From assembly GCF_006438785.1 (NCBI RefSeq), contig NZ_RCZB01000002.1, forward strand, positions 434,001 through 498,000: 64,000 nucleotides of DNA, written 5' to 3'. Below, one piece after another: positions 1-64,000 of the stretch. Within the stretch, counting starts at the first letter, position 1. Each line of letters begins with the position of its first letter. Both the position numbers and the translations under genes were made by a program. A model generated the notes under the pieces. The model saw only the letters and a list, made by a program, of their open reading frames with translations. It searched no databases and had not been told where the DNA came from. This DNA comes from Rhodanobacter glycinis. GTDB taxonomy: Bacteria > Pseudomonadota > Gammaproteobacteria > Xanthomonadales > Rhodanobacteraceae.

Positions 1-71
1 TCCTCGATGCCAGTGACACGCGCAATGTCGGTGGTTCACGCGGTTTCGTGATGCTGCAAGGAACTTTCTAG
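1..71 (+). CDS. 3' end of a gene upstream of kdpC; possible outer-membrane barrel C-terminus
   Basis: Only the last 22 codons are in the window. The frame that opens at position 3 and stops at TAG 69-71 reads LDASDTRNVGG, then SRGFVMLQGTF. Frame 2 stops almost at once and frame 1 also stops inside this stretch. The gene expected before kdpC is kdpB, but KdpB normally ends in a hydrophobic membrane helix and this tail does not resemble one. A terminal Phe with alternating hydrophobic residues resembles the C-terminal strand signal of outer-membrane beta-barrels. A porin-like gene inserted between kdpB and kdpC is therefore possible. The fragment is too short for a firm call. Confidence 0.35.
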   Translation, partial: LDASDTRNVGGSRGFVMLQGTF

Positions 72-147
72 TGCGATCGATCCATGATCGCGAAATGCAA
101 CAAGCGGCCATCCATGGCCGCACTTTCAAAAAGAACGGTGACTACCC

Positions 148-732
148 ATGAGCAAACTATTGCGCCAATCCTTTGTCCTGCTGTTGCTGATGACCGTGAT
201 CACCGGCGTGCTCTATCCACTGGCCGCTACCGGGCTGACCCAGCTGATCTTTCCGCGGCAAGCCAACGGCAGCCTGATCGTGAAGGACGGCAAGCCAGTC
301 GGCTCGGCGCTGATCGGCCAGTCGTTCACCGATCCGAAGTACTTCTGGGGTCGTCCGTCGGCGACCTCGCCGAATGCGTACAACGCCAGCGCTTCGTCCG
401 GTTCCAACCAGGGACCGACCAACCCGGCGCTGACCGACGCGGTGAAGCAGCGCATCGCTGCGCTGCGGGCGGCCGATCCGGGCAATACTGCGCCGGTGCC
501 GGTGGATCTGGTCACCGCTTCGGGCAGCGGCCTCGACCCGGAGATCAGCCCGGCCGCGGCGCAGTACCAGGTGGCACGGGTGGCCAGGGCACGCGGGCTT
601 AGTACGTCGCAGGTGCAGGCGCTGGTGAACGAATACACCAGCGGGCGCCAGCTCGGCATGCTGGGCGAACCGCGGGTCAACGTGCTTCAGCTCAATCTCG
701 CGCTGGATACACCGCGGGCGCATGGCAGCTGA
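148..732 (+). CDS. kdpC: Potassium-transporting ATPase subunit KdpC
   Basis: KdpC is the small membrane-anchored subunit of the KdpFABC high-affinity potassium pump and stabilises the KdpA/KdpB complex. The 194-residue length is typical. One N-terminal membrane helix (about residues 7-28) is followed by the family block [15 protein letters not shown]. The motifs [20 protein letters not shown] and [17 protein letters not shown] are hallmark KdpC sequences. The ATG is preceded by a GGTGA element. kdpD follows after 39 bases, so the genes are probably one operon, with kdpA/kdpB lying outside the window to the left. Confidence 0.97.
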
Positions 733-771
733 TCGCGCTAACGTAGCGTCATTCACCGGACTGACCAGCGA

Positions 772-3465
772 ATGAGTGAGCCTTCCCGCGAAGCGCGTGC
801 CGATGCGTTGCTCAACACCGGGCACGACGAGAGCACCCACCGACTGAAGATCTTTCTCGGCGCCGCTCCCGGCGTCGGCAAGACCTACGCGATGCTGTCG
901 GCCGCGCGCGAGCTGAAGCGGCAGGGCATCGACGTGGTGGTCGGCCTGGTGGAGACGCACGGCCGCGCCGAAACCGCGGCCTTGCTGGAAGGCATGGAGG
1001 TGTTGCCGCGCCGCCAGGTGCGTTACAAGTCGTCCGACGGCAGCGAGCGCGACTTCACGGAGTTCGATCTGGATGCCGCGCTGGCGCGCAAGCCGGCGGT
1101 GCTGCTGGTCGACGAGCTGGCGCACCGCAATCTGCCGGGTGGCCGGCATGAGCGGCGCTGGCAGGACATCGCCGAGCTGCTCGACGCCGGCATCGAGGTC
1201 TACAGCGCGCTCAACGTGCAGCATCTGGAAAGCCTCAATGACCAGGTGCGCCGCATCACCGGCATCACCGTGCGCGAGACGGTGCCCGATGCGTTCCTCG
1301 ACCGTGCGCGCGACATCGTACTGGTCGACCTGCCGCCGCGCGAACTGATCGGCCGACTGAAGCAGGGCAAGGTCTACGTTCCGGAGACCGCGGCCGCCGC
1401 GCTGGACGCGTTCTTCTCGCCGACCAACCTGGCGGCGCTGCGCGAACTGGCGGTGGACACCATCGCCGGCCATGTGGACAGCGACCTGCGCGAACACATG
1501 CTGGCGCGCGGCGGCGCGATGCCCGTGCGCCGCCGCGTGATGGCGGCGATCGACGGGCATGCACAGAGCGAATACCTGGTGCGCGTGGCGCGGCGCATCG
1601 CCGAGCGTCGCGGTGCACCGTGGAGCGTGGCCTTTGTCGATACCGGCAGCCGGCTGGACCCGGCGCGACGCGAACAGCTGGATGCGGCGATGCGGCTGAC
1701 GCGCCGGCTCGGCGGCGAGGCGATCATCCTGCGCGGCCACGCGATTGCCGACGAACTGCTGGCGCATGCCGATCGCGAGGGCGTCGGCCAGATCATCCTC
1801 GGGCGTACGCGTGAACGGTTGGTGGCGCGCATGCTGGGCCGTTCGCTGACCCAGCTGCTGCTGCGCCGCGGTGCCCACATGGAGCTGACCATCATCGCCA
1901 CGCCGGTCGAGCGGGCGAAGGCGCGTCGGCGGTTGCGGCTGCCGCGCGAGCGCGGTTCGCGCGGTGAATACCTGTATGCCACGCTCGCCACGCTGGTCGC
2001 GTTCGGCCTGGCGTTCGTGGCCGATCGCTACCTGTCGGTGGCCAACCTGTCGCTGATCTTCCTCACCGCGGTGCTGGTGGTGGCGGTGCGCACACGCATG
2101 GCGGTGGCCGTCTATACGGCCATCCTGTGTTTTATCGGCTACAACTTCTTCTTTGCGCCACCGCGCTACACGCTGATGATCGCCAACGTCGACGACGTGC
2201 TGGCCGTGGTTCTGTTCCTGGTGGCCGCGCTGGTGTGTAGCCGACTCGCCACGCGGCTGGCCAGCCAGGTGGAGTCATTGCGCGGCGCCCACGTGCAGGC
2301 ACGTGCGCTGCTGACGCTGGGCCAGCAACTGACCACCAGCACCGACGCCGGCGGCATCCGCGACGCCGGCAGCCGGGCGCTGGCGCATGCGCTGCGCTGC
2401 GACGCGGCGATCCTCGCCCGCGACGCGGAGCAGGTGCTGCGCGCGGTGTCGAGCGTGCCGCCCGGACGCGCGCTGTCTGCCCAGGATCTGGCTGCCGCCG
2501 ATTGGAGCGACCGGCACGGCGAACAGGCCGGTCGCTACACCGACACCTTGAACGGCGCGCCATGCTGGGTACTGCCGCTGGGCAGCGAAACCCGTCCGCT
2601 GGGCGCGGTGGCGCTGCGTTTCGATCCCGCGTTGGGTGAGCCCGACCCCGACCAGCGCAGCCTCGCGCTGGCGATGACCCAGGACATCGGCCAGGCGCTG
2701 GAACGTGCGCGGTTGTCGGATGAGCTCGAAGGCGCACGCGTGCAGGGCGAGACCGAACGCCTGCGCAACGCGCTGCTGTCGTCGGTGTCGCATGACCTGC
2801 GCTCACCACTGGCCTCGATGATCGGCGCCGCCGGCACCCTGGTCAGCTACGAGGACAAGCTGCCGCCGGACGAGCGGCGCGAACTGCTGGAGGCGATCCT
2901 CGGAGAGGGCCAGCGGCTCGACCGCTACATCCAGAACCTGCTCGACATGACCCGGCTCGGCCACGGCACGCTGAAGCTCAACCGCGACTGGACCGACAGC
3001 GCGGAGATCGTGGCCGCGGCGGTGGGCCGGCTGCGCAAGCTGTTTCCCGACCTGCGGGTGGAGACGCTGGCACCGGCCGAGCCGGTGCTGCTGTACGTGC
3101 ATCCGGCGCTGATCGAGCAGGCGCTGTTCAACATCCTGGAAAATGCCGCGCGTTTCTCGCCACCGGGTGAGGCTGTGCGTGTGACCGCGCGCAGCATCGA
3201 CGACTGCCTGCAGATCGATGTCGGCGACCGCGGTCCGGGCATTCCGGAGGACGAGCGCTCGCGCATCTTCGACATGTTCTATTCGGTATCGCGCGGCGAC
3301 CGTGCGCCCCAAGGTACCGGGCCAGGCACCGGGCTGGGCCTGGCGATCTGCCGCGGCATGATCGGCGCGCATGGCGGCAGTGTGGAGGCCTTGCCGGGCG
3401 ACGGCATCGGCACCACCATCCGTATCAGCCTGCCGTTGCCGGCGCCGCCCGACACAAACCCATGA
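772..3465 (+). CDS. kdpD: Sensor histidine kinase KdpD
   Basis: Membrane sensor kinase that controls kdp expression in response to potassium limitation or ionic stress. At 897 residues it is full length. The N-terminal KdpD domain holds a Walker A motif (GAAPGVGKT, about residues 31-39) and a Walker B-like LLVDELAH. A UspA-like domain follows (about 245-365), then four closely packed membrane helices (about 395-500), a GAF-like segment, the dimerisation helix with phospho-acceptor His674 in SVSHDLRSPL, and an ATPase domain with the N box (NILENAARFSPP) and G boxes (GDRGPGIP, GTGLGLAI). The stop codon overlaps kdpE by four bases (ATGA), which indicates translational coupling. Confidence 0.97.
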   Translation: MSEPSREARADALLNTGHDESTHRLKIFLGAAPGVGKTYAMLSAARELKRQGIDVVVGLVETHGRAETAALLEGMEVLPRRQVRYKSSDGSERDFTEFDLDAALARKPAVLLVDELAHRNLPGGRHERRWQDIAELLDAGIEVYSALNVQHLESLNDQVRRITGITVRETVPDAFLDRARDIVLVDLPPRELIGRLKQGKVYVPETAAAALDAFFSPTNLAALRELAVDTIAGHVDSDLREHMLARGGAMPVRRRVMAAIDGHAQSEYLVRVARRIAERRGAPWSVAFVDTGSRLDPARREQLDAAMRLTRRLGGEAIILRGHAIADELLAHADREGVGQIILGRTRERLVARMLGRSLTQLLLRRGAHMELTIIATPVERAKARRRLRLPRERGSRGEYLYATLATLVAFGLAFVADRYLSVANLSLIFLTAVLVVAVRTRMAVAVYTAILCFIGYNFFFAPPRYTLMIANVDDVLAVVLFLVAALVCSRLATRLASQVESLRGAHVQARALLTLGQQLTTSTDAGGIRDAGSRALAHALRCDAAILARDAEQVLRAVSSVPPGRALSAQDLAAADWSDRHGEQAGRYTDTLNGAPCWVLPLGSETRPLGAVALRFDPALGEPDPDQRSLALAMTQDIGQALERARLSDELEGARVQGETERLRNALLSSVSHDLRSPLASMIGAAGTLVSYEDKLPPDERRELLEAILGEGQRLDRYIQNLLDMTRLGHGTLKLNRDWTDSAEIVAAAVGRLRKLFPDLRVETLAPAEPVLLYVHPALIEQALFNILENAARFSPPGEAVRVTARSIDDCLQIDVGDRGPGIPEDERSRIFDMFYSVSRGDRAPQGTGPGTGLGLAICRGMIGAHGGSVEALPGDGIGTTIRISLPLPAPPDTNP

Positions 3466-4157
3466 CCTCAGCAGCACCGCGCATCCTGGTGATCGACGAC
3501 GAGGCGCAGATTCGCCGCTTCCTCGACATCGGCCTGCGCGCCGAAGGCTACGAGGTGCTGCTCGCCGCCAATGCGGCGGATGGACTGGCGCTGGCGGCCA
3601 CGCAGTCGCCCGATCTGGTGATCCTCGACATCGGCCTGCCCGATCGCGAAGGCCACGACGTGCTGGCCGAACTGCGCCAGTGGAGCCAGGTACCCGTGCT
3701 GATGCTGTCCGTGCGCGATGCGGAGAGCGAGAAGGTGCGCGCGCTCGACCATGGCGCCAACGACTACGTGACCAAGCCGTTCGGCATCCAGGAGCTGATG
3801 GCGCGCCTGCGCGCGCTGCTGCGCAACCGCCCCGGCGAGCCGGAGCTGCCGCCGCGCTACGACGACGGCCACCTCGCGGTCGACATGGCGCGCCGCGAGG
3901 TTCGCCTGGATGGCGCATTGCTGTCGCTCACCCGCAAGGAATTTGCCGTGCTGGCTTTGCTGCTGCACCACAGCGGCCGCGTGGTGACCCAGCAGCAGGT
4001 GCTGCGCGAGGTGTGGGGCCCCACCCATGTGCAGGACACCCACTACCTGCGCATCGTGCTGGGCAAGTTGCGCCAGAAGCTGGGCGACGATCCCGTCTCG
4101 CCGCGCTGGCTGAAGACCGAGCCGGGAGTGGGTTATCGGTTTCTCGGCGGCAGCTGA
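3462..4157 (+). CDS. kdpE: Response regulator KdpE
   Basis: OmpR-family response regulator, the partner of KdpD and activator of the kdp operon. Its 231 residues comprise a receiver domain (about 6-120) with the acidic pair in VIDDEAQ, phospho-acceptor Asp56 in VILDIGLPD and the conserved Lys in DYVTKPFG. A C-terminal winged helix (about 130-228) contains the block LTRKEFAVLALLLHHSGRVV. The start overlaps the kdpD stop by four bases. The gene is convergent with the LysR gene, 61 bases away, and no clear intrinsic terminator is visible in that gap. Confidence 0.97.
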   Translation: MTSAAPRILVIDDEAQIRRFLDIGLRAEGYEVLLAANAADGLALAATQSPDLVILDIGLPDREGHDVLAELRQWSQVPVLMLSVRDAESEKVRALDHGANDYVTKPFGIQELMARLRALLRNRPGEPELPPRYDDGHLAVDMARREVRLDGALLSLTRKEFAVLALLLHHSGRVVTQQQVLREVWGPTHVQDTHYLRIVLGKLRQKLGDDPVSPRWLKTEPGVGYRFLGGS

Positions 4158-4218
4158 AGTCGCTCCCTGATGGCCGACGGCCCGGAACGGTTCCTGGCGT
4201 GGCGCAGGGGAGTCTGTT

Positions 4219-5142
4219 TCAAGCCCGCTTTCTCGCACGCGGTGCTCCAGGCTGCCTGCTCGCGAGTTTCTCCAGTTCCTGCAGCAGCAACGCTACGGGT
4301 GCCTTCAGCCGTGGCGGCAACGGGCGGTGGACGAGCCATGCAACGATATCGGACTTGAAGTCGCTCACGCTGAGCACCTTCAGTGTTTCCCGGTACGCGC
4401 TCGATGCGAGCAGGTCGGCGGTGATCATGCCGACCCCCGCGCCGCGCGAGACCAGCGACAGTTGCAGGTCGGCGCCGATGGCTTCGACCGCGACGTCGAA
4501 CGGCAGCCCTTGTGCTTCCATCGAGCGGCGGAGCGCGGATCGCATGCCGCAGCCGTTCTGGCTGAGAACCCAGGGAAAGGCGGAAAGATCCTTCAAGCTG
4601 ACCCGTGTACGCAGGTTCAGGGCAGGTGACGCGACGATCCTGATCGGTTGCCGGCTGAACGCGTGGGCTGTCAGGCCGGCGGGCGGCGCCGTGTCTTCCG
4701 CGAACCCGATGACGGCGGCATCGAGCATGCCCTGCTCGACGTGCTCGACCAGGCTTTGCGACCAGCTGGTCTGGATGCGCAGCGTGAGTCGGGGGAAACG
4801 TTCGCGCAGGCCATCCACCGGTGCGGCCAGGGTCAAGTCGGCGAGATAGGGCGGCATGCCCAGCCGCAATTCACCGGTCGGCTCGACATCTTCGCGGACA
4901 AGCGCCATCAGGTCCGCCTCGGCGTGCAGCAGCTGGCGTCCCTTTTCGTAAACCTCGCGCCCCGCGGCGGTTGGACGCAGTGGTTTGGATTGCCGGTCCA
5001 GCAATTCGACGCCGAGCAGCATTTCCAGGCTCTGCATGCGGCGTGTTACGGCCGGCTGCGTGAGATGCATGGCTGCGGCCGCTTGCACGATCGAGCCAGT
5101 CTCGACGACCGCGATGAACGCGCTTATGTCACGGGTGTTCAT
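4219..5142 (-). CDS. LysR-family transcriptional regulator
   Basis: A 307-residue LysR-type regulator. The N-terminal winged helix-turn-helix (about residues 1-60) reads DISAFIAVVETGSIVQAAAA, followed by HLTQPAVTRRMQSLE, the usual LysR recognition block. The rest is a periplasmic-binding-protein-like effector domain (about 88-295). It is divergent from the MFS gene that starts at 5263. That arrangement is typical of a LysR protein controlling its neighbour, and the shared AT-rich promoter contains a dyad (5177-5189). The inducing ligand cannot be predicted. Confidence 0.92.
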   Translation of the reverse strand: MNTRDISAFIAVVETGSIVQAAAAMHLTQPAVTRRMQSLEMLLGVELLDRQSKPLRPTAAGREVYEKGRQLLHAEADLMALVREDVEPTGELRLGMPPYLADLTLAAPVDGLRERFPRLTLRIQTSWSQSLVEHVEQGMLDAAVIGFAEDTAPPAGLTAHAFSRQPIRIVASPALNLRTRVSLKDLSAFPWVLSQNGCGMRSALRRSMEAQGLPFDVAVEAIGADLQLSLVSRGAGVGMITADLLASSAYRETLKVLSVSDFKSDIVAWLVHRPLPPRLKAPVALLLQELEKLASRQPGAPRARKRA

Positions 5143-5176
5143 GGAGTGGGCCCGTCCGGGAATATTGTCTAATTCA

Positions 5177-5189
5177 CATAGTTACTATG
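5177..5189. promoter_or_regulatory. Candidate LysR operator in the divergent promoter
   Basis: CATAGTTACTATG is a perfect 6-bp inverted repeat around one central base. It sits in an unusually AT-rich stretch (about 5160-5230) between the divergent LysR and MFS genes. A TATTAT hexamer at 5192-5197 could be a -10 element for the MFS gene. The position between divergent genes suits a LysR site. Assignment to this regulator is inference. Confidence 0.4.
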
Positions 5190-5262
5190 AGTATTATTCA
5201 ATTGAAGCATGATATGCATGTATTTAACATCGCTGGCCTCTTGTTTGAAAAGGGTCTCCGCG

Positions 5263-6525
5263 ATGCGCTTCGATTCCCCGCACCAGCTCGCCATGGGAGA
5301 GGCGCGTGCACCGACACCTCCCTTGACCGGTCCGCTGACCGCGCTGTTCGCGTTTGCGGTGAGCGTCATCATCATCAACCTCACGGCGGCGCAGCCATTG
5401 ACGGGTCCCGTCGCCCGCGCATTGCATCTGCCTGCGTCACTCGTGGGGCTGGTTGCGATGCTTCCGCAGCTCGGTTATGCGGTGGGCATGCTCTTCGTCG
5501 TGCCACTCGCGGACTTGCTGGAAAACCGCCGGCTCACCGTCGTGACCCTGCTTTCCTGCGCGCTGATGCTGGCACTGGCGGCGGTGGCGCCGACGGCATC
5601 GCTGTTTTTCTTCGCCATCTGCTTCGCCGGAACGACATCGTGTGCGATCCAGATCCTGGTGCCGTTGGCGGCGGCGATGGCGCACCCGGACCGTCGCGGC
5701 AGCGCCGTGGGCAATGTAATGAGCGGCGTCATGCTGGGCATCCTGTTCTCACGCCCGCTGGCCAGCGTCGTGGCCGGCACGCTGGGCTGGCGTGCCTTCT
5801 ACGGCATTCTCGCGGGACTCGATGCACTGCTTGCCGTCGCGCTGTGGCGCTGGCTGCCGTTGCGCCAGCCGGCAAGCGCCCAGTCGTATCCGGCGCTGGT
5901 CGCATCGCTGTGGACCCTGTGGAGGCGCGAAGCGGTACTGCGTCGTTATGCGTATTCCGCCGCCATCGTGATGGCCGCGTTCGGTGCTTTCTGGACCGGC
6001 ATAGGCCTGCGCCTGGTACAGGCACCTTTCTCGCTCGGCAGTAACGGCCTGGCCATGTTCGCGTTCGCCGGCGTGGCCGGCATCGTCATTGCGCCGCTGG
6101 CCGGCAACGCCGGCGACCGTGGGTACAGCGCCGTGGGCATGCCCATCGCACACGCCTGCCTGCTTGCCGGAAGCGTGCTGGCCGGCATCGCCGGTACGGG
6201 CTGGTTCGGCCTGGACATCGCGGCACATCCGGCCCTTGCGCTGGCCTTGCTCGTCGCCGCCGCCATCATCGTCGATGCAGGTGCCATCGGTGACCAGACC
6301 CTCGGCCGCCGGGCAGTCAACATGCTTGACCCGGGCGCGCGCAGCCGATTGAACGGCCTCTTCGTAGGTGTGTTCTTCATCGGAGGCAGCATCGGTGCCG
6401 CGAGCGCCGGCGTGATGTGGGCGATTGCGGGATGGGCTGGCATCTGCACGCTTTGCCTGGCCTTCAGCGCGCTGGCATTCGTCGGTGACATGCTGGCCAG
6501 GCGCTACCGGCTCGACGCGGACTGA
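5263..6525 (+). CDS. MFS transporter (drug/arabinose-efflux type)
   Basis: Inner-membrane major facilitator of about 420 residues with about 12 predicted helices. The segment LPQLGYAVGMLFVVPLADLL plus ENRRLT corresponds to the loop 2-3 motif A region of the DHA1-like family. I chose ATG 5263 because AAGGG lies eight bases upstream. An in-frame ATG at 5209 would add 18 residues that look poor (MICMYLTSLASC) and would cover the promoter. It is divergent from a LysR regulator, so substrate-induced export is the simplest reading. Substrate unknown. Confidence 0.85.
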   Translation: MRFDSPHQLAMGEARAPTPPLTGPLTALFAFAVSVIIINLTAAQPLTGPVARALHLPASLVGLVAMLPQLGYAVGMLFVVPLADLLENRRLTVVTLLSCALMLALAAVAPTASLFFFAICFAGTTSCAIQILVPLAAAMAHPDRRGSAVGNVMSGVMLGILFSRPLASVVAGTLGWRAFYGILAGLDALLAVALWRWLPLRQPASAQSYPALVASLWTLWRREAVLRRYAYSAAIVMAAFGAFWTGIGLRLVQAPFSLGSNGLAMFAFAGVAGIVIAPLAGNAGDRGYSAVGMPIAHACLLAGSVLAGIAGTGWFGLDIAAHPALALALLVAAAIIVDAGAIGDQTLGRRAVNMLDPGARSRLNGLFVGVFFIGGSIGAASAGVMWAIAGWAGICTLCLAFSALAFVGDMLARRYRLDAD

Positions 6526-6804
6526 GCCAGGCAGCTGGTCCTGGATGCCTTTTGAAAGCCGGTTTTTCATGCGACGAGCTGCCACCGGGGACCGAGTCGT
6601 GCAACCCGCGCTCGGCGCTGACGACGGCCAGAACCCTTGCGGCGCCCGTCTTCCGCCACAGACGACCCGCAGCGGAGTCGGACCACGCGGGAACGGGGTT
6701 TCGGCAGGTGGATTCGGTGGCCGGCAAGGTTATGATAGCCAGCGAGATTCACCACATCGGCCGTAACTACTCCTGACGTACGGCCGACCCAACGAGGGCA
6801 TCCC

Positions 6805-7311
6805 ATGGCACGCGGCATCAACAAAGTCATCCTGGTCGGCAACCTTGGCGCAGATCCGGAAATGCGCCACACCGGCGGCGGCACCGCCGTCACCACGATC
6901 AACCTGGCCACCTCCGAATCGTGGACCGACAAGCAGTCGGGCGAGAAGCAGGAGCGCACCGAGTGGCACCGCGTGAAGCTGTTCGGCAGGCTGGCCGAGA
7001 TCGCCGGCGATTACCTGAAGAAGGGCCGTCAGGTCTACATCGAAGGCTCGCTGCGCACCGACAAGTACACCGACAAGGCCGGCGTCGAGCGCTACAGCAC
7101 CGACATCATCGCCAGCGAGATGCAGATGCTCGGCGGCAATGAGGGCGGCGGTGGCGGTGGCGGCGCTCCACGCGAACGCAGCCAGTCCAGCGGCGGCCAG
7201 CGTCAGGGCGGCGGTCAACCCCGCGGCGGCGACGACTACGGCAGCAGCCCGTCACGCCAGGCGCCGGCACCGGCCGACAGCGGTTTCGCTGACGACGAGA
7301 TTCCGTTCTAG
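6805..7311 (+). CDS. ssb: Single-stranded DNA-binding protein
   Basis: Binds and protects single-stranded DNA during replication, repair and recombination, and recruits partners through its C-terminal tip. The 168 residues comprise an OB fold (about 1-110; starts [18 protein letters not shown], contains [20 protein letters not shown]), a Gly/Gln/Arg-rich linker and the acidic tip DDEIPF. The 279 bases upstream hold no gene. A TATGAT hexamer at 6731-6736 may be a -10 element, but no good -35 is visible. A uvrA neighbour, common next to ssb, is absent here. Confidence 0.97.
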
Positions 7312-7345
7312 CGAACGCGCTCCCGCCTGTCGCGGCACACTGGAG

Positions 7346-7368
7346 CCCGCTTTCGAGCGGGTTCTTTC
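7346..7368 (+). terminator. Intrinsic terminator after ssb
   Basis: CCCGCT (7346-7351), a TTCG tetraloop and AGCGGG (7356-7361) form a compact stem-loop followed by TTCTTT. It lies 35 bases after the ssb stop and ahead of the convergent CcdA-like gene. Confidence 0.75.
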
Positions 7369-7395
7369 ATGTCCGGCGGAAGGTTGGCGGCGCCA

Positions 7396-8127
7396 TCACA
7401 GCGCGGTGGTCAGCCGGGTCAGCCAGTCCGGGCTGATCGACAGCAGCATCGCTTCGAGTCGGTGGTCCATGCCACTGAGGATCAGCAGCCCGAGCAGCGC
7501 GAACAGGCCGCCCATCGCGGACTTCGCGGCGCGGCCGAGCCGGTTCAGCGAGCCGCGCATGCGCAGCATGGTTGCGTGCGACGCGCCCCCCAGGATCAGC
7601 AGCGGCAGCCCCGCGCCCAGCCCGAAAAGCAGCATCAGCATGGCGATATGGGGCAGGTCCCGGCCCTGCGCCGCGAGCGTGGTGGCGGCGCCCAGCGTTG
7701 GGCCGACGCACGGGCTCCAGGCTACGCCCAGCAGCAGGCCGATCAGGAACTGGCTCGTCGGGCCTTCGCCGCGAATCGCGCCCAGTGCGTATTGGCCGGT
7801 ATTGCCTAGGCGCGCGCTGAAGCGCGCGAACACGGTCTGTAGCGATGGCAGCAGCATCACCGCGCCGAACACCAGCATCAGCGCGGCCGCCACCTGCCGC
7901 AACGTTTGCGTGTTCACGCCGACGGAAGCGCCCAGTGTCGCGATGAACGTGCCGACCAGCGCGAACGACAAGGCCAGCCCCAGCGCGAGTGCCGCCGTGC
8001 CAAACCGATGTGCGGACAGCGCCGAGGCAAGCAGGATCGGCAGGATCGGCAGCACGCAGGGCGACAGGATGGAGGCGGCACCGGCGAGAAAACCCACCGC
8101 ATAGGTGCCGATGCCGAAATCCATCAC
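7396..8127 (-). CDS. CcdA/DsbD-type transmembrane thiol-electron transporter
   Basis: Six- or seven-helix membrane protein of the cytochrome c biogenesis CcdA family, which carries reducing equivalents from cytoplasmic thioredoxin across the inner membrane to periplasmic thiol proteins. The 243 residues contain the two signature Cys-Pro sites, Cys24 in SILSPCVLPILP and Cys140 in VAWSPCVGPTLG. Its start overlaps the stop of the upstream exported thioredoxin by four bases (ATGA), so the two are translationally coupled. The likely role is to keep that thioredoxin, and perhaps the neighbouring cysteine-rich bufferin system, reduced in the periplasm. It is not next to cytochrome c maturation genes. 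Confidence 0.88.
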   Translation of the reverse strand: MMDFGIGTYAVGFLAGAASILSPCVLPILPILLASALSAHRFGTAALALGLALSFALVGTFIATLGASVGVNTQTLRQVAAALMLVFGAVMLLPSLQTVFARFSARLGNTGQYALGAIRGEGPTSQFLIGLLLGVAWSPCVGPTLGAATTLAAQGRDLPHIAMLMLLFGLGAGLPLLILGGASHATMLRMRGSLNRLGRAAKSAMGGLFALLGLLILSGMDHRLEAMLLSISPDWLTRLTTAL

Positions 8128-8507
8128 AGCGCCTGTTGCAGCGTCGCGCGGATCGCCGACTCCCGGGTCTGGCCGGTGGAGCGTCCCACCTCATGCCCCA
8201 TCCGGAAGATCACCAGGGTCGATTGCTGCGTCACCTTCAGGGCTTTTTCCAGCGCGGTTTCGGTGTCGTAGTCAGCCACGAAGATCGTCACCCCCCGCAG
8301 CGGCGGTTCGGCGCTGAGCCGGTCGATGATCGGCTGCTGCACCCGGCAGGTGGGGCACCAGTCGGCGTGGAAATAGACGGCTATCGGTTTGCCGGCGGCG
8401 TTGGCCTGGGCGAACTGCACCTGGTTGAATGGCACTTCGTCGGCCCTTGCCGTGGCGCTCGCCAGCAGCAGTGCGCCGCACAGAAACATGCCTGGAAATG
8501 CTTTCAT
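8124..8507 (-). CDS. Exported thioredoxin-fold protein
   Basis: Small periplasmic thiol oxidoreductase of 127 residues. Residues 1-22 form a signal peptide ending in ATARA. The thioredoxin active site is WCPTC (Cys51/Cys54) after the strand PIAVYFHAD. The later block TQQSTLVIFRMGHEVGR matches the usual cis-Pro region position, although the Pro itself is not obvious (QQSTLV), which is unusual. It is coupled to the CcdA-like gene by a four-base overlap and lies 72 bases downstream of DoxX on the same strand. The context suggests reductive thiol maintenance in the periplasm linked to metal homeostasis. Confidence 0.85.
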   Translation of the reverse strand: MKAFPGMFLCGALLLASATARADEVPFNQVQFAQANAAGKPIAVYFHADWCPTCRVQQPIIDRLSAEPPLRGVTIFVADYDTETALEKALKVTQQSTLVIFRMGHEVGRSTGQTRESAIRATLQQAL

Positions 8508-8579
8508 GAAGCCACCTGTTGCGGGGTTTGTTGTGGCATGCCGCGCCCGGAGTGGCGCGGTGCGTATCGGTGGCGCCGG

Positions 8580-9041
8580 TCATGCCGCCGCGCGGATGCC
8601 CAGCCAGCGCGCCAGCAGCGTGTCCAGACTGGCCTTGCCCGGGCCGGCGATCAGCAGCCAGAAGAAGATCAGGCTGTAGACGACCTCGTCCGCTTCGACG
8701 TAGTCGTCCAGGCCCATCAGGTTGCTCGACACCACCAGGGTCACCGCAACGATCATGTTGATGATCATCGGGATGCAGACCAGGCGGGTGAACAGGCCGA
8801 GCAGGATCAGCAGTCCGCCAAGCAGTTCGGTCCACGCCGACAGTGCCGCGCTGAACTCGGGAAACGGAATGCCCCAGCCGACGAAGCGCTGGGTGAAGCC
8901 GTCCAGGTTGTGCACCTTGGCAATGCCTGTTTCCAGCCAGAAGTAGCCGAATACCAGGCGCAGCACGAGCGGGCCAAGCCAGCGCACGGAGTGGAGCAGG
9001 TCGAGCAGGCGCGAAGCGCGGGCAGCGAGGAAAGAGCGCAT
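8580..9041 (-). CDS. DoxX-family membrane protein
   Basis: A 153-residue four-helix membrane protein of the DoxX/SURF4-like family. Family blocks visible are LVFGYFWLETGIAKVHN, WTELLGGLLILLGLFTR and the C-terminal helix YSLIFFWLLIAGPGKASLD. I chose the start MRSFLAARASRLL at 9041, because the longer in-frame extension is not protein-like. DoxX genes are recurrent companions of bufferin operons. Here the gene is divergent from bufA and leads a leftward DoxX, thioredoxin, CcdA set. Its biochemical role is not established; a redox or membrane-quinone link is often assumed. Confidence 0.88.
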   Translation of the reverse strand: MRSFLAARASRLLDLLHSVRWLGPLVLRLVFGYFWLETGIAKVHNLDGFTQRFVGWGIPFPEFSAALSAWTELLGGLLILLGLFTRLVCIPMIINMIVAVTLVVSSNLMGLDDYVEADEVVYSLIFFWLLIAGPGKASLDTLLARWLGIRAAA

Positions 9042-9226
9042 GGCGGGAATCCGGTGGAATGAGTGGGCAGCATGATGCGGACTGCGCCACTGCCTGCGCC
9101 ATGGTCGTGCGTCCATGCTTTCTTGCCGTGCGTCCGGTCCTGCCGGCGCCGGTGCGATGCCGGACGATCGGGCACAAAAACGGGATGCACGGGGACAGCC
9201 AGCGCCACTGGCGATGTCGAGAATGC

Positions 9227-9239
9227 GTTCCGTCGGAAC
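9227..9239. promoter_or_regulatory. Perfect dyad in the DoxX/bufA divergent promoter
   Basis: GTTCCGTCGGAAC is a perfect 6-bp inverted repeat with a one-base centre. It lies 80 bases before bufA and 186 bases before the DoxX start. Position and symmetry suggest a regulator-binding site that could coordinate both arms. The embedded GGAAC also resembles an ECF sigma -35 element, but I could not find a convincing matching -10. Confidence 0.4.
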
Positions 9240-9319
9240 ACCGCCACAGCGTGTGGCAACCGCCGACCCTTCCACCTTTGCCGCAAGATCGCGGCGCCCA
9301 CTTTCCGAGGAGTTCCTTC

Positions 9320-9598
9320 ATGAAGACCAACACGTTCAACAGCGGTGCGATGGCTATCCTGGTTGCCGGCCTGTTCGCCGCCACGTCGATGTCCGCGGTC
9401 GCCGCCGACAAGACCGCCACCGGCGACACCGCCGCCGTCAAGTGCATGCATTCCTCGTCCTGCAAGGGACACGGCGCGTGCAAGCAGGCCAGCAATTCGT
9501 GCAAGGGCCAGAACTCGTGCAAGGGCCAGGGCTTCACCATGCAGAAGAGCCAGCAGGACTGCAGCGCCGCCCAGGCTGCGGCGAAGTCGGCACCCTGA
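9320..9598 (+). CDS. bufA: Bufferin-type RiPP metallophore precursor (BufA)
   Basis: Exported 92-residue precursor peptide. Residues 1-29 form a signal peptide (AILVAGLFAATS, ending SAVAA). The mature part holds six cysteines (42, 48, 54, 61, 67, 81) in a Lys/Gly/Ser-rich context: SSSCKGHGAC, SNSCKGQNSC, KGQGF. This pattern is what I know of BufA2-type bufferins. In bufferins an MNIO enzyme with a partner protein converts cysteines into thiooxazole groups, and the exported product sequesters copper or related metals. GAGGAG lies seven bases before the ATG. bufB starts 52 bases after the stop, across a strong hairpin. Which cysteines are modified here is unknown. Confidence 0.88.
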   Translation: MKTNTFNSGAMAILVAGLFAATSMSAVAADKTATGDTAAVKCMHSSSCKGHGACKQASNSCKGQNSCKGQGFTMQKSQQDCSAAQAAAKSAP

Positions 9599-9604
9599 TC
9601 GCCA

Positions 9605-9634
9605 GGCGGGCTTGCAGCGCGCTGCAAGTCCGCC
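9605..9634 (+). other. Strong intercistronic hairpin between bufA and bufB
   Basis: GGCGGGCTTGCAG (9605-9617), loop CGCG and CTGCAAGTCCGCC (9622-9634) give a 13-bp stem with a single G-T wobble; its inner 18 bases are a perfect palindrome. No T-run follows, so it is not a classic intrinsic terminator. It ends 16 bases before the bufB start. Likely roles are partial attenuation or 3'-end protection of bufA mRNA, making much more precursor peptide than enzyme. Confidence 0.65.
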
Positions 9635-9650
9635 ATTGCCCGGACCTGCC

Positions 9651-10502
9651 ATGAATGCCTGCACTTCCGATCACCCGCTGCCGTACCTGGGCTACGGGCT
9701 GGGCCTGCGCGTGGACCACTACGAGGACTTGCTCGAGCAACCGGGCAATGTCGAGTGGCTGGAAATCGTTTCCGAAAACTACATGGTGCCCGGCGGCCGG
9801 CCGCTGGCATGGCTGGAGCGGTTTCGCCAGCGCTTTCCGCTGGTGATGCACGGCGTGTCGCTGTCGATCGGCAGCACCGATCCGCTGGATGACGGTTACC
9901 TGGCGCGGCTGTCGGCACTGGCGCATCGGGTCGAGCCGGCGTGGATTTCCGACCACCTGTGCTGGACCGGCGTGCAGGGCGTGAACCTGCATGACCTGAT
10001 GCCGCTGCCGTATACCGAGGAGGCGCTGGCCCATGTGGTGGAGCGCGTCAGCCGTGTGCAGGACGTGCTGGGGCGGCGCATCCTGCTGGAAAACGTCTCC
10101 AGCTACATCAGCTTTGCCGATGCGCAGCTGACCGAGTGGCAGTTTCTGGCCGCGGTGGCCGAGCGGGCGGATTGCCTGATCCTGCTGGACATCAACAACA
10201 TCCACGTCAGCGCGCACAACCATGGGTTTTCGCCGCTGGCCTACCTCGACGGCATCCCCGCCGCGCGGGTGCAGCAGTTTCACTTGGCCGGCCACGAGCA
10301 GGGCGGGCCGTTGCTGATCGACACGCACGACGCGCCCATCGTCGATGACGTGTGGCAGCTCTACCGGCAGGCGGTGCGGCGCTTCGGGCGGGTCTCCACG
10401 ATGATCGAACGCGACGACCATGTCCCGCCTCTGGCCGAGCTCATGGCCGAGCTGGACTACGCGCGCCAGCTGGCGCTGCCGCTGCTGCAGGACGCGGCAT
10501 GA
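9651..10502 (+). CDS. bufB: MNIO-family bufferin maturase BufB (DUF692)
   Basis: Multinuclear non-heme iron oxidase of the DUF692/MNIO family, a TIM barrel that oxidises cysteines in the bufferin precursor together with BufC. At 283 residues it is typical. Conserved metal-ligand candidates are His67 (VMHGVS), His102 (SDHLCW), Glu147 (ILLENVSSY), Asp180/Asn183/His185 (LLDINNIHVSAHNHGF), His211 and His215 (FHLAGHE), Asp224/His226 (DTHD) and Glu253 (MIERDD). All are expected of a functional family member. It lies between bufA and bufC, and its stop overlaps bufC by four bases. Confidence 0.93.
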   Translation: MNACTSDHPLPYLGYGLGLRVDHYEDLLEQPGNVEWLEIVSENYMVPGGRPLAWLERFRQRFPLVMHGVSLSIGSTDPLDDGYLARLSALAHRVEPAWISDHLCWTGVQGVNLHDLMPLPYTEEALAHVVERVSRVQDVLGRRILLENVSSYISFADAQLTEWQFLAAVAERADCLILLDINNIHVSAHNHGFSPLAYLDGIPAARVQQFHLAGHEQGGPLLIDTHDAPIVDDVWQLYRQAVRRFGRVSTMIERDDHVPPLAELMAELDYARQLALPLLQDAA

Positions 10503-11290
10503 GCGGTCTGCAGGCGCTGCAGCAGCGCATGCTGCAAGCCGTGCTGGCCGACAAGGCGCCGCGCCTGCGCGGGCTCCGCGGCGACGAGCGTGCCGATGCA
10601 TCCAGCCGTATGGACGTCTATCGTCAGGGCTACAGGATACGGCTGCGCGACGCGCTGGCGCAGGAGTTTCCCGGCCTGCGCCTGCTCGCCGGACGGGATT
10701 TCGAGCGGCTGCTGAAAAGCTACGTTGCCGCGCATCCCTCCGGCCACTACAACATCCGCTGGCACGGCGCCGGCCTGCCTGCGTTTCTCGAGTACGGACT
10801 GCCCTGGCGCGAACGCCCCGCGCTGGCCGAGATGGCACGACTGGACTGGGCCATCTCCACCGCGTTCGACGCGGTGGACGAGGTGGCGGTGGATCCCGTG
10901 CAGCTGTCCAGCGTGCCCGCCGAAGCCTGGGCCGATCTGCACCTGCGCCCGCAGGCGCACCTGCAGATCCTCAGCGGCGTCTGCAACGTCGAGGCGTTCC
11001 GCCGCGCCGCCGATCGGGAGGTCGCGCGCCCGCGGCTGCGGCGATACCGGCATTCGCGCCACCTGCTGGTGTGGCGCCAGGCGCTGGCCGTGCGCTATCG
11101 GCTGATCGAGGACGACGAGCGGATGGTGCTGGCCGCCGCGATGCGCGACGAATCATTTGCACTGTTGTGCGACCGGCTGGCGGAGCATCATGACCCGTCC
11201 GCCGCCATGCCGCGCATGGCCGGCATCCTGCGTGGCTGGCTGGACGATGGTGTGCTGGCCGGCTGGAGGCTGCAGCAGGACTCGATGTAA
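10499..11290 (+). CDS. bufC: BufC-type partner protein (DUF2063)
   Basis: A 263-residue protein with an N-terminal DUF2063 domain (about 1-95; LQALQQRMLQAVL, YRQGYRIRLRDALAQEFP). Pfam once labelled this domain putative DNA-binding, but in MNIO systems it acts as the substrate-recognition partner that presents the leader or precursor to the oxidase. The C-terminal half (HLRPQAHLQIL, RHLLVWRQ) resembles the second domain of BufC/HvfC proteins. The ATGA overlap with bufB implies stoichiometric co-translation, as expected for a complex. Confidence 0.88.
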   Translation: MSGLQALQQRMLQAVLADKAPRLRGLRGDERADASSRMDVYRQGYRIRLRDALAQEFPGLRLLAGRDFERLLKSYVAAHPSGHYNIRWHGAGLPAFLEYGLPWRERPALAEMARLDWAISTAFDAVDEVAVDPVQLSSVPAEAWADLHLRPQAHLQILSGVCNVEAFRRAADREVARPRLRRYRHSRHLLVWRQALAVRYRLIEDDERMVLAAAMRDESFALLCDRLAEHHDPSAAMPRMAGILRGWLDDGVLAGWRLQQDSM

Positions 11291-11347
11291 CCCTGGCCAT
11301 GGCCACGGCGAAAGGCTGGCACAGAACCCGCGATGGAGGGATCGCCC

Positions 11348-12268
11348 GTGCATATCGAACCGCATCCTGACCGGCCCGACGGGCCGCCGCCCCGGCTCAT
11401 CGAGCCGGCGCTGGAATCGTTGCTCAACCAGTCGATGCTGCAGGTCGAAGTGGTGGCCGAGCTGCACCGTTGCGGCTCGTGGTTCCTGAGCCAGCCGCGT
11501 TACCGGTCCGGCCTGTTCCACCTGGTGGGCGCCGGTCGCTGCACGTTCGAATGCCCCACGCTGGGCGAGCCGGTGCAACTGGAGGCGGGCGACCTGGTGG
11601 TGCTTCCGCAGGGCGATGCGCATCGCCTCAGCGTGGACGTGCCCGGACACCCGGAGCATCCGGACCGCACCAGCTTCATCTGCGGCGAACTGAAGTTTCC
11701 GGGCAACGCCCATCACCCGCTCAGTCACGCCTTGCCGGCGTGTTTCGTGACTCGAGCCAGGGATGCCGGTGCCACGTTCCGCCAGCTGTCCTCGATGATG
11801 GTGGCCCTGGTCGATGCCGGCGTGGTGGGACGCCAGGTGCTGCTGAACAAGCTGGCCGATGCCCTGTTCACGCTGGCGATCTGCGATTACGCCAGTCGTG
11901 CGGGCGAGCACCGCGGATTGTTTGCGGCGCTCGGCGATCCGCGCATTTCCCGGGTGCTGCATGCGGTGCACGAAACGCCCGGGCAGTGTTGGACCATGCA
12001 GTCGCTGGCCTGCCTGGCGTGCATGTCGCGCTCGGCGTTCGCCGAACGCTTCACCCACCTGATGAAGATGCCGCCGATGCAGTACGTCACCCAGTGGCGG
12101 GTGACGGTGGCCGAGCAGATGCTGCGCGATCGCCGCCAGTCGGTGGCCGACATCGCCCAGCAGCTGGGCTACAGCAGCGAGGCGGCATTCCGGCGTCTGT
12201 TCAAGCGCGTGAGCGGCGTGAGCCCCGGCCGCCTGCGCGTGGAAGGGACCTGCCCGACCCTCAACTGA
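11348..12268 (+). CDS. AraC-family regulator with cupin sensor domain
   Basis: AraC/XylS regulator of 306 residues. The N-terminal cupin domain (about 20-190) includes GLFHLVGAGRC and LEAGDLVVLPQGDAH. Two C-terminal helix-turn-helix units include WTMQSLACLACMSRSAFAER and DIAQQLGYSSEAAFRRLFKR. I prefer GTG 11348, which has GGAGGG seven bases upstream, over ATG 11333, which lacks one. The gene is 57 bases downstream of bufC on the same strand and could be cotranscribed, so it is a candidate controller of the bufferin cluster. Many proteins of this subtype regulate neighbouring oxidoreductases, so this link is unproven. Confidence 0.88.
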   Translation: MHIEPHPDRPDGPPPRLIEPALESLLNQSMLQVEVVAELHRCGSWFLSQPRYRSGLFHLVGAGRCTFECPTLGEPVQLEAGDLVVLPQGDAHRLSVDVPGHPEHPDRTSFICGELKFPGNAHHPLSHALPACFVTRARDAGATFRQLSSMMVALVDAGVVGRQVLLNKLADALFTLAICDYASRAGEHRGLFAALGDPRISRVLHAVHETPGQCWTMQSLACLACMSRSAFAERFTHLMKMPPMQYVTQWRVTVAEQMLRDRRQSVADIAQQLGYSSEAAFRRLFKRVSGVSPGRLRVEGTCPTLN

Positions 12269-12278
12269 GCGGGCAGGT
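12248..12278. other. Stem-loop across the AraC gene stop codon
   Basis: ACCTGCCCG (12248-12256) pairs perfectly with CGGGCAGGT (12270-12278). The loop contains the AraC stop codon, and the stem lies between convergent genes. There is no T-run on either strand, so bidirectional termination is possible but unproven. Confidence 0.35.
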
Positions 12279-12287
12279 CGGCGCTGA

Positions 12288-14255
12288 CTACGGCGTGGCG
12301 GTGTTGTTGGCGCGATTCGAATCGGGCAAGGCGTGGGCCGGGTCGATCGTGGCCGACTTCACCGGCTGGCTGCCGGCCACGCGCACGATGTAGCTGCGGT
12401 GCTGCTGCCAGGTTTCCACCGGCACGCGAACCTGCTGCTTGCTGCCGTCGGCGTAGGTCACTTCCAGCGTCGCCGGCAGCACCATCTGGTCGAGGTTGGC
12501 GACGGTGATTTCGGCGCCATGGCTCCAGTGACCGTCAATCGGCGCGACCTTCTGCACGGCCAGGTCGAGCTGCCAGTTGTGCTCGAACCAGCCGCGCCAG
12601 AACCAGCCCAGGTCCTCACCGGTTTCGCTTTCCATGAAGCGGAAGAAATCCGACGGGCTGGGATGCTTGTACGCCCAGGTGGCGATGTAGCGGCGAAATG
12701 CCGGATCGAACCGCTCCGGCCCGATGATCTGCTCGCGCAGCAGCACCAGCCCGAACGCGCCCTTGAAGTAGCTGATCGGGTGACGATATTTCTCCGGCGT
12801 CATGTCGGCGCCATTGAGCAGCGCCGGCGCCTGCGGATCGCTCAGTACGGCGGCGATCTCGTCGGCGGGGTTGCCGCCGCCGGGAGCGTACTCGCTGTCA
12901 CGCTTGGGCGCGTACTCGCCGTGATTGAAAGCGTCATCTTCGTAGACGTCGATGAAAGTGTTGAAGCCTTCGTCCATCCACGCGGCCCGCCGCTCGTTGC
13001 TGCCTACGATCATCGGGAACCAGATATGGCCGATCTCGTGCGCGATCACCATGTGCAGGCTCTTGCCCTTGGCCAGCTTGTGGTCGAAGGTGATGCCCGG
13101 GTATTCCATGCCGCCGGCGGTGCCGGCCTCGTTGATCGCCACCGGCCACGGGTACGGATACCACTGCTTCGAGAAGTACTCGGTCGATGCCTTGAGGTAC
13201 TCGGTGGCGCGGCCCCACGCCGCATCACCGCCGCTTTCGGCCGGGTACACCGACATCGCCAGCGCGGTCTTGCCGCCGGGCAGGTTCATGCGTGCGGCAT
13301 CCCACACGAACGCCTTCGAGGCGCCGAACGCGACGTCGCGGGTGTTCTGCATGCGGAAGTGCCAGGTCAGCGTGCCGCTCTGTTTTGGACGGCTGGACGG
13401 CTGGGCGACTTCCTCGGCGCTGCGGATCATCACGGTCTTGTCGCTGTGCCGTGCCTGTTCCAGCCGCTGCTGCTCGGTCTTCGTCAGCACGTCTTCCGGG
13501 TTCACCAGTTCACCGGAGCCGGCCACGATCATGTCCCACGGCACGGTGACCGCGTAGTCGAAATCGCCGTATTCCAGATAGAACTCGCTGTTGAGGTAGG
13601 GCGCGGTGTCCCACCCGCGCAGGTCGTCGTACACGGCCATGCGCGGGTACCACTGCGCGATCTCGAAGATCTCGCCGTTCTTGCTGGGGTTGACGTCCAT
13701 GCGCCCGCCGAACTCGCCGGGCACGGTGAAGCTCCAGCGGACGTGCAGCTTCAGCTGGCCGTCCTTTGCCTTCAGCGCGTTCGGCAATTGCACTTGCATG
13801 CGCGTATCCGACACGGTCCACGTGGCCTTCTGCAGATGACCGCTGCCGTCGTCGACCTCGACCGAGTCGATGCGATAGCCGTCGGTGAACTCGGTGGGAA
13901 ACTTGCCGGTGAACGCGCCGCGCGCGTCCTTGCGATAGCGGTTCTGGTCCAGCTGCAGCCACAGCACGTCCAGCGCGTCGGGGCTGTGGTTGGTGTAGCT
14001 GATCACCTCGCTGCCACTGAGCAGGCGGGTTGCCGGATCCAGCATGGCCTTGATCTGGTAATCGGCCCGGTTCTGCCAGAACAGCGGGCCGGGCTTGCCG
14101 CTGGCCGAGCGATACGCCGTGGCCGGTTGCGGATAGCTGTAGGGCGCGAAGGTCTGCAGCGGATCGAAGCGCGCCGTCGCGGTGTCGGCGGCAAACGCGG
14201 GCATGACCAGCAGCACGGCAGCCGCGGCGGCGAGGGGAAGCATCAGATTTTTCAT
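12288..14255 (-). CDS. Exported M1-family metallopeptidase
   Basis: Zinc aminopeptidase-like protein of 655 residues. The signal peptide is about residues 1-22 ([19 protein letters not shown]). The M1 N-terminal beta domain is followed by the exopeptidase-like block AGGMEYPGI and the zinc site [10 protein letters not shown] (His406, Glu407, His410), with the third ligand Glu in WMDEGFNTF. The C-terminal part includes [13 protein letters not shown] 14273 is an alternative start that adds six residues. It lies 43 bases downstream of the AGE-family isomerase gene on the same strand, so it may belong to the mannose operon and trim peptides from glycoproteins deglycosylated by the GH92 enzyme. Confidence 0.9.
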
Positions 14256-14298
14256 GGATGGCGGATTCTTCATGGACAACCTGGGAGAAGGTAGGAAA

Positions 14299-15510
14299 TC
14301 ACGGGCGGCCGCCGGCGCGCAGCAGCGCCAGTACTTCGTAACAGGCACCCATGGTGTGGTAGTCGGTCTTGCCGGCCGGGCTTTTCTCGTCGCCGATTTT
14401 GCGGTTGTCGCGGGTGAGGATGCGGTACCACGCGCCGTACCGATGATCGACGAAATGCTGCCACGCATACGTCCACAGTTTCCCGTACCAATCGTCATAC
14501 GTGGCCAGACCGGTGCGCGCGTGCAGCAGTGCGGCGGCGGCCAGCGACTCGGCCTGCACCCAGAAATATTTGTCGTCGTCGCACACGCTGCCGTCCGGCG
14601 CGAAGCCGTAGCAGATGCCGCCGTGGTCATCGTCCCAGGCACGCGCCAGTGCGGTATCGAACAGGTGCTTCGCCGTCGGTGCCAGCCAGTTTTCCTCGCG
14701 GCCGCGTTCCAGCAGCAGCGGCTCCATGATCAACAGCAGCTTGGCCCATTCGGTCTGGTGGCCGGGCTGGAAGCCCCACGGCCGGAACAGGTGTTTCGGG
14801 TCGTCGCGATGGTAGTCCCAGTCGATGTTCCAGTGGCGGTCGTAGTGTTCCCACACCAGCCCGCCGGCCTGCGCAGCCTGGCGTCGGGTCATGTGGTCGG
14901 CGAGGGTGTACGCGCGTTCCAGGTAGCGCGGATCGTCGCTGGCCTGGTACGCCGCCAGCATCGCTTCGCACATGTGCATGTTCGCGTTCTGGCCGCGGTA
15001 GTCGCTGAAGTGCCAGTCGGCATCCGCCTCGTCGCGGTACAGCCCGGCGCCGGCGTCCCAGAAATGCTGTTCCAGCAGGTTCCAGGTTTCGTCCATCCAT
15101 GCGGCGGCTTCGCCGATGCCGGCCTTGCGCGCAGTGGCGTAGGCGAGCAGCACGAAGGCGACGCCGTAGGCGTGGTTGGTGCGGTCTTCCGGCTGGCCGT
15201 CGCGGATCGTCCAGGCGTAGCCGCCGCTGTACGGATCGCGGTGTACTTCGCGCAGGTAGCGCAGGCCGTGGCGAGCGGCTTCCAGGTACTCCTGGTTGCC
15301 GAACTCGATCGCCGCCATCGCGTAGTTGAAAACGAAGCGGGTGCTGCTGACCAGGTGCCGGTGGTGGCGGTCGTAGATCGTGCCATCGTCCTTGAAGTAG
15401 TGGAAGAAACCGCCGGCCGGATCGATCGCCTGCGGGTGGTAGAACGCCATCGTCTGTGCGATGTGCTCGCGCAGGAAGCTGGCGGAGCGGAAGTCGGGCG
15501 CCATGCTCAT
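14299..15510 (-). CDS. AGE-family sugar isomerase, probable D-mannose isomerase
   Basis: Cytoplasmic (alpha/alpha)6-barrel enzyme of the N-acylglucosamine 2-epimerase superfamily, 403 residues. Conserved blocks are [58 protein letters not shown] and [19 protein letters not shown]; the His residues in these blocks are the active-site set. The family includes N-acetylglucosamine 2-epimerases, cellobiose 2-epimerases and mannose isomerases. The neighbouring fructokinase (four-base ATGA overlap), sugar transporter and GH92 mannosidase favour mannose-to-fructose isomerisation. Start ATG 15510; 15504 is also possible. Confidence 0.88.
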
Positions 15511-16487
15511 GCCTGTTGTTCCATGAAGGCCAGCACTTCGTCTCCGTGGGGCATCGCGGCGAACGAGCCCTGGCGGGTCACGGTCAGTGCGCCGCAGGCC
15601 GCGGCGAAGCGCAGCATCGCGTGCAGCCGCGGCAGTTCGGTGACCAGTCGATCGATCCGCTCGGCGCTGGCCTCCAGCTCGGCCATGCAGCACAGCAGCC
15701 CGCCGACGAAGGCGTCGCCGGCGGCGGTGGTGTCGACCGCTGCGACGGGATAGCACGGCAGCTCGCCCTCGGCATCGGGGTGGAACCAGCGCATCGGCTT
15801 GTCGCCATCGGTCACCACCACCAGCCGGGCGCGGCCCCGCCACAGCCGATCCAGCGCGGCCTGCTCGCCGTCCATTGCCAGCCACGCGAATTCCTCGGCC
15901 GACATTTTCACTACGTCGGCCAGATGCAGCGCCGGCCACAACAGCGGACGCGGGTCGGTATCGGCCGGCCACAGCGCCGGGCGCAGGTTGACGTCGAAGC
16001 TGACCAGCGCGCCCACGCCGCGCGCGCGCTGCATGCCTTCGCGGGTGGTGTCGGCCAGCGCCGGGTCGGTCATGCTGTTCGAGCAGACGTGGAACACGGC
16101 AACATCGCGGAACGTGTCCGCGCGAAAGTCCGCCGGGCGGAACAGCAGGTCGGCCGAGTGGTTGCGATAGAAGCTGAAACTGCGTTCGCCATGCGTATCC
16201 AGCGTGACGAAGGCCAGCGCGCTGTTCGCCGCATCGGTGCGCACGACGTCGGCGGTGCCGACGCCGGCGTGCTGCAGGCTGTCGAGCAGGAAATCGCCGA
16301 AACGGTCGCGCGAGAGCATGCCGGCGAAGCGGGCGTGACCGCCGAGTCGCGCCGCGGCGACCGCCACGTTGGCCGGCGCGCCGCCGGCGAACGGCACGAA
16401 GCTGGCGGCAAAGCCGCGCTCGTCGTTGCGGTTGGCGTGCAGGTCGATCAGCGCTTCACCGAAACACAGGATGGGACGTTTCGTCAT
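15507..16487 (-). CDS. PfkB-family fructokinase
   Basis: Carbohydrate kinase of 326 residues, expected to phosphorylate fructose to fructose-6-phosphate. The N-terminal block is ILCFGEALIDLH. PfkB signature 1 is FAGGAPANVAVAAARLGG. Signature 2 contains the catalytic Asp in DTTAAGDAFVGGLL. I chose ATG 16487 (MTKRPILCFGEAL), because the upstream extension is Arg/Cys/Ser-rich and not protein-like. The gene starts one base after the MFS gene stops and overlaps the isomerase gene by four bases, so three tightly coupled genes give import, isomerisation and phosphorylation of mannose. Confidence 0.93.
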   Translation of the reverse strand: MTKRPILCFGEALIDLHANRNDERGFAASFVPFAGGAPANVAVAAARLGGHARFAGMLSRDRFGDFLLDSLQHAGVGTADVVRTDAANSALAFVTLDTHGERSFSFYRNHSADLLFRPADFRADTFRDVAVFHVCSNSMTDPALADTTREGMQRARGVGALVSFDVNLRPALWPADTDPRPLLWPALHLADVVKMSAEEFAWLAMDGEQAALDRLWRGRARLVVVTDGDKPMRWFHPDAEGELPCYPVAAVDTTAAGDAFVGGLLCCMAELEASAERIDRLVTELPRLHAMLRFAAACGALTVTRQGSFAAMPHGDEVLAFMEQQA

Positions 16488-16488
16488 C

Positions 16489-17826
16489 TCAATGGCTCCC
16501 GCTGGCATCCGTTGCCGGGACGTTGCGGATCTTCGAGCCGCTGAGGCCGTAGAACACGATGTACAGGTAGCACAGCAGCGGCAGGAAGAACGCATGCTGC
16601 AGGCCGATGTGGTCGGCGAACAGGCCCTGCAGCGGCGGGATGATCGCACCGCCCACGATGGCCATGATCAGCAGGCTGGACGCCTTGCTGGTCATCGGGC
16701 CCAGCCGCTCGATGCCGAGCGCGAAGATGGTCGGGAACATGATCGAGTTGAACAGGCCGATCGCGATGATGCTGTACATCGCCATGCTGCCGCTGCTCAG
16801 CATGGTGGTCAGCACCAGCAGTGCGTTGATCGCGGCGAACAGCGCCAGCAGCCGGCGCGGCGAAAACTTCGCCATCAGTGCCGAGCCGATGAAGCGACCG
16901 ACCATCGCGCCGCCCCAATACCAGGACACATACTTCGCGGCCTGCTGCTCGCTCATGTGGCCGATCTCGGGCATCGACAGGTAGTTGACCATGAAGCTGC
17001 CGATCGACACCTCCGCGCCCACGTAGAAGAAGATGCCGAGCACGCCGAACAACACGTGCGGATGGCGCAGCACCTCGGCGAAGCCGTGCCGTGCGTGGTC
17101 GTCCTTGTCGGTGGCTTCGGTCAATGCCGGCAGCCGGAACAGCCACACGAAGATCGCGAGCAGGAACAACACCACCGCCAGCCCGATGTAGGGTCCCTGT
17201 ACCGCCTGCGCCTGCTGGGTCTGATAGACCAGTTGTTCGGCGGGCGCCAGCGTTGCCAGCTCAGTCGGGGTTTTCACCACGTTGGACAGGATCAGCAGGC
17301 CGCCGAACCAAGGCGCCAGAAAGGTGCCGAACGAATTCAGCGCCTGTGCCAGGGTCAGCCGGCTGGAGCTGGTGCGCTCCGGGCCGAGCAGGGCCACGTA
17401 GGGATTGGCCGCCACCTGCAGCACGGTGATGCCGGTGGCCAGCACGAACAGCGCGCCGAGAAAGGCCGGATACAACTGCAGCCCGGCAGCCGGCCAGAAG
17501 CCCAGCGCGCCGAGTCCGGCGATGCCCAGGCCGGCGACGATGCCTTTCTTGTAGCCCAGTGCAGCAACCAGCCGACCGGCCGGCAACGCCATCAGGAAGT
17601 ACGCGCCGAAGAAGGTGAACTGCACCAGCATCACCTGCGCGTAGCTCAGCTGGAAGACCGACTTCAGGTGCGGGATCAGGATGTCGTTGAGGCAGGTGAG
17701 GAAGCCCCACATGAAGAAGATGGTGGTGAGCACGCCCAGCGCCATCGGGTAATCGGTGTAGCGCTCACCACGTGCAGGCGTGCCCTTGTTGCCGGAGGTC
17801 GGTGACGATTGAGTGGCGAAGGCCAT
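16489..17826 (-). CDS. FHS-family sugar:proton symporter (MFS)
   Basis: Inner-membrane sugar transporter of 445 residues, of the fucose/glucose/galactose permease branch of the major facilitators, with about 12 helices. Family blocks include FFMWGFLTCLNDILIPHLKS, VLQVAANPYVALLGPE, NSFGTFLAPWFGG, FFYVGAEVSIGSFMVNYL and GLFNSIMFPTIFALGIERLG. Its placement directly ahead of fructokinase and the AGE isomerase, and divergent from an exported GH92 mannosidase, suggests free mannose as substrate. The LacI regulator gene ends 19 bases upstream on the same strand, so the regulator is probably in the operon it controls. Confidence 0.92.
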   Translation of the reverse strand: MAFATQSSPTSGNKGTPARGERYTDYPMALGVLTTIFFMWGFLTCLNDILIPHLKSVFQLSYAQVMLVQFTFFGAYFLMALPAGRLVAALGYKKGIVAGLGIAGLGALGFWPAAGLQLYPAFLGALFVLATGITVLQVAANPYVALLGPERTSSSRLTLAQALNSFGTFLAPWFGGLLILSNVVKTPTELATLAPAEQLVYQTQQAQAVQGPYIGLAVVLFLLAIFVWLFRLPALTEATDKDDHARHGFAEVLRHPHVLFGVLGIFFYVGAEVSIGSFMVNYLSMPEIGHMSEQQAAKYVSWYWGGAMVGRFIGSALMAKFSPRRLLALFAAINALLVLTTMLSSGSMAMYSIIAIGLFNSIMFPTIFALGIERLGPMTSKASSLLIMAIVGGAIIPPLQGLFADHIGLQHAFFLPLLCYLYIVFYGLSGSKIRNVPATDASGSH

Positions 17827-17845
17827 GCGGATTCCCCAGAGTGAG

Positions 17846-18898
17846 TCAGTTGGCGGGTGGTGGGCAGCTGCTTTCGCGTACCACCAATTGCACCGGTGCG
17901 ATGGTCTGCTGGCTGGCGGCCAGTGGTTGCTGCAATCGTTGCATGACCAGTTGCGCCGCCTGTCGGCCGCGCTCCTGCGGTGCAGTCGACAAGGTGGTCA
18001 GCGGAGGCATGCCCAGCGCTGCCTCGGCGATGTCATCGAAGCCGGTCAGCGCGAAATCCTGGCCCGGGCGCAGGCCGCGCTGATTGAGGCCGAGCATCAG
18101 GCCGAGCGCGACGGCGTCGTTGTAGCAGACCGCTGCGGTCGGCACGTTCATGGTGTCGAACAGTGCACTGGTGCGGTGGGCCGCGTCGAGTCGGGTCGGT
18201 GCACATTCCACTTGCCAGTGTGGCTCGGTGCGCAGTCCGGCGGTGCGCATCGCCTCCAGATAGCCGGCAAGACGCTGCCGGCATGAGCTGGAATCGTGAT
18301 GGCCGCCGAAAAACGCAATGCGCTGATGACCGCGGGCGATCAGATGTTCGGTCGCCAGGCGGGCGCCATGCTGGTTGTCCAGCATCAGCTGATCCCAGTG
18401 CGCGAACTCGGGCAGGGTGCCGTCCAGTTCACGGTTGAACAGCAGCAGCGGCACGCGCCGGCCGACCACGGCCAGCACCTGATGCGCCTCGCTGTGCTCG
18501 GCAGGGGACAGGATGATGCCGGCCGGGCCGTGCTCCAGCAACGAGCCAAGCACCGCCTGTTCTCGCGCGGCCGATTCGCCGGTGCAGCCGAGCAGGGTGA
18601 CGAAGCCGGCGGCGCCCAGCGCCTCGTCCACGCCTTCGGCAAATTCGGCGAAGAACGGATTGGCCAGGTCGTTCAATACCAGCGCGATGCTGGATGACGT
18701 GCTGCGGCGCAGGTTGGCCGCCGCGCGGTTGTAAACGTAGCCCTGCCGGCGCAGTTCATCCTCGACCCGGGCGCGGGTGAGCTTGTTCACCAGCGGGCTT
18801 CCGCGCAGCACCAGCGACACGGTGGCGCGCGACACGCCGCAGCCGGCGGCGATGTCGTTCAGGGTTACCTTGCGCCCGATGGGAATATGGCTAGACAT
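17846..18898 (-). CDS. LacI-family repressor of the mannose module
   Basis: A 350-residue LacI/GalR regulator. The N-terminal helix-turn-helix and hinge (about 10-62) read VTLNDIAAGCGVSRATVS and NRAAANLRRSTSS. A periplasmic-binding-like effector domain follows, with SIALVLNDLANPFFAEFAEG, the late AVCYNDAVALGLM and DFALTGFDDIAEAAL. It is the first gene of the leftward mannose operon and divergent from GH92. Two similar central-CG operators (18913-18926 and 19002-19015) lie in the shared promoter, which predicts autoregulation plus control of both arms. The effector is presumably mannose, fructose or a phosphorylated product. Confidence 0.93.
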   Translation of the reverse strand: MSSHIPIGRKVTLNDIAAGCGVSRATVSLVLRGSPLVNKLTRARVEDELRRQGYVYNRAAANLRRSTSSSIALVLNDLANPFFAEFAEGVDEALGAAGFVTLLGCTGESAAREQAVLGSLLEHGPAGIILSPAEHSEAHQVLAVVGRRVPLLLFNRELDGTLPEFAHWDQLMLDNQHGARLATEHLIARGHQRIAFFGGHHDSSSCRQRLAGYLEAMRTAGLRTEPHWQVECAPTRLDAAHRTSALFDTMNVPTAAVCYNDAVALGLMLGLNQRGLRPGQDFALTGFDDIAEAALGMPPLTTLSTAPQERGRQAAQLVMQRLQQPLAASQQTIAPVQLVVRESSCPPPAN

Positions 18899-18912
18899 GC
18901 ACGTTTGCCGGA

Positions 18913-18926
18913 TTGGAACGATCCAA
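18913..18926. promoter_or_regulatory. LacI-type operator 1 of the mannose module
   Basis: TTGGAACGATCCAA is a near-perfect dyad (12 of 14 positions symmetric) with the central CG typical of LacI-family sites. It lies 15 bases upstream of the LacI start. Read on the other strand it matches operator 2 at 12 of 14 positions. Confidence 0.7.
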
Positions 18927-19001
18927 AGGTAGTTTATTGGCGTAGTTTGGCACGTCGCGGCGCAGCATGCCTTGGCGGTCGACGGATGTTAGCGTGCCGG
19001 T

Positions 19002-19015
19002 CTGGATCGTTTCAA
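19002..19015. promoter_or_regulatory. LacI-type operator 2, ahead of GH92
   Basis: CTGGATCGTTTCAA, 14 bases before the GH92 ATG, shares the form YTGGATCGTTYCAA with the reverse complement of operator 1. The centres are 89 bases apart. Two copies between divergent genes suggest looping or independent repression of each arm. Confidence 0.65.
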
Positions 19016-19028
19016 AGGTGAGAAGACA

Positions 19029-21380
19029 ATGAGTTTTCAAATGCGTGGTTTGCTTCCCTGCCTGCTCGGTGCCCTGGTCGGCATCACGGTCGCCGTGCCG
19101 GCCGGTGCCCGGACGGCGAATATTCCCGCGGGTCATGCGGCTTCCGTCGATCCGCGCATCGGCAGCGGCGGGGACGGACATACGTTTCCCGGCGCCACGG
19201 TGCCGTTCGGCATGATCCAGTTGTCGCCGGACACCGCGATGCCGGACGTCAAGCACGCCTATAAGTGGGCCGCCGGCTATCAATACGCCGACACCAGCAT
19301 CATGGGCTTCTCGCACACGCACTTTTCCGGCTCCGGTCACTCCGATCTCGGTGACGTGCTGGTGATGCCGATTGCCGGCGACGTGAAGCTGGAGCCCGGC
19401 GATCCGGGCAAACCGGGTAGCGGTTACCGCTCGCGTTTCTCGCACGACAGCGAAGTGGTGCAGGCCGGTTACTATGCGGTGACCCTGAGCGACTACGGCG
19501 TGCGCGCCGAACTCACGGCGGGGCGGCGGATCGGCTGGCATCGCTATACGTTCCCGGCCGGCAAACCGGCGCATGTGCTGCTGGACCTGCGTCCGAGCAT
19601 TTACGACTACGCCGGCAAGGTGGCGTGGGCCAGCCTGCGTGTGCATGAGGACGGCACCGTCACCGGCTGCCGCACCACGCGCGGCTGGGCGCCGGGGCGC
19701 GAGCTGTGCTTCGCGATGCGTTTCTCGCAATCGATGACCTCGCGCGAGTTGCTCAACCGGGAGGCCGACATTGCCTACAAGGGCTTCAAGGGACCGGGCA
19801 ATCAGGCCGAGGACAGCGACGCGCAGAACGGTCGCGCGCTGGTCGGCGTGTTCGACTTCGGCAAGCTGAAGCGTCCGCTGGAAGTGAAGGTGGCGATTTC
19901 GCCGGTGAACGAGGCGAACGCGATCGCCAATCTCGACCAGGATGGATCGGGCTGGGATTTCGACGCCCGTCGCGCCGAGGCGAAAGCCGCCTGGGACAGG
20001 GCGCTGGCGGTGATCGACATCGACGCGCCGACGACCACCCGCACGCTGTTCTATACCGCGCTGTACCACGCGATGCTGTCGCCCACCTTGAGCATGGACG
20101 TCAACGGCGACTACCGCGGCCCGGATCATGCGGTGCACCGGGCGAAGGACTTCGAGTTTTATTCGACCTGGTCGCTGTGGGACGTGTACCGCGCGCAGCA
20201 GCCGCTGATGGTGCTGCTGAATCCCGGACGCAGCACCGATTTCATCCGTTCGCTGATCGCCGCGCAGCAGGCCAGTCCGTTCGGCATCCTGCCGGTGTGG
20301 GCGTACCAGGGGTTGGAGACGTGGTGCATGATCGGCTATCACGCGGTGCCGGTGATCGCCGACGCGTACATCAAGGGCGTGCGCGGTTTCGATGCGGACG
20401 CGGCGATGCGCGCGATGGTGGCCAGCGCCACCTACGCGCCGTATGGCGACCTCGCCGATTACATGAAGCTCGGCTACGTGCCGATCGACAAGGAACCGGA
20501 AGGTGCGTCCAAGACGCTGGAATACGCCTATGACGACTGGTCGCTGGCACAGATGGCCAAGGCGATGGGCAAGCACGATGTCGCCGCCACCTTCGTCAAA
20601 CGCGCGACGAACTGGCGCAACGCATGGGATCCCCAAACCGGCTTCATGCGCGCGCGCCTGAGCGACGGCAAGTTTCGCGAGCCGTTCAATCCGGAAGCCG
20701 CCGGCTACGGCAGCGACTACACCGAAGGCAATGCGTGGCAGTACTCGTGGTACGTGCCGCAGGACGTGGCCGGACTGATCCGTGCGATGGGCGGCGATGC
20801 AAAATTCATCGCCAAGCTCGATGCCTTGTTCGACGCGAAGGTCGATGCCTCGCACTTCAAGAACGTGGAGGACATCACCGGCCTGATCGGCTGGTACGCG
20901 CACGGCAACGAGCCGAGCCACCACATCGCCTATCTGTATGACTACGCCGGTGCGCCATGGAAGACGCAGGAACGGCTGAAGCAGATCATGGACACCCAGT
21001 ACGCCGCCCGTCCGGATGGCATGGCCGGCAATGATGATCTGGGCCAGATGTCGGCCTGGTACGTATTCAGCGCACTCGGTTTCTACCCGGTGACGCCGGC
21101 CAGCGACGAGTACGCGATCGGCCGGCCGTTCGTGGCAAAGGCGGCGATCCATCTCGGCAACGCTCGCACCTTCACGGTCAGCGCGTCGCCACTGGATGAC
21201 GCGCATCCGTATGTCGGCGCGGTGACGCTCAACGGCAAGCCGCTGGAGCGCACGTATCTGCATCACACGGAAATCCTGGCCGGCGGTGAACTGCATTTCA
21301 GCATGCAGGCTGAGCCGAATCGGGATTGGGGCAAGAGCGATGTGACGCGGCCCGCGGCGATGAGCCGATACGGCCAGTGA
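19029..21380 (+). CDS. Exported GH92 alpha-mannosidase
   Basis: Calcium-dependent exo-alpha-mannosidase of glycoside hydrolase family 92, 783 residues, releasing mannose from N-glycans or mannans. The signal peptide is about residues 1-28 (LLPCLLGALVGITVAVPAGA). GH92 signatures are VDPRIGSGGDGHTFPGATVP, FGMIQLSPDT, GFSHTHFSGSGHSDLGDV, EFYSTWSLWDVYRAQQPLM and, near the end, NDDLGQMSAWYVFSALGFYP. GGTGAG precedes the ATG. It acts outside the cytoplasm and feeds mannose to the divergently encoded transporter, isomerase and kinase. The exact linkage (alpha-1,2, 1,3 or 1,6) cannot be read from the sequence. Confidence 0.95.
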   Translation: MSFQMRGLLPCLLGALVGITVAVPAGARTANIPAGHAASVDPRIGSGGDGHTFPGATVPFGMIQLSPDTAMPDVKHAYKWAAGYQYADTSIMGFSHTHFSGSGHSDLGDVLVMPIAGDVKLEPGDPGKPGSGYRSRFSHDSEVVQAGYYAVTLSDYGVRAELTAGRRIGWHRYTFPAGKPAHVLLDLRPSIYDYAGKVAWASLRVHEDGTVTGCRTTRGWAPGRELCFAMRFSQSMTSRELLNREADIAYKGFKGPGNQAEDSDAQNGRALVGVFDFGKLKRPLEVKVAISPVNEANAIANLDQDGSGWDFDARRAEAKAAWDRALAVIDIDAPTTTRTLFYTALYHAMLSPTLSMDVNGDYRGPDHAVHRAKDFEFYSTWSLWDVYRAQQPLMVLLNPGRSTDFIRSLIAAQQASPFGILPVWAYQGLETWCMIGYHAVPVIADAYIKGVRGFDADAAMRAMVASATYAPYGDLADYMKLGYVPIDKEPEGASKTLEYAYDDWSLAQMAKAMGKHDVAATFVKRATNWRNAWDPQTGFMRARLSDGKFREPFNPEAAGYGSDYTEGNAWQYSWYVPQDVAGLIRAMGGDAKFIAKLDALFDAKVDASHFKNVEDITGLIGWYAHGNEPSHHIAYLYDYAGAPWKTQERLKQIMDTQYAARPDGMAGNDDLGQMSAWYVFSALGFYPVTPASDEYAIGRPFVAKAAIHLGNARTFTVSASPLDDAHPYVGAVTLNGKPLERTYLHHTEILAGGELHFSMQAEPNRDWGKSDVTRPAAMSRYGQ

Positions 21381-21450
21381 GCGACGCCGGCCGCTTCACG
21401 GACGGTTCGCGGAAACATGCCAGAATGCCTGCAGTCTTTTCCACGTCGGG

Positions 21451-23253
21451 TTGACCGATGCTGCAAGTCACATGAAAGTGCGGGGGGTCGTGCGCTGGCG
21501 TACCGCCGGCCTGTTGCTGGCGATGCTGGTCATCGTGGCGCTACCCTATGTGGTCACGTCCTCCAGTTCGCGTGGTGCGCAGCGGGCGGCAGCGCGGGTG
21601 ACCCACTCCAATGCGGTGAAGGCGGTGACCTATCAGGTTGCCTATCTGGCTCGTGACAGCGAAAGGGCCATGTACCGGCTGCTGGCAGGCGACAGCAATG
21701 AGTTGACGCAAAAGCGGGCTCTGTTGGCCCGCGAGCAGGTGCCTGCACTGGTGCGGCAATTGCGCGAGATGACCCGCGACAATCCGGACCAGCAGCTCCA
21801 GATCGGTGCACTGGAAAGCCGCCTCAACGGTCGCATTGCGTTGCTGGATCAGGCGCAGTCGCGTCTGCAGCAGGGCGATACGGCGGGCGCCCGGCAATCG
21901 CTGCGCGATGCCGGCGATCTGTTCGTGATCAATGACAAAATTACCGACATCGTGCACACCGAGGACAGCCTGCTGGAGAAGCGTCAGGAGGATGCCCGAC
22001 GACAGGCCTTCGACGGCCGCGTGGTGCTCGGCGTCACCGCGCTGGCGCAGCTGCTGCTGCTGACAATCATCGTGATCATGTCCGAGCAGCAGATTGGCCA
22101 GCGTCAGCTGGCCGAGACACGCGAGGGCCGTGCGGTGCTGCGTTCGCAGCTGATTTTCCAGGCCGTGCGCGAGCCGATCGCGCTGTTCGACAAGGATCTG
22201 AACAGCCTGCTGGTGAACAACGCCTTCCGTGAACTGTACGGTATGGACCCGAACCGGAATGCGCAGCCGCTGGCGGGGATTGGCGAAGGCGCATGGAACG
22301 ACAGTGTCCTGCTGCAACGGCTGAACGACGTGCTGCTGCGCGACCGCGAATTATGGGATCACGACGTGATCCAGCGCACCGTCGACGGAGTCGATCGCCA
22401 TGTGGTGATCAATGCACGTCGCCTGCAGCAGCAGGATACCGATGCACCGGCGCTGCTGCTGACGGTGAGCGATGTCACCACGCGCGCACTGGCCGAGCAG
22501 AAGGTGAGCGAGCTCAATCGTCAGCTCGAGGGCAAGGTGACCCAGATCTCCGACGTCAACCGCGAGCTGGAGGCGTTCAGTTATTCGGTATCGCACGATC
22601 TGCGCGCGCCGTTGCGTCATATTTCCGGGTTCGCACGCAAGCTGGAACTGCATCTTGGCGATCGCGTCGACGACAAGGTCAGTCACTACATCGAGGTGAT
22701 TGCCGGTTCGGCCCAGCGCATGGCCTTGCTGATCGATGACCTGCTGGTGTTTTCGCGCCTCGGCCGCGGCGCGCTGCGGCTGCAGGCGGTGGACATGCAA
22801 TCGCTGGTGGAAGAGGCTTGCGCGCTGGCCGAATCGGGCGTGCAGGATCGGCGTATCGTGTGGAAAATCGCGTCATTGCCGATGGTGATCGGTGATGAGA
22901 ACATGCTGCGCACGGTATGGCAGAACCTGCTCGGCAACGCGGTCAAGTACACCGGCCAGTGCGAGGTGGCGCGCATCGAGGTGAGCATGCAGCAGGATCG
23001 CAAGGGCGATTACGAATTCACCGTGGCCGACAATGGCGCCGGTTTCGACATGCAGTATGCGGACAAGCTGTTTGGCGTGTTCCAGCGCCTGCATCGCGCT
23101 TCCGAGTTTCCGGGCAACGGCATCGGGTTGGCCAACGTGCGTCGGATCGTGGCGCGCCACGGCGGCCGCGTCTGGGCCGACGCCGAACCGGGCCAGGGCG
23201 CCCGTTTTCATTTTTCGCTGCCGGCCACCGACATGGCCGGGGCACACACCTGA
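21451..23253 (+). CDS. Membrane sensor histidine kinase (CHASE3-like, PAS, HisKA)
   Basis: A 600-residue sensor. One helix near residues 18-38 and a second near 192-212 enclose an extracytoplasmic helical domain of CHASE3-like layout. A PAS-like segment follows (about 232-350; LIFQAVREPIALFDKDLNSL), then a short coiled coil, the phospho-acceptor His382 in YSVSHDLRAPLRHISGF, and an ATPase domain with NLLGNAVKYT, DNGAGFDM and GNGIGLANV. The H box resembles phytochrome-type kinases that pair with small single-domain receivers, and one follows nine bases later. TTG 21451 is used here; ATG 21472 is a plausible alternative and neither has a strong ribosome site. Confidence 0.9.
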   Translation: MTDAASHMKVRGVVRWRTAGLLLAMLVIVALPYVVTSSSSRGAQRAAARVTHSNAVKAVTYQVAYLARDSERAMYRLLAGDSNELTQKRALLAREQVPALVRQLREMTRDNPDQQLQIGALESRLNGRIALLDQAQSRLQQGDTAGARQSLRDAGDLFVINDKITDIVHTEDSLLEKRQEDARRQAFDGRVVLGVTALAQLLLLTIIVIMSEQQIGQRQLAETREGRAVLRSQLIFQAVREPIALFDKDLNSLLVNNAFRELYGMDPNRNAQPLAGIGEGAWNDSVLLQRLNDVLLRDRELWDHDVIQRTVDGVDRHVVINARRLQQQDTDAPALLLTVSDVTTRALAEQKVSELNRQLEGKVTQISDVNRELEAFSYSVSHDLRAPLRHISGFARKLELHLGDRVDDKVSHYIEVIAGSAQRMALLIDDLLVFSRLGRGALRLQAVDMQSLVEEACALAESGVQDRRIVWKIASLPMVIGDENMLRTVWQNLLGNAVKYTGQCEVARIEVSMQQDRKGDYEFTVADNGAGFDMQYADKLFGVFQRLHRASEFPGNGIGLANVRRIVARHGGRVWADAEPGQGARFHFSLPATDMAGAHT

Positions 23254-23262
23254 GATTCATGC

Positions 23263-23709
23263 ATGAACAAGAAAGACCTGCGCACGATCCTGCTGGTTGA
23301 AGACAGCATGGCCGATGCCGAAATGGCCATGGACGCGTTGGGCGAAGCACACCTGGCCAACCCGGTGGTGCATGTGGAAGACGGTGTGGAATGTCTGGAC
23401 TATCTGTACGCGCGGGGTGTGTGGGCGTCGCGTGAGCCGGGCGATCCGGCCGTGGTGCTGCTGGACATCAAGATGCCGCGCATGAACGGGCTGGACGTGC
23501 TGACTGCGATGCGCGCCGACGAGCGGATGCGACGGATTCCGGTGGTGATCCTGTCCTCCTCGCGCGAGGAAAGCGATCTGGCGCGCAGCTGGGATCTTGG
23601 TGCCAATGCCTATGTGATCAAACCGGTCGACGTGGATCAGTTTTTCGAGGCCGTGCGCACACTGGGGCAGTTCTGGGCGGTATTGAACCAGGCACCCGAG
23701 CAGGATTGA
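23263..23709 (+). CDS. Single-domain response regulator (Rcp1-like)
   Basis: A receiver-only protein of 148 residues with no output domain. Acidic residues are in LLVEDSMADAEM, the phospho-acceptor is Asp68 in VVLLDIKMPRMNGL, the Thr/Ser switch is in VVILSSSREESD and the Lys is in AYVIKPVDVDQF. The spaced AEMAMDAL and long loop are typical of small receivers paired with phytochrome-like kinases. It starts nine bases after the kinase gene, so it is the probable cognate partner. It could act as a phosphate shuttle to the REC-HK-REC hybrid encoded next. Confidence 0.93.
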   Translation: MNKKDLRTILLVEDSMADAEMAMDALGEAHLANPVVHVEDGVECLDYLYARGVWASREPGDPAVVLLDIKMPRMNGLDVLTAMRADERMRRIPVVILSSSREESDLARSWDLGANAYVIKPVDVDQFFEAVRTLGQFWAVLNQAPEQD

Positions 23710-23817
23710 TTCGCCTATCGACAGGTTCAGCAGGTTGCAGGAAACGCGAGCACGCGGTCACGGCTCGCGGCGAGTGCGAGGGTGGCCAGGCGGGCAAGCA
23801 CCGTGGTGAGAATCAAC

Positions 23818-25377
23818 ATGTCAAACTCGCAACTTCGAACCTTGCCGACCATTCGCGTGCTGCAGGTGGAGGACAGCGAGCTCGATGCCGAGCTGGTGCT
23901 GGCCGAGCTCGACAGCGATGGCATCACCTATGAGGTGTGCCTGGTCGACGACGAGGCACGCTTCGTTGCCGCGCTGGACGAGTTCAAGCCGCACATCGTG
24001 CTGTCCGATCTCAGCATGCCCGGCTTTTCCGGCCAGCATGCACTCGACCTGCTGCGCAAACGCGACGAGGATCTGCCGTTCATCTTCGTCTCCGCCACGC
24101 TGGGCGAGGACGCCGCGATCGAGGCGCTGCGCAATGGCGCGACCGACTACATCCTCAAGCAGAATCCGGCCCGGCTGGCCAGTGCGGTGCGCCGCGCGTT
24201 GAGCGAGGCGGATTCGCGCCGTGCCAGTCGCCGGGCCGAGGTGGAACTGGTTCGCGCGCAGCGCTTCGAGAGCCTGGCGATGCTTGCCGGCGGCCTCAGC
24301 CACGACCTGCGCAACCTGTTGCAGCCGCTGCTGCTGGCCGGTGACAGCCTGCAGGATTACCAGGACGATCCGCGCCTGGCGCGGCTGGGCAAACTGGTGC
24401 GCGACTGCGGCAAGCGCGGCCTGGACATGGTGCATTCGATGCTGTCGTTTGCGCGCGGCGCGCGACGCGCGGAGCAGGTGCGGCTGGGTGCGTTGTTCAG
24501 CGCGTTCGGCTTGCTGATGCAGGGCAGCATCCCGCGCACGGTGACGATGGAACTGGCCATCGATGACCCGGAACTGTCGTTCGAGGGCAACCATACCGAG
24601 CTGCAGCAGTGCCTGCTCAATCTATGCCTGAATGCGATCCAGGCGATGCCCGATGGCGGCCACCTGCGCATCGAGACATCGCAGATGGACCTGCCCGAGA
24701 ATTTCTTCCTGGACGAAGAACAGTCGCGGCTGGGCCGTTATCTGCGCATCAGCGTGGTCGACAGCGGCCTAGGTATGGATGAGAAAGTGCTGGAGCACCT
24801 GTTCGAGCCCTTCTTCACCACCAAGGAAGCCGGCACCGGGCTCGGCCTGCTTTCATGCAAGCGTATCGTCGGCAGCCACGGCGGCGTGATGCGGGTGGAC
24901 AGCGTGCCTGGGCGCGGCACCCGCTTTGACCTGTATTTCCCGCTGGAGGGGCAGGTCAGCGACGAGCAGATGGAGATGCTGGACAACCTGGAAGGCTCCG
25001 CCGAGCGCGTGCTGGTGGTGGTGGAGGAGGCCGGTCAGCTGTCCTTGCTGACCGATACGCTGGATGCCTACGGCTATCAGGCGCATGCCAGCCAGAGTGG
25101 TACCGCTGCGTTGCAGTGGATCGAGGCTGGCGGCCTGCCCGACCTGGTGGTGCTGGACGCCGACATGAACCTGTTCACCGGTGTGCGCACGCTGGCCGCG
25201 CTGATCGAGCAGGGCTATCTGGGCGGCGTGGTTCTGCTGGCCCGTCCTGGAGCCTCGCCGGACCTGCACGAGTTGCCGCCGCTGGAGCACCTCTACGTGG
25301 TCGACAAACCGTTCACCACCCAGGTGCTTCTGCGCACGCTGCGCAAGGCGCTCGGGGGCGCTGGCGTCGGCGGATAA
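23818..25377 (+). CDS. Hybrid REC-histidine kinase-REC protein
   Basis: Soluble hybrid sensor of 519 residues. Receiver 1 (about 10-130) has Asp64 in IVLSDLSMPGFSGQ and Lys in DYILKQNPARL. The kinase core has His162 in AGGLSHDLRNLLQPLL, then NLCLNAIQAMPDGG, DSGLGMDE and AGTGLGLLSCKRIVGSHGG. A C-terminal receiver (about 400-515) keeps an Asp447 candidate in LVVLDADMNLFTG and a late Lys in VVDKPFTTQ. There are no membrane helices. ATG 23818 is preferred over GTG 23782. The layout suggests phosphate transfer within a relay. No DNA-binding output is encoded in this cluster. Confidence 0.9.
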   Translation: MSNSQLRTLPTIRVLQVEDSELDAELVLAELDSDGITYEVCLVDDEARFVAALDEFKPHIVLSDLSMPGFSGQHALDLLRKRDEDLPFIFVSATLGEDAAIEALRNGATDYILKQNPARLASAVRRALSEADSRRASRRAEVELVRAQRFESLAMLAGGLSHDLRNLLQPLLLAGDSLQDYQDDPRLARLGKLVRDCGKRGLDMVHSMLSFARGARRAEQVRLGALFSAFGLLMQGSIPRTVTMELAIDDPELSFEGNHTELQQCLLNLCLNAIQAMPDGGHLRIETSQMDLPENFFLDEEQSRLGRYLRISVVDSGLGMDEKVLEHLFEPFFTTKEAGTGLGLLSCKRIVGSHGGVMRVDSVPGRGTRFDLYFPLEGQVSDEQMEMLDNLEGSAERVLVVVEEAGQLSLLTDTLDAYGYQAHASQSGTAALQWIEAGGLPDLVVLDADMNLFTGVRTLAALIEQGYLGGVVLLARPGASPDLHELPPLEHLYVVDKPFTTQVLLRTLRKALGGAGVGG

Positions 25378-25424
25378 TTCGGTCGCGGTGCGATCACGCA
25401 AGGACAGCAATCCAGGGGAAAGAC

Positions 25425-26750
25425 ATGCTGGCGTATTACCTCGACATGGCTCTGCGCCATTGCCGGCGAAGCAAGGCGCTGACTGCACTGGTGGTCGTGC
25501 TGATGAGCGTGGGCGTAGCGACCTGCATGATCACTTACGCGGTGTTCCGCGCCACCGCGGCCGACCCGATCCCGTGGAAATCGAACCAGCTGTTCGTGCC
25601 GCAGATCGACAGCTTCGGCCCGGCGCACAACTGGAAAGGCGAGCCGCCGCAGCTGCTCAGCTATACCGACGCCGTGGCGTTGCTCCACGCGCGGCAAGCG
25701 CGGCGGCAGGTGCTGATCTACGGTAGCAAGTGGACGGTGTTGCCGGGTGACGCGCAACACCTGCCGTCCTCGCAGGAGGGCGACGCGGTCAGCCATGACT
25801 TCTTCGCGATGTTCGACGCGCCGTTCCGCTACGGCGGTGGCTGGTCGGTCAGCGACGACGATCAACGCGCGGCCGTGGTGGTGATCAGCGGCGCGCTCAA
25901 CCAGAAGCTGTTCGGCGGCGTCGACAGCGTGGGCCGCGAGATCAACCTGGACACGCACAACTATCGCATCGTGGGTGTGCTGGACGACTGGAATCCCAGC
26001 CCGCGCTACTTCGATGTGGTCAGTTCGTACTATCCCTTCAGTCATCCGCGACAGCTGTATCTGCCGTTCAGCCGAGCCATCGATCTGCAGAAAGCCGCCA
26101 GCGGCAATTTCTATTGCAGCACGAATACCGTCGATCCCGACCTGCCGAACTGGGACAGCGTGCTGCACAGCGAATGCGCGTGGATCGCCGCGTGGGTGGA
26201 GTTGCCCACGCGCGCGGACGTGGAGCGCTATCGCGACTGGCTGCACAACTACGCGGCCGAACAGCAGCATGTCGGTCGCTTTGCCTGGCCGCCCAACGTG
26301 CGCCTGTCCGATGTCGGGCAGTGGCTGCACGTGATGAAAGTGGTGCCGAAGGCCTCGGAGCTGTCACTGATCGTCTCGGTGAGTTTTTTATTGATCTGTC
26401 TCGTCAACGTGGTCGGCCTGATGCTGGCCCGCTTCATGCGCCGCGCCCCGGAGATCGGCGTGCGCCGCGCGCTGGGTGCGTCGCGCGGGGCGATCTATCG
26501 TCAGTTCCTGACTGAGGCTGCGGCGATCGGGCTGGCTGGCGGCGTGCTCGGCCTGCTGCTGACGGCGCTGGGCATGGCCGGCGTCGGTCACGTATTCGAG
26601 CCGGAGGTTGCCGGGATGGCGCGGCTGGATGCGTCGCTGTTGCTGCTGACCGTGCTGGCCGCGGTACTCACCACCTTGATCGCCGCGCTCTATCCCACCT
26701 GGCGCGCCGCCCAGGTGCAACCGGCGTGGCAGCTGAAGTCGAACGGGTGA
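25425..26750 (+). CDS. FtsX/MacB-type ABC transporter permease 1
   Basis: Permease of 441 residues with the MacB/FtsX layout: helix 1 at about 18-40 (ALTALVVVLMSVGVATCMIT), a large periplasmic domain (about 45-310) and three C-terminal helices (about 325-430) carrying the family block GVRRALGASRGAIYRQFLTE. CAGGGGAAAG lies just before the ATG. It is followed directly by a second permease. No ATP-binding cassette, membrane-fusion protein or TolC gene is present within the window, so the pair must use an ATPase from elsewhere or work differently. Confidence 0.88.
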   Translation: MLAYYLDMALRHCRRSKALTALVVVLMSVGVATCMITYAVFRATAADPIPWKSNQLFVPQIDSFGPAHNWKGEPPQLLSYTDAVALLHARQARRQVLIYGSKWTVLPGDAQHLPSSQEGDAVSHDFFAMFDAPFRYGGGWSVSDDDQRAAVVVISGALNQKLFGGVDSVGREINLDTHNYRIVGVLDDWNPSPRYFDVVSSYYPFSHPRQLYLPFSRAIDLQKAASGNFYCSTNTVDPDLPNWDSVLHSECAWIAAWVELPTRADVERYRDWLHNYAAEQQHVGRFAWPPNVRLSDVGQWLHVMKVVPKASELSLIVSVSFLLICLVNVVGLMLARFMRRAPEIGVRRALGASRGAIYRQFLTEAAAIGLAGGVLGLLLTALGMAGVGHVFEPEVAGMARLDASLLLLTVLAAVLTTLIAALYPTWRAAQVQPAWQLKSNG

Positions 26751-26758
26751 AAAACACG

Positions 26759-28021
26759 ATGACCCCGATACGCCCGATCCTCGCCGCGTTGCGCCGGCAC
26801 AAGATGGCAACGCTACTGAACGTGTTGCAGATCGCGCTGACCCTGGCCGTGGTCAGCAATGCGCTGTTCATCGTCAAGACGCGGGTGGTGCATCTGTCGC
26901 GCGCGACCGGCACCGACGAGGCGCATCTGTTCGTCATCAAGAACGAGTGGATCGGTCGCCCCGATGCGCCACACATCGACGCGCAGATGCGCAGCGACCT
27001 GACGACCTTGCGCGGCCTGCCTGGCGTGCGGAACGCGTTTTCCAGCGAAGCCTATCCGATGGAAGAAGGCGGGGGCGGGCTGGTGCGCATCAAGCATCGG
27101 GTCGAGCAGACGACGAAGGCGCAGCTGGCGCTTTCCTACTTCGCCGACGAGCACGCGCTCGACACGTTCGGCATCCCGCTGGTGGCCGGCCGCAATTTTC
27201 GCGCCGACGAAATTGCCAGTCTCGGCGCCTACGACAAATCGCGGCCGGCGGTGATCATCATCACGCGCGACCTGGCCCACAAGCTTTTCCCGGACGGCGC
27301 GGCGGCGGTGGGTCAGCGCGTCTATCTCAGCGACGACGGCCCGAGCACCATCATCGGCCTGGTCGATCGACTTCAAGGTGGCTACGCGGGCAGCAGCACG
27401 CGTTCGATCGATGAGGACACCGTTCTGGTGCCGGCGCGTTACGCCAGTTCCGATGACGGGGCGGCCTATGCCGGCGGCACGATCTATCTGGTGCGCACGC
27501 AACCGGGCCAGCTCGCGGCGGTACTGCGCTCGGCGCCGGCCGCACTGCTCGCGCAAAACCGCATGCGCCTGATCAGCGCGGAGAATGGCGTGATCACGCT
27601 GGCCCAGGCGCGCACAAAGGCTTACGCCACCGATCGCGGTGTGGCGATCATGATGGGCGCGGTGTGCGTGTTGCTGCTGCTGGCGACGGCCGGCGGCATC
27701 GTCGGCCTGAGCAGTTTCTGGGTCGGCCAGCGGCGCCGCTCGATTGGCGTGCGCCGAGCGCTGGGCGCGACGCGTGGCGACATCCTGCGCTATTTCCAGA
27801 CCGAGAACGCCCTGATCGTGGGCATCGGCGTGGTGCTGGGCGCGATGCTGGGTATCGCCGCGAACCTGTCGCTGATGACGCACTACGAATTGCCGCGGAT
27901 GCCGCTGTGGGTGCTTGGCGTCGGTGCGCTGTTGCTGTGGCTGCTCGGCCAGCTGGCCGTGTTCGGTCCGGCGCGGCGAGCCGCTGCGGTGCCGCCGGTG
28001 GAGGCGACGCGTTCGGTGTGA
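26759..28021 (+). CDS. FtsX/MacB-type ABC transporter permease 2
   Basis: Second permease of about 420 residues with the same topology: helix 1 at about 18-40 (TLLNVLQIALTLAVVSNALF), a periplasmic domain, then three helices with the block SIGVRRALGATRGDILRYFQ. A GTG at 26747 overlaps the preceding stop by four bases (GTGA) and is an alternative start. I favour ATG 26759, with GGGTG about nine bases upstream. It probably forms a heterodimer with permease 1. It is convergent with pilR, whose stop is 22 bases away. Confidence 0.87.
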   Translation: MTPIRPILAALRRHKMATLLNVLQIALTLAVVSNALFIVKTRVVHLSRATGTDEAHLFVIKNEWIGRPDAPHIDAQMRSDLTTLRGLPGVRNAFSSEAYPMEEGGGGLVRIKHRVEQTTKAQLALSYFADEHALDTFGIPLVAGRNFRADEIASLGAYDKSRPAVIIITRDLAHKLFPDGAAAVGQRVYLSDDGPSTIIGLVDRLQGGYAGSSTRSIDEDTVLVPARYASSDDGAAYAGGTIYLVRTQPGQLAAVLRSAPAALLAQNRMRLISAENGVITLAQARTKAYATDRGVAIMMGAVCVLLLLATAGGIVGLSSFWVGQRRRSIGVRRALGATRGDILRYFQTENALIVGIGVVLGAMLGIAANLSLMTHYELPRMPLWVLGVGALLLWLLGQLAVFGPARRAAAVPPVEATRSV

Positions 28022-28042
28022 GGGCGCGTCGGCTGTCCCGCT

Positions 28043-29437
28043 TCAGTCGATGCCGAGCTTCTTCAGCTTGTAGCGCAGCGCGCGGAACGTTATGCCGAGT
28101 TTGCGGGCGGCGGCGGTCTTGTTGTAGCGCGATTCTTCCAGCGCCTTGACGATGGCGGTGCGCTCGAGATTGCTGATGTAGTCGTCGAGGCCGCCGTTGG
28201 CGCTGGCCGATGCCGGTGCCGTGCCCGCTGCTGCGTCCTCATGCCTGGCTGGCGTCACGGCGTCGGCGCGCACGCCCCGCTGCGGCAGCATCAGGTCGGA
28301 GGCGTCGATGATGGCGCCGTCGCACATCGCCATCGCACGTTCGAGGATGTTTTCCAGTTCGCGCACGTTGCCGGGAAAATCGTAGGCATCCAGCGCGTCG
28401 CGTGCAGCCGGCGACAGCTGGCCGACGCCATCGCCGCTCTTGCCGGCCAGCGCCTTGAGGATGAACGCGGACAGCAATGGCACGTCGCCGCGACGTTCGC
28501 GCAGTGGCGGCACGCGCAGCTCGATCACGTTGATGCGATAGAACAGATCCTGGCGAAACTGGCCCTGTTCCACCAGCTGGCCGAGGTTCTTGTGGGTGGC
28601 CGAGAGGATGCGCACGTCGACCGGGATCTCGTCGCGGCCGCCGATCGGGCGCACTGCCTTTTCCTGGATCGCGCGCAGCAGCTTCACCTGCATGTGCAGC
28701 GGCAGTTCGGCCACTTCATCGAGAAACAGCGTGCCGCCCTGGGCGGCCTGGAACAGGCCTTCCTTGTCCACGCTGGCGCCAGTGAAGCTGCCCTTGCGGT
28801 GGCCGAAGAACTCGCTTTCCATCAGCTCGGACGGGATCGCGCCACAGTTGACCGGCACGAACGGGCCGCTCGCGCGAGGGCCCTGCTCGTGGATCAGCCG
28901 CGCCACCAGTTCCTTGCCTACGCCCGATTCGCCGGCGATGTAGACCGGCGCCTGGTTGCGTGCCAGCTTGCCGATGGTGGCGCGCACCTGCTGCATCGCT
29001 GCGGAGTCGCCGATCAGGCGATCGCTGGAGTCGTTGGTTTTCGCCGCGCCGCCGCCATTGCGTTTTTCCTCGACCAGTCGCAGGGCGGTGCGGACCAGGC
29101 CGCGCAGCATCTGGATGTCGACCGGCTTGGAGACGAAATCGAACGCGCCCGCCTTCAGCGCGTTCACCGCGGCGTCGACATTGCCGTAAGCGGTGATCAT
29201 CGCCACCGGCATGTCCGGGTGATTCGCGGCGATCAGTTCGATCACCTCCTGGCCGTTGCCATCCGGCAGGCGCATGTCGGTGAAGCACAGGTCGTAACTG
29301 CGTTCGCCCAGTGCCCGGCGCGCTTCTCCCACGGTGCCGACGGCGTCGACTTGCAGGTCCATCCGCCCCAGGGTGATGGTCAGCAGTTCGCGGATGTCGC
29401 GTTCGTCGTCAATGACCAGGACGGTCTGTGGGTTCAT
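28043..29437 (-). CDS. pilR: Sigma-54-dependent response regulator PilR
   Basis: NtrC-class activator of 464 residues that drives pilin transcription with sigma-54 when phosphorylated by PilS. The receiver (about 1-120) has VLVIDDERDIRELL, LCFTDMRLPDGNG and DFVSKPVD. The AAA+ domain (about 145-380) has Walker A GESGVGKE, the sigma-54 contact GSFTGA, and FLDEVAELPLHMQVKLLR. The Fis-type helix-turn-helix ends NKTAAARKLGITFRALRYKL. The tail DDYISNLERTAIVKALEES is characteristic of PilR rather than NtrC. ATG 29437 is chosen. The partner pilS lies about 16 kb away in the same orientation. Confidence 0.9.
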   Translation of the reverse strand: MNPQTVLVIDDERDIRELLTITLGRMDLQVDAVGTVGEARRALGERSYDLCFTDMRLPDGNGQEVIELIAANHPDMPVAMITAYGNVDAAVNALKAGAFDFVSKPVDIQMLRGLVRTALRLVEEKRNGGGAAKTNDSSDRLIGDSAAMQQVRATIGKLARNQAPVYIAGESGVGKELVARLIHEQGPRASGPFVPVNCGAIPSELMESEFFGHRKGSFTGASVDKEGLFQAAQGGTLFLDEVAELPLHMQVKLLRAIQEKAVRPIGGRDEIPVDVRILSATHKNLGQLVEQGQFRQDLFYRINVIELRVPPLRERRGDVPLLSAFILKALAGKSGDGVGQLSPAARDALDAYDFPGNVRELENILERAMAMCDGAIIDASDLMLPQRGVRADAVTPARHEDAAAGTAPASASANGGLDDYISNLERTAIVKALEESRYNKTAAARKLGITFRALRYKLKKLGID

Positions 29438-29511
29438 GGCACGGCGCGTGGCTATCGATACGACAGAGAATACCCGGCCCCGCGCCGCGGGGCAAAGACT
29501 GTCGGCGCCTG

Positions 29512-30618
29512 CTAACGTCCCAGCTTGCGGTCGAAGAAGCTCACCATCACCGCATACGCCTCGCGGGATTCGGGCATTTCCGGGTCGGAGAAGAACGAAT
29601 GCCACATGCCGTCCCAGACATGCAGCTCGGCGTCCGCCCCGGCCGCGGTCAGCAGTGCCTGGCTATGCAGGACCGAGCTCATGGTGAAGTCGCGCGTGCC
29701 GGTGATCAGCAGAGTCGGCGGGAATTTCTCCAGCAGCGCGGGCGAATTGGCCGGGAACACCAGCGGATCGCTGGCGCTGGCGCCCTTGAAGTACGGCAGG
29801 TCGACCAGCTTGTGCGGACCGGCGGGTGACGGGTCGCCGTTGAGTACGGGCGCAAGGTAGGTGGAGTCGCCGGCGAGCTCGCTGATCGAACCGCAGAACG
29901 TTCCGATCGCGCCCGGCACCGGCAGCTTTTTCGAGATGATCCATGCCACCGCCTCGCCGGTGAGCACGCCGCCGGCCGAGCAGCCGTAGATACCGATGTT
30001 CTTCGCCGGATATCGCTTGAGCAGGGCGCGGTAGACCGCCTCGACGTCCTCGCTGGCCGCCGGAAACACATGTTCCGGTCCCTGCCGGTAGTCGACGCTG
30101 ACGACCTTGATGCGGCCGAGGCTGGCGATCGGGATCGATTCGACCAGGGCGCCGCTGTGCGCACCCCAGAGGAAGGCGCCGCCGTGCAGGTTGATCAGCA
30201 CGCGACGGCGGTTTTTCGCGGCGATGCCCTGCGCGGGCAACACCACGTCGGTGCCCACGCCGGCAATCGTTTCGCGATGGGTGGTCACCGGATAGAGTTT
30301 CCCCATGCGCTTCGCGCGATCGCTGTTGAGGCGGTCGTAGAAGCCGCGGTTTTGCGCGATCGGCGCGCTCAGCGGCGGTGCCTTGCTCCCCGCGGCGATC
30401 ATCTGCGGGAAGAAGGCGCGTGCTTGCGGCGAGGCATACGCCGAGTACGGGATGGTCGCCACGGACGTGGTCACGCTGCCGTCGGCCTGCACGCCGGCGA
30501 CCTTCACAAGCGATGGCGCGTGCTGCGCAAACGCGGTCGTGCAAAGCAATGCCATGCCGAGCAGCGCGGCGCGAAACCGGAGATTTCTCGCAGGCTGTGG
30601 GTGACGTGCTGCGTGCAT
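29512..30618 (-). CDS. Exported alpha/beta-hydrolase esterase (HSL type)
   Basis: A 368-residue esterase of the hormone-sensitive-lipase type. The signal peptide is about residues 1-28 (RFRAALLGMALLCTTAFA). The oxyanion motif is INLHGGAFLWG, the nucleophile Ser lies in GCSAGG, the Asp is probably in GTRDF and the His in GMWHSF. I chose ATG 30618, which has GGGAAGAAAG just upstream. It is the last gene of the leftward sugar operon, 76 bases after the trehalase gene. It may remove acyl groups from sugars so that the exported glucosidases can act; the substrate is not determinable. Confidence 0.85.
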   Translation of the reverse strand: MHAARHPQPARNLRFRAALLGMALLCTTAFAQHAPSLVKVAGVQADGSVTTSVATIPYSAYASPQARAFFPQMIAAGSKAPPLSAPIAQNRGFYDRLNSDRAKRMGKLYPVTTHRETIAGVGTDVVLPAQGIAAKNRRRVLINLHGGAFLWGAHSGALVESIPIASLGRIKVVSVDYRQGPEHVFPAASEDVEAVYRALLKRYPAKNIGIYGCSAGGVLTGEAVAWIISKKLPVPGAIGTFCGSISELAGDSTYLAPVLNGDPSPAGPHKLVDLPYFKGASASDPLVFPANSPALLEKFPPTLLITGTRDFTMSSVLHSQALLTAAGADAELHVWDGMWHSFFSDPEMPESREAYAVMVSFFDRKLGR

Positions 30619-30694
30619 GGCTTTCTTCCCGGTTGAGAGCGGCTCGATCAGGAGCGACGGCGGCGGGTCGTCGCCAGACTTGGGTGTGGCGATG

Positions 30695-32422
30695 TCATTT
30701 CGCGTTGCCGTCCGTGGCGGCGGGCGAGGCGTTGGCATCGGGGCCGTGCAGGATTTTCTGCATCTTCAGGTACACGCCATTGGTCCAGCCGAAGCCGATC
30801 ACGTTCTCGGCATAGCCGGCGCTGACGCGCACATCTGCATTGCCTTGCGCCATGTTGTATTTCTCGCGGATGGTGCCGTCCGTGGCGAAGCTGCGATCCA
30901 CCGTGGCGGTGAACTTGGCGGCGATGCGTCGCGCATCGTCATGGAAGCCGTAAGCATCCAGGCCGGCCACGGCAAGCCAGTTGGTCGGCGCCCAGCCGAA
31001 CGGATCACCCCACTGCACGCCGGCGGGGCGGTTGTCCATGCTCAGGCCACCCTTGCGTTCGAAGATGGCCAGCTTGCCGCGCACCGCGGCGGCCTGCTGC
31101 GCGGAGGCCGCGCCGGCCCACAACGGATAAAAGGTAGTGAGGTAGGGATAGGGCGAGGGCTTGCCGGCCACAAAGTCATAGTCGCGGTACATGCCGGACT
31201 CCGGACGCCACAGGTATTTGTCCATTGCTGCCTTGCGGGCGTCGGCTGCTTTGGCCCAGCGTTCGCCTTCGCCCGCCTTGCCCAATTGCAGGGCGAAGTC
31301 GCGCAGGTCGCGTTCGTAGCGGTAGAGCAGGCTGTTCAAGCTCACGTCGGCGTAGTGATGGGTCGAGCCGCCGAAGGGTCCGAAATGCGCATTGGTGTCG
31401 AAGCCCGACTCACGCATGGCGCGGTCGCCGTGGTAGTAGTCGGCGGTGAGGCGGTAGCCGTCGAGCCAGGCGCCATCGCAGACCTTCGAGGCGCGCACGT
31501 CGCAGCTCGCCGGCTTGAGGCGTGCGGCTTCGGCATCGTCCGGGTGTTCCGCTGCCTTGATGAGATAGCCGGGATTGTCGGCGGGATGCGCGCGCAACCA
31601 CTTGATGACGCCGCGGTAGTACTCGCTGTCGCGCGCCTCCAGCACGGGGCCGCTGCCCAGGTCGTAATAGCGCGCGAGTCCGGTGTCGCCGGCGCGGTGT
31701 TCGGGCCGCGTCCAGATGTCGTGGTTGCGCACGGCCAGCGGATATGCGCGGGCCAGCCAGGCGCGTCTGGCGTCGGCGTTGGGGAAGCTCGCCGGATTGT
31801 CGAGCACGGCGACCATCATCGCGCTGAGAAACGGAGGCTGCGAGCGGCTGAGATAGTAGGTGCGGTTGGCGTTGAGCACGCCACCGTACTGCGCTACCTC
31901 GAACAGCGCGTTGTCGACCATGTCCTTCGCCAGCGCGGTGCGCTGGTCGGCAGCCAGGCCGATCACGATGAAGTAGCTGTCCCAGCCGTACATCTCGTTG
32001 AAGAAACCGCCCGGCACGACGTAGGGGTGCGGTAGATAGAGCAGGCCCTGCGCGGGCAGCTTCGTGGCATCGATGTCGCCAAGCCGGTCGATGGCGCGCG
32101 GCAATGTGTGCACGTCGACGCCGCAGCGTTTGCCGACGCCGGCCAGCCGCGCCGGCATGGGCAGCTTCGCCGGCAGATAGAGCACCGGATGGCTGGCTAT
32201 CTTGGTGTCGGTCAGTGAGGCGCAGTCGTCCATCGAGCGCGTCAGGGTGGTCCACGCCTTGTCGATATAGGCCCGCGTCTTCGCGGGATTCGGCGGGGCC
32301 GGCATAGCCGATGCTGCGGATGCGGAAAACAACAGCAGCGTGGCCAGCGTCTTCATCAAGCGAGGATGTCGGAGGGCGGCACCGGGGGCTTTTCCGCAAG
32401 CGGGACTGGGTGTGTCGGTCAT
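30695..32422 (-). CDS. treA: Exported GH37 trehalase
   Basis: Periplasmic trehalase that hydrolyses alpha,alpha-trehalose to two glucose molecules. Up to 575 residues. The signal peptide is LATLLLFSASAASA. GH37 signature 1 (about 137-151) is PGGFFNEMYGWDSYF and signature 2 is QWGDPFGWAPTNWL. The catalytic acid is expected in ESGFDTN and the base Glu in IREKYN. ATG 32422 has GGGAGAG upstream; the internal ATG at 32356 would place the signal peptide at the very N-terminus and is also plausible. It lies 16 bases downstream of a GH65 gene. Confidence 0.93.
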   Translation of the reverse strand: MTDTPSPACGKAPGAALRHPRLMKTLATLLLFSASAASAMPAPPNPAKTRAYIDKAWTTLTRSMDDCASLTDTKIASHPVLYLPAKLPMPARLAGVGKRCGVDVHTLPRAIDRLGDIDATKLPAQGLLYLPHPYVVPGGFFNEMYGWDSYFIVIGLAADQRTALAKDMVDNALFEVAQYGGVLNANRTYYLSRSQPPFLSAMMVAVLDNPASFPNADARRAWLARAYPLAVRNHDIWTRPEHRAGDTGLARYYDLGSGPVLEARDSEYYRGVIKWLRAHPADNPGYLIKAAEHPDDAEAARLKPASCDVRASKVCDGAWLDGYRLTADYYHGDRAMRESGFDTNAHFGPFGGSTHHYADVSLNSLLYRYERDLRDFALQLGKAGEGERWAKAADARKAAMDKYLWRPESGMYRDYDFVAGKPSPYPYLTTFYPLWAGAASAQQAAAVRGKLAIFERKGGLSMDNRPAGVQWGDPFGWAPTNWLAVAGLDAYGFHDDARRIAAKFTATVDRSFATDGTIREKYNMAQGNADVRVSAGYAENVIGFGWTNGVYLKMQKILHGPDANASPAATDGNAK

Positions 32423-32438
32423 GTCTGGTCTCTCCCGG

Positions 32439-34718
32439 TCATGGGGTCGCGCGCAAGGTGCGGTTCAACCTGACCTTGCCGTTGGCATCGCGGGTGATCG
32501 CGATGTCGTAGAGCTTGCCGCGAAAGGCGATGCGCCTGAGCGTCAGCGATTTCCACTGCGGCGGCAGCATCGGTGCGTACGCCTCGACCAGTCCGTCCTG
32601 TTCAATGCGCAGTCCGGAGAATCCGTAGACGATGTTCTGCAACAGCCCGCCGGCGGCGGTGAGGAAGTAGCCGGTGTTGTTGCCCGCGGTCTCGGTGCGC
32701 ACGTTGAACGGCGGCTTCAGCACGTTCGCGGTGATGTTGCGCTGGAACCACGCGCTGGCTCCGGCGCCGTCGCCCAGTGTGGCGGCGGCGATCGAGGTCG
32801 GCGCCAGTCCCATGCTGTTGGGGTCGCGATGCGACTGCGTGATCGGCGCCAGCGCATAGTCGAAGTCGCGCCGGCGCAGCGTCGCGTCCATCGGCAGGTC
32901 GAGCGAGGGATACGCCAGCATCGGCAGCGCGCTGCCGCCCCAGGAATCGATGTCGTGCGGCACGCTGGGGTCGAAGTCCAGGTGATGGCCGTCCTTCTCG
33001 GAGAACGGTACATACATGCGCGCAGCGATGTCCGCCCAGCGCGGATCGGGCGTGGCACCCACGATCTTCGCGGCGGCGCTGGCGATGCGCAGCGCCTTGG
33101 CGGCGGAGACGTTGGTGAAGGTGTCGTTCGGCACATCGTTGTAATCCTCGTCGACCGAGGTGACGTGCAGGATTTCATAGCGTTGTTGCGGCGCGTTGTA
33201 CGTCACCCGGCTGGCCCAGAATTGCGCGACGGCACGAATCACCGGCCAACCATGCTGCTCCAGCCACGCCCTGTCGCCGCTGGCCAGGTAGTACTGCCAT
33301 TGCGCGATCGCGATGTCGGCATTGACGTGGATCTCGCGCTCGCCAAGCACGTAGGCGAAGTGCGGGGTCTGTTCGCTGCCGTTCTGCGGGTCGGCCTCCC
33401 ACGGATACATCGCGCCGCGCAGGCCGCGTTCGCGCGCGCGTTGTTCGGCGGCCGGCAGGGTGCGGCTACGAAACATCACCAGCGACTTCGCGCGTTGCGG
33501 ATGCAGCAGCAACAGCGCCGGGAACACCCACGAATCGCTGTCCCAGAATGCGTGCCCGGCATAGCCGGTGGTCATGCCGCAGGCGCCGATCGGCCACGCC
33601 GTGTCGCGGGTCGAGTTGGACAGCAGGTAGTACAGGTCGGAGTGCACGATCCGTTGCGCCTGCGGATCGCCGTCGATGCGGATGTCGGTCTGCCACAGCT
33701 CGTGCCATGCCGCCTGGTGCGCCGCCAGCAGCGTGGCGAAGCCTTCGCCTCGCGCCGCCTTCGCCAGCGCGAGATCGGCCGCAGCATCGCCGCCCCAGCC
33801 CTCGCGCGACGCGGCGACGTACTTGGTGAAGGCGTAGGTGACGCCCTTGCGCACCGGCACGCGCAGGTTCAGGGCGAGACGGTAGTCGCTGCGGTAGAAC
33901 CGCGATTCGCGCGGCTTCACCCCGTCCGGCAACTGGATCGCGGCGGCCTCGGCCATCGTCAGGCCTTGCTCGGCGCGGCCGTCCAGCTGGAGCGTGAGGT
34001 CGTGCGCATCGCCGTCGCTGTCGAGCACGTGGGTGTCACCGTGATACCACAGCGGCGCGCGGTCCGGCGTGGCAGGCGGAATCGCCTGCAGTTTCAGGTT
34101 GCGCGAGGCGACCTGCTCCTGCATCTGCTCGCCACTCAGCTTGCCCAGCGCAAAGCGCGGCTGATGCGGCGCCCAGGTATTGAGTGCGAACGAAAGCTCG
34201 ACCTCACCGTCGAAATCCGGCGTGATCGAGAGTCGCGTCGCGGCCAGGTGCGGCGAGGCCTGGCTGACGAAGGTCGTCACTTCGACCGCCGTGGTCTTGC
34301 CGTGATCGAGGTAGCGATAGCGCGTGGTCAGGGTGGCGTCGTGGAGATTCAGCGTCTGCCGGTAATCCTGGAATACCGCCGGCGAGAGATCGACCTGGTT
34401 CATCCAGAAATGGCCGGCGGCGGACTGGCCGGTGCTGTAGTCGATCTCGGTCCAGCCGGGGATGGCCGCGGGTCGCGCGATGTCGTCCTTCGCGTAATCC
34501 ATGAAAGCGACCAGGTAGGCGAGGTTGCCTTCGGTGCCGCGCGGCGCGGTCAGGGTCGAGAGATAGCCGTTGGCGAGCTGGCCCGGGAAATAACTGGTGA
34601 AGTCCTTCGCGGTGGCGGTCAGCAGAAAACCCTGATCGGTCTGCCCGCGCGCGATCGCAGCGACGCCACAGGCGCCCAGTGCGATGAGCCGGCAGAAGGT
34701 CTGGTGTCGCCGCTTCAT
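32439..34718 (-). CDS. Exported GH65 alpha-glucosidase-type hydrolase (copy 1)
   Basis: A 759-residue protein of the GH65 hydrolase branch (acid trehalase, kojibiose hydrolase and ATHL1-like), not the phosphorylase branch. The signal peptide ends near residue 25 (ALGACGVAAIARGQ). The N-terminal beta-sandwich is followed by an (alpha/alpha)6 barrel with YAGHAFWDSDSWVFPALLLL, IHVNADIAIAQWQYYLASGD and the acid region HVTSVDEDYNDVPND, then FNVRTETAGNNTGYFLTAAG. It is a close paralogue of the adjacent upstream gene (18-base gap). It probably hydrolyses an alpha-linked glucose disaccharide in the periplasm; the exact substrate is unresolved. Confidence 0.87.
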   Translation of the reverse strand: MKRRHQTFCRLIALGACGVAAIARGQTDQGFLLTATAKDFTSYFPGQLANGYLSTLTAPRGTEGNLAYLVAFMDYAKDDIARPAAIPGWTEIDYSTGQSAAGHFWMNQVDLSPAVFQDYRQTLNLHDATLTTRYRYLDHGKTTAVEVTTFVSQASPHLAATRLSITPDFDGEVELSFALNTWAPHQPRFALGKLSGEQMQEQVASRNLKLQAIPPATPDRAPLWYHGDTHVLDSDGDAHDLTLQLDGRAEQGLTMAEAAAIQLPDGVKPRESRFYRSDYRLALNLRVPVRKGVTYAFTKYVAASREGWGGDAAADLALAKAARGEGFATLLAAHQAAWHELWQTDIRIDGDPQAQRIVHSDLYYLLSNSTRDTAWPIGACGMTTGYAGHAFWDSDSWVFPALLLLHPQRAKSLVMFRSRTLPAAEQRARERGLRGAMYPWEADPQNGSEQTPHFAYVLGEREIHVNADIAIAQWQYYLASGDRAWLEQHGWPVIRAVAQFWASRVTYNAPQQRYEILHVTSVDEDYNDVPNDTFTNVSAAKALRIASAAAKIVGATPDPRWADIAARMYVPFSEKDGHHLDFDPSVPHDIDSWGGSALPMLAYPSLDLPMDATLRRRDFDYALAPITQSHRDPNSMGLAPTSIAAATLGDGAGASAWFQRNITANVLKPPFNVRTETAGNNTGYFLTAAGGLLQNIVYGFSGLRIEQDGLVEAYAPMLPPQWKSLTLRRIAFRGKLYDIAITRDANGKVRLNRTLRATP

Positions 34719-34736
34719 GGTGCGATGTCTCCGCTG

Positions 34737-36983
34737 TTACAGCGCCGTTCGGGTCAGCCTTGCCTTGCCGCCGGCATCGCGATCGATGCGGATGTCGTAG
34801 CGCTTGCCGCGGAACGTGATGCGCTTGAGCGTCAGCGATTTCCATCCCGGCGGCAGCACCGGCGCATACGCTTCGGCCAGGCCGTCGTCCTCGATGCGCA
34901 GGCCGCTGAGGCCGTAGACGAAGCTCTGCACGAAGCCGGCCGAAGTCGCGAGGAGGTAGCCCGCGTTGTTGGCGACGGTTTCCGTGCGCACGTTGAACGG
35001 CGGTTTCAGGAAGCCGACCAGGTTGCGCTGGATCCACTCGCCCGCAGCCTTGCTGTCGCCCAGCTCGGCCGCGCCGACGGCTAGCATCACCATCATCATT
35101 TCGTTGGGATCGTCGCCATGCACTTTCAGTTCGTGCAGCTGGAACGCGAAGTCGTTGTGGCGCACCTGCGGCGACATCGGCAGGTCGAGGTTCGGGTACA
35201 TCAGCCACGCCAGCGACGAGCCCATCCAGGTGATCTTGTCGTGCGGCACCGAGGCGTCGAAGTCGAGATGGCGCTGGTTCTTCCCGTCGAACGGGATGTA
35301 CATCTTCGCGGCGATCGTGGCCCATTGCGGATCGGGCGTGGCGCCGACGAGCTTCGCCGCCTTGATCGCGATCTGCAGCGACTTGCGCGCGGCGGCATTG
35401 GTGAACGAGTCGTTCGGTACATCGTCATAGGCCTCGTCGGGCGAGGTGACGTGCTCGATCTCGTAGCGGTCCTGCGTCTTGTTGTAGGTGATCCGGCTGA
35501 CCCAGAACTGCGCGATCTCGCGGATCACCGGCCAGCCATGCTGCTTCAGCCAGGTGTCGTCGCCGCTGGCCAGGTAGTACTGCCATTGCGCGATCGCGAT
35601 GTCGGCGTTGACGTGGATCTCGCGGAACACGCCATAGGCGAAGTGCGGCGTGAAGTCGACGCCGGTTTCCGGATCGGCTTCCCACGGGTACATCGTGCCT
35701 TTCACGCCGTACTGCTGCGCACGATCGCGCGCCGGCTGCATGGTGCGGGCGCGGAACATCACGATCGGTTTGGCGCGTTCCGGGTGCAGCAGGAGCAGGG
35801 CGGGGAACACCCATGAATCGCTGTCCCAGAACGCGTGGCCGGCGTAGCCCGGAGTCAGCGCGCAGGCGCCCATCGGCCACGCCGTGCCCACGGTGGAGTT
35901 GGACAGCAGGTAGTACAGGTCCGAATGCACGGCGCGCTGCACGTCCGCATCGCCGTCGACCACGATGTCGGACTTCCACAGCTCGTGCCAGGCGGCCTGG
36001 TGTTCGGCGAGCAACGCGGCGAAGCCCTTGTTGCGCGCGGCGTCGGCCAGCGCCACGTCTTGGCGGGCATCGCCGCCCCAGTTTTGCCGGGACGCGGCGA
36101 GGTACTTGGTGAAGGTATACGTCTTGCCTTTCTGCACCTTGACCGTGAGGTTCAGCGACAGCTTGTGCGGGCCTTTTTCCAACTTCGCGCTTTCGATCGC
36201 GAGGCCCGGCGGCAGCCCGATCGCCGCAGCCTCGGCCATCGCAAGGCCGTGTTCGGCGCGGCCGTCCAGCCACAGCGTCAGTTCCTTGGTGTCGCCGTCG
36301 CTGGCGAGTACGCGGGTGTAACCGGGGTACCACACGGCGGCGCGGTCGGGCGTCGGTACAGGCTTGTTGTCCAGCGTCTGGCCGCTGGCGATCACCGCGG
36401 CGATCATCTCGTCGCCGGTCATCGTAGCGATCGGAAAACGTGGCTCATGCTCCGACCACAGCCGGATCGGAAAGGTCAGCTGCACGCTGCCATCGAATTG
36501 CGGCGTGATGGAAAGCTGCGTCGCCGCCAGATGAGTCGATGCCTGGCTCACAAACGTCGTGACTTTCACGTCGGTCGACTTGTTGGCGTAATCGAAGCGG
36601 TAGCTGGTGCTGAGCGTGCCGTCGTGCATGTCCAGTATCTGCGCGTAGTCGGCGAAGATCTTCTTGTCGATGCGGGTCGAATTGAGCCAGCCGCCGCCGG
36701 GGTTGTAGTCGATCTCGCTCCAGCCGGGGATCGCGGCAGGCCGCGCGATGTCGCCGGGCTTGTAATCCATGAACGCGACCATGTACGCACGGTTGCCCTC
36801 GGTGCCGCGCACCGAGGTCATCGTGGAGAAATAGCCGTTGGCCAGGTAGCTGGGGAAATACGTGCCGAAATTTTCCGCCGAGCCGGTGAGCAGGAAGCTC
36901 GCCTCGGTGGCGGCGTGCGCCGGCAGGACGAGCGTGGTGGCGACCAGGAACAGGGCGGCGAGGCGGGGGCTGCAAAATTTCAT
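34737..36983 (-). CDS. Exported GH65 alpha-glucosidase-type hydrolase (copy 2)
   Basis: A 748-residue paralogue of the next gene with the same architecture: signal peptide LAALFLVATTLVLPAHA, beta-sandwich, helical barrel with YAGHAFWDSDSWVFPALLLL, IHVNADIAIAQWQYYLASGD and the acid region HVTSPDEAYDDVPND. The PDE form here is closer to the GH65 consensus than copy 1, which has VDE. C-terminal blocks such as GWKSLTLKRITFRGKRYDI match copy 1. A tandem pair of exported hydrolases beside a trehalase and a phosphorylase suggests several alpha-glucosyl disaccharides are handled. It is 42 bases or more downstream of the MFS gene. Confidence 0.87.
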   Translation of the reverse strand: MKFCSPRLAALFLVATTLVLPAHAATEASFLLTGSAENFGTYFPSYLANGYFSTMTSVRGTEGNRAYMVAFMDYKPGDIARPAAIPGWSEIDYNPGGGWLNSTRIDKKIFADYAQILDMHDGTLSTSYRFDYANKSTDVKVTTFVSQASTHLAATQLSITPQFDGSVQLTFPIRLWSEHEPRFPIATMTGDEMIAAVIASGQTLDNKPVPTPDRAAVWYPGYTRVLASDGDTKELTLWLDGRAEHGLAMAEAAAIGLPPGLAIESAKLEKGPHKLSLNLTVKVQKGKTYTFTKYLAASRQNWGGDARQDVALADAARNKGFAALLAEHQAAWHELWKSDIVVDGDADVQRAVHSDLYYLLSNSTVGTAWPMGACALTPGYAGHAFWDSDSWVFPALLLLHPERAKPIVMFRARTMQPARDRAQQYGVKGTMYPWEADPETGVDFTPHFAYGVFREIHVNADIAIAQWQYYLASGDDTWLKQHGWPVIREIAQFWVSRITYNKTQDRYEIEHVTSPDEAYDDVPNDSFTNAAARKSLQIAIKAAKLVGATPDPQWATIAAKMYIPFDGKNQRHLDFDASVPHDKITWMGSSLAWLMYPNLDLPMSPQVRHNDFAFQLHELKVHGDDPNEMMMVMLAVGAAELGDSKAAGEWIQRNLVGFLKPPFNVRTETVANNAGYLLATSAGFVQSFVYGLSGLRIEDDGLAEAYAPVLPPGWKSLTLKRITFRGKRYDIRIDRDAGGKARLTRTAL

Positions 36984-37025
36984 GGTTGCTCCAGATGAGA
37001 CGTGCTTCGAGCCATGGCCAGCGGG

Positions 37026-38285
37026 CTATTTCGCAGCAAGCCAGGTAGCCGTCGAGGCTGCGCGATCGGTTTCGCGCTTGAACAGGAACAGCGTGACCAG
37101 GATCAGCGTCATCGGCACCAGCGAGAAATAGAACGCGTGTATGCCGTCGAAGCTGGCGAATACCCTGGCCGTGATGTACGAACCCAGCGTGCCGCCGAGC
37201 GCGGAGAACACCACGATCAGTCCGGTCATCGCCGCATGCATCGGCTTGGGCAGCGAGCTGAGCGCCACCGAGTTGATTACCGGGTAGATCGGTGCCATCA
37301 GCAGGCCGAGCAGCGGGATCAGGTAGGCGGCGACCGGTGCGTTGAACCAGCCAACGTCGGGCCGCGCCACCACGCCGCGCGCCAGCGGCAGCACCACAAG
37401 TACCAGCACGCCCATGCCGAGCACACACACGTTGAGCAACACATGCCAACGCACCCGCTTGAGCACGAAGCCGGCGCCGATGCGGCCCAGCGCGGTCATC
37501 CCGGCGAGGATGCTGGCGAACTGAATGCTCATCGCGTTCGGCAGCTTCAGGATTTCGTTGTTGAAGGTGGGTAGCCAGGTGCCGAAACTCTGCTCGATCA
37601 GCACGTACAGGAACGCCGAGGCGAGGAACACGTAGACCAGCGGGCGCACGAACAGGCGCAGCATCTCCATGATCGCGGCGGCGAATGAATTGTTGTGTCC
37701 CTGCGCATGCGCGGCGCTCTCGTCCAGCCGGCTGCTGGCCAGCAGCACGATCACCAGCGCACAGGCGCCGGCGAGCAGCCAGTACACGTTGAACCATACC
37801 GGGTTGCCCGGGTTCGCCGGGTCGACGTACGCGCTGAAGACCCAGTTGCCGGCGAGCACGCCGACCATGAACAGGCCTTCGATGGTGTTGGTCAGCCGCG
37901 AGTGCGCGGTCTTGTCGGCGGTGAGCAGGCCGATCGAGGAATACACGCCGACCTTGGCCAGCGCGAACGAGAAGCCCACGCAGGCAAACAGCAGCCGCGT
38001 GGTCAGGAAGGTGGGGTAGAGCGGCATCAGCACGCAGGCTCCGCCAACGATGGCCAGCGCCAGCATCATCGAGCGCCGGTAGCCGAAAAGCGGCAGGAAC
38101 GAGGCGACCAGGAACGAGGTGAACGCGATGGTGAGATCCTTGTAGCGCTCCAGCGCACTGGCCTCGGGTTTGTCGATGCCGAAGGTAGCGATCGACTGCA
38201 GGATCACCGTGCCGACGCTGTTGAGCAGGATCGCGAAGATCATGTAGATCAGCGCCAGCGCGACGATCATGCGGATTCGGTTCAC
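37026..38285 (-). CDS. MFS sugar transporter of the glucoside island
   Basis: Inner-membrane major facilitator with about 12 helices (IVALALIYMIFAILLNSVGT, then YRRSMMLALAIVGGACVLMP, and GLLMAPIYPVINSVALSSLP). The longest frame starts at ATG 38339, but that ATG sits in the loop of a 15-bp hairpin followed by TATTTT, a likely terminator for the gene upstream. GTG 38285 follows a GAGGTGG site and gives a natural N-terminus (AVNRIRMIVALALI), about 419 residues, so I prefer it. It probably imports glucose or disaccharides released in the periplasm. Confidence 0.82.
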   Translation of the reverse strand: MNRIRMIVALALIYMIFAILLNSVGTVILQSIATFGIDKPEASALERYKDLTIAFTSFLVASFLPLFGYRRSMMLALAIVGGACVLMPLYPTFLTTRLLFACVGFSFALAKVGVYSSIGLLTADKTAHSRLTNTIEGLFMVGVLAGNWVFSAYVDPANPGNPVWFNVYWLLAGACALVIVLLASSRLDESAAHAQGHNNSFAAAIMEMLRLFVRPLVYVFLASAFLYVLIEQSFGTWLPTFNNEILKLPNAMSIQFASILAGMTALGRIGAGFVLKRVRWHVLLNVCVLGMGVLVLVVLPLARGVVARPDVGWFNAPVAAYLIPLLGLLMAPIYPVINSVALSSLPKPMHAAMTGLIVVFSALGGTLGSYITARVFASFDGIHAFYFSLVPMTLILVTLFLFKRETDRAASTATWLAAK

Positions 38286-38312
38286 GGCCACCTCGACGAA
38301 GTCACGGTGTTT

Positions 38313-38361
38313 CGAAAATAGCGTGGTCCGGATCGTCATGAGGGTTCGATCCGGACCACGC
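38313..38361 (-). terminator. Hairpin with U-rich tail between TonB receptor and MFS genes
   Basis: Arms 38347-38361 and 38321-38335 are perfectly complementary over 15 bases with an 11-base loop. On the transcribed strand the stem is followed by TATTTTCG, as in an intrinsic terminator. The loop contains the most upstream possible ATG of the MFS frame (38339-38337). It may partly terminate transcription after the receptor gene and so set the receptor to hydrolase ratio. Confidence 0.7.
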
Positions 38362-38381
38362 GCGCTTCAACAACTTCCGAC

Positions 38382-40937
38382 TCAGAACAGGTATTTCACC
38401 TCGAAGTTGACCTCACGGCCTTCCAGTGGCCGGGCGAGGATCACGCCGCCGGCAGCGGCCGTGCCGAAGATGCGTGAATTGCTCTCGGTCAGGCCCAGCT
38501 CGTTGGTGATGTTGGTGCCTTGCAGGCGCAGCTGCCAGTTCTTTTCGACGTTGGCGATCACGCCGAAGTCCCATGTCTTGTAAGTGCCAAGCTGCTGCAG
38601 GCCCGACTGATCCTGCGTATGCGGCCCGACATGCGTATAGGTCACGAACGCGGTTACATCACCCCACGAAAAGGGAATCCTGTAGCTCGGCGTGAATGCG
38701 TAATGGACCTTTGGCTGGCGCTGCAACTGCACGCCATTGATGAACTGGCAGCCGCTGACGCCGGTCACCACGTTGGTGAACTTGAAGCAGGAGTTGTTGT
38801 GCGAGTAATGGCCATCGAGATAATTGGCCACCAGCATCAGCTTCAGGTTCTCGATCGGGGTGATCGCACCGGCCAGGTTGATGCCCTTGGAATCGGAGCC
38901 GTACAGCGCCGGAGCTCCCACCGGCGTGCCGGCCCCGTCCGTGGGTTGGAAAGACAGTCCGTTGAACTGCTTGTGGTAGATGCTGATGTCGGCGTAGATC
39001 AGATCCGACTGGTATTTGAAGCCGCCCTCGATGTTCTGGATCTTCTGCACCGGCGCGGTGTTGCCGGTGGTGGCGCCGCGGATGCCGTTGTCGAAGTCGG
39101 CGAAATGCACGCCCTTGTTGGCACGCACGTACACGCTCATGTTGTCGGCCAGCTCGTAGTTGGCGCCGATGGTCCACGAGGTGTGGGTCTTGTTGTAGTT
39201 GGTGTTGGCGAAAGTGCCGTTACACACCGGTACCGAGTTGTTGTAGAGCGTGTTCGGATCACCGTCCAGATCGACGTTGGTGAGATTGCACACGTTGTTG
39301 GTCGCGTCCTGGTTCTCGAGACGCGCCGAGGCATCGAACAACCAGGGGCCTACGCGCCACGAATCGGACAGATAGAACGCCTTGTTGGTGGCCTTGCCGT
39401 GCTGGGCGATGTTGAAGCCGCCGTTGTCGAGGAAGCCCTGGTTGTCGGTCAGCTGCTTGATGGTGCCGGCGTCGTTGTAACTCACCATGATGGGACGCGC
39501 GTTGGGCGTATTCGTCATCAGCATCTGGTTGCCGAGCGCCCACTTGTCGTCCATCGTGTAGTGCGCCAGGTACACGCCCGCCGTCAGCGTGTTGCCCTCG
39601 AAGATCTCCTTGCTGAGGCGGAAGTCGTTGTTGATGTTCTTCAGGTGTTTGTGGATGTACCACCAGCCCTGATGGATCACGCTCTGGTTCGGGTCGACCG
39701 CGCCGCCGCCACCCGGGCCGGCGTAAGTTGCCGTCGCCGAACCGGCCGGTAGCCCGAAACCACCCTGGCTGGTCGGGGTGTTGTACAGCTCGTCGTTCAA
39801 GGTTGCCGGATTCGAGCCGGAGAACAGCGCGTTGGTGTCGACATCGCCGGCATCGATGAGGAACTTGTCGCTGATCGTCCAGCCGCTGCCGAGGTCGTAA
39901 TCGAAGTTGCCGCCAAAGAAGTTCATCTTCGCGCCGCGGCCGTTGGCGAGGTCGGCGTTGGTGCCGCCGCCCGGATAGCCGGCGAGATGGACGTGCTGGA
40001 TGTACTTGCTGTTGTAGGTGTCCGTGAGCGGGTCGAAACCCGGGTACGCGCTGAATTGATCGGTGCCGTTCTGGATCAGCGGGATCGGCGTGATGAACTG
40101 GTTCTTGTCGTTGAGTGCGCGGGCGTAGAACATCATGGTGCCGCGATCCGAATCATGGGTCAGCGTGGCGGTGAACTGGCCACCCTTGTCGGCCGCGAAC
40201 TGCGGGTCGCGCACGCCGTCCGAATCGCGATAGAAGCCGCCCACGCTGCCGTACCAGTTCGCGGCGATCGGAAAGCCGTAGAAGCCGTCGACGCGCTTCA
40301 GGTTTTCCGAGCCGTAGGTGACACCGATGCTGCCCGAGGGAACCTCGGTGCCCTGCTTGAGGATGAAGTTCTCGCTGGCGCCGATCTGGCCGTCGGCGAA
40401 CACCACCGACGGGCCGCCCTGGATGATCTCGACGCGGTCGACCGTGTCATCGATGCGGAAGATCGAGGTCTGCTCGAAGAACGACAATGTCGGCATGCCG
40501 TATAGCGGCGAGCCCATCATCTGCACGGTGTTGAATGGCGCGTCACCGCCGCCCGGGAAGCCGGCGATCTCGATGTTGGCGCCGGTCTGGCCGCCGGTCG
40601 ATTCGGGCCACAGGCCGGGGGCGATCTTCAGCAGGTCGGCGGTACTTTTCGGATTGGCCATCTTGATCTGTTCGGCCGTCGCCGTAGTGAGCGTGTAGCT
40701 GGCGTCGATCTTTTTCACGCCGGTGGCCGAACCGGTCACCACCACCTGCTGCAGGGTCGTGGTGGTCTTGGCCTCGGCCGCTTTTTGCTGCGGAGTTTTG
40801 CGGGCGCCCGTCGGCGCGGTTGTCGTCGAGGTGTCTTGCGCTTGCGTGCTGTCCTGCGCCATGGCCGTCGCGGACATGAGAATGCCCGTTATGGCCGCCG
40901 ACAGCATCAATCGGGTCATTTGCTTGTTGTTGCCCAT
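38382..40937 (-). CDS. TonB-dependent outer-membrane receptor (glucoside island)
   Basis: An 851-residue TonB-dependent transporter. The signal peptide (about 1-28) ends SATAMA. A Gln/Thr-rich segment precedes the TonB-box region TLQQVVVTGSATG. The plug (about 60-190) contains STADLLKIAPGLWPE and VDRVEIIQGGPSVVFADGQI. The barrel ends in an aromatic strand, EVNFEVKYLF. GGGGAGGA lies six bases before the ATG. It follows the fused GH65/phosphoglucomutase gene after 53 bases, so it is the probable outer-membrane importer of the island's oligosaccharide. It is unlikely to carry a siderophore in this context, but ligand identity is inference. Confidence 0.92.
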   Translation of the reverse strand: MGNNKQMTRLMLSAAITGILMSATAMAQDSTQAQDTSTTTAPTGARKTPQQKAAEAKTTTTLQQVVVTGSATGVKKIDASYTLTTATAEQIKMANPKSTADLLKIAPGLWPESTGGQTGANIEIAGFPGGGDAPFNTVQMMGSPLYGMPTLSFFEQTSIFRIDDTVDRVEIIQGGPSVVFADGQIGASENFILKQGTEVPSGSIGVTYGSENLKRVDGFYGFPIAANWYGSVGGFYRDSDGVRDPQFAADKGGQFTATLTHDSDRGTMMFYARALNDKNQFITPIPLIQNGTDQFSAYPGFDPLTDTYNSKYIQHVHLAGYPGGGTNADLANGRGAKMNFFGGNFDYDLGSGWTISDKFLIDAGDVDTNALFSGSNPATLNDELYNTPTSQGGFGLPAGSATATYAGPGGGGAVDPNQSVIHQGWWYIHKHLKNINNDFRLSKEIFEGNTLTAGVYLAHYTMDDKWALGNQMLMTNTPNARPIMVSYNDAGTIKQLTDNQGFLDNGGFNIAQHGKATNKAFYLSDSWRVGPWLFDASARLENQDATNNVCNLTNVDLDGDPNTLYNNSVPVCNGTFANTNYNKTHTSWTIGANYELADNMSVYVRANKGVHFADFDNGIRGATTGNTAPVQKIQNIEGGFKYQSDLIYADISIYHKQFNGLSFQPTDGAGTPVGAPALYGSDSKGINLAGAITPIENLKLMLVANYLDGHYSHNNSCFKFTNVVTGVSGCQFINGVQLQRQPKVHYAFTPSYRIPFSWGDVTAFVTYTHVGPHTQDQSGLQQLGTYKTWDFGVIANVEKNWQLRLQGTNITNELGLTESNSRIFGTAAAGGVILARPLEGREVNFEVKYLF

Positions 40938-40990
40938 TTCACGTCCTCCCCATCAGTTTCAGTTTTGGTCGCGGCATCTCAATCGATATG

Positions 40991-43900
40991 TCAGCGCCAG
41001 TTCGTCGTTCGGATTGTTGTAAGAGTGCCAATGTCGAATGCTGCAATGCTTGGTAACACCAGGTCTGCCTCGGCCAATGCTCGTGCCTGACCGATTCCCA
41101 CCGCCGCCATCCCCGCGGCGCGAATGCTGGCGATGCCAGCCGCGGCGTCTTCGACGCCAATACACTCGTCCGGCGCCACGCCAAGGGCGCTTGCCGCGGC
41201 GAGGAAGATTTCCGGGTCGGGTTTGGAGCGGCTGATCCGGTTGGCGTCGACGACGACGTCGAACAGGTCGGCGATGCCCAGTCGCTGCAGCAGCAAGCCG
41301 GCGTTGCGGCTGGCCGAGGCCAGCGCGACCTTGAGCCCGGCCCGCCGCACCGATTCGATCGCCTCGCGCGCACCGGGCAGCAGATCCTGCGGCCCGAAAT
41401 GCTCGATCTGTTCGCGGTAGTAATCGTTCTTGCGCGCGGCCAGCTCCTGCTTCTCTACTTCCGTATAAGAGCGCGGCGCGGCCTGCAGCAGGATCTCCAG
41501 CGAGCCGCGCCGGTCGACGCCCTTCATGCGCTCACCGGTGGCGTCGTCGAACGGCACGTCGATGTCGTCGGCCAGTTTTTTCCAGGCCGCGTGATGCACC
41601 ACGGCGGTGTCGGCGATCACGCCGTCCAGGTCGAAGATCACCGCCTTCAACGGCGGCAGGGGATCGACAAAGCCTACGCACGGCAAGCGCAATGGCTGAC
41701 CGGCATGCAGACGTTGCGGCAGGCCGTCGTGCAGGAAGGTGAGGGCGTTGCCGTCGGTCAGTGTGTACAGCACGCCGTCACCATCGACTTCAATGCGCAG
41801 GTGCGCATCGCGCCAGCGCATGCCGAAGCGGTAGCTTTGCCATGCCGCCGGCAACTTTGGCGCCAGCGACGGCATGCCGTCGTGCACGCGCAGGCTGCCG
41901 TAGCCCCAGGTCAGGGCAAGCCAGCTGCCGGCCATCGCCGCCATGTGCAGACCGTGCGCCGCGTTGCCGTGCAGGTCGTCCAGGTCGACGCGCAAGGTGT
42001 CGAGGAAATAGCGATGGGCCTTGTCGGCATGGCCCACTTCGGCGGCGATCACCGCGAAGGTGGATGCCGACAGGGTGGAGTCGTGGACGGTGACGCCCTC
42101 GTAGTAATCGAGGTTGCGGCGCTTGGCGGCGACCTCGACCTGCTCGCCCGCCAGCATCAGGGCAAGCAACGTATCGGCCTGTTTGCATACCTGGTGGCGG
42201 TAGATGCTCAGCGGGTGCATGCGCAACAGCAGCGGCCGTTTGCCCGGCGTGGTGGCGAGTTCGGGCGGCAGCCGTGGTTTGTCGAGGAAGCCGTCGTCCT
42301 GCGGAAAAATGCCGAGTGCGGCATCGACCGGCAGGTGCATCGCCTGGGCCGCAGTCAGCCATCGCGCCGGCTCGTCTGCCTGCAGGTCGATGCGCGCGGC
42401 CAGGGCAGCGTACCCGGCCGGATGCGTCATCGCCATCCATTCGGCGACGGCGGCTGCATCGCGCAGGTGCCGTTGCGCCATCCGGTTGGTGTAGTGGTTA
42501 TTGTCGACCAGGGCGGAGTATTCGTCCGGGCCGGTGACCTCGTGGATGCAGAACGCACCGCCTCGGCGCGGGTTGAAGCAGCCGATCTCGAGCCAGATGC
42601 GCGCAGTCTCGATGATCATCTCGGCGCCGCACTCGAGCAGGAACGCGTCATCGCCGCTGGCATCGACGTAGAGGCGCACCGCCCATGCCACGGCGGCATT
42701 GATGTGGTACTGCGCCGAGCCGCTGGGGAAGTAGGCGGAACATTCGTCGCCGCTGATCGTGCGCCACGCGTACAGGGCGCCGCGCGTGTGATCGAGTTCG
42801 CGCGCGTGCCGGCGCGCGTTGTCCAGCGTGCGGTGGCGATACGTCAGCATGGCGCGCGCCAGGGCCGGCGCCAGCGTGGCGAGCACTGGCAGCATGAATA
42901 CTTCGGCGTCCCAGAAGTAGTGGCCTTCGTAGCCCTCGCCGGTAAGGCCTTTGGCGGCGATGGTGCTGTGGCCGTCGCGACCGCTCGACTGGAACACATG
43001 GAACAGGTTGAGGCGTAGCGCCTGTTCGGTCGCCGGGGAGCCCACGATGGCCAGATCGGCTTGCGCCCAGAATCCGGACAGCACCTGCGCCTGTTGTTCG
43101 AGCAGCGTCGGATAGCCGAGCGTGATCGCCGAAGTCAGCGAGGCCTCGGCCCGCGCCAGCAAGGCCTCGGCAGAATCGGCGGCAAGCGGTGCGGTAAAGG
43201 CATAGGCGACATATTTGTCCAGCGTGACCATCTGGCCCGGTGCGAGCGTGCCGGTGTAAGCCTGCATCACGCCATGCGGCGTATGGCCGGCATCGCTGAG
43301 GGTCAGTTCGCCGGCGTGCTGGTGACGCTGTGCGCAGACTAGCCGGATGCCGCTGTGGGTGGTCCGCTGGCCGACCCAGGCCAGCGCTTCCCCTGCGTGG
43401 GCGTCGAAGGTGTTCAGGCCGCCTTCGACGCGGCTGCCGATGCGCGGGTCGAAGCCCTGCGCGGCGGCCTCGCGTGCGGTGCTGATCGACGATTCCAGCG
43501 TGATCGGGCCGCTGTAGTCGAGCGAACGCACGCGGTAATGGATTGCCAGCAGCCCGGCATCCTTGAAGCTGACGATGCGCTCGGCCTCGATCTCCAGCGT
43601 GGCACCTTGCGGCGAGCGCCAGCGCAACCGGCGGCGGTAACAGCCACGGCGCAGGTCGAGCGAGCGCTCGAACTGCAGCCATTCACCCTGTTCGAGCTGT
43701 GCCGGCGCATCGCCGAGGCGCAGCCGGATGTGCGTGGCATCGGCGACCGGGATGCGTGTGTCGGTATGGCTGGCGAACCCGGGGAAGCGCTCGTGGTACT
43801 CGATCGGGGTGCGTTCCCACACCCCGGACAGCAAGGTCGCCTGGCTGGCGCTGTCGGCTTCCTCCAGGTTGCCGCGCACGCCGAGCGTGCCATTGGCGAG

Positions 43901-44035
43901 TGCGAACAGGCTTTCGTCCTGCGCGAAGCCGGCCGGGTCGGTGCCGTGGCGGACCAGCAGCCAGGGATCGATGACCACCCGCCCGCTGGATTCCGTTGCG
44001 TCGGGATTCACCGCTGCCGTTGTTTCGTGATCCAC
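40991..44035 (-). CDS. Fused GH65 disaccharide phosphorylase / beta-phosphoglucomutase
   Basis: Bifunctional cytoplasmic enzyme of about 1014 residues. Residues 1 to about 780 are a GH65 phosphorylase (GYEGHYFWDAEVFMLPVLA; catalytic acid Glu505 in HEVTGPDEYSALVDN; phosphate-site region YYEGVTVHDSTLS), which should cleave a disaccharide with phosphate to beta-glucose-1-phosphate plus a sugar. Residues from about 793 are a HAD mutase (VIFDLDGVIADTA, SRSKPDPEIFL, GVEDAAAGI) that converts this product to glucose-6-phosphate. GTG 44035 is chosen because GGGGG lies seven bases upstream; ATG 44110 would begin beside the operator. Maltose, trehalose, nigerose and kojibiose are all possible substrates. 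Confidence 0.9.
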   Translation of the reverse strand: MDHETTAAVNPDATESSGRVVIDPWLLVRHGTDPAGFAQDESLFALANGTLGVRGNLEEADSASQATLLSGVWERTPIEYHERFPGFASHTDTRIPVADATHIRLRLGDAPAQLEQGEWLQFERSLDLRRGCYRRRLRWRSPQGATLEIEAERIVSFKDAGLLAIHYRVRSLDYSGPITLESSISTAREAAAQGFDPRIGSRVEGGLNTFDAHAGEALAWVGQRTTHSGIRLVCAQRHQHAGELTLSDAGHTPHGVMQAYTGTLAPGQMVTLDKYVAYAFTAPLAADSAEALLARAEASLTSAITLGYPTLLEQQAQVLSGFWAQADLAIVGSPATEQALRLNLFHVFQSSGRDGHSTIAAKGLTGEGYEGHYFWDAEVFMLPVLATLAPALARAMLTYRHRTLDNARRHARELDHTRGALYAWRTISGDECSAYFPSGSAQYHINAAVAWAVRLYVDASGDDAFLLECGAEMIIETARIWLEIGCFNPRRGGAFCIHEVTGPDEYSALVDNNHYTNRMAQRHLRDAAAVAEWMAMTHPAGYAALAARIDLQADEPARWLTAAQAMHLPVDAALGIFPQDDGFLDKPRLPPELATTPGKRPLLLRMHPLSIYRHQVCKQADTLLALMLAGEQVEVAAKRRNLDYYEGVTVHDSTLSASTFAVIAAEVGHADKAHRYFLDTLRVDLDDLHGNAAHGLHMAAMAGSWLALTWGYGSLRVHDGMPSLAPKLPAAWQSYRFGMRWRDAHLRIEVDGDGVLYTLTDGNALTFLHDGLPQRLHAGQPLRLPCVGFVDPLPPLKAVIFDLDGVIADTAVVHHAAWKKLADDIDVPFDDATGERMKGVDRRGSLEILLQAAPRSYTEVEKQELAARKNDYYREQIEHFGPQDLLPGAREAIESVRRAGLKVALASASRNAGLLLQRLGIADLFDVVVDANRISRSKPDPEIFLAAASALGVAPDECIGVEDAAAGIASIRAAGMAAVGIGQARALAEADLVLPSIAAFDIGTLTTIRTTNWR

Positions 44036-44111
44036 GATAAATCCCCCGTCTCCCCGCTCGGTGTTGGCCAGGTCATGCCGCGAAGTCGCGTTTGGCGCGC
44101 AGCTTGGCATT

Positions 44112-44145
44112 AAATGATATCGGTATCAAGATACCGATATCATTT
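44112..44145. promoter_or_regulatory. 34-bp perfect palindrome, paired LacI-type operators
   Basis: Two 16-base arms (44112-44127 and 44130-44145) are exact inverted repeats around a central AA. Each arm contains a LacI-like 14-mer with central CG: TGATATCGGTATCA at 44115-44128 and AGATACCGATATCA at 44129-44142. It lies in the 320-base gap between the divergent fused GH65 gene and the LacI gene, which holds no other gene. It should be the operator for the whole island. Confidence 0.75.
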
Positions 44146-44355
44146 GATCGATCGCTGTTTTCCCTGTTTGGTCAGGGTCGGAGGGAAGGGCATGAATCCC
44201 TATCTGCCTGGCGCGTCAGCGCGGTATCCGGCGGCGCATGGCGAGGTTGCATCGGCAGGGCGAATATCGACACACTGCAAGCGTCGGTCCGGGTCATCGC
44301 TGCAGTCCGGCAGCGTCGCGACACCGGATCGGCCACGCCAACAGGGGTCAGATAG

Positions 44356-45360
44356 TTGAGCAAGAAAGGCGCGCGCAAGAACGCGTCAGGCGGCCTGACC
44401 ATGGCCGATCTGGCGCAACTGGCCGGGGTATCCAAGATCACGGTCTCGCGGGCGCTGGGCGACAGCCCACTGGTCAACCCGGAAACCCGCGAGCGGATCC
44501 AGGCGCTGGCGCGCGAGCATGGCTACAAGCTCAACATCAGCGCGCGCAACCTGCGCCTGCGCCGCAGCCATACCGTGGCCGTGATCGTGGAAATGAAGCC
44601 TTCCACAGATCGCACCATGTTCGATCCGTATCCGCTGGTGTTGCTGGGCGGCATTTCGCAGGAACTGACGGCGGCAGGCTACAGCGTGCTGCTGACCACC
44701 CGCCAAGGTGCCACCGCGGCGGCGGTGCAGGCTGCCGACGGCCTGATCCTGCTGGGCCAGGGCGTACACCAGGACGCGGTGCGCCGGTTCGACAAGTTGC
44801 GCCTGCCGATGGTGGTGTGGGGCGCGCAATCGGGCAGTGATGCGCACGTGGTGGTGGGCAGCGACAACCGGCTCGGTGGCGCCGTGGTGGCCCGGCATTT
44901 CATCGCGCTGGGTCGGCGCCGTCCGGTGTTCATCGGCAACCCCAGTCACCCGGAGATCTTCGAGCGCCTGAATGGCTTTGTCGACGCGTTGGCGGTGCAC
45001 GGAATCAAGCCGCTGTTGATGCGGCGCGACGAGTTCACCCTGGATTCGGGGATGGACGCGGTGCGCTCGCTGCATGCCCGCAAAGTCGGCTTCGATGCGA
45101 TCTTCGCCTGCAACGACCTGCTGGCGATGGGCGCGATCCGCGCCACGCTGGATCTGGGGCGCTCGGTGCCGGCCGATGTCTCGATCGTTGGCTATGACGA
45201 CATGCCACTTGGCGCCAGCTTCCTGCCGCCGTTGAGTTCGGTGCGACAGGACTGGCAGGAGGGCGGCATGCTGCTGGCACGCAAGGTGCTGGCGCTGATC
45301 GAGGGCGAGCCGGCCAGCTCGGAATGCCTGCCGGTCAGCCTGATCGTGCGTTCGACCTGA
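44356..45360 (+). CDS. LacI-family regulator of the glucoside island
   Basis: A 334-residue LacI/GalR regulator. The helix-turn-helix and hinge (about 15-65) read LTMADLAQLAGVSKITVSRA and NISARNLRLRRS. The effector domain has GLILLGQGVHQDAVRRFDKL and FDAIFACNDLLAMGAI and ends VSIVGYDDMPLG. Start is TTG 44356, with AGGGG about nine bases upstream; the next Met (44401) would truncate the DNA-binding domain. It is divergent from the fused GH65 gene across a 34-bp palindrome, its probable binding site. It stops 13 bases from the pilS stop on the other strand, marking the island edge. Confidence 0.92.
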   Translation: MSKKGARKNASGGLTMADLAQLAGVSKITVSRALGDSPLVNPETRERIQALAREHGYKLNISARNLRLRRSHTVAVIVEMKPSTDRTMFDPYPLVLLGGISQELTAAGYSVLLTTRQGATAAAVQAADGLILLGQGVHQDAVRRFDKLRLPMVVWGAQSGSDAHVVVGSDNRLGGAVVARHFIALGRRRPVFIGNPSHPEIFERLNGFVDALAVHGIKPLLMRRDEFTLDSGMDAVRSLHARKVGFDAIFACNDLLAMGAIRATLDLGRSVPADVSIVGYDDMPLGASFLPPLSSVRQDWQEGGMLLARKVLALIEGEPASSECLPVSLIVRST

Positions 45361-45373
45361 CCGCCTGTCGCGC

Positions 45374-47023
45374 TCAGCGCGTGGCGGCAGTCTGGGCGGT
45401 TTCTGCGGCGTCGGCGGGACTGCGCGCCGGTGGTGTCAGCACCAGCCGGAAACAGCTGCCGCCGCCGGCCACGCGCACGTATTCCAGCGACGCCTGATTG
45501 GCGTCACTCATTTGCCGGGCCAGGTACAGGCCCAGGCCGGTGCCGTATTCGTGGGTGGTGTAGAACGGTTCAAAAATTTGCGCGGCCACCTTCGGCGCGA
45601 TGCCGGGGCCACGGTCGATTACTTCGAGGATCGGCACGCCGTGCTCGCCCTGCCGGGTCACCACCATCACCCGTGCCGGCTCGCCGGGCAGGCGACCGTA
45701 GCGCAGCGCGTTCTGCACCAGGTTCCATACCACCTGCTGCAGTTGCTGCGGATCGGCCACCGCCGCCACCGGCGTGCCGCTGCTGGCGATCACGCGCAGC
45801 GAATCGGCGCCGAGGTCGTTGCCCTGACTGTATTCCTCGACGAAACCCTGCGCCCAGTGGCCGAGATCCAGCGTTTCCGGCCGCGAGCGTTCACGCCGCG
45901 ACAGCTGCAGGATGTTCTCGATGATCTCGTTGAGCCGGATGCAGTGGTTGTTGATGATCTCGACCATGCGCTGGTCGGTGGCATCCATGCTTTTGGACTC
46001 GGCCAGCAATTGCGCCGAGTAGCGTATGGCGGCCAGCGGGTTGCGGATCTCGTGCGCGATCGAGGCGGACAGCCGGCCCAGCGAAGTGAGCGTGAGCTCC
46101 TCGGCGCGGCGCGACAGCAGCGAGGTGTCGTCGAGAAAGATCAGCACGTGCGAATCGTCGTTCGGCGCAAGGCGGGTGAAGCGCGGCACCACCTCGGGCA
46201 CGCCATCGGCGAGCTGGGTGGCGGTTTCGTCCAACTTTCCGGAAGTCATCCAATGGTAAAGCCGGCGCGACAGCTCCGGCGCCAGCTGGCCGAGGTCGCG
46301 CTGGTCGGCGCCCGGATTGCCCATCAGCATCCACGCCGACTCGTTGATCTGGTGGATGCGGTTGGCGTCGTCGACCAGCAGCACGCCGGTCTTCATGCGG
46401 CGGATGATCAGCTCGTTGATCTGCGACAGGTTGGCCAGGTCGGTGCTGCGCTGTTCGGCCAGCGCTTCGGTGGCGCGCAGTTGCCGGCCCAGCACGTGGC
46501 ACAGCGTGGTGCTGGCGAAATAGGCCAGGCCGAACAGCGCCGCCTCCAGCAGGTCGCCGCCGGTACTGCTTGTCGACGATCCGAAAAAGGTATGCCCGAG
46601 CATGCCCAGCGTGGCCAGCGCGGCGAAGAAGCTGGACAGCCGCAGCGGCAGGATCAGCGCACCGGCGCTGAGGTTCACCGCCAGCATCATCGCGATGCCG
46701 ATGCGCGCGTCATGCATTGCGGCGATCGCCAGCACGGCAGCGACAATGTCCACCACCAGGGTTGTCGCCACCGTCGCCCGGGCGTACGGCATGCTGCGCC
46801 GGTTCAGCAGCAGCGCGACCAGCGCGAAGATCAGATACAGCGTGGTGACGGTGCGGGCAAAGCCGGGTGTCGCCAGTTGTGGCCAGCCCATGCCGGCCGG
46901 ACTGAACGCCAACCCGGCATACACCAAGGCCTGCACCAGCCGGAACACGTTGAGGAACGACAGCTCGTGACGAATCGTTGCCGGGCCTGCGGACGAGGCA
47001 GTGAAAGATGGCGCGCTGGACAC
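45374..47023 (-). CDS. pilS: Type IV pilus sensor kinase PilS
   Basis: Membrane histidine kinase of 549 residues that controls PilR and thereby pilin expression. Six helices occupy about residues 20-190, followed by a cytoplasmic PAS domain (INELIIRRMKTGVLLVDDAN), a phospho-acceptor His in SASIAHEIRNPLAAIRYSAQ, and an ATPase domain with NLVQNALRYG, DRGPGIAP and GTGLGLYLARQMS. The linker LSQINELIIRRMKTG is diagnostic of PilS. GTG 47023 is chosen, preceded by AGGAGTG. It is divergent from sucC across 289 bases. Its usual downstream partner pilR is displaced about 16 kb by the sugar island. Confidence 0.9.
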   Translation of the reverse strand: MSSAPSFTASSAGPATIRHELSFLNVFRLVQALVYAGLAFSPAGMGWPQLATPGFARTVTTLYLIFALVALLLNRRSMPYARATVATTLVVDIVAAVLAIAAMHDARIGIAMMLAVNLSAGALILPLRLSSFFAALATLGMLGHTFFGSSTSSTGGDLLEAALFGLAYFASTTLCHVLGRQLRATEALAEQRSTDLANLSQINELIIRRMKTGVLLVDDANRIHQINESAWMLMGNPGADQRDLGQLAPELSRRLYHWMTSGKLDETATQLADGVPEVVPRFTRLAPNDDSHVLIFLDDTSLLSRRAEELTLTSLGRLSASIAHEIRNPLAAIRYSAQLLAESKSMDATDQRMVEIINNHCIRLNEIIENILQLSRRERSRPETLDLGHWAQGFVEEYSQGNDLGADSLRVIASSGTPVAAVADPQQLQQVVWNLVQNALRYGRLPGEPARVMVVTRQGEHGVPILEVIDRGPGIAPKVAAQIFEPFYTTHEYGTGLGLYLARQMSDANQASLEYVRVAGGGSCFRLVLTPPARSPADAAETAQTAATR

Positions 47024-47312
47024 GTGGCTGGGCACTCCTGGCAGTTCAGAGCGAGTATAGATGGGCGGATCGGAGCTGTGCCGGTGCGCCAAAGCGCATG
47101 AAACCGCGCTGCGTGGGCGCCAAAACAGGCCGCCCTTTCCATTGCCGCCCGCTTCCGCGAAAATGGGCGGCCGTATTGCGCGGTTTCTGCCAGCTCGCAG
47201 GGCAGGCGCACTGCACGCCGGCAGCGCGTCAATCCGCCGTCCGACCTTCCTGACCCACGCCGATATGCCAGCGTGCGGCCGCCATCGTTTTTCCGTTCGC
47301 TCGAGGTATCGA

Positions 47313-48476
<1,164 letters not shown>

Positions 48477-48487
48477 GGAGTAATCGA

Positions 48488-49363
48488 ATGAGCGTTTTGG
48501 TCAACAAGAACACCAAGGTGATCGTGCAGGGCTTCACCGGCCAGCAGGGCACCTTCCATGCACAGCAGTGCCTCGACTACGGCACCAAAGTGGTCGGCGG
48601 CGTGACCCCGGGCAAGGGCGGCTCCGAGCACATCGGGCTGCCGGTCTTCAATTCGGTCGATGAAGCCGTCAACCAGACCGGCGCCGACGCGTCGGTGATC
48701 TTCGTGCCGCCACCGTTCGCGGCCGACTCGATCCTGGAAGCGATCGACGCCGGCATCAAGGTCATCGTGGCGATCACCGAAGGCATCCCGGTGCTCGACA
48801 TGCTGCGCGTCAAGAACGTGCTGCAGCAGCACCCGGAGATCGTGCTGATCGGGCCGAACTGCCCGGGCATCATCACCCCGGGTGAATGCAAGATCGGCAT
48901 CATGCCCGGTCACATCCACCAGAAGGGCAAGGTCGGCGTGGTCTCGCGTTCCGGCACGCTCACCTACGAAGCCGTGTTCCAGACCACCAACGAAGGCCTC
49001 GGCCAGAGCACGGTGATCGGCATCGGCGGCGACCCGATCAACGGCCTGAGCTTCATCGACTGCCTGAAGCTGTTCCAGGACGACCCGCAGACCGAAGGCA
49101 TCATCATGGTCGGCGAGATCGGCGGCAGCGCCGAGGAAGACGCTGCCGAGTTCATCGGCGAGTACGTGACCAAGCCGGTGGTGTCGTTCATCGCCGGCGC
49201 CTCGGCCCCGGCCGGCAAGCGCATGGGCCATGCCGGCGCGATCATCTCCGGCGGCAAAGGCACCGCCGCCGCGAAGTTCGCCGCGCTGGAGAAGGCCGGC
49301 GTCACTACGGTGAAGTCGCCGGCCGACCTCGGCAAGACGCTCGCAGGGCTGATGAAAAAGTAA
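48488..49363 (+). CDS. sucD: Succinyl-CoA synthetase alpha subunit
   Basis: Alpha chain (291 residues) of the ligase. The N-terminal CoA-binding Rossmann fold has [20 protein letters not shown] and [11 protein letters not shown]. The transiently phosphorylated His248 lies in [30 protein letters not shown] precedes the ATG. It forms a two-gene operon with sucC, ended by a 30-bp palindromic terminator. Confidence 0.98.
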
Positions 49364-49386
49364 GTCAGCACCGAGTGGACTAAAAT

Positions 49387-49420
49387 GCGAAGGCCGCGAC
49401 ATGTCGCGGCCTTCGCTATT
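49387..49420 (+). terminator. Palindromic terminator after sucCD
   Basis: Two perfectly complementary 15-base arms (49387-49401 and 49402-49416) form a near-loopless stem, followed by TATTT and preceded by TAAAAT. It lies 24 bases after the sucD stop and ends about 20 bases before nadE. The short U-tract makes it moderate in strength. Confidence 0.75.
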
Positions 49421-49436
49421 TCTGGAGCATGTACAT

Positions 49437-51068
49437 ATGGCAAGGCTGCGTCTGGCGCTGGCACAGTTCGATTTTGCGGTGGGTGCGGTGGCCGCGAATG
49501 CCGCCAAAGTGGGCGATCTGATTGCCCAGGCGCGCAGCGGCGGTGCCGGACTGGTGGCGTTTCCGGAGCTGACTCTGAGCGGTTATCCGCCGGAAGATCT
49601 GTTGTTGCGGCCGAGCTTCCTCGCCGCCTGCGATAGCGAACTCAACGCACTGACTGCCGCGACCCATGGTATCGCCGCGCTGGTCGGCCATCCGCACAGC
49701 GAAGGCGAGGTGTTCAACGCGGCAAGCCTGCTGCGCGAAGGGCGTATCGAAGTGACCGCGCACAAGCAGGCATTGCCCAATTACGGCGTGTTCGACGACA
49801 AGCGCTATTTTCGCCCCGGTCACGAGACGGTTACCGTGATGATCGATGGCGTGCGTGTGGGCCTGTTGATCTGCGAGGATATCTGGCAACCGGAACCAGC
49901 CGCGCAAGCCGCGGCAGCCGGCGCGGAGCTGCTGGTGGTGGTCAACGCCTCGCCGTGGGATAACGCCAAGCGGGTCGAACGCGAAGCGGTGCTGATCGCC
50001 CGTGCCCGCGAAACCGGTTGCGCAATCGCCTATCTCAACCTGGTCGGCGGCCAGGACGAGGTGGTCTATGACGGCGCCTCGCTGCTGGTGAACGGCGACG
50101 GCTCGATCGCGGCACGGGCACCGGCGTTTGTCGATGCGCTGCTTTGGGCCGAGTTCGATCCGGCCGCGCGCACATTGTCGGCGGAGAACTGGCCGGTTGC
50201 CGGCGATGACTCGATCGAGGCGACGCTGTATGCCGCCCTGGTGCGTGGCACCCGTGATTACATCGACAAGAACGGGTTCGGTGGTGTGTTGCTGGGGCTG
50301 TCCGGCGGCATCGATTCGGCGCTGACGCTGGCGCTGGCAGTCGATGCGCTGGGCGCCGACCGGGTCACCGCGGTGATGATGCCCACCCGTTACACCTCGC
50401 AGCTGTCGCTGGACGGTGCGCGCGCCCAGGCGAAAAAACTTGGTGTGGACTATCACGTGATCTCGATCGAACAGACTTATGAGTCGTTCGTTACCGCGCT
50501 GACCCCGGCGTTCGGCGGCAAGGGCGCGGATACGACGGAAGAGAACCTGCAGTCGCGCACCCGCGGCGTGATGCTGATGGCGCTGTCCAACAAGCATGGC
50601 CGGCTGCTGCTGGCGACCGGCAACAAGAGCGAGATGGCGGTGGGCTACGCCACGCTGTATGGCGACATGTGCGGCGCCTACGCGCCGCTGAAGGACGTCT
50701 ACAAGACTGTGGTGTACAAGCTGTCGCGCTGGCGCAATGCGCAGGCGGCAATGGCCGGCGAAGGCGACAGGATTCCGGCCGCGGTGATCGAGCGGCCACC
50801 GTCGGCGGAACTGCGCGACAACCAGACCGACCAGGATTCGCTGCCGCCGTACGATGAACTGGATGCCATCCTCGAGCGCTTCATCGAGCGCGAGCAGTCA
50901 CAGGCGGATATCGTGATACAGGGCTTTCACGCCGATACGGTGCGCCGGGTGGTGCGGCTGGTGCTGCTGAACGAATTCAAGCGCCGCCAATCCGCTCCCG
51001 GGCCGCGTGTGACCACCCGCGCGTTCGGGCGCGAACGGCGCTATCCAATCACTTCCGGATGGCGTTGA
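49437..51068 (+). CDS. nadE: Glutamine-dependent NAD+ synthetase
   Basis: Catalyses the last step of NAD synthesis, amidating deamido-NAD with glutamine nitrogen and ATP. Its 543 residues comprise an N-terminal nitrilase-type glutaminase (Glu in AFPELTLSGYPPEDLL, Lys in HKQALPNYGVFDDKRYF, Cys in LLICEDIWQPE) and a C-terminal synthetase with the ATP loop GLSGGIDSALT and LLATGNKSEMAVGYATLYGD. ATG 49437 is chosen, preceded by GGAG; an upstream in-frame ATG at 49401 falls inside the terminator stem. Confidence 0.97.
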   Translation: MARLRLALAQFDFAVGAVAANAAKVGDLIAQARSGGAGLVAFPELTLSGYPPEDLLLRPSFLAACDSELNALTAATHGIAALVGHPHSEGEVFNAASLLREGRIEVTAHKQALPNYGVFDDKRYFRPGHETVTVMIDGVRVGLLICEDIWQPEPAAQAAAAGAELLVVVNASPWDNAKRVEREAVLIARARETGCAIAYLNLVGGQDEVVYDGASLLVNGDGSIAARAPAFVDALLWAEFDPAARTLSAENWPVAGDDSIEATLYAALVRGTRDYIDKNGFGGVLLGLSGGIDSALTLALAVDALGADRVTAVMMPTRYTSQLSLDGARAQAKKLGVDYHVISIEQTYESFVTALTPAFGGKGADTTEENLQSRTRGVMLMALSNKHGRLLLATGNKSEMAVGYATLYGDMCGAYAPLKDVYKTVVYKLSRWRNAQAAMAGEGDRIPAAVIERPPSAELRDNQTDQDSLPPYDELDAILERFIEREQSQADIVIQGFHADTVRRVVRLVLLNEFKRRQSAPGPRVTTRAFGRERRYPITSGWR

Positions 51069-51227
51069 CCCTTCTGGGCAGATGATCACCCTGGCGCCTG
51101 CCGGAGCATGGCACGTTCGCGCCCTGGCCCTCTGGCGACCCACCGCGAGTCCTCTTGCGGGTGAGAGGGTTGTGACCGAAGGAAATCGCTGTGGGAGGGT
51201 GTGGGGCAGGACTTGCGGAATCCCCAC

Positions 51228-51251
51228 AAAAAGCCGGCAATTACGCCGGCT
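51228..51251 (-). terminator. Intrinsic terminator after bamD
   Basis: On the minus strand AGCCGGC, loop GTAATT and GCCGGCT form a 7-bp stem followed directly by TTTTG. It lies 29 bases after the bamD stop. The remainder of the 211-base nadE/bamD convergent gap (51069-51279) shows no gene. Confidence 0.85.
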
Positions 51252-51279
51252 CTCCAGTTTCAGACGGATCGATGACCGA

Positions 51280-52146
51280 TCAATGATGACCCGAGAACGG
51301 CACCAGCTTGCGCAGGGTGGACGGTGCGTGCGGCCACTTGGCGTCGGTCAGGTACGGATGGTTCGGATAGTTCAGTGCCAGCACCTGACGCGACTGGTCG
51401 GCCAGGGCTTTCTGATCGAGCGCCAGATAACTGCGGGAGAGAATCGCCAGCGCATCGCCGGCCTGCGGCGCCTGCTGGTAGTGCTCGATCACATACTGCG
51501 AGCGATCAGCCGCGGCGATGTAGGCCTTGTTGCGCAGGTAGAACTCGGCCACGTTGATTTCGAACTGGGCCAGCACGTTGCGCAGGTAGATCATGCGCTG
51601 GCGTGCATCGGCGGTGTACGCGCTGTCGGGGAAGCGCCGCGACAGTTCGGAGAAGTCGTCGAACGCCTGCAGGTTGTAGCCCTGGTCTCGCCGCGCTTCC
51701 GAGCCTCCCCGACCGATGTAGCGCTCGATCACGCCGCTGGTGCGATCGAAATTGATCAGACCGCGCAGGTAGTAGGCATAATCGACATGTTTGTTGGTCG
51801 GATACGTCTTGATGAAGCGGTTCACGGTCGACAAGGCATCATCCGGCTGGTTGTCCTTGTACTGCGAGTAGGCCAGATCGAGTTGGGCCTGTTCGTTGTA
51901 CTCACCCGACGGGAAGCGCGCGATCAGGCGCTGGTAGGCCTTGCTGGCGGCAGCGTAGTCGGCATTCACCATCGAGGCATGTGCATTGTCGTACAGCGCG
52001 TCCACCGGCATGTTGTCGATGGTGTCGTGCTTCGACCTGAACATCGAACATGCACTCACCGACACCGCGAGCGCGAGCATGGCGAGCACCTTGAGGGCAG
52101 GCAATTTGGACATCGGCAGCTTGGACAAGCCCATTGATAGGCGCAT
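51280..52146 (-). CDS. bamD: Outer-membrane assembly lipoprotein BamD
   Basis: Lipoprotein component of the BAM complex that folds outer-membrane proteins. Its 288 residues begin with a signal peptide and lipobox VSVSAC ahead of SMFRSK. A string of TPR-like helices follows (LYDNAHASMVNADYAAASKA, then YQRLIARFPSGEYNEQAQLD and AYSQYKDNQPDDAL). ATG 52146 is used; 52134 is possible. It is divergent from rluD, and the order bamD, rluD, pgeF, clpB matches that of other gammaproteobacteria. Confidence 0.95.
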   Translation of the reverse strand: MRLSMGLSKLPMSKLPALKVLAMLALAVSVSACSMFRSKHDTIDNMPVDALYDNAHASMVNADYAAASKAYQRLIARFPSGEYNEQAQLDLAYSQYKDNQPDDALSTVNRFIKTYPTNKHVDYAYYLRGLINFDRTSGVIERYIGRGGSEARRDQGYNLQAFDDFSELSRRFPDSAYTADARQRMIYLRNVLAQFEINVAEFYLRNKAYIAAADRSQYVIEHYQQAPQAGDALAILSRSYLALDQKALADQSRQVLALNYPNHPYLTDAKWPHAPSTLRKLVPFSGHH

Positions 52147-52216
52147 AGGAATGAATTCAGATGTTTGAACGAAAAGGCATGATAGCCGAAACCGGCCGCG
52201 GCCCGCGGAGCGTGGC

Positions 52217-53191
52217 ATGACCACGATCCGGCGCGAGGCCGAGGTGCCGCTGGCCGCCGCAGGACGCAGGTTCGACCAGGCTTTGGCCGAGATGTTCCCC
52301 GACTATTCGCGTTCGCGGCTCAGCGGCTGGATCAAATCCGGTGCGGTGACCCTGGATGGCGCACAGGCGCCGCCGCGGCAGCTGCTGCGCGGTGGCGAGC
52401 AGGTGCGGCTGCAGGTCGAGCTGGAAACCGAGGTGACCAGTGCGCCCGAGGACATCGCGCTGGACATCGTGCATGAGGATGAACACCTGCTGGTGCTGAA
52501 CAAGTCGTCCGGGCTGGTGGTCCATCCCGGCGCCGGCAACCCGGCCGGCACCCTGCTCAACGCCTTGCTGCACCACGATCCGAAGCTTGCCGAACTGCCG
52601 CGCGCGGGCATCGTGCACCGGCTCGACAAGGACACCTCCGGCCTGATGGTGGTGGCGAAGACACTGCCGGCGTACACCGCGCTGGTCGATCTGTTGTCGC
52701 GCCACGAGGTGGAGCGCCAGTACGAGGCTGTGGTGCTGGGCACGATGGTCGCCGGTGGCACGGTGGACGAGCCGATCGGCCGCAGCATGGGCGATCGCCT
52801 GCGTCAGGCGGTGCGCGATGAAGAGGACGGCAAGCGCGCGGTGACCCATTACCGGCTGCGCGAGCGCTTCCGCGCGCACAGCTTGCTGCAGTGCCAGCTG
52901 GAGACCGGCCGCACGCATCAGATCCGCGTGCATTTGGCGCACATCGGCCATCCGCTGATTGGTGACCCGTTGTACGGCGGCGGCCTGAAGCTGCCCAAGG
53001 GCGCCAGTGCGGAACTGATCACCATGCTGCGCGGCTTTCGCCGGCAGGCGCTGCATGCCGAGAAGCTGTCGTTCATCCACCCGGTCAGCGGCGAAGCGTT
53101 GTCGTTCAGCGCCGAACGGCCAAGCGACCAGTTGGCCCTGATCGAAGCGTTGCGTGCGGATCTGCTCGAACACGGTTCGGAGCATTACTGA
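52217..53191 (+). CDS. rluD: 23S rRNA pseudouridine synthase RluD
   Basis: Makes pseudouridines in helix 69 of 23S rRNA (positions 1911, 1915 and 1917 in E. coli numbering). Its 324 residues comprise an N-terminal S4 RNA-binding domain ([20 protein letters not shown]) and a catalytic domain with the Asp motif [17 protein letters not shown], then [20 protein letters not shown]. It is divergent from bamD and 76 bases ahead of pgeF, with which it probably shares a transcript. Confidence 0.95.
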
Positions 53192-53267
53192 GTCGGACGG
53201 GCAGTGCCGCTGTGCGACGGGCTTCGTTTAAGCTGCGCTACTCCCGTTCCACGATTCCCCGCGACTC

Positions 53268-54011
53268 ATGACCGATACCTGGATCTTTCCCGACTGGCCG
53301 GCTCCGCCGCGGGTGCATGCAGCCGTTTCCACCCGTCTGGGGCCAGGCCTGTCGGCGGCGCCGTTCGAACGCTTCAATCTCGGCCTGCGCAGCGGCGATT
53401 CGGCCGATGCGGTCGGCGCCAATCGCAGCGCGCTGCAGCAGGCGCTGGCGCTGCCGGCGTCGCCGCGCTGGCTGCGCCAGGTTCATGGCATCAACGTGGC
53501 CGAGCTGGGGCCGCTGCCCAGTGCGGACGAACCGCAGGCGGATGCTGCGGTATCCCGCATCACGGGCACCGTGCTTTCGATCCTCACCGCCGACTGCCTG
53601 CCGGTACTGTTCTGCGCCGACGATGGCCGCGAGATTGCCGCGGCGCACGCTGGCTGGCGCGGGCTGGCTGGTGGTGTGCTGGAGGCAACGCTGACCCAGC
53701 TGGAGACTTCACCTGCGCGGGTGCTGGCCTGGTTGGGGCCATGCATCGGTGCTGCCTCGTATGAAGTCGGGGAGGAAGTGCGTGCTGCCTTCGTCGACTG
53801 TCATGCGAAGGCGTCCACCTGTTTCGTGTCGACCCGACCGGGCCACTGGCGGTGCGATCTGGTCGGGCTGGCGCGGCAACGGCTGGCGTCTGCGGGGCTC
53901 ACGCAGATCCATGGCGGCGGCTTCGATACGCTGGCCGATTCACGCTTCTATTCGTACCGCCGCGACGGTGCGCGCAGTGGCCGCTTCGCCAGCTTGATCT
54001 GGCTCGAATAG
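53268..54011 (+). CDS. pgeF: Peptidoglycan editing factor PgeF (YfiH/laccase-domain)
   Basis: A 247-residue multicopper-oxidase-like (DUF152) protein. Family members hydrolyse wrongly built UDP-MurNAc-L-Ser to keep L-Ala in peptidoglycan; some have purine nucleoside activity. Conserved metal residues are visible in WLRQVHGINV, ILTADCLPVLF and AAAHAGWRGLAGG, plus GPCIGAASYEVG. It lies between rluD and clpB, as in E. coli. Confidence 0.93.
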   Translation: MTDTWIFPDWPAPPRVHAAVSTRLGPGLSAAPFERFNLGLRSGDSADAVGANRSALQQALALPASPRWLRQVHGINVAELGPLPSADEPQADAAVSRITGTVLSILTADCLPVLFCADDGREIAAAHAGWRGLAGGVLEATLTQLETSPARVLAWLGPCIGAASYEVGEEVRAAFVDCHAKASTCFVSTRPGHWRCDLVGLARQRLASAGLTQIHGGGFDTLADSRFYSYRRDGARSGRFASLIWLE

Positions 54012-54106
54012 TCATGCGCCGGGCCGACCCGCGCTCCGTCGACATCAGCCTCACGCTGACAACCCGACTGTGAAGGGCGGCCACCGACGACGGAAGGCGA
54101 GCTGAT

Positions 54107-54134
54107 CTTGAATCCCTGCATGTCGTCCGCATCT
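54107..54134 (+). promoter_or_regulatory. Candidate sigma-32 heat-shock promoter of clpB
   Basis: CTTGAA (54107-54112), a 14-base spacer and CCGCATCT (54127-54134) match the RpoH consensus (CTTGAAA, 11-16 bases, CCCCATNT) at 6 of 6 and 6 of 8 positions. It lies 50 bases before the clpB start and after the pgeF stop, so clpB can be induced by heat separately from rluD-pgeF. Confidence 0.6.
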
Positions 54135-54184
54135 CGCAGGCAGTGGCGGACGCACCCGCCAGACTGATTTTCGGGGATATCGAT

Positions 54185-56782
54185 ATGCGGATGGACAAAC
54201 TCACTTCGCGTTTCCAGCAGGCGCTGGCCGACGCCCAGTCACTGGCCGTGGGCCGTGACCACAACATGCTCGAGCCGGTGCATGTGATGGCGGCGCTGCT
54301 CAACCAGCAGGGCGGCTCGACCGCACCGATGCTGACCCAGGCGCAGGTCAACGTGCCGGCACTGCAGCAGCGCGTCAATGGCGTGCTCGAACGCCTGCCC
54401 AAGGTCAGCGGACAGGAAGGCAACATCAACGTCGGCAACGATCTGACGCGATTGCTCAACCTGACCGACAAGCTGGCGCAGCAACGTGGCGACCAGTTCA
54501 TTGCCAGCGAGCTGTTCGTGCTGGCGGCGCTGGACGACAAGGGCGAGCTGGGCGCGGCGCTGAAAGCGGCCGGCGCGATCAAGCCGAATCTTGAGGCAGC
54601 GATCGAAAAGCTGCGCGGCGGTGAAAAAGTGCAAAGTGAAAACGCCGAAGAATCGCGTCAGGCGCTGGAGAAATACTGCATTGATCTCACCGAGCGCGCC
54701 GAGTCGGGCAAGCTCGACCCGGTGATCGGTCGCGACGAGGAAATCCGCCGCACGATCCAGGTGCTGCAGCGGCGCACCAAGAACAATCCGGTGCTGATCG
54801 GCGAGCCTGGCGTGGGCAAGACCGCGATCGTCGAGGGGCTGGCGCAACGCATCATCAAGGGCGAGGTGCCCGAGGGCCTGCGTGATCGGCGGGTGCTGGC
54901 GCTGGACATGGGCGCCCTGATCGCCGGCGCCAAATTCCGCGGCGAATTCGAGGAGCGGTTGAAGGCGGTGCTGAGCGACCTGTCCAAGCAGGAAGGCCGG
55001 GTGATCCTGTTCATCGACGAGCTGCACACCATGGTCGGCGCGGGCAAGGGCGAGGGCGCGATGGATGCCGGCAACATGCTCAAGCCGGCGTTGGCGCGCG
55101 GCGAGCTGCATTGCATCGGTGCCACCACGCTGGATGAATACCGCAAGTACATCGAGAAGGACGCCGCGCTGGAACGTCGCTTCCAGAAAATCTTCGTGGG
55201 TGAGCCATCGGTCGAGGACACCATCGCGATCCTGCGCGGGCTGAAGGAGCGCTACGCGGTGCATCACGGCGTCGAGATCACCGATCCGGCGATCGTCGCG
55301 GCAGCCACGCTGTCGCATCGCTACATCCCCGATCGCCAGCTGCCGGACAAGGCGATCGACCTGATGGACGAGGCCGCTTCGCGCATCCGCATGGAGATCG
55401 ATTCCAAGCCGGAGGAACTCGACCGGCTGGAGCGTCGGCTGATCCAGCTGAAGATCCAGCGCGAGATGCTGAAGAAGGAGAAGGACAGCGAATCGAAACA
55501 GCGCCTTGCCGACCTGGAAACCGACATCGAGAAACTGGAGCGCGAGTTCTCCGACCTCAACGAGATATGGAAATCCGAGAAGGCCGCCTTGCAGGGCACC
55601 ACCAAGATCAAGGAGCAGATCGAACAGGCGCATCAGGAGCTCGACGCCGCCCAGCGCCAGCAGGATTACGCCAGGATGAGCGAGATCCAGTACGGCAAGC
55701 TGCCCGCGCTGGAGAAGCAGCTTGCCGTAGCGCAGGCTGCCGAGACGCAGGATTTCAAGCTGGTGCAGACCCGCGTCACTGCCGAAGAAATCGCCGAGGT
55801 GGTGAGCCGCTGGACCGGTATTCCGGTCAACAAGATGCTCGAGGGTGAGCGCGACAAGCTGCTGCACATGGAAGACCAGCTGCACCAGCGCGTGGTGGGC
55901 CAGGACGAGGCGGTGAAGGCCGTATCCGATGCGATTCGGCGTTCCCGCGCAGGGTTGTCCGATCCGAATCGGCCGAACGGCTCGTTCCTGTTCCTCGGCC
56001 CCACCGGTGTGGGCAAGACCGAGTTGTGCAAGGCACTGGCCGAATTCATGTTCGACACGACCGACGCGATGGTGCGCATCGACATGAGCGAGTTCATGGA
56101 GAAGCACTCGGTGAGCCGGCTGGTCGGCGCGCCGCCGGGTTATGTCGGCTACGAAGAGGGCGGCTATCTCACCGAGGCGGTGCGTCGCCGGCCGTACAGC
56201 GTGATCTTGCTCGACGAAGTCGAGAAGGCGCACCCGGACGTATTCAACATCCTGCTGCAGGTGCTTGACGATGGCCGTCTTACGGACGGCCAGGGCCGCA
56301 CCGTGGATTTCCGCAACACCGTGATCGTGATGACCTCGAACCTCGGCTCGCAGATGATCCAGGACGCGTCAGAGAGCAGCGCCGGTGGCGACGAGGAAGA
56401 GCAGTACACCCAGATGAAAGCGTCGGTGATGGGCGTGGTGCAGGCGCATTTCCGGCCCGAGTTCATCAACCGGCTCGACGAGCTGGTGGTGTTCCGCGCA
56501 CTGGACAAGACGCAGATCCGTGCCATCGCCAGGATTCAGCTGAGCTACCTGGAGAAGCGGCTGGCCGAGCGTCAGTTGAAGCTGGATGTCAGCGACGATG
56601 CGCTGGCCTTGCTCGGCGATGTCGGTTTCGATCCGGTCTACGGCGCGCGGCCGTTGAAGCGTGCGATCCAGCAACAGCTGGAGAATCCGCTGGCCCGGCA
56701 GCTCCTTGAAGGACAGTTCCAGTCAGGCGATACGGTCAGCGTCGCGGCCGAGGGCGGGCACCTGGTTTTCCGGAAAAACTGA
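54185..56782 (+). CDS. clpB: Disaggregase chaperone ClpB
   Basis: Hsp100 AAA+ hexamer that extracts proteins from aggregates together with DnaK. It is full length at 865 residues. The N domain (about 1-145) begins [19 protein letters not shown]1 has Walker [16 protein letters not shown] (about 205) and [19 protein letters not shown]. The coiled-coil M domain (about 410-525) has [14 protein letters not shown]-like heptads. AAA2 has [19 protein letters not shown] (about 605) and [26 protein letters not shown] precedes ATG 54185. A heat-shock promoter lies upstream. Confidence 0.98.
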
Positions 56783-56824
56783 GGCGCTTCGCGCGGGGCG
56801 GTCGCCTGCCCATGGGCTGACCCT

Positions 56825-56855
56825 GTCGGTCGCGGTAACGGATGCCGCGGCCGAC
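56825..56855 (+). other. Hairpin after clpB
   Basis: GTCGGTCGCGG (56825-56835) pairs with CCGCGGCCGAC (56845-56855) with one G-T wobble. It lies in the 160-base convergent gap between clpB and the CsgG-like gene. No T-run follows on the plus strand, so termination would be weak or Rho-assisted. Confidence 0.4.
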
Positions 56856-56942
56856 TAAAAGGCGAGCGACCTGGTGGCGATGGACGTCGCCAGGTGCACT
56901 GAATCAGCCGCTTTCGATCTGTCGGTTGCGTCGACGCAAGAC

Positions 56943-57680
56943 TCAGCCGTCGAGGTCGAGCACCTTCTTGTCGCCGTCGCGGCGGCGCTGTTCCTTCTGC
57001 TGATAGCGAACCTCGCAACCATCGCGCTTGACCATCGCGCAGTCGAGGTAATCGGTGGCCTCGATCAAAGCTGCTCGTACGGCCTTGCTGGCCGGGGTTT
57101 TCTTCGAATGTGCGAAGTCGCCGCCGACGCCACCTCCCACGTATCCGCTGAGATTGACGCCGCCGCCCGAGCTGCGTCCCTCGACGGTGCGCGAATAGAC
57201 CACTTCGGAGGTTTCCGCGTCGATCACCCGCAGGTCGATGGCGATATACGCCTCCGACTTGCCACCACCCACGCGGAAGCCGGCGATATTGAGGCCGCCG
57301 CCGGTATTGGAGGTGTCCTCGGTATACGCGCTGACGCTGCCGGTGATCAGGTACTGCGCGCCGGTGACGTTGCCGGTATGCGGGCTGCTGCCCGGGCGCA
57401 TGCGGTAGGAACTGGCAAGGTCCTGCTCGGCCAGCACGGCACCGATTTTCTGTCGCTCGATCACCTTGAAGTCGCCGGTCGCACTCAGTTCGTTGCTGAG
57501 CACGTCGGCGAGCTGGTTGCCCACGTCCCCGTTCCACCAGTTGGCGGAGCTGGTCTGGTTGGTGAAGTCGATCACGGCGACGGTCATGGTGGGCGCTTCG
57601 CGGGCCATCGCGGCACCCGCCATAGTCAATGCCAAGGCCAGTGCCGCGCTGATCGCGGTTGCACGATTCACAGGTTTCAT
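56943..57680 (-). CDS. CsgG/HfaB-family exported protein
   Basis: A 245-residue exported protein of the CsgG superfamily. The signal peptide is about 1-26 (AISAALALALTMAGAAMA). The core begins TMTVAVIDFTNQTSSANWW, followed by NQLADVLSNELSATGDFKVI, ERQKIGAVLAEQDLASS and QYLITGSVSAYTED, all typical of CsgG. No lipobox cysteine follows the signal peptide, unlike curli CsgG. GGAGGGG lies directly before ATG 57680. No curli or holdfast genes are nearby, so a general envelope role is more likely than curli secretion. The Gly-rich segment GRSSGGGVNLSGYVGGGVGG is notable. Confidence 0.88.
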   Translation of the reverse strand: MKPVNRATAISAALALALTMAGAAMAREAPTMTVAVIDFTNQTSSANWWNGDVGNQLADVLSNELSATGDFKVIERQKIGAVLAEQDLASSYRMRPGSSPHTGNVTGAQYLITGSVSAYTEDTSNTGGGLNIAGFRVGGGKSEAYIAIDLRVIDAETSEVVYSRTVEGRSSGGGVNLSGYVGGGVGGDFAHSKKTPASKAVRAALIEATDYLDCAMVKRDGCEVRYQQKEQRRRDGDKKVLDLDG

Positions 57681-58109
57681 GAAATCCCCTCCGGTTGATG
57701 GTTGTGACACTGTCCCCAATCAGTTCCATTCAGCGCTGGACGCTGGCGCAAGTGCTGCCGTGATAACCCGTGTCCATGATCCCCTGATGCCGGATGGCGG
57801 GTGTCGCGCGAGTGGCAAAATGATGCCGCGCAAGCACTTGCGGATGCTGGTCGTGCCGGATCGGCATTGTCAAGTGACGAACCGCCGGGCATCGTTCTAT
57901 GACGGTGGATGGCGCGCATTATCCGCAGCACGACGCGCTTGCGGCTGTAGGCGCGGGCGACACAAGTTGTCAGCGAAATCCGTCAGTGGATGGCGGCGAC
58001 GATAGGCGAGCAAGGGCGATTGTCGAAACCGGTGACCGGAACAGCTAGCCGTGGAGTTGGTTGCCACCGCCAGCGGAGCGGGTGTGAGCTGATCCGCTGG
58101 CGACCGGAT
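57681..58109. other. 429-base intergenic region upstream of the CsgG-like gene
   Basis: No credible gene was found: the only short frames are compositionally unlike proteins. An inverted repeat of CGCAAGTGCT (57747-57756) and AGCACTTGCG (57833-57842), 76 bases apart, is the only structured element I noticed. The region should hold the promoter of the CsgG-like gene and the 3' end of the TonB receptor transcript. Confidence 0.5.
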
Positions 58110-60587
58110 TTACCAGCGGTACGCCACCTTGCCGTAGACGTAGGCGCCGTTGTAGCCGAACGGTGCGTACACGGAATAGGGCAGCGTGCCGTTGTTGTTG
58201 CTGCCGGGAATCACTCGGTCCGGGTACACATCGAGCGCGTCATCCGCACCCACGGTGAACGTCCATTGCTGCAGGCTGTAGTTCACCGCCAGGTCGAAAA
58301 TCCACTTGGGTGTGAACGTCTGGTCGAGCAGGGAGTTCGTCGCGTTGTAAGCGGTGTAGCGGCCATAGCGGGTCACGCTCCCGGTCACGCCCCAGTTGCC
58401 CACGTTGTACTGCTCGCTCAGGATCAGTTTGCTGCGCGGCGTGGTGTCGGCCAGCAGGCCCCTGATGTCGCGCCGATCCAGGCGATGGAAGGTGGCACCC
58501 AGTGCATCCAGCACCGCGGGGTTCGGGCGGACCTTGGTGACCTCGTTCTTGTTGTAGTTGGTGCTGATCGTCGTCTGCAGCGTGCCGGCATTGCCGAAAT
58601 CGCTGCGGTAACTGGCCACAAAGTCGATGCCGCGGGTGCGCGTATCGGCGGCGTTGGTGAAGTAGGAGACGCCACTGTAATTGAGGTTGGCCACGCCGTT
58701 GGCCGCCAGATAGGCCTGCACCGCCGGGCCCGTGGTGGCGATGCTGCTCGACAGCACGATGCGGTCGCTGATGGCGATCTGGTAGGCATCGATGCTCAGG
58801 CTGAGGGCGTCGGTCGGGTTCCACACCGCGCCGATCGTGTAGTTACGTGATTTCTCCGGCTTCAGCGGCTCGCTGCCGAGCAAGCGGGCGACCTGGCTGT
58901 TCACCGGAACCAGTCCGGAGTTATAGATGCCGGCCGGTAACCCGAGCGAGTTGCCCGGTCCGAAGAACAGCGACGAGGTGGAGGAGTAGAACTGCTGGGC
59001 CAGCGACGGTGCACGGAAGCCGGTCGACGCACTGGCACGAAGAGCGAACGTGTCGGTGAAATCGAAGCGACCGGCCAGCGAGCCGGACGTGGTGCCGCCG
59101 AAGTCCGAGTAATTCTCATGCCTTACCGCAGCGGACACGCCGAGCTTGTCGGTGAGATTGGTTTCCAGATTCAGATACTCGGCGACATCGTGCCTTGCCA
59201 GCGAACCCGAATTCGCCGGCTGCCAGCCGGCAAACCCTTGGGCGCCACCCGCTGGAATGGTGGTGGTGTCAGGAATCGGATTGCCGCTGGAGGTGTAGTA
59301 GGACGTCAGGTCGCCGGCATCGATCGCATAGCTCTGGCGCAGGTATTCCGCGCCGAAGGCCACGGTCACCGGATTGGGTAGCCAGCCGACCGACACATCC
59401 TTGACGAGGTCGATATCGAACGATTGCTGCGCTGCCTTGAGGATGCCGTCATGGAACGAGGTCGGGCTGCTGCCGAAATCATTCAGGTAGGCAAGGTTGA
59501 TACTGTTGAAGGTGGTATAGGAAACCCGGTTGCCGCCGTAGTTGCCGCTGACGTCCCAGCGCCAGCCATTCACCGTCCCGCGCAAGCCCGCCACCAGGGA
59601 GCGGTCGGTCGAGTTGGAATTTTCCAGCGGCAAATAACCGTTCGGGTAGATGTTCGCAATCAGCGGGCTACTGGGCGATGGGCTGTTGCGGCCGTAGCGG
59701 AAGAACGCCGGCGATGTACCGTCGCGATGCCCGAAGTGTCCGAATGCGTAGAACTGCACATCCGGGGTGATGTCGTACTGCGTATTGAGCAGCAGATTCT
59801 GGTCCCTTACCGCCGGATCACCTTCGCGGTAGTTCACGCCGAGTTGGGGAAAGCCGGGCCTCCGGTCGGGGCCGGCGCGATTGGTGTAGTCCTCGTGACC
59901 GCTCTGCGCCGCGATACGGAGCCAGCCCTTGTCATTGCCCAGTGGTATGCCGAAGTTGGCCGAGCCTTGCCACTGCCGGCCGTCGCCCGCCGAATACTGG
60001 CCGCCGGTGATTTCCACGTCGCCACCCTTCGCGCCCTTCTTCAGGATGATGTTGATGACACCGGCGATGGCATCGGAACCGTACTGGGCCGAAGCACCGT
60101 CACGCAGCACTTCGATGTGATCGATCGCGGAGACCGGAATCGTGTTGAGATCCACCGCCTGCGCGCCGCGGCCCAGCACACCGTTGGTCAGCAGGAGCGC
60201 GCCGGGATGCCAGCGCTTGCCGTTCACCAGTACGAGAACCTGGTCGGGCGACAGTCCGCGCAGCTGAGCGGGACGCTGCGTGTCGGCAGTGTCGGCGGCC
60301 GACGGGCGCGGAAAGGTCAGCGACGGGATGATCCGGGCAAGCGCGGTGGGAAGGTCGTTGGTGCCGGTCTGCTGCAGCACCTTGGCCGAGACCACGTCGA
60401 TCGGCGTCAGCGAACTGCTTTCGGTGCGACTGTCGGAGCGGGTGCCGGTGACGATCACGGCACTCAGATCCTTGGCCCTGGTTGCCGGCGGCGCGCTGGT
60501 GTCCTGCGCAGCGGCATTGCTGGCCAGTGCCAGCAGCACGGCGGCAGGCAGCCACGCCAGAACGATCGGGTTGGAACGTTTGCTCAT
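58110..60587 (-). CDS. TonB-dependent outer-membrane receptor
   Basis: An 825-residue TonB-dependent transporter. The signal peptide ends near residue 28 (AVLLALASNAAAQ). The TonB-box region is DLSAVIVTGTRSDSRTE. The plug contains LRGLSPDQVLVLVNGKRWHP and VLRDGASAQYGSDAIAGVIN. The 22-strand barrel ends in the aromatic strand AYVYGKVAYRW. ATG 60587 is chosen because GGAGAG lies just upstream. It stands alone, with no partner transporter or hydrolase next to it, so the ligand is unknown. Unusual tandem repeats (60658-60683) lie in its promoter region. Confidence 0.92.
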   Translation of the reverse strand: MSKRSNPIVLAWLPAAVLLALASNAAAQDTSAPPATRAKDLSAVIVTGTRSDSRTESSSLTPIDVVSAKVLQQTGTNDLPTALARIIPSLTFPRPSAADTADTQRPAQLRGLSPDQVLVLVNGKRWHPGALLLTNGVLGRGAQAVDLNTIPVSAIDHIEVLRDGASAQYGSDAIAGVINIILKKGAKGGDVEITGGQYSAGDGRQWQGSANFGIPLGNDKGWLRIAAQSGHEDYTNRAGPDRRPGFPQLGVNYREGDPAVRDQNLLLNTQYDITPDVQFYAFGHFGHRDGTSPAFFRYGRNSPSPSSPLIANIYPNGYLPLENSNSTDRSLVAGLRGTVNGWRWDVSGNYGGNRVSYTTFNSINLAYLNDFGSSPTSFHDGILKAAQQSFDIDLVKDVSVGWLPNPVTVAFGAEYLRQSYAIDAGDLTSYYTSSGNPIPDTTTIPAGGAQGFAGWQPANSGSLARHDVAEYLNLETNLTDKLGVSAAVRHENYSDFGGTTSGSLAGRFDFTDTFALRASASTGFRAPSLAQQFYSSTSSLFFGPGNSLGLPAGIYNSGLVPVNSQVARLLGSEPLKPEKSRNYTIGAVWNPTDALSLSIDAYQIAISDRIVLSSSIATTGPAVQAYLAANGVANLNYSGVSYFTNAADTRTRGIDFVASYRSDFGNAGTLQTTISTNYNKNEVTKVRPNPAVLDALGATFHRLDRRDIRGLLADTTPRSKLILSEQYNVGNWGVTGSVTRYGRYTAYNATNSLLDQTFTPKWIFDLAVNYSLQQWTFTVGADDALDVYPDRVIPGSNNNGTLPYSVYAPFGYNGAYVYGKVAYRW

Positions 60588-60657
60588 GGGGACTCTCCAT
60601 TTCATGGGTTGCTGCGTCGCAGCAATTGCAGATTAGTGCCGTACCGTTACTTCGTCA

Positions 60658-60683
60658 ATAGACGTCTATACGTCTATATGTCC
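60658..60683. repeat. Tandem 8-bp repeats with an ATAGACGTCTAT palindrome
   Basis: Three consecutive octamers read AGACGTCT, ATACGTCT and ATATGTCC (60660-60683), and the first lies in a perfect 12-bp palindrome ATAGACGTCTAT (60658-60669). They sit about 70 bases before the TonB receptor ATG. The layout resembles the MetJ met-box array, but a different repressor is equally possible. Confidence 0.5.
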
Positions 60684-60856
60684 AATTCGCCAAACCGAAA
60701 CCGCGATCGACGGAATAGCCCGGACGCTCTCCTGATCGAAGGCTACTCGCGCGGTACGTTCGCCGCCACGCGCCATGTGGGACATTGAAATTCGCGCTAA
60801 CGCGCCGATAATGGCCAGCTGCCAGCCCCTCGTTGGCTGGACTGTCCGGAGTTTTC

Positions 60857-61177
60857 ATGCCCATCTACGAATTCGAATGCAGCAGCTGCGGTCATCGTTT
60901 CGACCGCCTGCAGAAATTGTCCGACACCGACCCGTCGATCTGTCCGGCGTGCGATGCGCCGCATCTGCGGCGCATGGTCAGCGCGCCGACGTTCCGGCTG
61001 GCCGGCAGCGGCTGGTACGAAACCGATTTCAAGAAGGACGGCGACAAGAAGCGCAATCTGGCCGAAGGCGGCAGTGTCGAGGCCAAGCCGGCGGCCAGCG
61101 CAAGCCCATCGACGGCGCCGCCCGTCGCAGCACCGGCGCCGGCGCCGGCGGCCGGCAAGACCGCCAGCAGCGACTGA
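60857..61177 (+). CDS. FmdB-family zinc-ribbon protein
   Basis: A 106-residue protein with an N-terminal FmdB/CxxC_CxxC_SSSS zinc ribbon: MPIYEFECSSCGHRF, then ICPACDAPHLRRMVSAP, giving four zinc-ligand cysteines. The rest is a low-complexity Ala/Pro/Ser tail (ASASPSTAPPVAAPAPAPA). ATG 60857 follows GGAG. The family has a regulatory-protein label but no proven function. Proximity to aspS is common in this group of bacteria. Confidence 0.9.
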   Translation: MPIYEFECSSCGHRFDRLQKLSDTDPSICPACDAPHLRRMVSAPTFRLAGSGWYETDFKKDGDKKRNLAEGGSVEAKPAASASPSTAPPVAAPAPAPAAGKTASSD

Positions 61178-61279
61178 ATGGCGGCTGGCCGGGCGCGCGA
61201 GGCGATGGCCACGGCAAGCGATATTCAAGTACGGTTTGACTGCCTCGCCATCGCGTGGCATCAACTCGGGGATAGGCGC

Positions 61280-61891
61280 ATGCATTTGTCTCACAAGATC
61301 CTGCTGGGTACGGTGGCGAGCCTGCTGGGTACCCTTTCGATGACGTTGACGTCGCCCGCGCAGGCGCAATCGGGGCCGGCGATCCGCTGCGAGAGCGTCG
61401 ACGGTCGGTTCAACCGGTGCGCCGTGCCGTGGAACGATGCCGAACTGACCCGACAGGAATCGAAAGGCGCCTGCATCCGTGATCAGAGCTGGGGCGTTGA
61501 CCGGCAGGGACTGTGGGTGGATCGCGGCTGTCGCGGGCAGTTTGTCGAGGCTCGTCGTGGCGGACGCCCCGGCTGGGATGATCGTCACGACGACCGCGGT
61601 TATCAGGGAGGCGACTCTCGGGGTGGACAGCAGGGCGGTTATCAGGATGGCGGCCAGGGTGGCTGGCGCCCCGGCCCCGGCTGGGACCGCCAGATTCGCC
61701 TGCAATGCGACAGCAACAAGAAGCGCTATCAGATGTGTCAGGTCGATGTCGGCAGGCGGGGGCGTGTGCAACTGGTGCATCAGATGTCCGACACACGTTG
61801 CACCGAAGGCTATAGCTGGGGCTGGAATCGCGCCGGAGTGTGGGTGAACCACGGCTGCCGCGCCCAGTTCCTGATCGATCGTCGCTGGTGA
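61280..61891 (+). CDS. Exported DUF3011 protein
   Basis: A 203-residue exported protein of unknown function. The signal peptide is about 1-29 (ILLGTVASLLGTLSMTLTSP). Two DUF3011 repeats (about 34-88 and 136-199) each carry conserved cysteines and the motif W-G-x-x-R-x-G-x-W-V: QSWGVDRQGLWVDRGCRGQF and YSWGWNRAGVWVNHGCRAQF. A Gly/Gln/Asp-rich linker joins them. ATG 61280 is chosen, as the upstream extension precedes the signal peptide. The two cysteine-bearing repeats suggest disulfide-stabilised periplasmic or secreted domains. Confidence 0.85.
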   Translation: MHLSHKILLGTVASLLGTLSMTLTSPAQAQSGPAIRCESVDGRFNRCAVPWNDAELTRQESKGACIRDQSWGVDRQGLWVDRGCRGQFVEARRGGRPGWDDRHDDRGYQGGDSRGGQQGGYQDGGQGGWRPGPGWDRQIRLQCDSNKKRYQMCQVDVGRRGRVQLVHQMSDTRCTEGYSWGWNRAGVWVNHGCRAQFLIDRRW

Positions 61892-62032
61892 CCGATTGCC
61901 GGCCGGCAGCTGGTGGGGCGTGCAGCCCCGCACTGCCGGCCGGAAGCCCGCCTGGCGGTACCGCGGTGGTAACATTCCGGGTCTTTTCCATCTGTTTCAG
62001 CCGCCCCGCGGCTCGCCCGGAGTTTCAAGCGC

Positions 62033-63805
62033 ATGCGCACGCATTACTGCGGCCTCATCGATGAGTCGCTGATCGACCAGACCGTCACCTTGTGCGGCTG
62101 GGTCAACAAGATCCGGTTGCAGGCCCACGTCGCCTTCGTCGATCTGCGCGACCACGAAGGCCTGGCCCAGGTAGTGATCGAGCGCGACAACGAGGCGGCG
62201 TTCGCGGCCGCCGGCGACATCGGCAACGAATACTGCCTGCGTGTCAGCGGCACAATTCGCCACCGGGTGTCGGCCAACGACAAGTTGAAAACCGGCACGG
62301 TCGAGCTGCTGGCGGAGAAGGTGGAGATCCTCAACGTGGCGAAGGATCTGCCGTTCGCGCTGCACGAGAACCCGAACGAGGACATGCGGATGACCTACCG
62401 CTACCTCGACCTGCGCCGTCCCGAGATGCAGGCGATGATGCGCAAGCGCATCCGGCTGGTGCAGACCTTGCGCCGCTACCTCGACGAGCGCGGCTTCCAG
62501 GACGTCGAGACGCCGATCCTGACCAAGGCCACGCCGGAAGGCGCGCGCGATTACCTGGTGCCGAGCCGGGTGCATCCGGGTCAGTTCTACGCGTTGCCGC
62601 AGTCGCCGCAGCTGTTCAAGCAGATTCTGATGGTGGCCGGCTTCGATCGCTACTACCAGATCGCGCGCTGCTTCCGCGACGAGGACCTGCGCGCCGATCG
62701 CCAGCCGGAATTCACCCAGCTCGACCTGGAGTTCGCCTTCGTCGAAGAGAAAGACGTGCAGGATTTCGTGGAAGAGCTCATCCGCCACGTATTCCGTGAA
62801 GTGCAGGGCGTCGAACTCGATGCCGCGTTCCCGCGCATGACCTGGGCCGAGGCGATGCGTCGCTTCGGTTCGGACAAGCCCGACCTGCGCATCGCGCTGG
62901 AGCTGGTCGACATCGCCGACGCGGTAAAGCACGTCGAATTCAAGGTGTTTGCCGAACCGGCCAACGCGGCAGACGGCCGCGTTGCAGCGCTGCGCGTGCC
63001 GGGCGGCAGCACGCTGTCACGCAAGGACATCGACGGCCTGACCGAATATGCCTCGCGTTATGGTGCGAAAGGCCTGGCCTGGCTGAAAGTCGAGGACTTG
63101 GCCAAGGGCCGCGACGGGGTCAACTCGCCGGTGGCGAAGTTCCTCGACGACGTGGCGCTGGCTGGCGTGCTCAAGGCCAGCGGCGCACAGACCGGCGACA
63201 TCGTGTTCTTCGGCGCCGGCAGCTGGAAGGTCGTCACCGACTTCATGGGCGCGTTGCGACTGAAGGTCGGCAAGGATCGCGGCCTGGTCGAGGACAGCTG
63301 GAAACCGCTGTGGGTCACCGACTTCCCGATGTTCGAATACGACGACGAGGCGCAGCGCTTTGTCGCCCTGCATCATCCGTTCACCGCGCCGAAGGTGGAT
63401 GACGCCGCGCAGCTGCGCGCCGATCCGCACAATGCGGTGAGCCGCGGCTACGACATGGTGTTGAACGGCAACGAGATCGGCGGCGGCTCGATCCGTATCC
63501 ACCGGCCGGAAATGCAGAGCACGGTGTTCGACCTGCTCGGCATCGGTGCCGAGGAGGCCGAGATGAAGTTCGGGTTTTTACTGAAAGCTCTCAAATTCGG
63601 CGCGCCACCGCATGGCGGCCTCGCGTTCGGCATCGACCGCATCGCGGCGCTGATGGCCGGCACTGAGTCGATCCGCGACGTGATCGCGTTCCCCAAGACC
63701 ACCAGTGCGCAGGATCTGATGACCGACGCACCGTCCATGGTGAGCGACGCGCAGCTGAAGGAGCTGCATGTGCGCGTGGCGGCTGGCAAGGAGACTGTCG
63801 GCTGA
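62033..63805 (+). CDS. aspS: Aspartyl-tRNA synthetase
   Basis: Class II synthetase charging tRNA-Asp, 590 residues. An N-terminal OB-fold anticodon-binding domain ([20 protein letters not shown]) is followed by the catalytic core with [20 protein letters not shown] (motif 2) and [20 protein letters not shown] (motif 3). The bacterial GAD insertion domain lies between (about 290-420). Late blocks [12 protein letters not shown] and GGGSIRIH complete the active site. The 141 bases upstream form a separate promoter region. Confidence 0.98.
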
Positions 63806-63817
63806 TCCGCCGACAGT
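63794..63817. other. Hairpin across the aspS stop codon
   Basis: ACTGTCGGC (63794-63802) pairs perfectly with GCCGACAGT (63809-63817); the six-base loop starts with the TGA stop. There is no T-run. It may shield the 3' end or modulate translation of the downstream hydrolase gene. Confidence 0.35.
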
Positions 63818-63845
63818 TCCCCGTGCGACCTTCCGGCAACGCGCC

Positions 63846-64000
63846 ATGAGCGAGCACGTGATCCTGCTGCACGGCCTATGGATGCGCGGCTTCGCGCTGT
63901 CCATGCTGCACCGTCGGCTGATCGAGGCGGGCTTTCGCGTGCACCGCTTCGATTACCTCAGCGTGGCGGCCACCCAGCAACGCATCCTCGATCGACTGCA
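63846..64000 (+). CDS. Alpha/beta-hydrolase, 5' part only
   Basis: The frame from ATG 63846 runs off the window end (51 codons seen). It starts MSEHVILLHGLWMRGFALSM and continues with HRRLIEAGFRVHRFDYLS. The LLHGLW block is the oxyanion-hole region of alpha/beta hydrolases such as small esterases and lipase-like proteins. The nucleophile motif lies beyond the window. It is 40 bases after aspS and could be cotranscribed. Confidence 0.8.
   Translation, partial: MSEHVILLHGLWMRGFALSMLHRRLIEAGFRVHRFDYLSVAATQQRILDRL

Follow-up and report, generated by a model that had tools for sequence, protein, structure and literature searches.

A divergent bufferin locus of Rhodanobacter glycinis with candidate operators facing the genes for a predicted copper-binding peptide and for a periplasmic thioredoxin–CcdA pair

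In Buf2 loci of bufferins (captophorins), for example that of Caulobacter vibrioides, the core comprises a precursor, an MNIO enzyme, a DUF2063 protein and DoxX (PMC12452194, PMC13097082). In the 2025 bufferin survey, sigma/anti-sigma genes are mentioned for Buf1 alone and further genes are described as extremely rare, and a word-start search of its main text for 'thioredoxin', 'DsbD' and 'TlpA' gave no match. The doxX cluster of Haemophilus influenzae, HvfABCX, likewise encodes an exported Cys-rich precursor, an MNIO, a DUF2063 protein and DoxX, and its regulation is linked to oxidants, being induced by HOCl via RpoE2; its precursor is of the EGKCG type, its control is by a sigma factor, and the available excerpts of the paper contain no Trx–CcdA pair (PMC7907618). 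In the Scs system a DsbD-like membrane donor, ScsB, is combined with a periplasmic thioredoxin-fold protein, ScsC, in a copper context. RclR–RclABC of Escherichia coli unites an AraC regulator with a small periplasmic protein and a membrane protein, and the regulon includes a copper-redox enzyme (PMC7464077, in the excerpts available). The locus described here, from a 64,000-nucleotide stretch of the R. glycinis genome (Rhodanobacteraceae; contig NZ_RCZB01000002.1, positions 434,001 to 498,000; hereafter the window), possesses all four Buf2 core genes and adds trx–ccdA, two candidate operators and an AraC/Cupin_6 regulator. In contrast to Scs, its CcdA is a bare membrane domain of 243 aa accompanied by a Trx of 127 aa; only the membrane domain was matched in this protein, and the two periplasmic domains of ScsB, alpha and gamma, are absent. 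In contrast to the Rcl system, its regulator scores far below the RclR cut-off, RclA is lacking and the effector is a modified RiPP.

A preliminary description had placed bufABC opposite doxX–trx–ccdA, and we confirmed the position and orientation of all six genes, each of which passed a profile cut-off. On the forward strand, bufA2 (9320..9598; NF050166, 64.6 bits against a cut-off of 60) encodes an exported bufferin precursor with six cysteines, four of them in CK motifs. It is followed by bufB (9651..10502; NF050167, 389.3 versus 310 bits; PF05114, 373.9 bits), which encodes the bufferin maturase and is the only MNIO gene in the genome, and by bufC (10499..11290; PF09836, 61.8 versus 27.2 bits), which overlaps bufB by four bases and encodes the DUF2063 partner, scoring below the HvfC equivalog cut-off (22.9 versus 142). 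Precursor, maturase and partner assign the locus to Buf2; a copper-binding thiooxazole product is predicted. The BufA2 core, with its six cysteines and four CK motifs, is identical in loci with and without Trx–CcdA, and we therefore rejected the idea of a special precursor accompanying the pair.

The other arm, on the reverse strand, begins with doxX (8580..9041; PF07681, 68.2 versus 23.6 bits), whose DoxX-family membrane product falls below the cut-off of the HvfX model (NF050144, 73.8 versus 80 bits). The exported thioredoxin encoded by trx (8124..8507; PF00085, 44.8 versus 23.5 bits) has a WCPTC motif and, by eye, a signal-peptide-like N terminus, and lies below the thioredoxin equivalog cut-off (TIGR01068, 52.6 versus 96.8). 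Its cis-proline position, located by alignment with E. coli TrxA, is occupied by Ser, and the same column holds 69 Ser, 2 Ala and one gap in 72 rows; by analogy, the missing cis-proline in this Trx family may permit metal binding. The membrane electron transporter encoded by ccdA (7396..8127; CcdA/DsbD_TM, PF02683, 50.4 versus 27.1 bits) matches the solved CcdA 5vkv by profile at 8e-24, and its two conserved cysteines, C24 and C140 in LSPCVLP and WSPCVGP, are invariant in nine aligned relatives. Since the genome carries two further DsbD_TM genes, both longer, this ccdA is an extra copy. In the window doxX lies 72 nt before trx, and trx and ccdA share one base when the ATG is taken as the start. 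Across the loci compared the doxX–trx gap ranges from 6 to 143 nt, CcdA and Trx adjoin each other in every linked locus, and trx and ccdA overlap in 22/22 loci without a run of N.

A seventh gene, which the text of the preliminary description did not mention, extends to 12268 and encodes an AraC-family regulator with a Cupin_6 domain. Among the 233 family genomes, 23 (that of the window included) carry all seven genes in this order, and because of this recurrence the layout is more than chance. One of the 23 (G165, locus L146) has a trx broken by a run of N, for which reason it was left out of the Trx alignment and the overlap count; an apparent Trx–CcdA fusion there was an artefact of reading through the N run.

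The start codons of doxX and bufA are separated by 278 bases (9042..9319), as previously proposed for a common promoter region. Within it we identified two candidate operators, E1 (9106..9137, reverse strand, CCGGACG-N16-GGACG-CACG), which faces doxX–trx–ccdA, and E2 (9160..9191, forward strand, CCGGACG-N16-GGATG-CACG), which faces bufABC and the regulator gene. The two are inverted, belong to one sequence type and are conserved in 34 distinct intergenic sequences (from a set of 38 that included duplicate loci), with a −10-like element conserved 27–28 bases beyond each. The exact pattern has only two matches in the 4.28-Mb genome, E1 and E2 themselves; with up to three mismatches a reversed control pattern gave as many genome matches as the real one, so that only exact matches count. 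When the 64-kb window is scanned with a matrix built from E2 alone, E1 comes second, and E2 does so with a matrix built from E1. A scan of 7300–12400 found no sigma-70-like promoter (0.4 expected) and three terminator-like sites (2.5 expected).

Outside the training set, operators were present in all seven buf loci with the regulator, two with a diverged regulator at 15–23 bits and five at 28–40 bits, and in none of six doxX–bufABC loci of the same layout that lack it (Fisher p = 0.0006, kinship being ignored in this and the other Fisher tests and in the shuffles). That operators of one type face each arm and track the locally encoded regulator is the best evidence, at the level of sequence, that both arms form one unit, as the preliminary description had suggested; consistent with its further statement, no description of this combination was found in the papers searched. 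Operators and regulator are equally present in loci without Trx–CcdA, and DoxX belongs to the arm even there, so the operators bind trx–ccdA to the unit only via doxX. The idea that unlinked Trx–CcdA pairs belong to the same regulon was rejected, as no strong operator was found near those of L112–L124.

The regulator gene (11333..12268, forward strand; PF12852, 95.9 bits) is the last of the buf operon, and in 51 of 52 genomes it lies within 3 kb of BufB. From its profile score the protein appears to be a distant relative of RclR (NF040475, 124.5 bits against a cut-off of 400; E. coli RclR itself scores 557). Its cysteines are near-invariant. Of the RclR redox pair, Cys21 and Cys89, the latter is matched by Cys117 in 39/39 rows, and the column of Cys21 contains no Cys in the regulator alignment, with a Cys three columns on in 38/39 rows. 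Comparison with solved structures gave matches limited to AraC-type DNA-binding domains and none for the cupin.

Rarity of Trx–CcdA next to bufferin loci across genomes, which the preliminary description had named as an outcome against its proposal, was found in part. The pair is rare beside bufferin loci in general, found in 23 of the 169 family genomes with BufB matches and at 7 of the best-matching 80 loci outside the family, and it is not listed in the gene tables of six plasmid bufferin loci. Since most bufferin loci lack it, bufferins in general must be able to work without it; this rarity, together with the loci that have operators and regulator and no pair, speaks in part against the functional link originally envisaged. 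The pair does recur outside the family, in several layouts. In Legionella loci L096 and L099 (also L073, and split in L092) a CcdA–Trx fusion lies beside bufABC, as the two genes do in the window; in contrast to the window, the family is a different one, the product is a single protein (551 aa in L096, with DsbD_TM, Redoxin and Thioredoxin_10) and a cytochrome b561 gene precedes it, the distance from buf being 2.5 kb in L073. Outside the family we counted five linkages against about 0.29 expected on a rough estimate; class-level linkage alone was not significant (P 0.14, on the assumption of two MNIO genes per 3-Mb genome). L176, with CcdA–Trx convergent behind bufC and one further gene, and L193, with an opposite-strand gene between, were counted as linked and could be chance. 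L205 was not counted, as its CcdA, upstream with DoxX of bufAABC, is an ordinary one (70 bits) lying 2.5 kb away. The label 'beside an MNIO' changes eight times on the CcdA tree, at least five times on well-supported branches (the label count leaves out L194, at a contig end; the analysis took in 11 of the 17 distant CcdA loci in the family and 20 of the 23 class hits, and the MNIO check covered all but G621). Genome G828 carries two copies, a linked one and a distinct unlinked one. Judged from these trees and gene neighbourhoods, Trx–CcdA is an optional later addition that joined bufferin loci several times independently.

The shared control region suggests that the sulphur groups of the bufferin must stay reduced to work. 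Our preferred reading, to which we tentatively assign a probability of about 0.45, is that of one co-regulated envelope response, in which a copper-binding bufferin is accompanied by a periplasmic reductase that keeps its thiols reduced. As known for the family, the CK cysteines of BufA2 would be modified by BufBC, after which the exported peptide would bind copper. CcdA would draw cytoplasmic electrons and hand them to the exported Trx, which in turn would hold the thiooxazole thiols, and perhaps the two flanking cysteines, in a reduced, Cu(I)-binding form against the oxidising periplasm. The regulator, as its co-occurrence with the operators suggests, may bind both inverted sites and turn on both arms, its conserved cysteines perhaps serving as sensors of thiol oxidation or of copper. 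More speculatively, DoxX probably acts in the membrane as a redox partner of the bufferin.

Thiooxazole peptides have free thiols, which iodoacetamide modifies, and they are suspected to aggregate through disulfides (PMC13097082, in the available excerpts); for one such peptide the form characterised was an oxidised disulfide, which TCEP reduces, the reduced form binding Cu(I) (PMC12538549, likewise in excerpt). The earlier idea that the locus needs periplasmic reducing power fits this chemistry. On these published data the modified thiols are at least as likely a client as the unmodified cysteines that it named. As a point against the preferred reading, the first and last cysteines of one published bufferin reportedly form a disulfide, a bond that a reductase might disturb.

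A close rival, which we consider a real possibility, is that copper or oxidants induce both arms in parallel, the bufferin chelating copper while Trx–CcdA, in an Scs-like manner, mends misoxidised envelope cysteines at large without having the bufferin as a client. ScsB/ScsC, a DsbD-like and thioredoxin-like pair, do serve copper tolerance (excerpts of PMC8900818). In other bacteria, operons of the bufferin type share their control with the repair of periplasmic oxidation: RpoE2 of H. influenzae controls msrAB as well as the doxX–hvf cluster under HOCl (PMC7907618, same excerpts), and in Caulobacter the genes under SigF control include both bufferin operons together with DoxX and a sulfoxide reductase (parts of PMC3511200 and PMC8224329). 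Trx–CcdA pairs also exist without a bufferin nearby. Two points speak against general repair: the genome already has two longer DsbD_TM proteins, and bufferin loci have acquired the pair repeatedly.

It is improbable that Trx–CcdA is a passenger, inserted behind doxX by chance and carried along without any link to the bufferin. The pair is rare at bufferin loci and optional in the family, where its label changes five times on the BufB tree (at least three times on starred branches), and it is absent in deep lineages that have operators and regulator; against this, it persists in 23 genomes from three genera, tightly packed with doxX, and was linked independently elsewhere. We think it very unlikely that Trx itself binds copper by CPTC and exchanges it with the bufferin in either direction, CcdA resetting the Trx: cis-Pro is replaced by Ser or Ala in 71/72 rows and is thought to block metal binding, P75S/T/A in human TRX1 allowing Fe–S cluster uptake (excerpts of PMC6210436 and PMC2757866, both citing Su 2007), but that precedent concerns an Fe–S cluster, not copper, and the missing proline is common to unlinked pairs and hence not a bufferin adaptation.

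A more ambitious form of the preferred, thiol-reducing reading is a redox-rechargeable copper buffer, which we regard as unlikely overall. Oxidants or Cu(II) would oxidise the thiols to disulfides, the dedicated, co-induced CcdA–Trx would re-reduce them so that the peptide is reused many times, the Trx without cis-proline might itself carry copper, and induction would be by a cysteine-sensing RclR-like activator acting through the mirror-image operators.

Bufferins are widespread copper-binding RiPPs with thiols as active groups, and how these thiols stay reduced is a question not raised in the papers that we found. A reductase pair on the same operators as the bufferin opens this question to direct testing. 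The regulator, with its pair of operators, offers a first candidate for the control circuitry of a Buf2 locus and may connect copper to reactive-chlorine sensing. If the rechargeable buffer is real, a metallophore would for the first time come with a dedicated reductase to recycle it, and several lineages would have assembled this combination independently.

Profile searches confirmed the genes and strands of the divergent layout proposed in the preliminary description; with the regulator that ends the buf arm, the unit comprises seven genes. The genome spans 4.28 Mb in 17 contigs. The reductase arm lies on the minus strand (ccdA, 7396–8127; trx, 8124–8507; doxX, 8580–9041) and the buf arm on the plus strand (bufA2, 9320–9598; bufB, 9651–10502; bufC, 10499–11290; AraC/Cupin_6 regulator, 11333–12268). 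BufA2 and BufB exceed their curated NCBIfam cut-offs; bufB is the sole MNIO gene in the genome, and the closest named match of its product comes from a Rhodanobacter metagenome assembly (96% identity). The combination had been put forward as not being a known unit, and this held in the open-access papers searched, where we found no report of Trx–CcdA or an AraC regulator in bufferin loci and no paper bringing together thiooxazole, thioredoxin and periplasm. One related paper describes Pseudomonas ‘Pep’ clusters, without Trx–CcdA. Transcriptional regulators near bufferin-type clusters are mentioned as frequent, with reference to a supplementary table, in PMC13097082.

Among 233 Rhodanobacteraceae genomes, BufB (NF050167) was matched in 169, above cut-off in 137, and the window CcdA in 42 (E 1e-20 or better). 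Twenty-five of the CcdA matches show 63–100% identity, and 23 of these lie within 5 kb of BufB in the entire seven-gene layout; in the two exceptions (genomes G084 and G101) the Trx–CcdA pair sits elsewhere. None of the remaining 17 (43–48% identity) is near BufB, and in the 11 of these loci that were fetched trx and ccdA are mutually divergent. The regulator was found in 52 genomes (E 1e-60 or better), within 3 kb of BufB in 51, the exception being a genome without a BufB match (G091). All 42 CcdA genomes fall inside these 52, with kin genomes not counting as independent.

To define the control region, which here is the 278-base doxX–bufA2 gap (9042–9319), we aligned 38 doxX–bufA intergenic sequences (34 distinct, 243–307 bases). 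Two blocks stand out and represent one sequence type in opposite orientations, CCGGACG-N16-GGAYG-CACG. AraC-family operators typically have a 21-base direct spacing of half-sites, as in these blocks, the putative operators E1 (9106–9137, minus strand), facing doxX, and E2 (9160–9191, plus strand), facing the buf arm. Over the whole window, a matrix built from E2 alone ranked E1 second at 10.1, the next match scoring 5.1, and one built from E1 alone ranked E2 second at 11.9, followed by E1 in another register (9.8) and then 0.9. The exact pattern matches the genome twice, at E1 and E2; allowing up to three mismatches gives three matches, equal to the reversed control pattern. A conserved −10-like element begins 27–28 bases past each operator.

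The inverted pair provided the two best intergenic matches in all seven regulator-positive buf loci outside the training set, at 28–40 bits in L215 and L219–L222 and at 15–23 bits in L217 and L218, where the regulators are only 52–54% identical. No operators were found in six doxX/bufABC loci lacking the regulator (L042, L044, L045, L054, L056 and L064; best score 7.4, outside the region), nor at unlinked Trx–CcdA loci. Regulator homologues also occur without bufferin genes, in G091 (locus L211) and as second copies in G046, G086 and G087 (L212–L214), and these four loci have no operators. Since the operators follow the regulator and are absent at unlinked Trx–CcdA loci, the regulator and the putative operators are, as judged from sequence, the ancestral core. 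In each of the 22 N-free loci, 6–143 nt separate doxX from trx, and ccdA shares one base with trx; trx–ccdA is a late-comer that came under the putative operators through its position behind doxX. A BufB tree built from 42 loci requires at least five switches between having and lacking the pair, at least three of them on well-supported branches, and deep lineages lack it (L217, L218, the Frateuria locus L041, L036 and relatives); the pair was therefore probably gained once within the family and then lost several times.

The CcdA of the window has both of its cysteines and is an extra copy, since another two DsbD_TM proteins, both longer, are encoded in the genome (open frames of 742 and 586 aa). 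The Trx active site is WCPTC in 47 of 72 rows. Across the sampled CcdA-paired Trx family, bufferin-linked or unlinked and including the window protein (8124–8507), the cis-proline is missing: the position aligned to that of E. coli TrxA is Ser in 69 of the 72 rows, Ala in two and a gap in one. In human TRX1 such a change permits Fe–S cluster uptake (PMC6210436). The regulator scores 124.5 against the RclR model (cut-off 400), still its nearest NCBIfam model. Its Cys117, equivalent to RclR Cys89, and Cys184 are present in 39 of 39 rows, Cys47, Cys70 and Cys137 in 38, and Cys230 in 35, with gaps in four. RclR is activated by HOCl oxidation of Cys21 and Cys89, and a Cu(II) reductase belongs to its regulon (PMC7464077).

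Linkage recurs outside the family. Trx and CcdA both lie within 5 kb in seven of the best 80 BufB loci of named genomes, many of which end at contig ends; six are from Rhodanobacteraceae and one is from Methylotenera (L102). A CcdA-type protein is downstream in four of six named Legionella loci, as in L096, where a DsbD_TM–Redoxin–Thioredoxin_10 fusion stands behind cytochrome b561; this order of bufABC, cytochrome b561 and CcdA–thioredoxin fusion (L096, 9614–11981) is also seen in L099 and L073, and is split in L092. A class survey (369 genomes) gave 23 other CcdA matches, 20 fetched and one linked (L153); a survey of 100 genomes from the family to which the Methylotenera genome belongs gave 14, with two of 12 tested linked besides L102 (L172 and L176); and the phylum survey (398 genomes) gave 44 others, 27 having MNIO and two linked (L192 and L193) in a count made without genome G704. 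L192 reads BufA2–BufB–BufC–unknown–Trx–CcdA on a single strand, and in L193 Trx–CcdA is upstream of a DUF2282 precursor, MNIO and DUF2063. Under rough assumptions, the five linkages observed compare with about 0.29 expected (P ~1e-5; P = 2e-4 with G692 set aside as kin of G600). Eight changes of linkage state are needed on the CcdA tree (73 rows), at least five of them on well-supported branches.

L153 carries, on a single strand, Trx–CcdA, a pair of small exported peptides with Cys repeats, DUF6969, a precursor of the DUF2282 (Buf1) type, MNIO, DUF2063 and a gene resembling doxX. The two exported or lipoprotein-like peptides (~6,900–7,510) have NPCA-type Cys repeats and may represent a novel class of MNIO precursor; the one scanned had no match in Pfam or NCBIfam. 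A gene for an exported CSSC-type protein, DUF1223, adjoins the Methylotenera bufferin locus L172 (7939–8727), and one at L102 (9671–10459) resembles it by eye. Incomplete gene tables of six plasmid bufferin loci show neither Trx nor CcdA. Two from Sphingomonadaceae (L224 and L225) hold a DUF2282 gene with DoxX and a sigma factor accompanied by DUF1109 (anti-sigma type), plus a second small precursor–MNIO–DUF2063 set; on a Pseudomonas mandelii plasmid (L227) the MNIO–DUF2063 pair has a heavy-metal P-type ATPase on one side and on the other an RND efflux operon.

General repair by Trx–CcdA is a close rival of the favoured reading, bufferin-specific reduction. In Haemophilus influenzae (PMC7907618) and Caulobacter (PMC3511200, PMC8224329), operons of the bufferin type share their regulation with the repair of methionine or other sulfoxides, and ScsB/ScsC tie copper tolerance to thiol chemistry (PMC8900818). 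As regards reduction of the bufferin itself, periplasmic bufferins bind copper via Cys-derived thiooxazoles (PMC12452194), whose thiols are alkylated by iodoacetamide, and disulfides are suspected by the authors in thiooxazole peptide aggregation (PMC13097082). For bulbicupramide the form characterised was an oxidised disulfide, which TCEP reduced, and the reduced form bound Cu(I) (PMC12538549). In the favoured reading, a periplasmic Trx fed by CcdA, the obvious route to this state, would hold bufferin thiooxazole thiols reduced.
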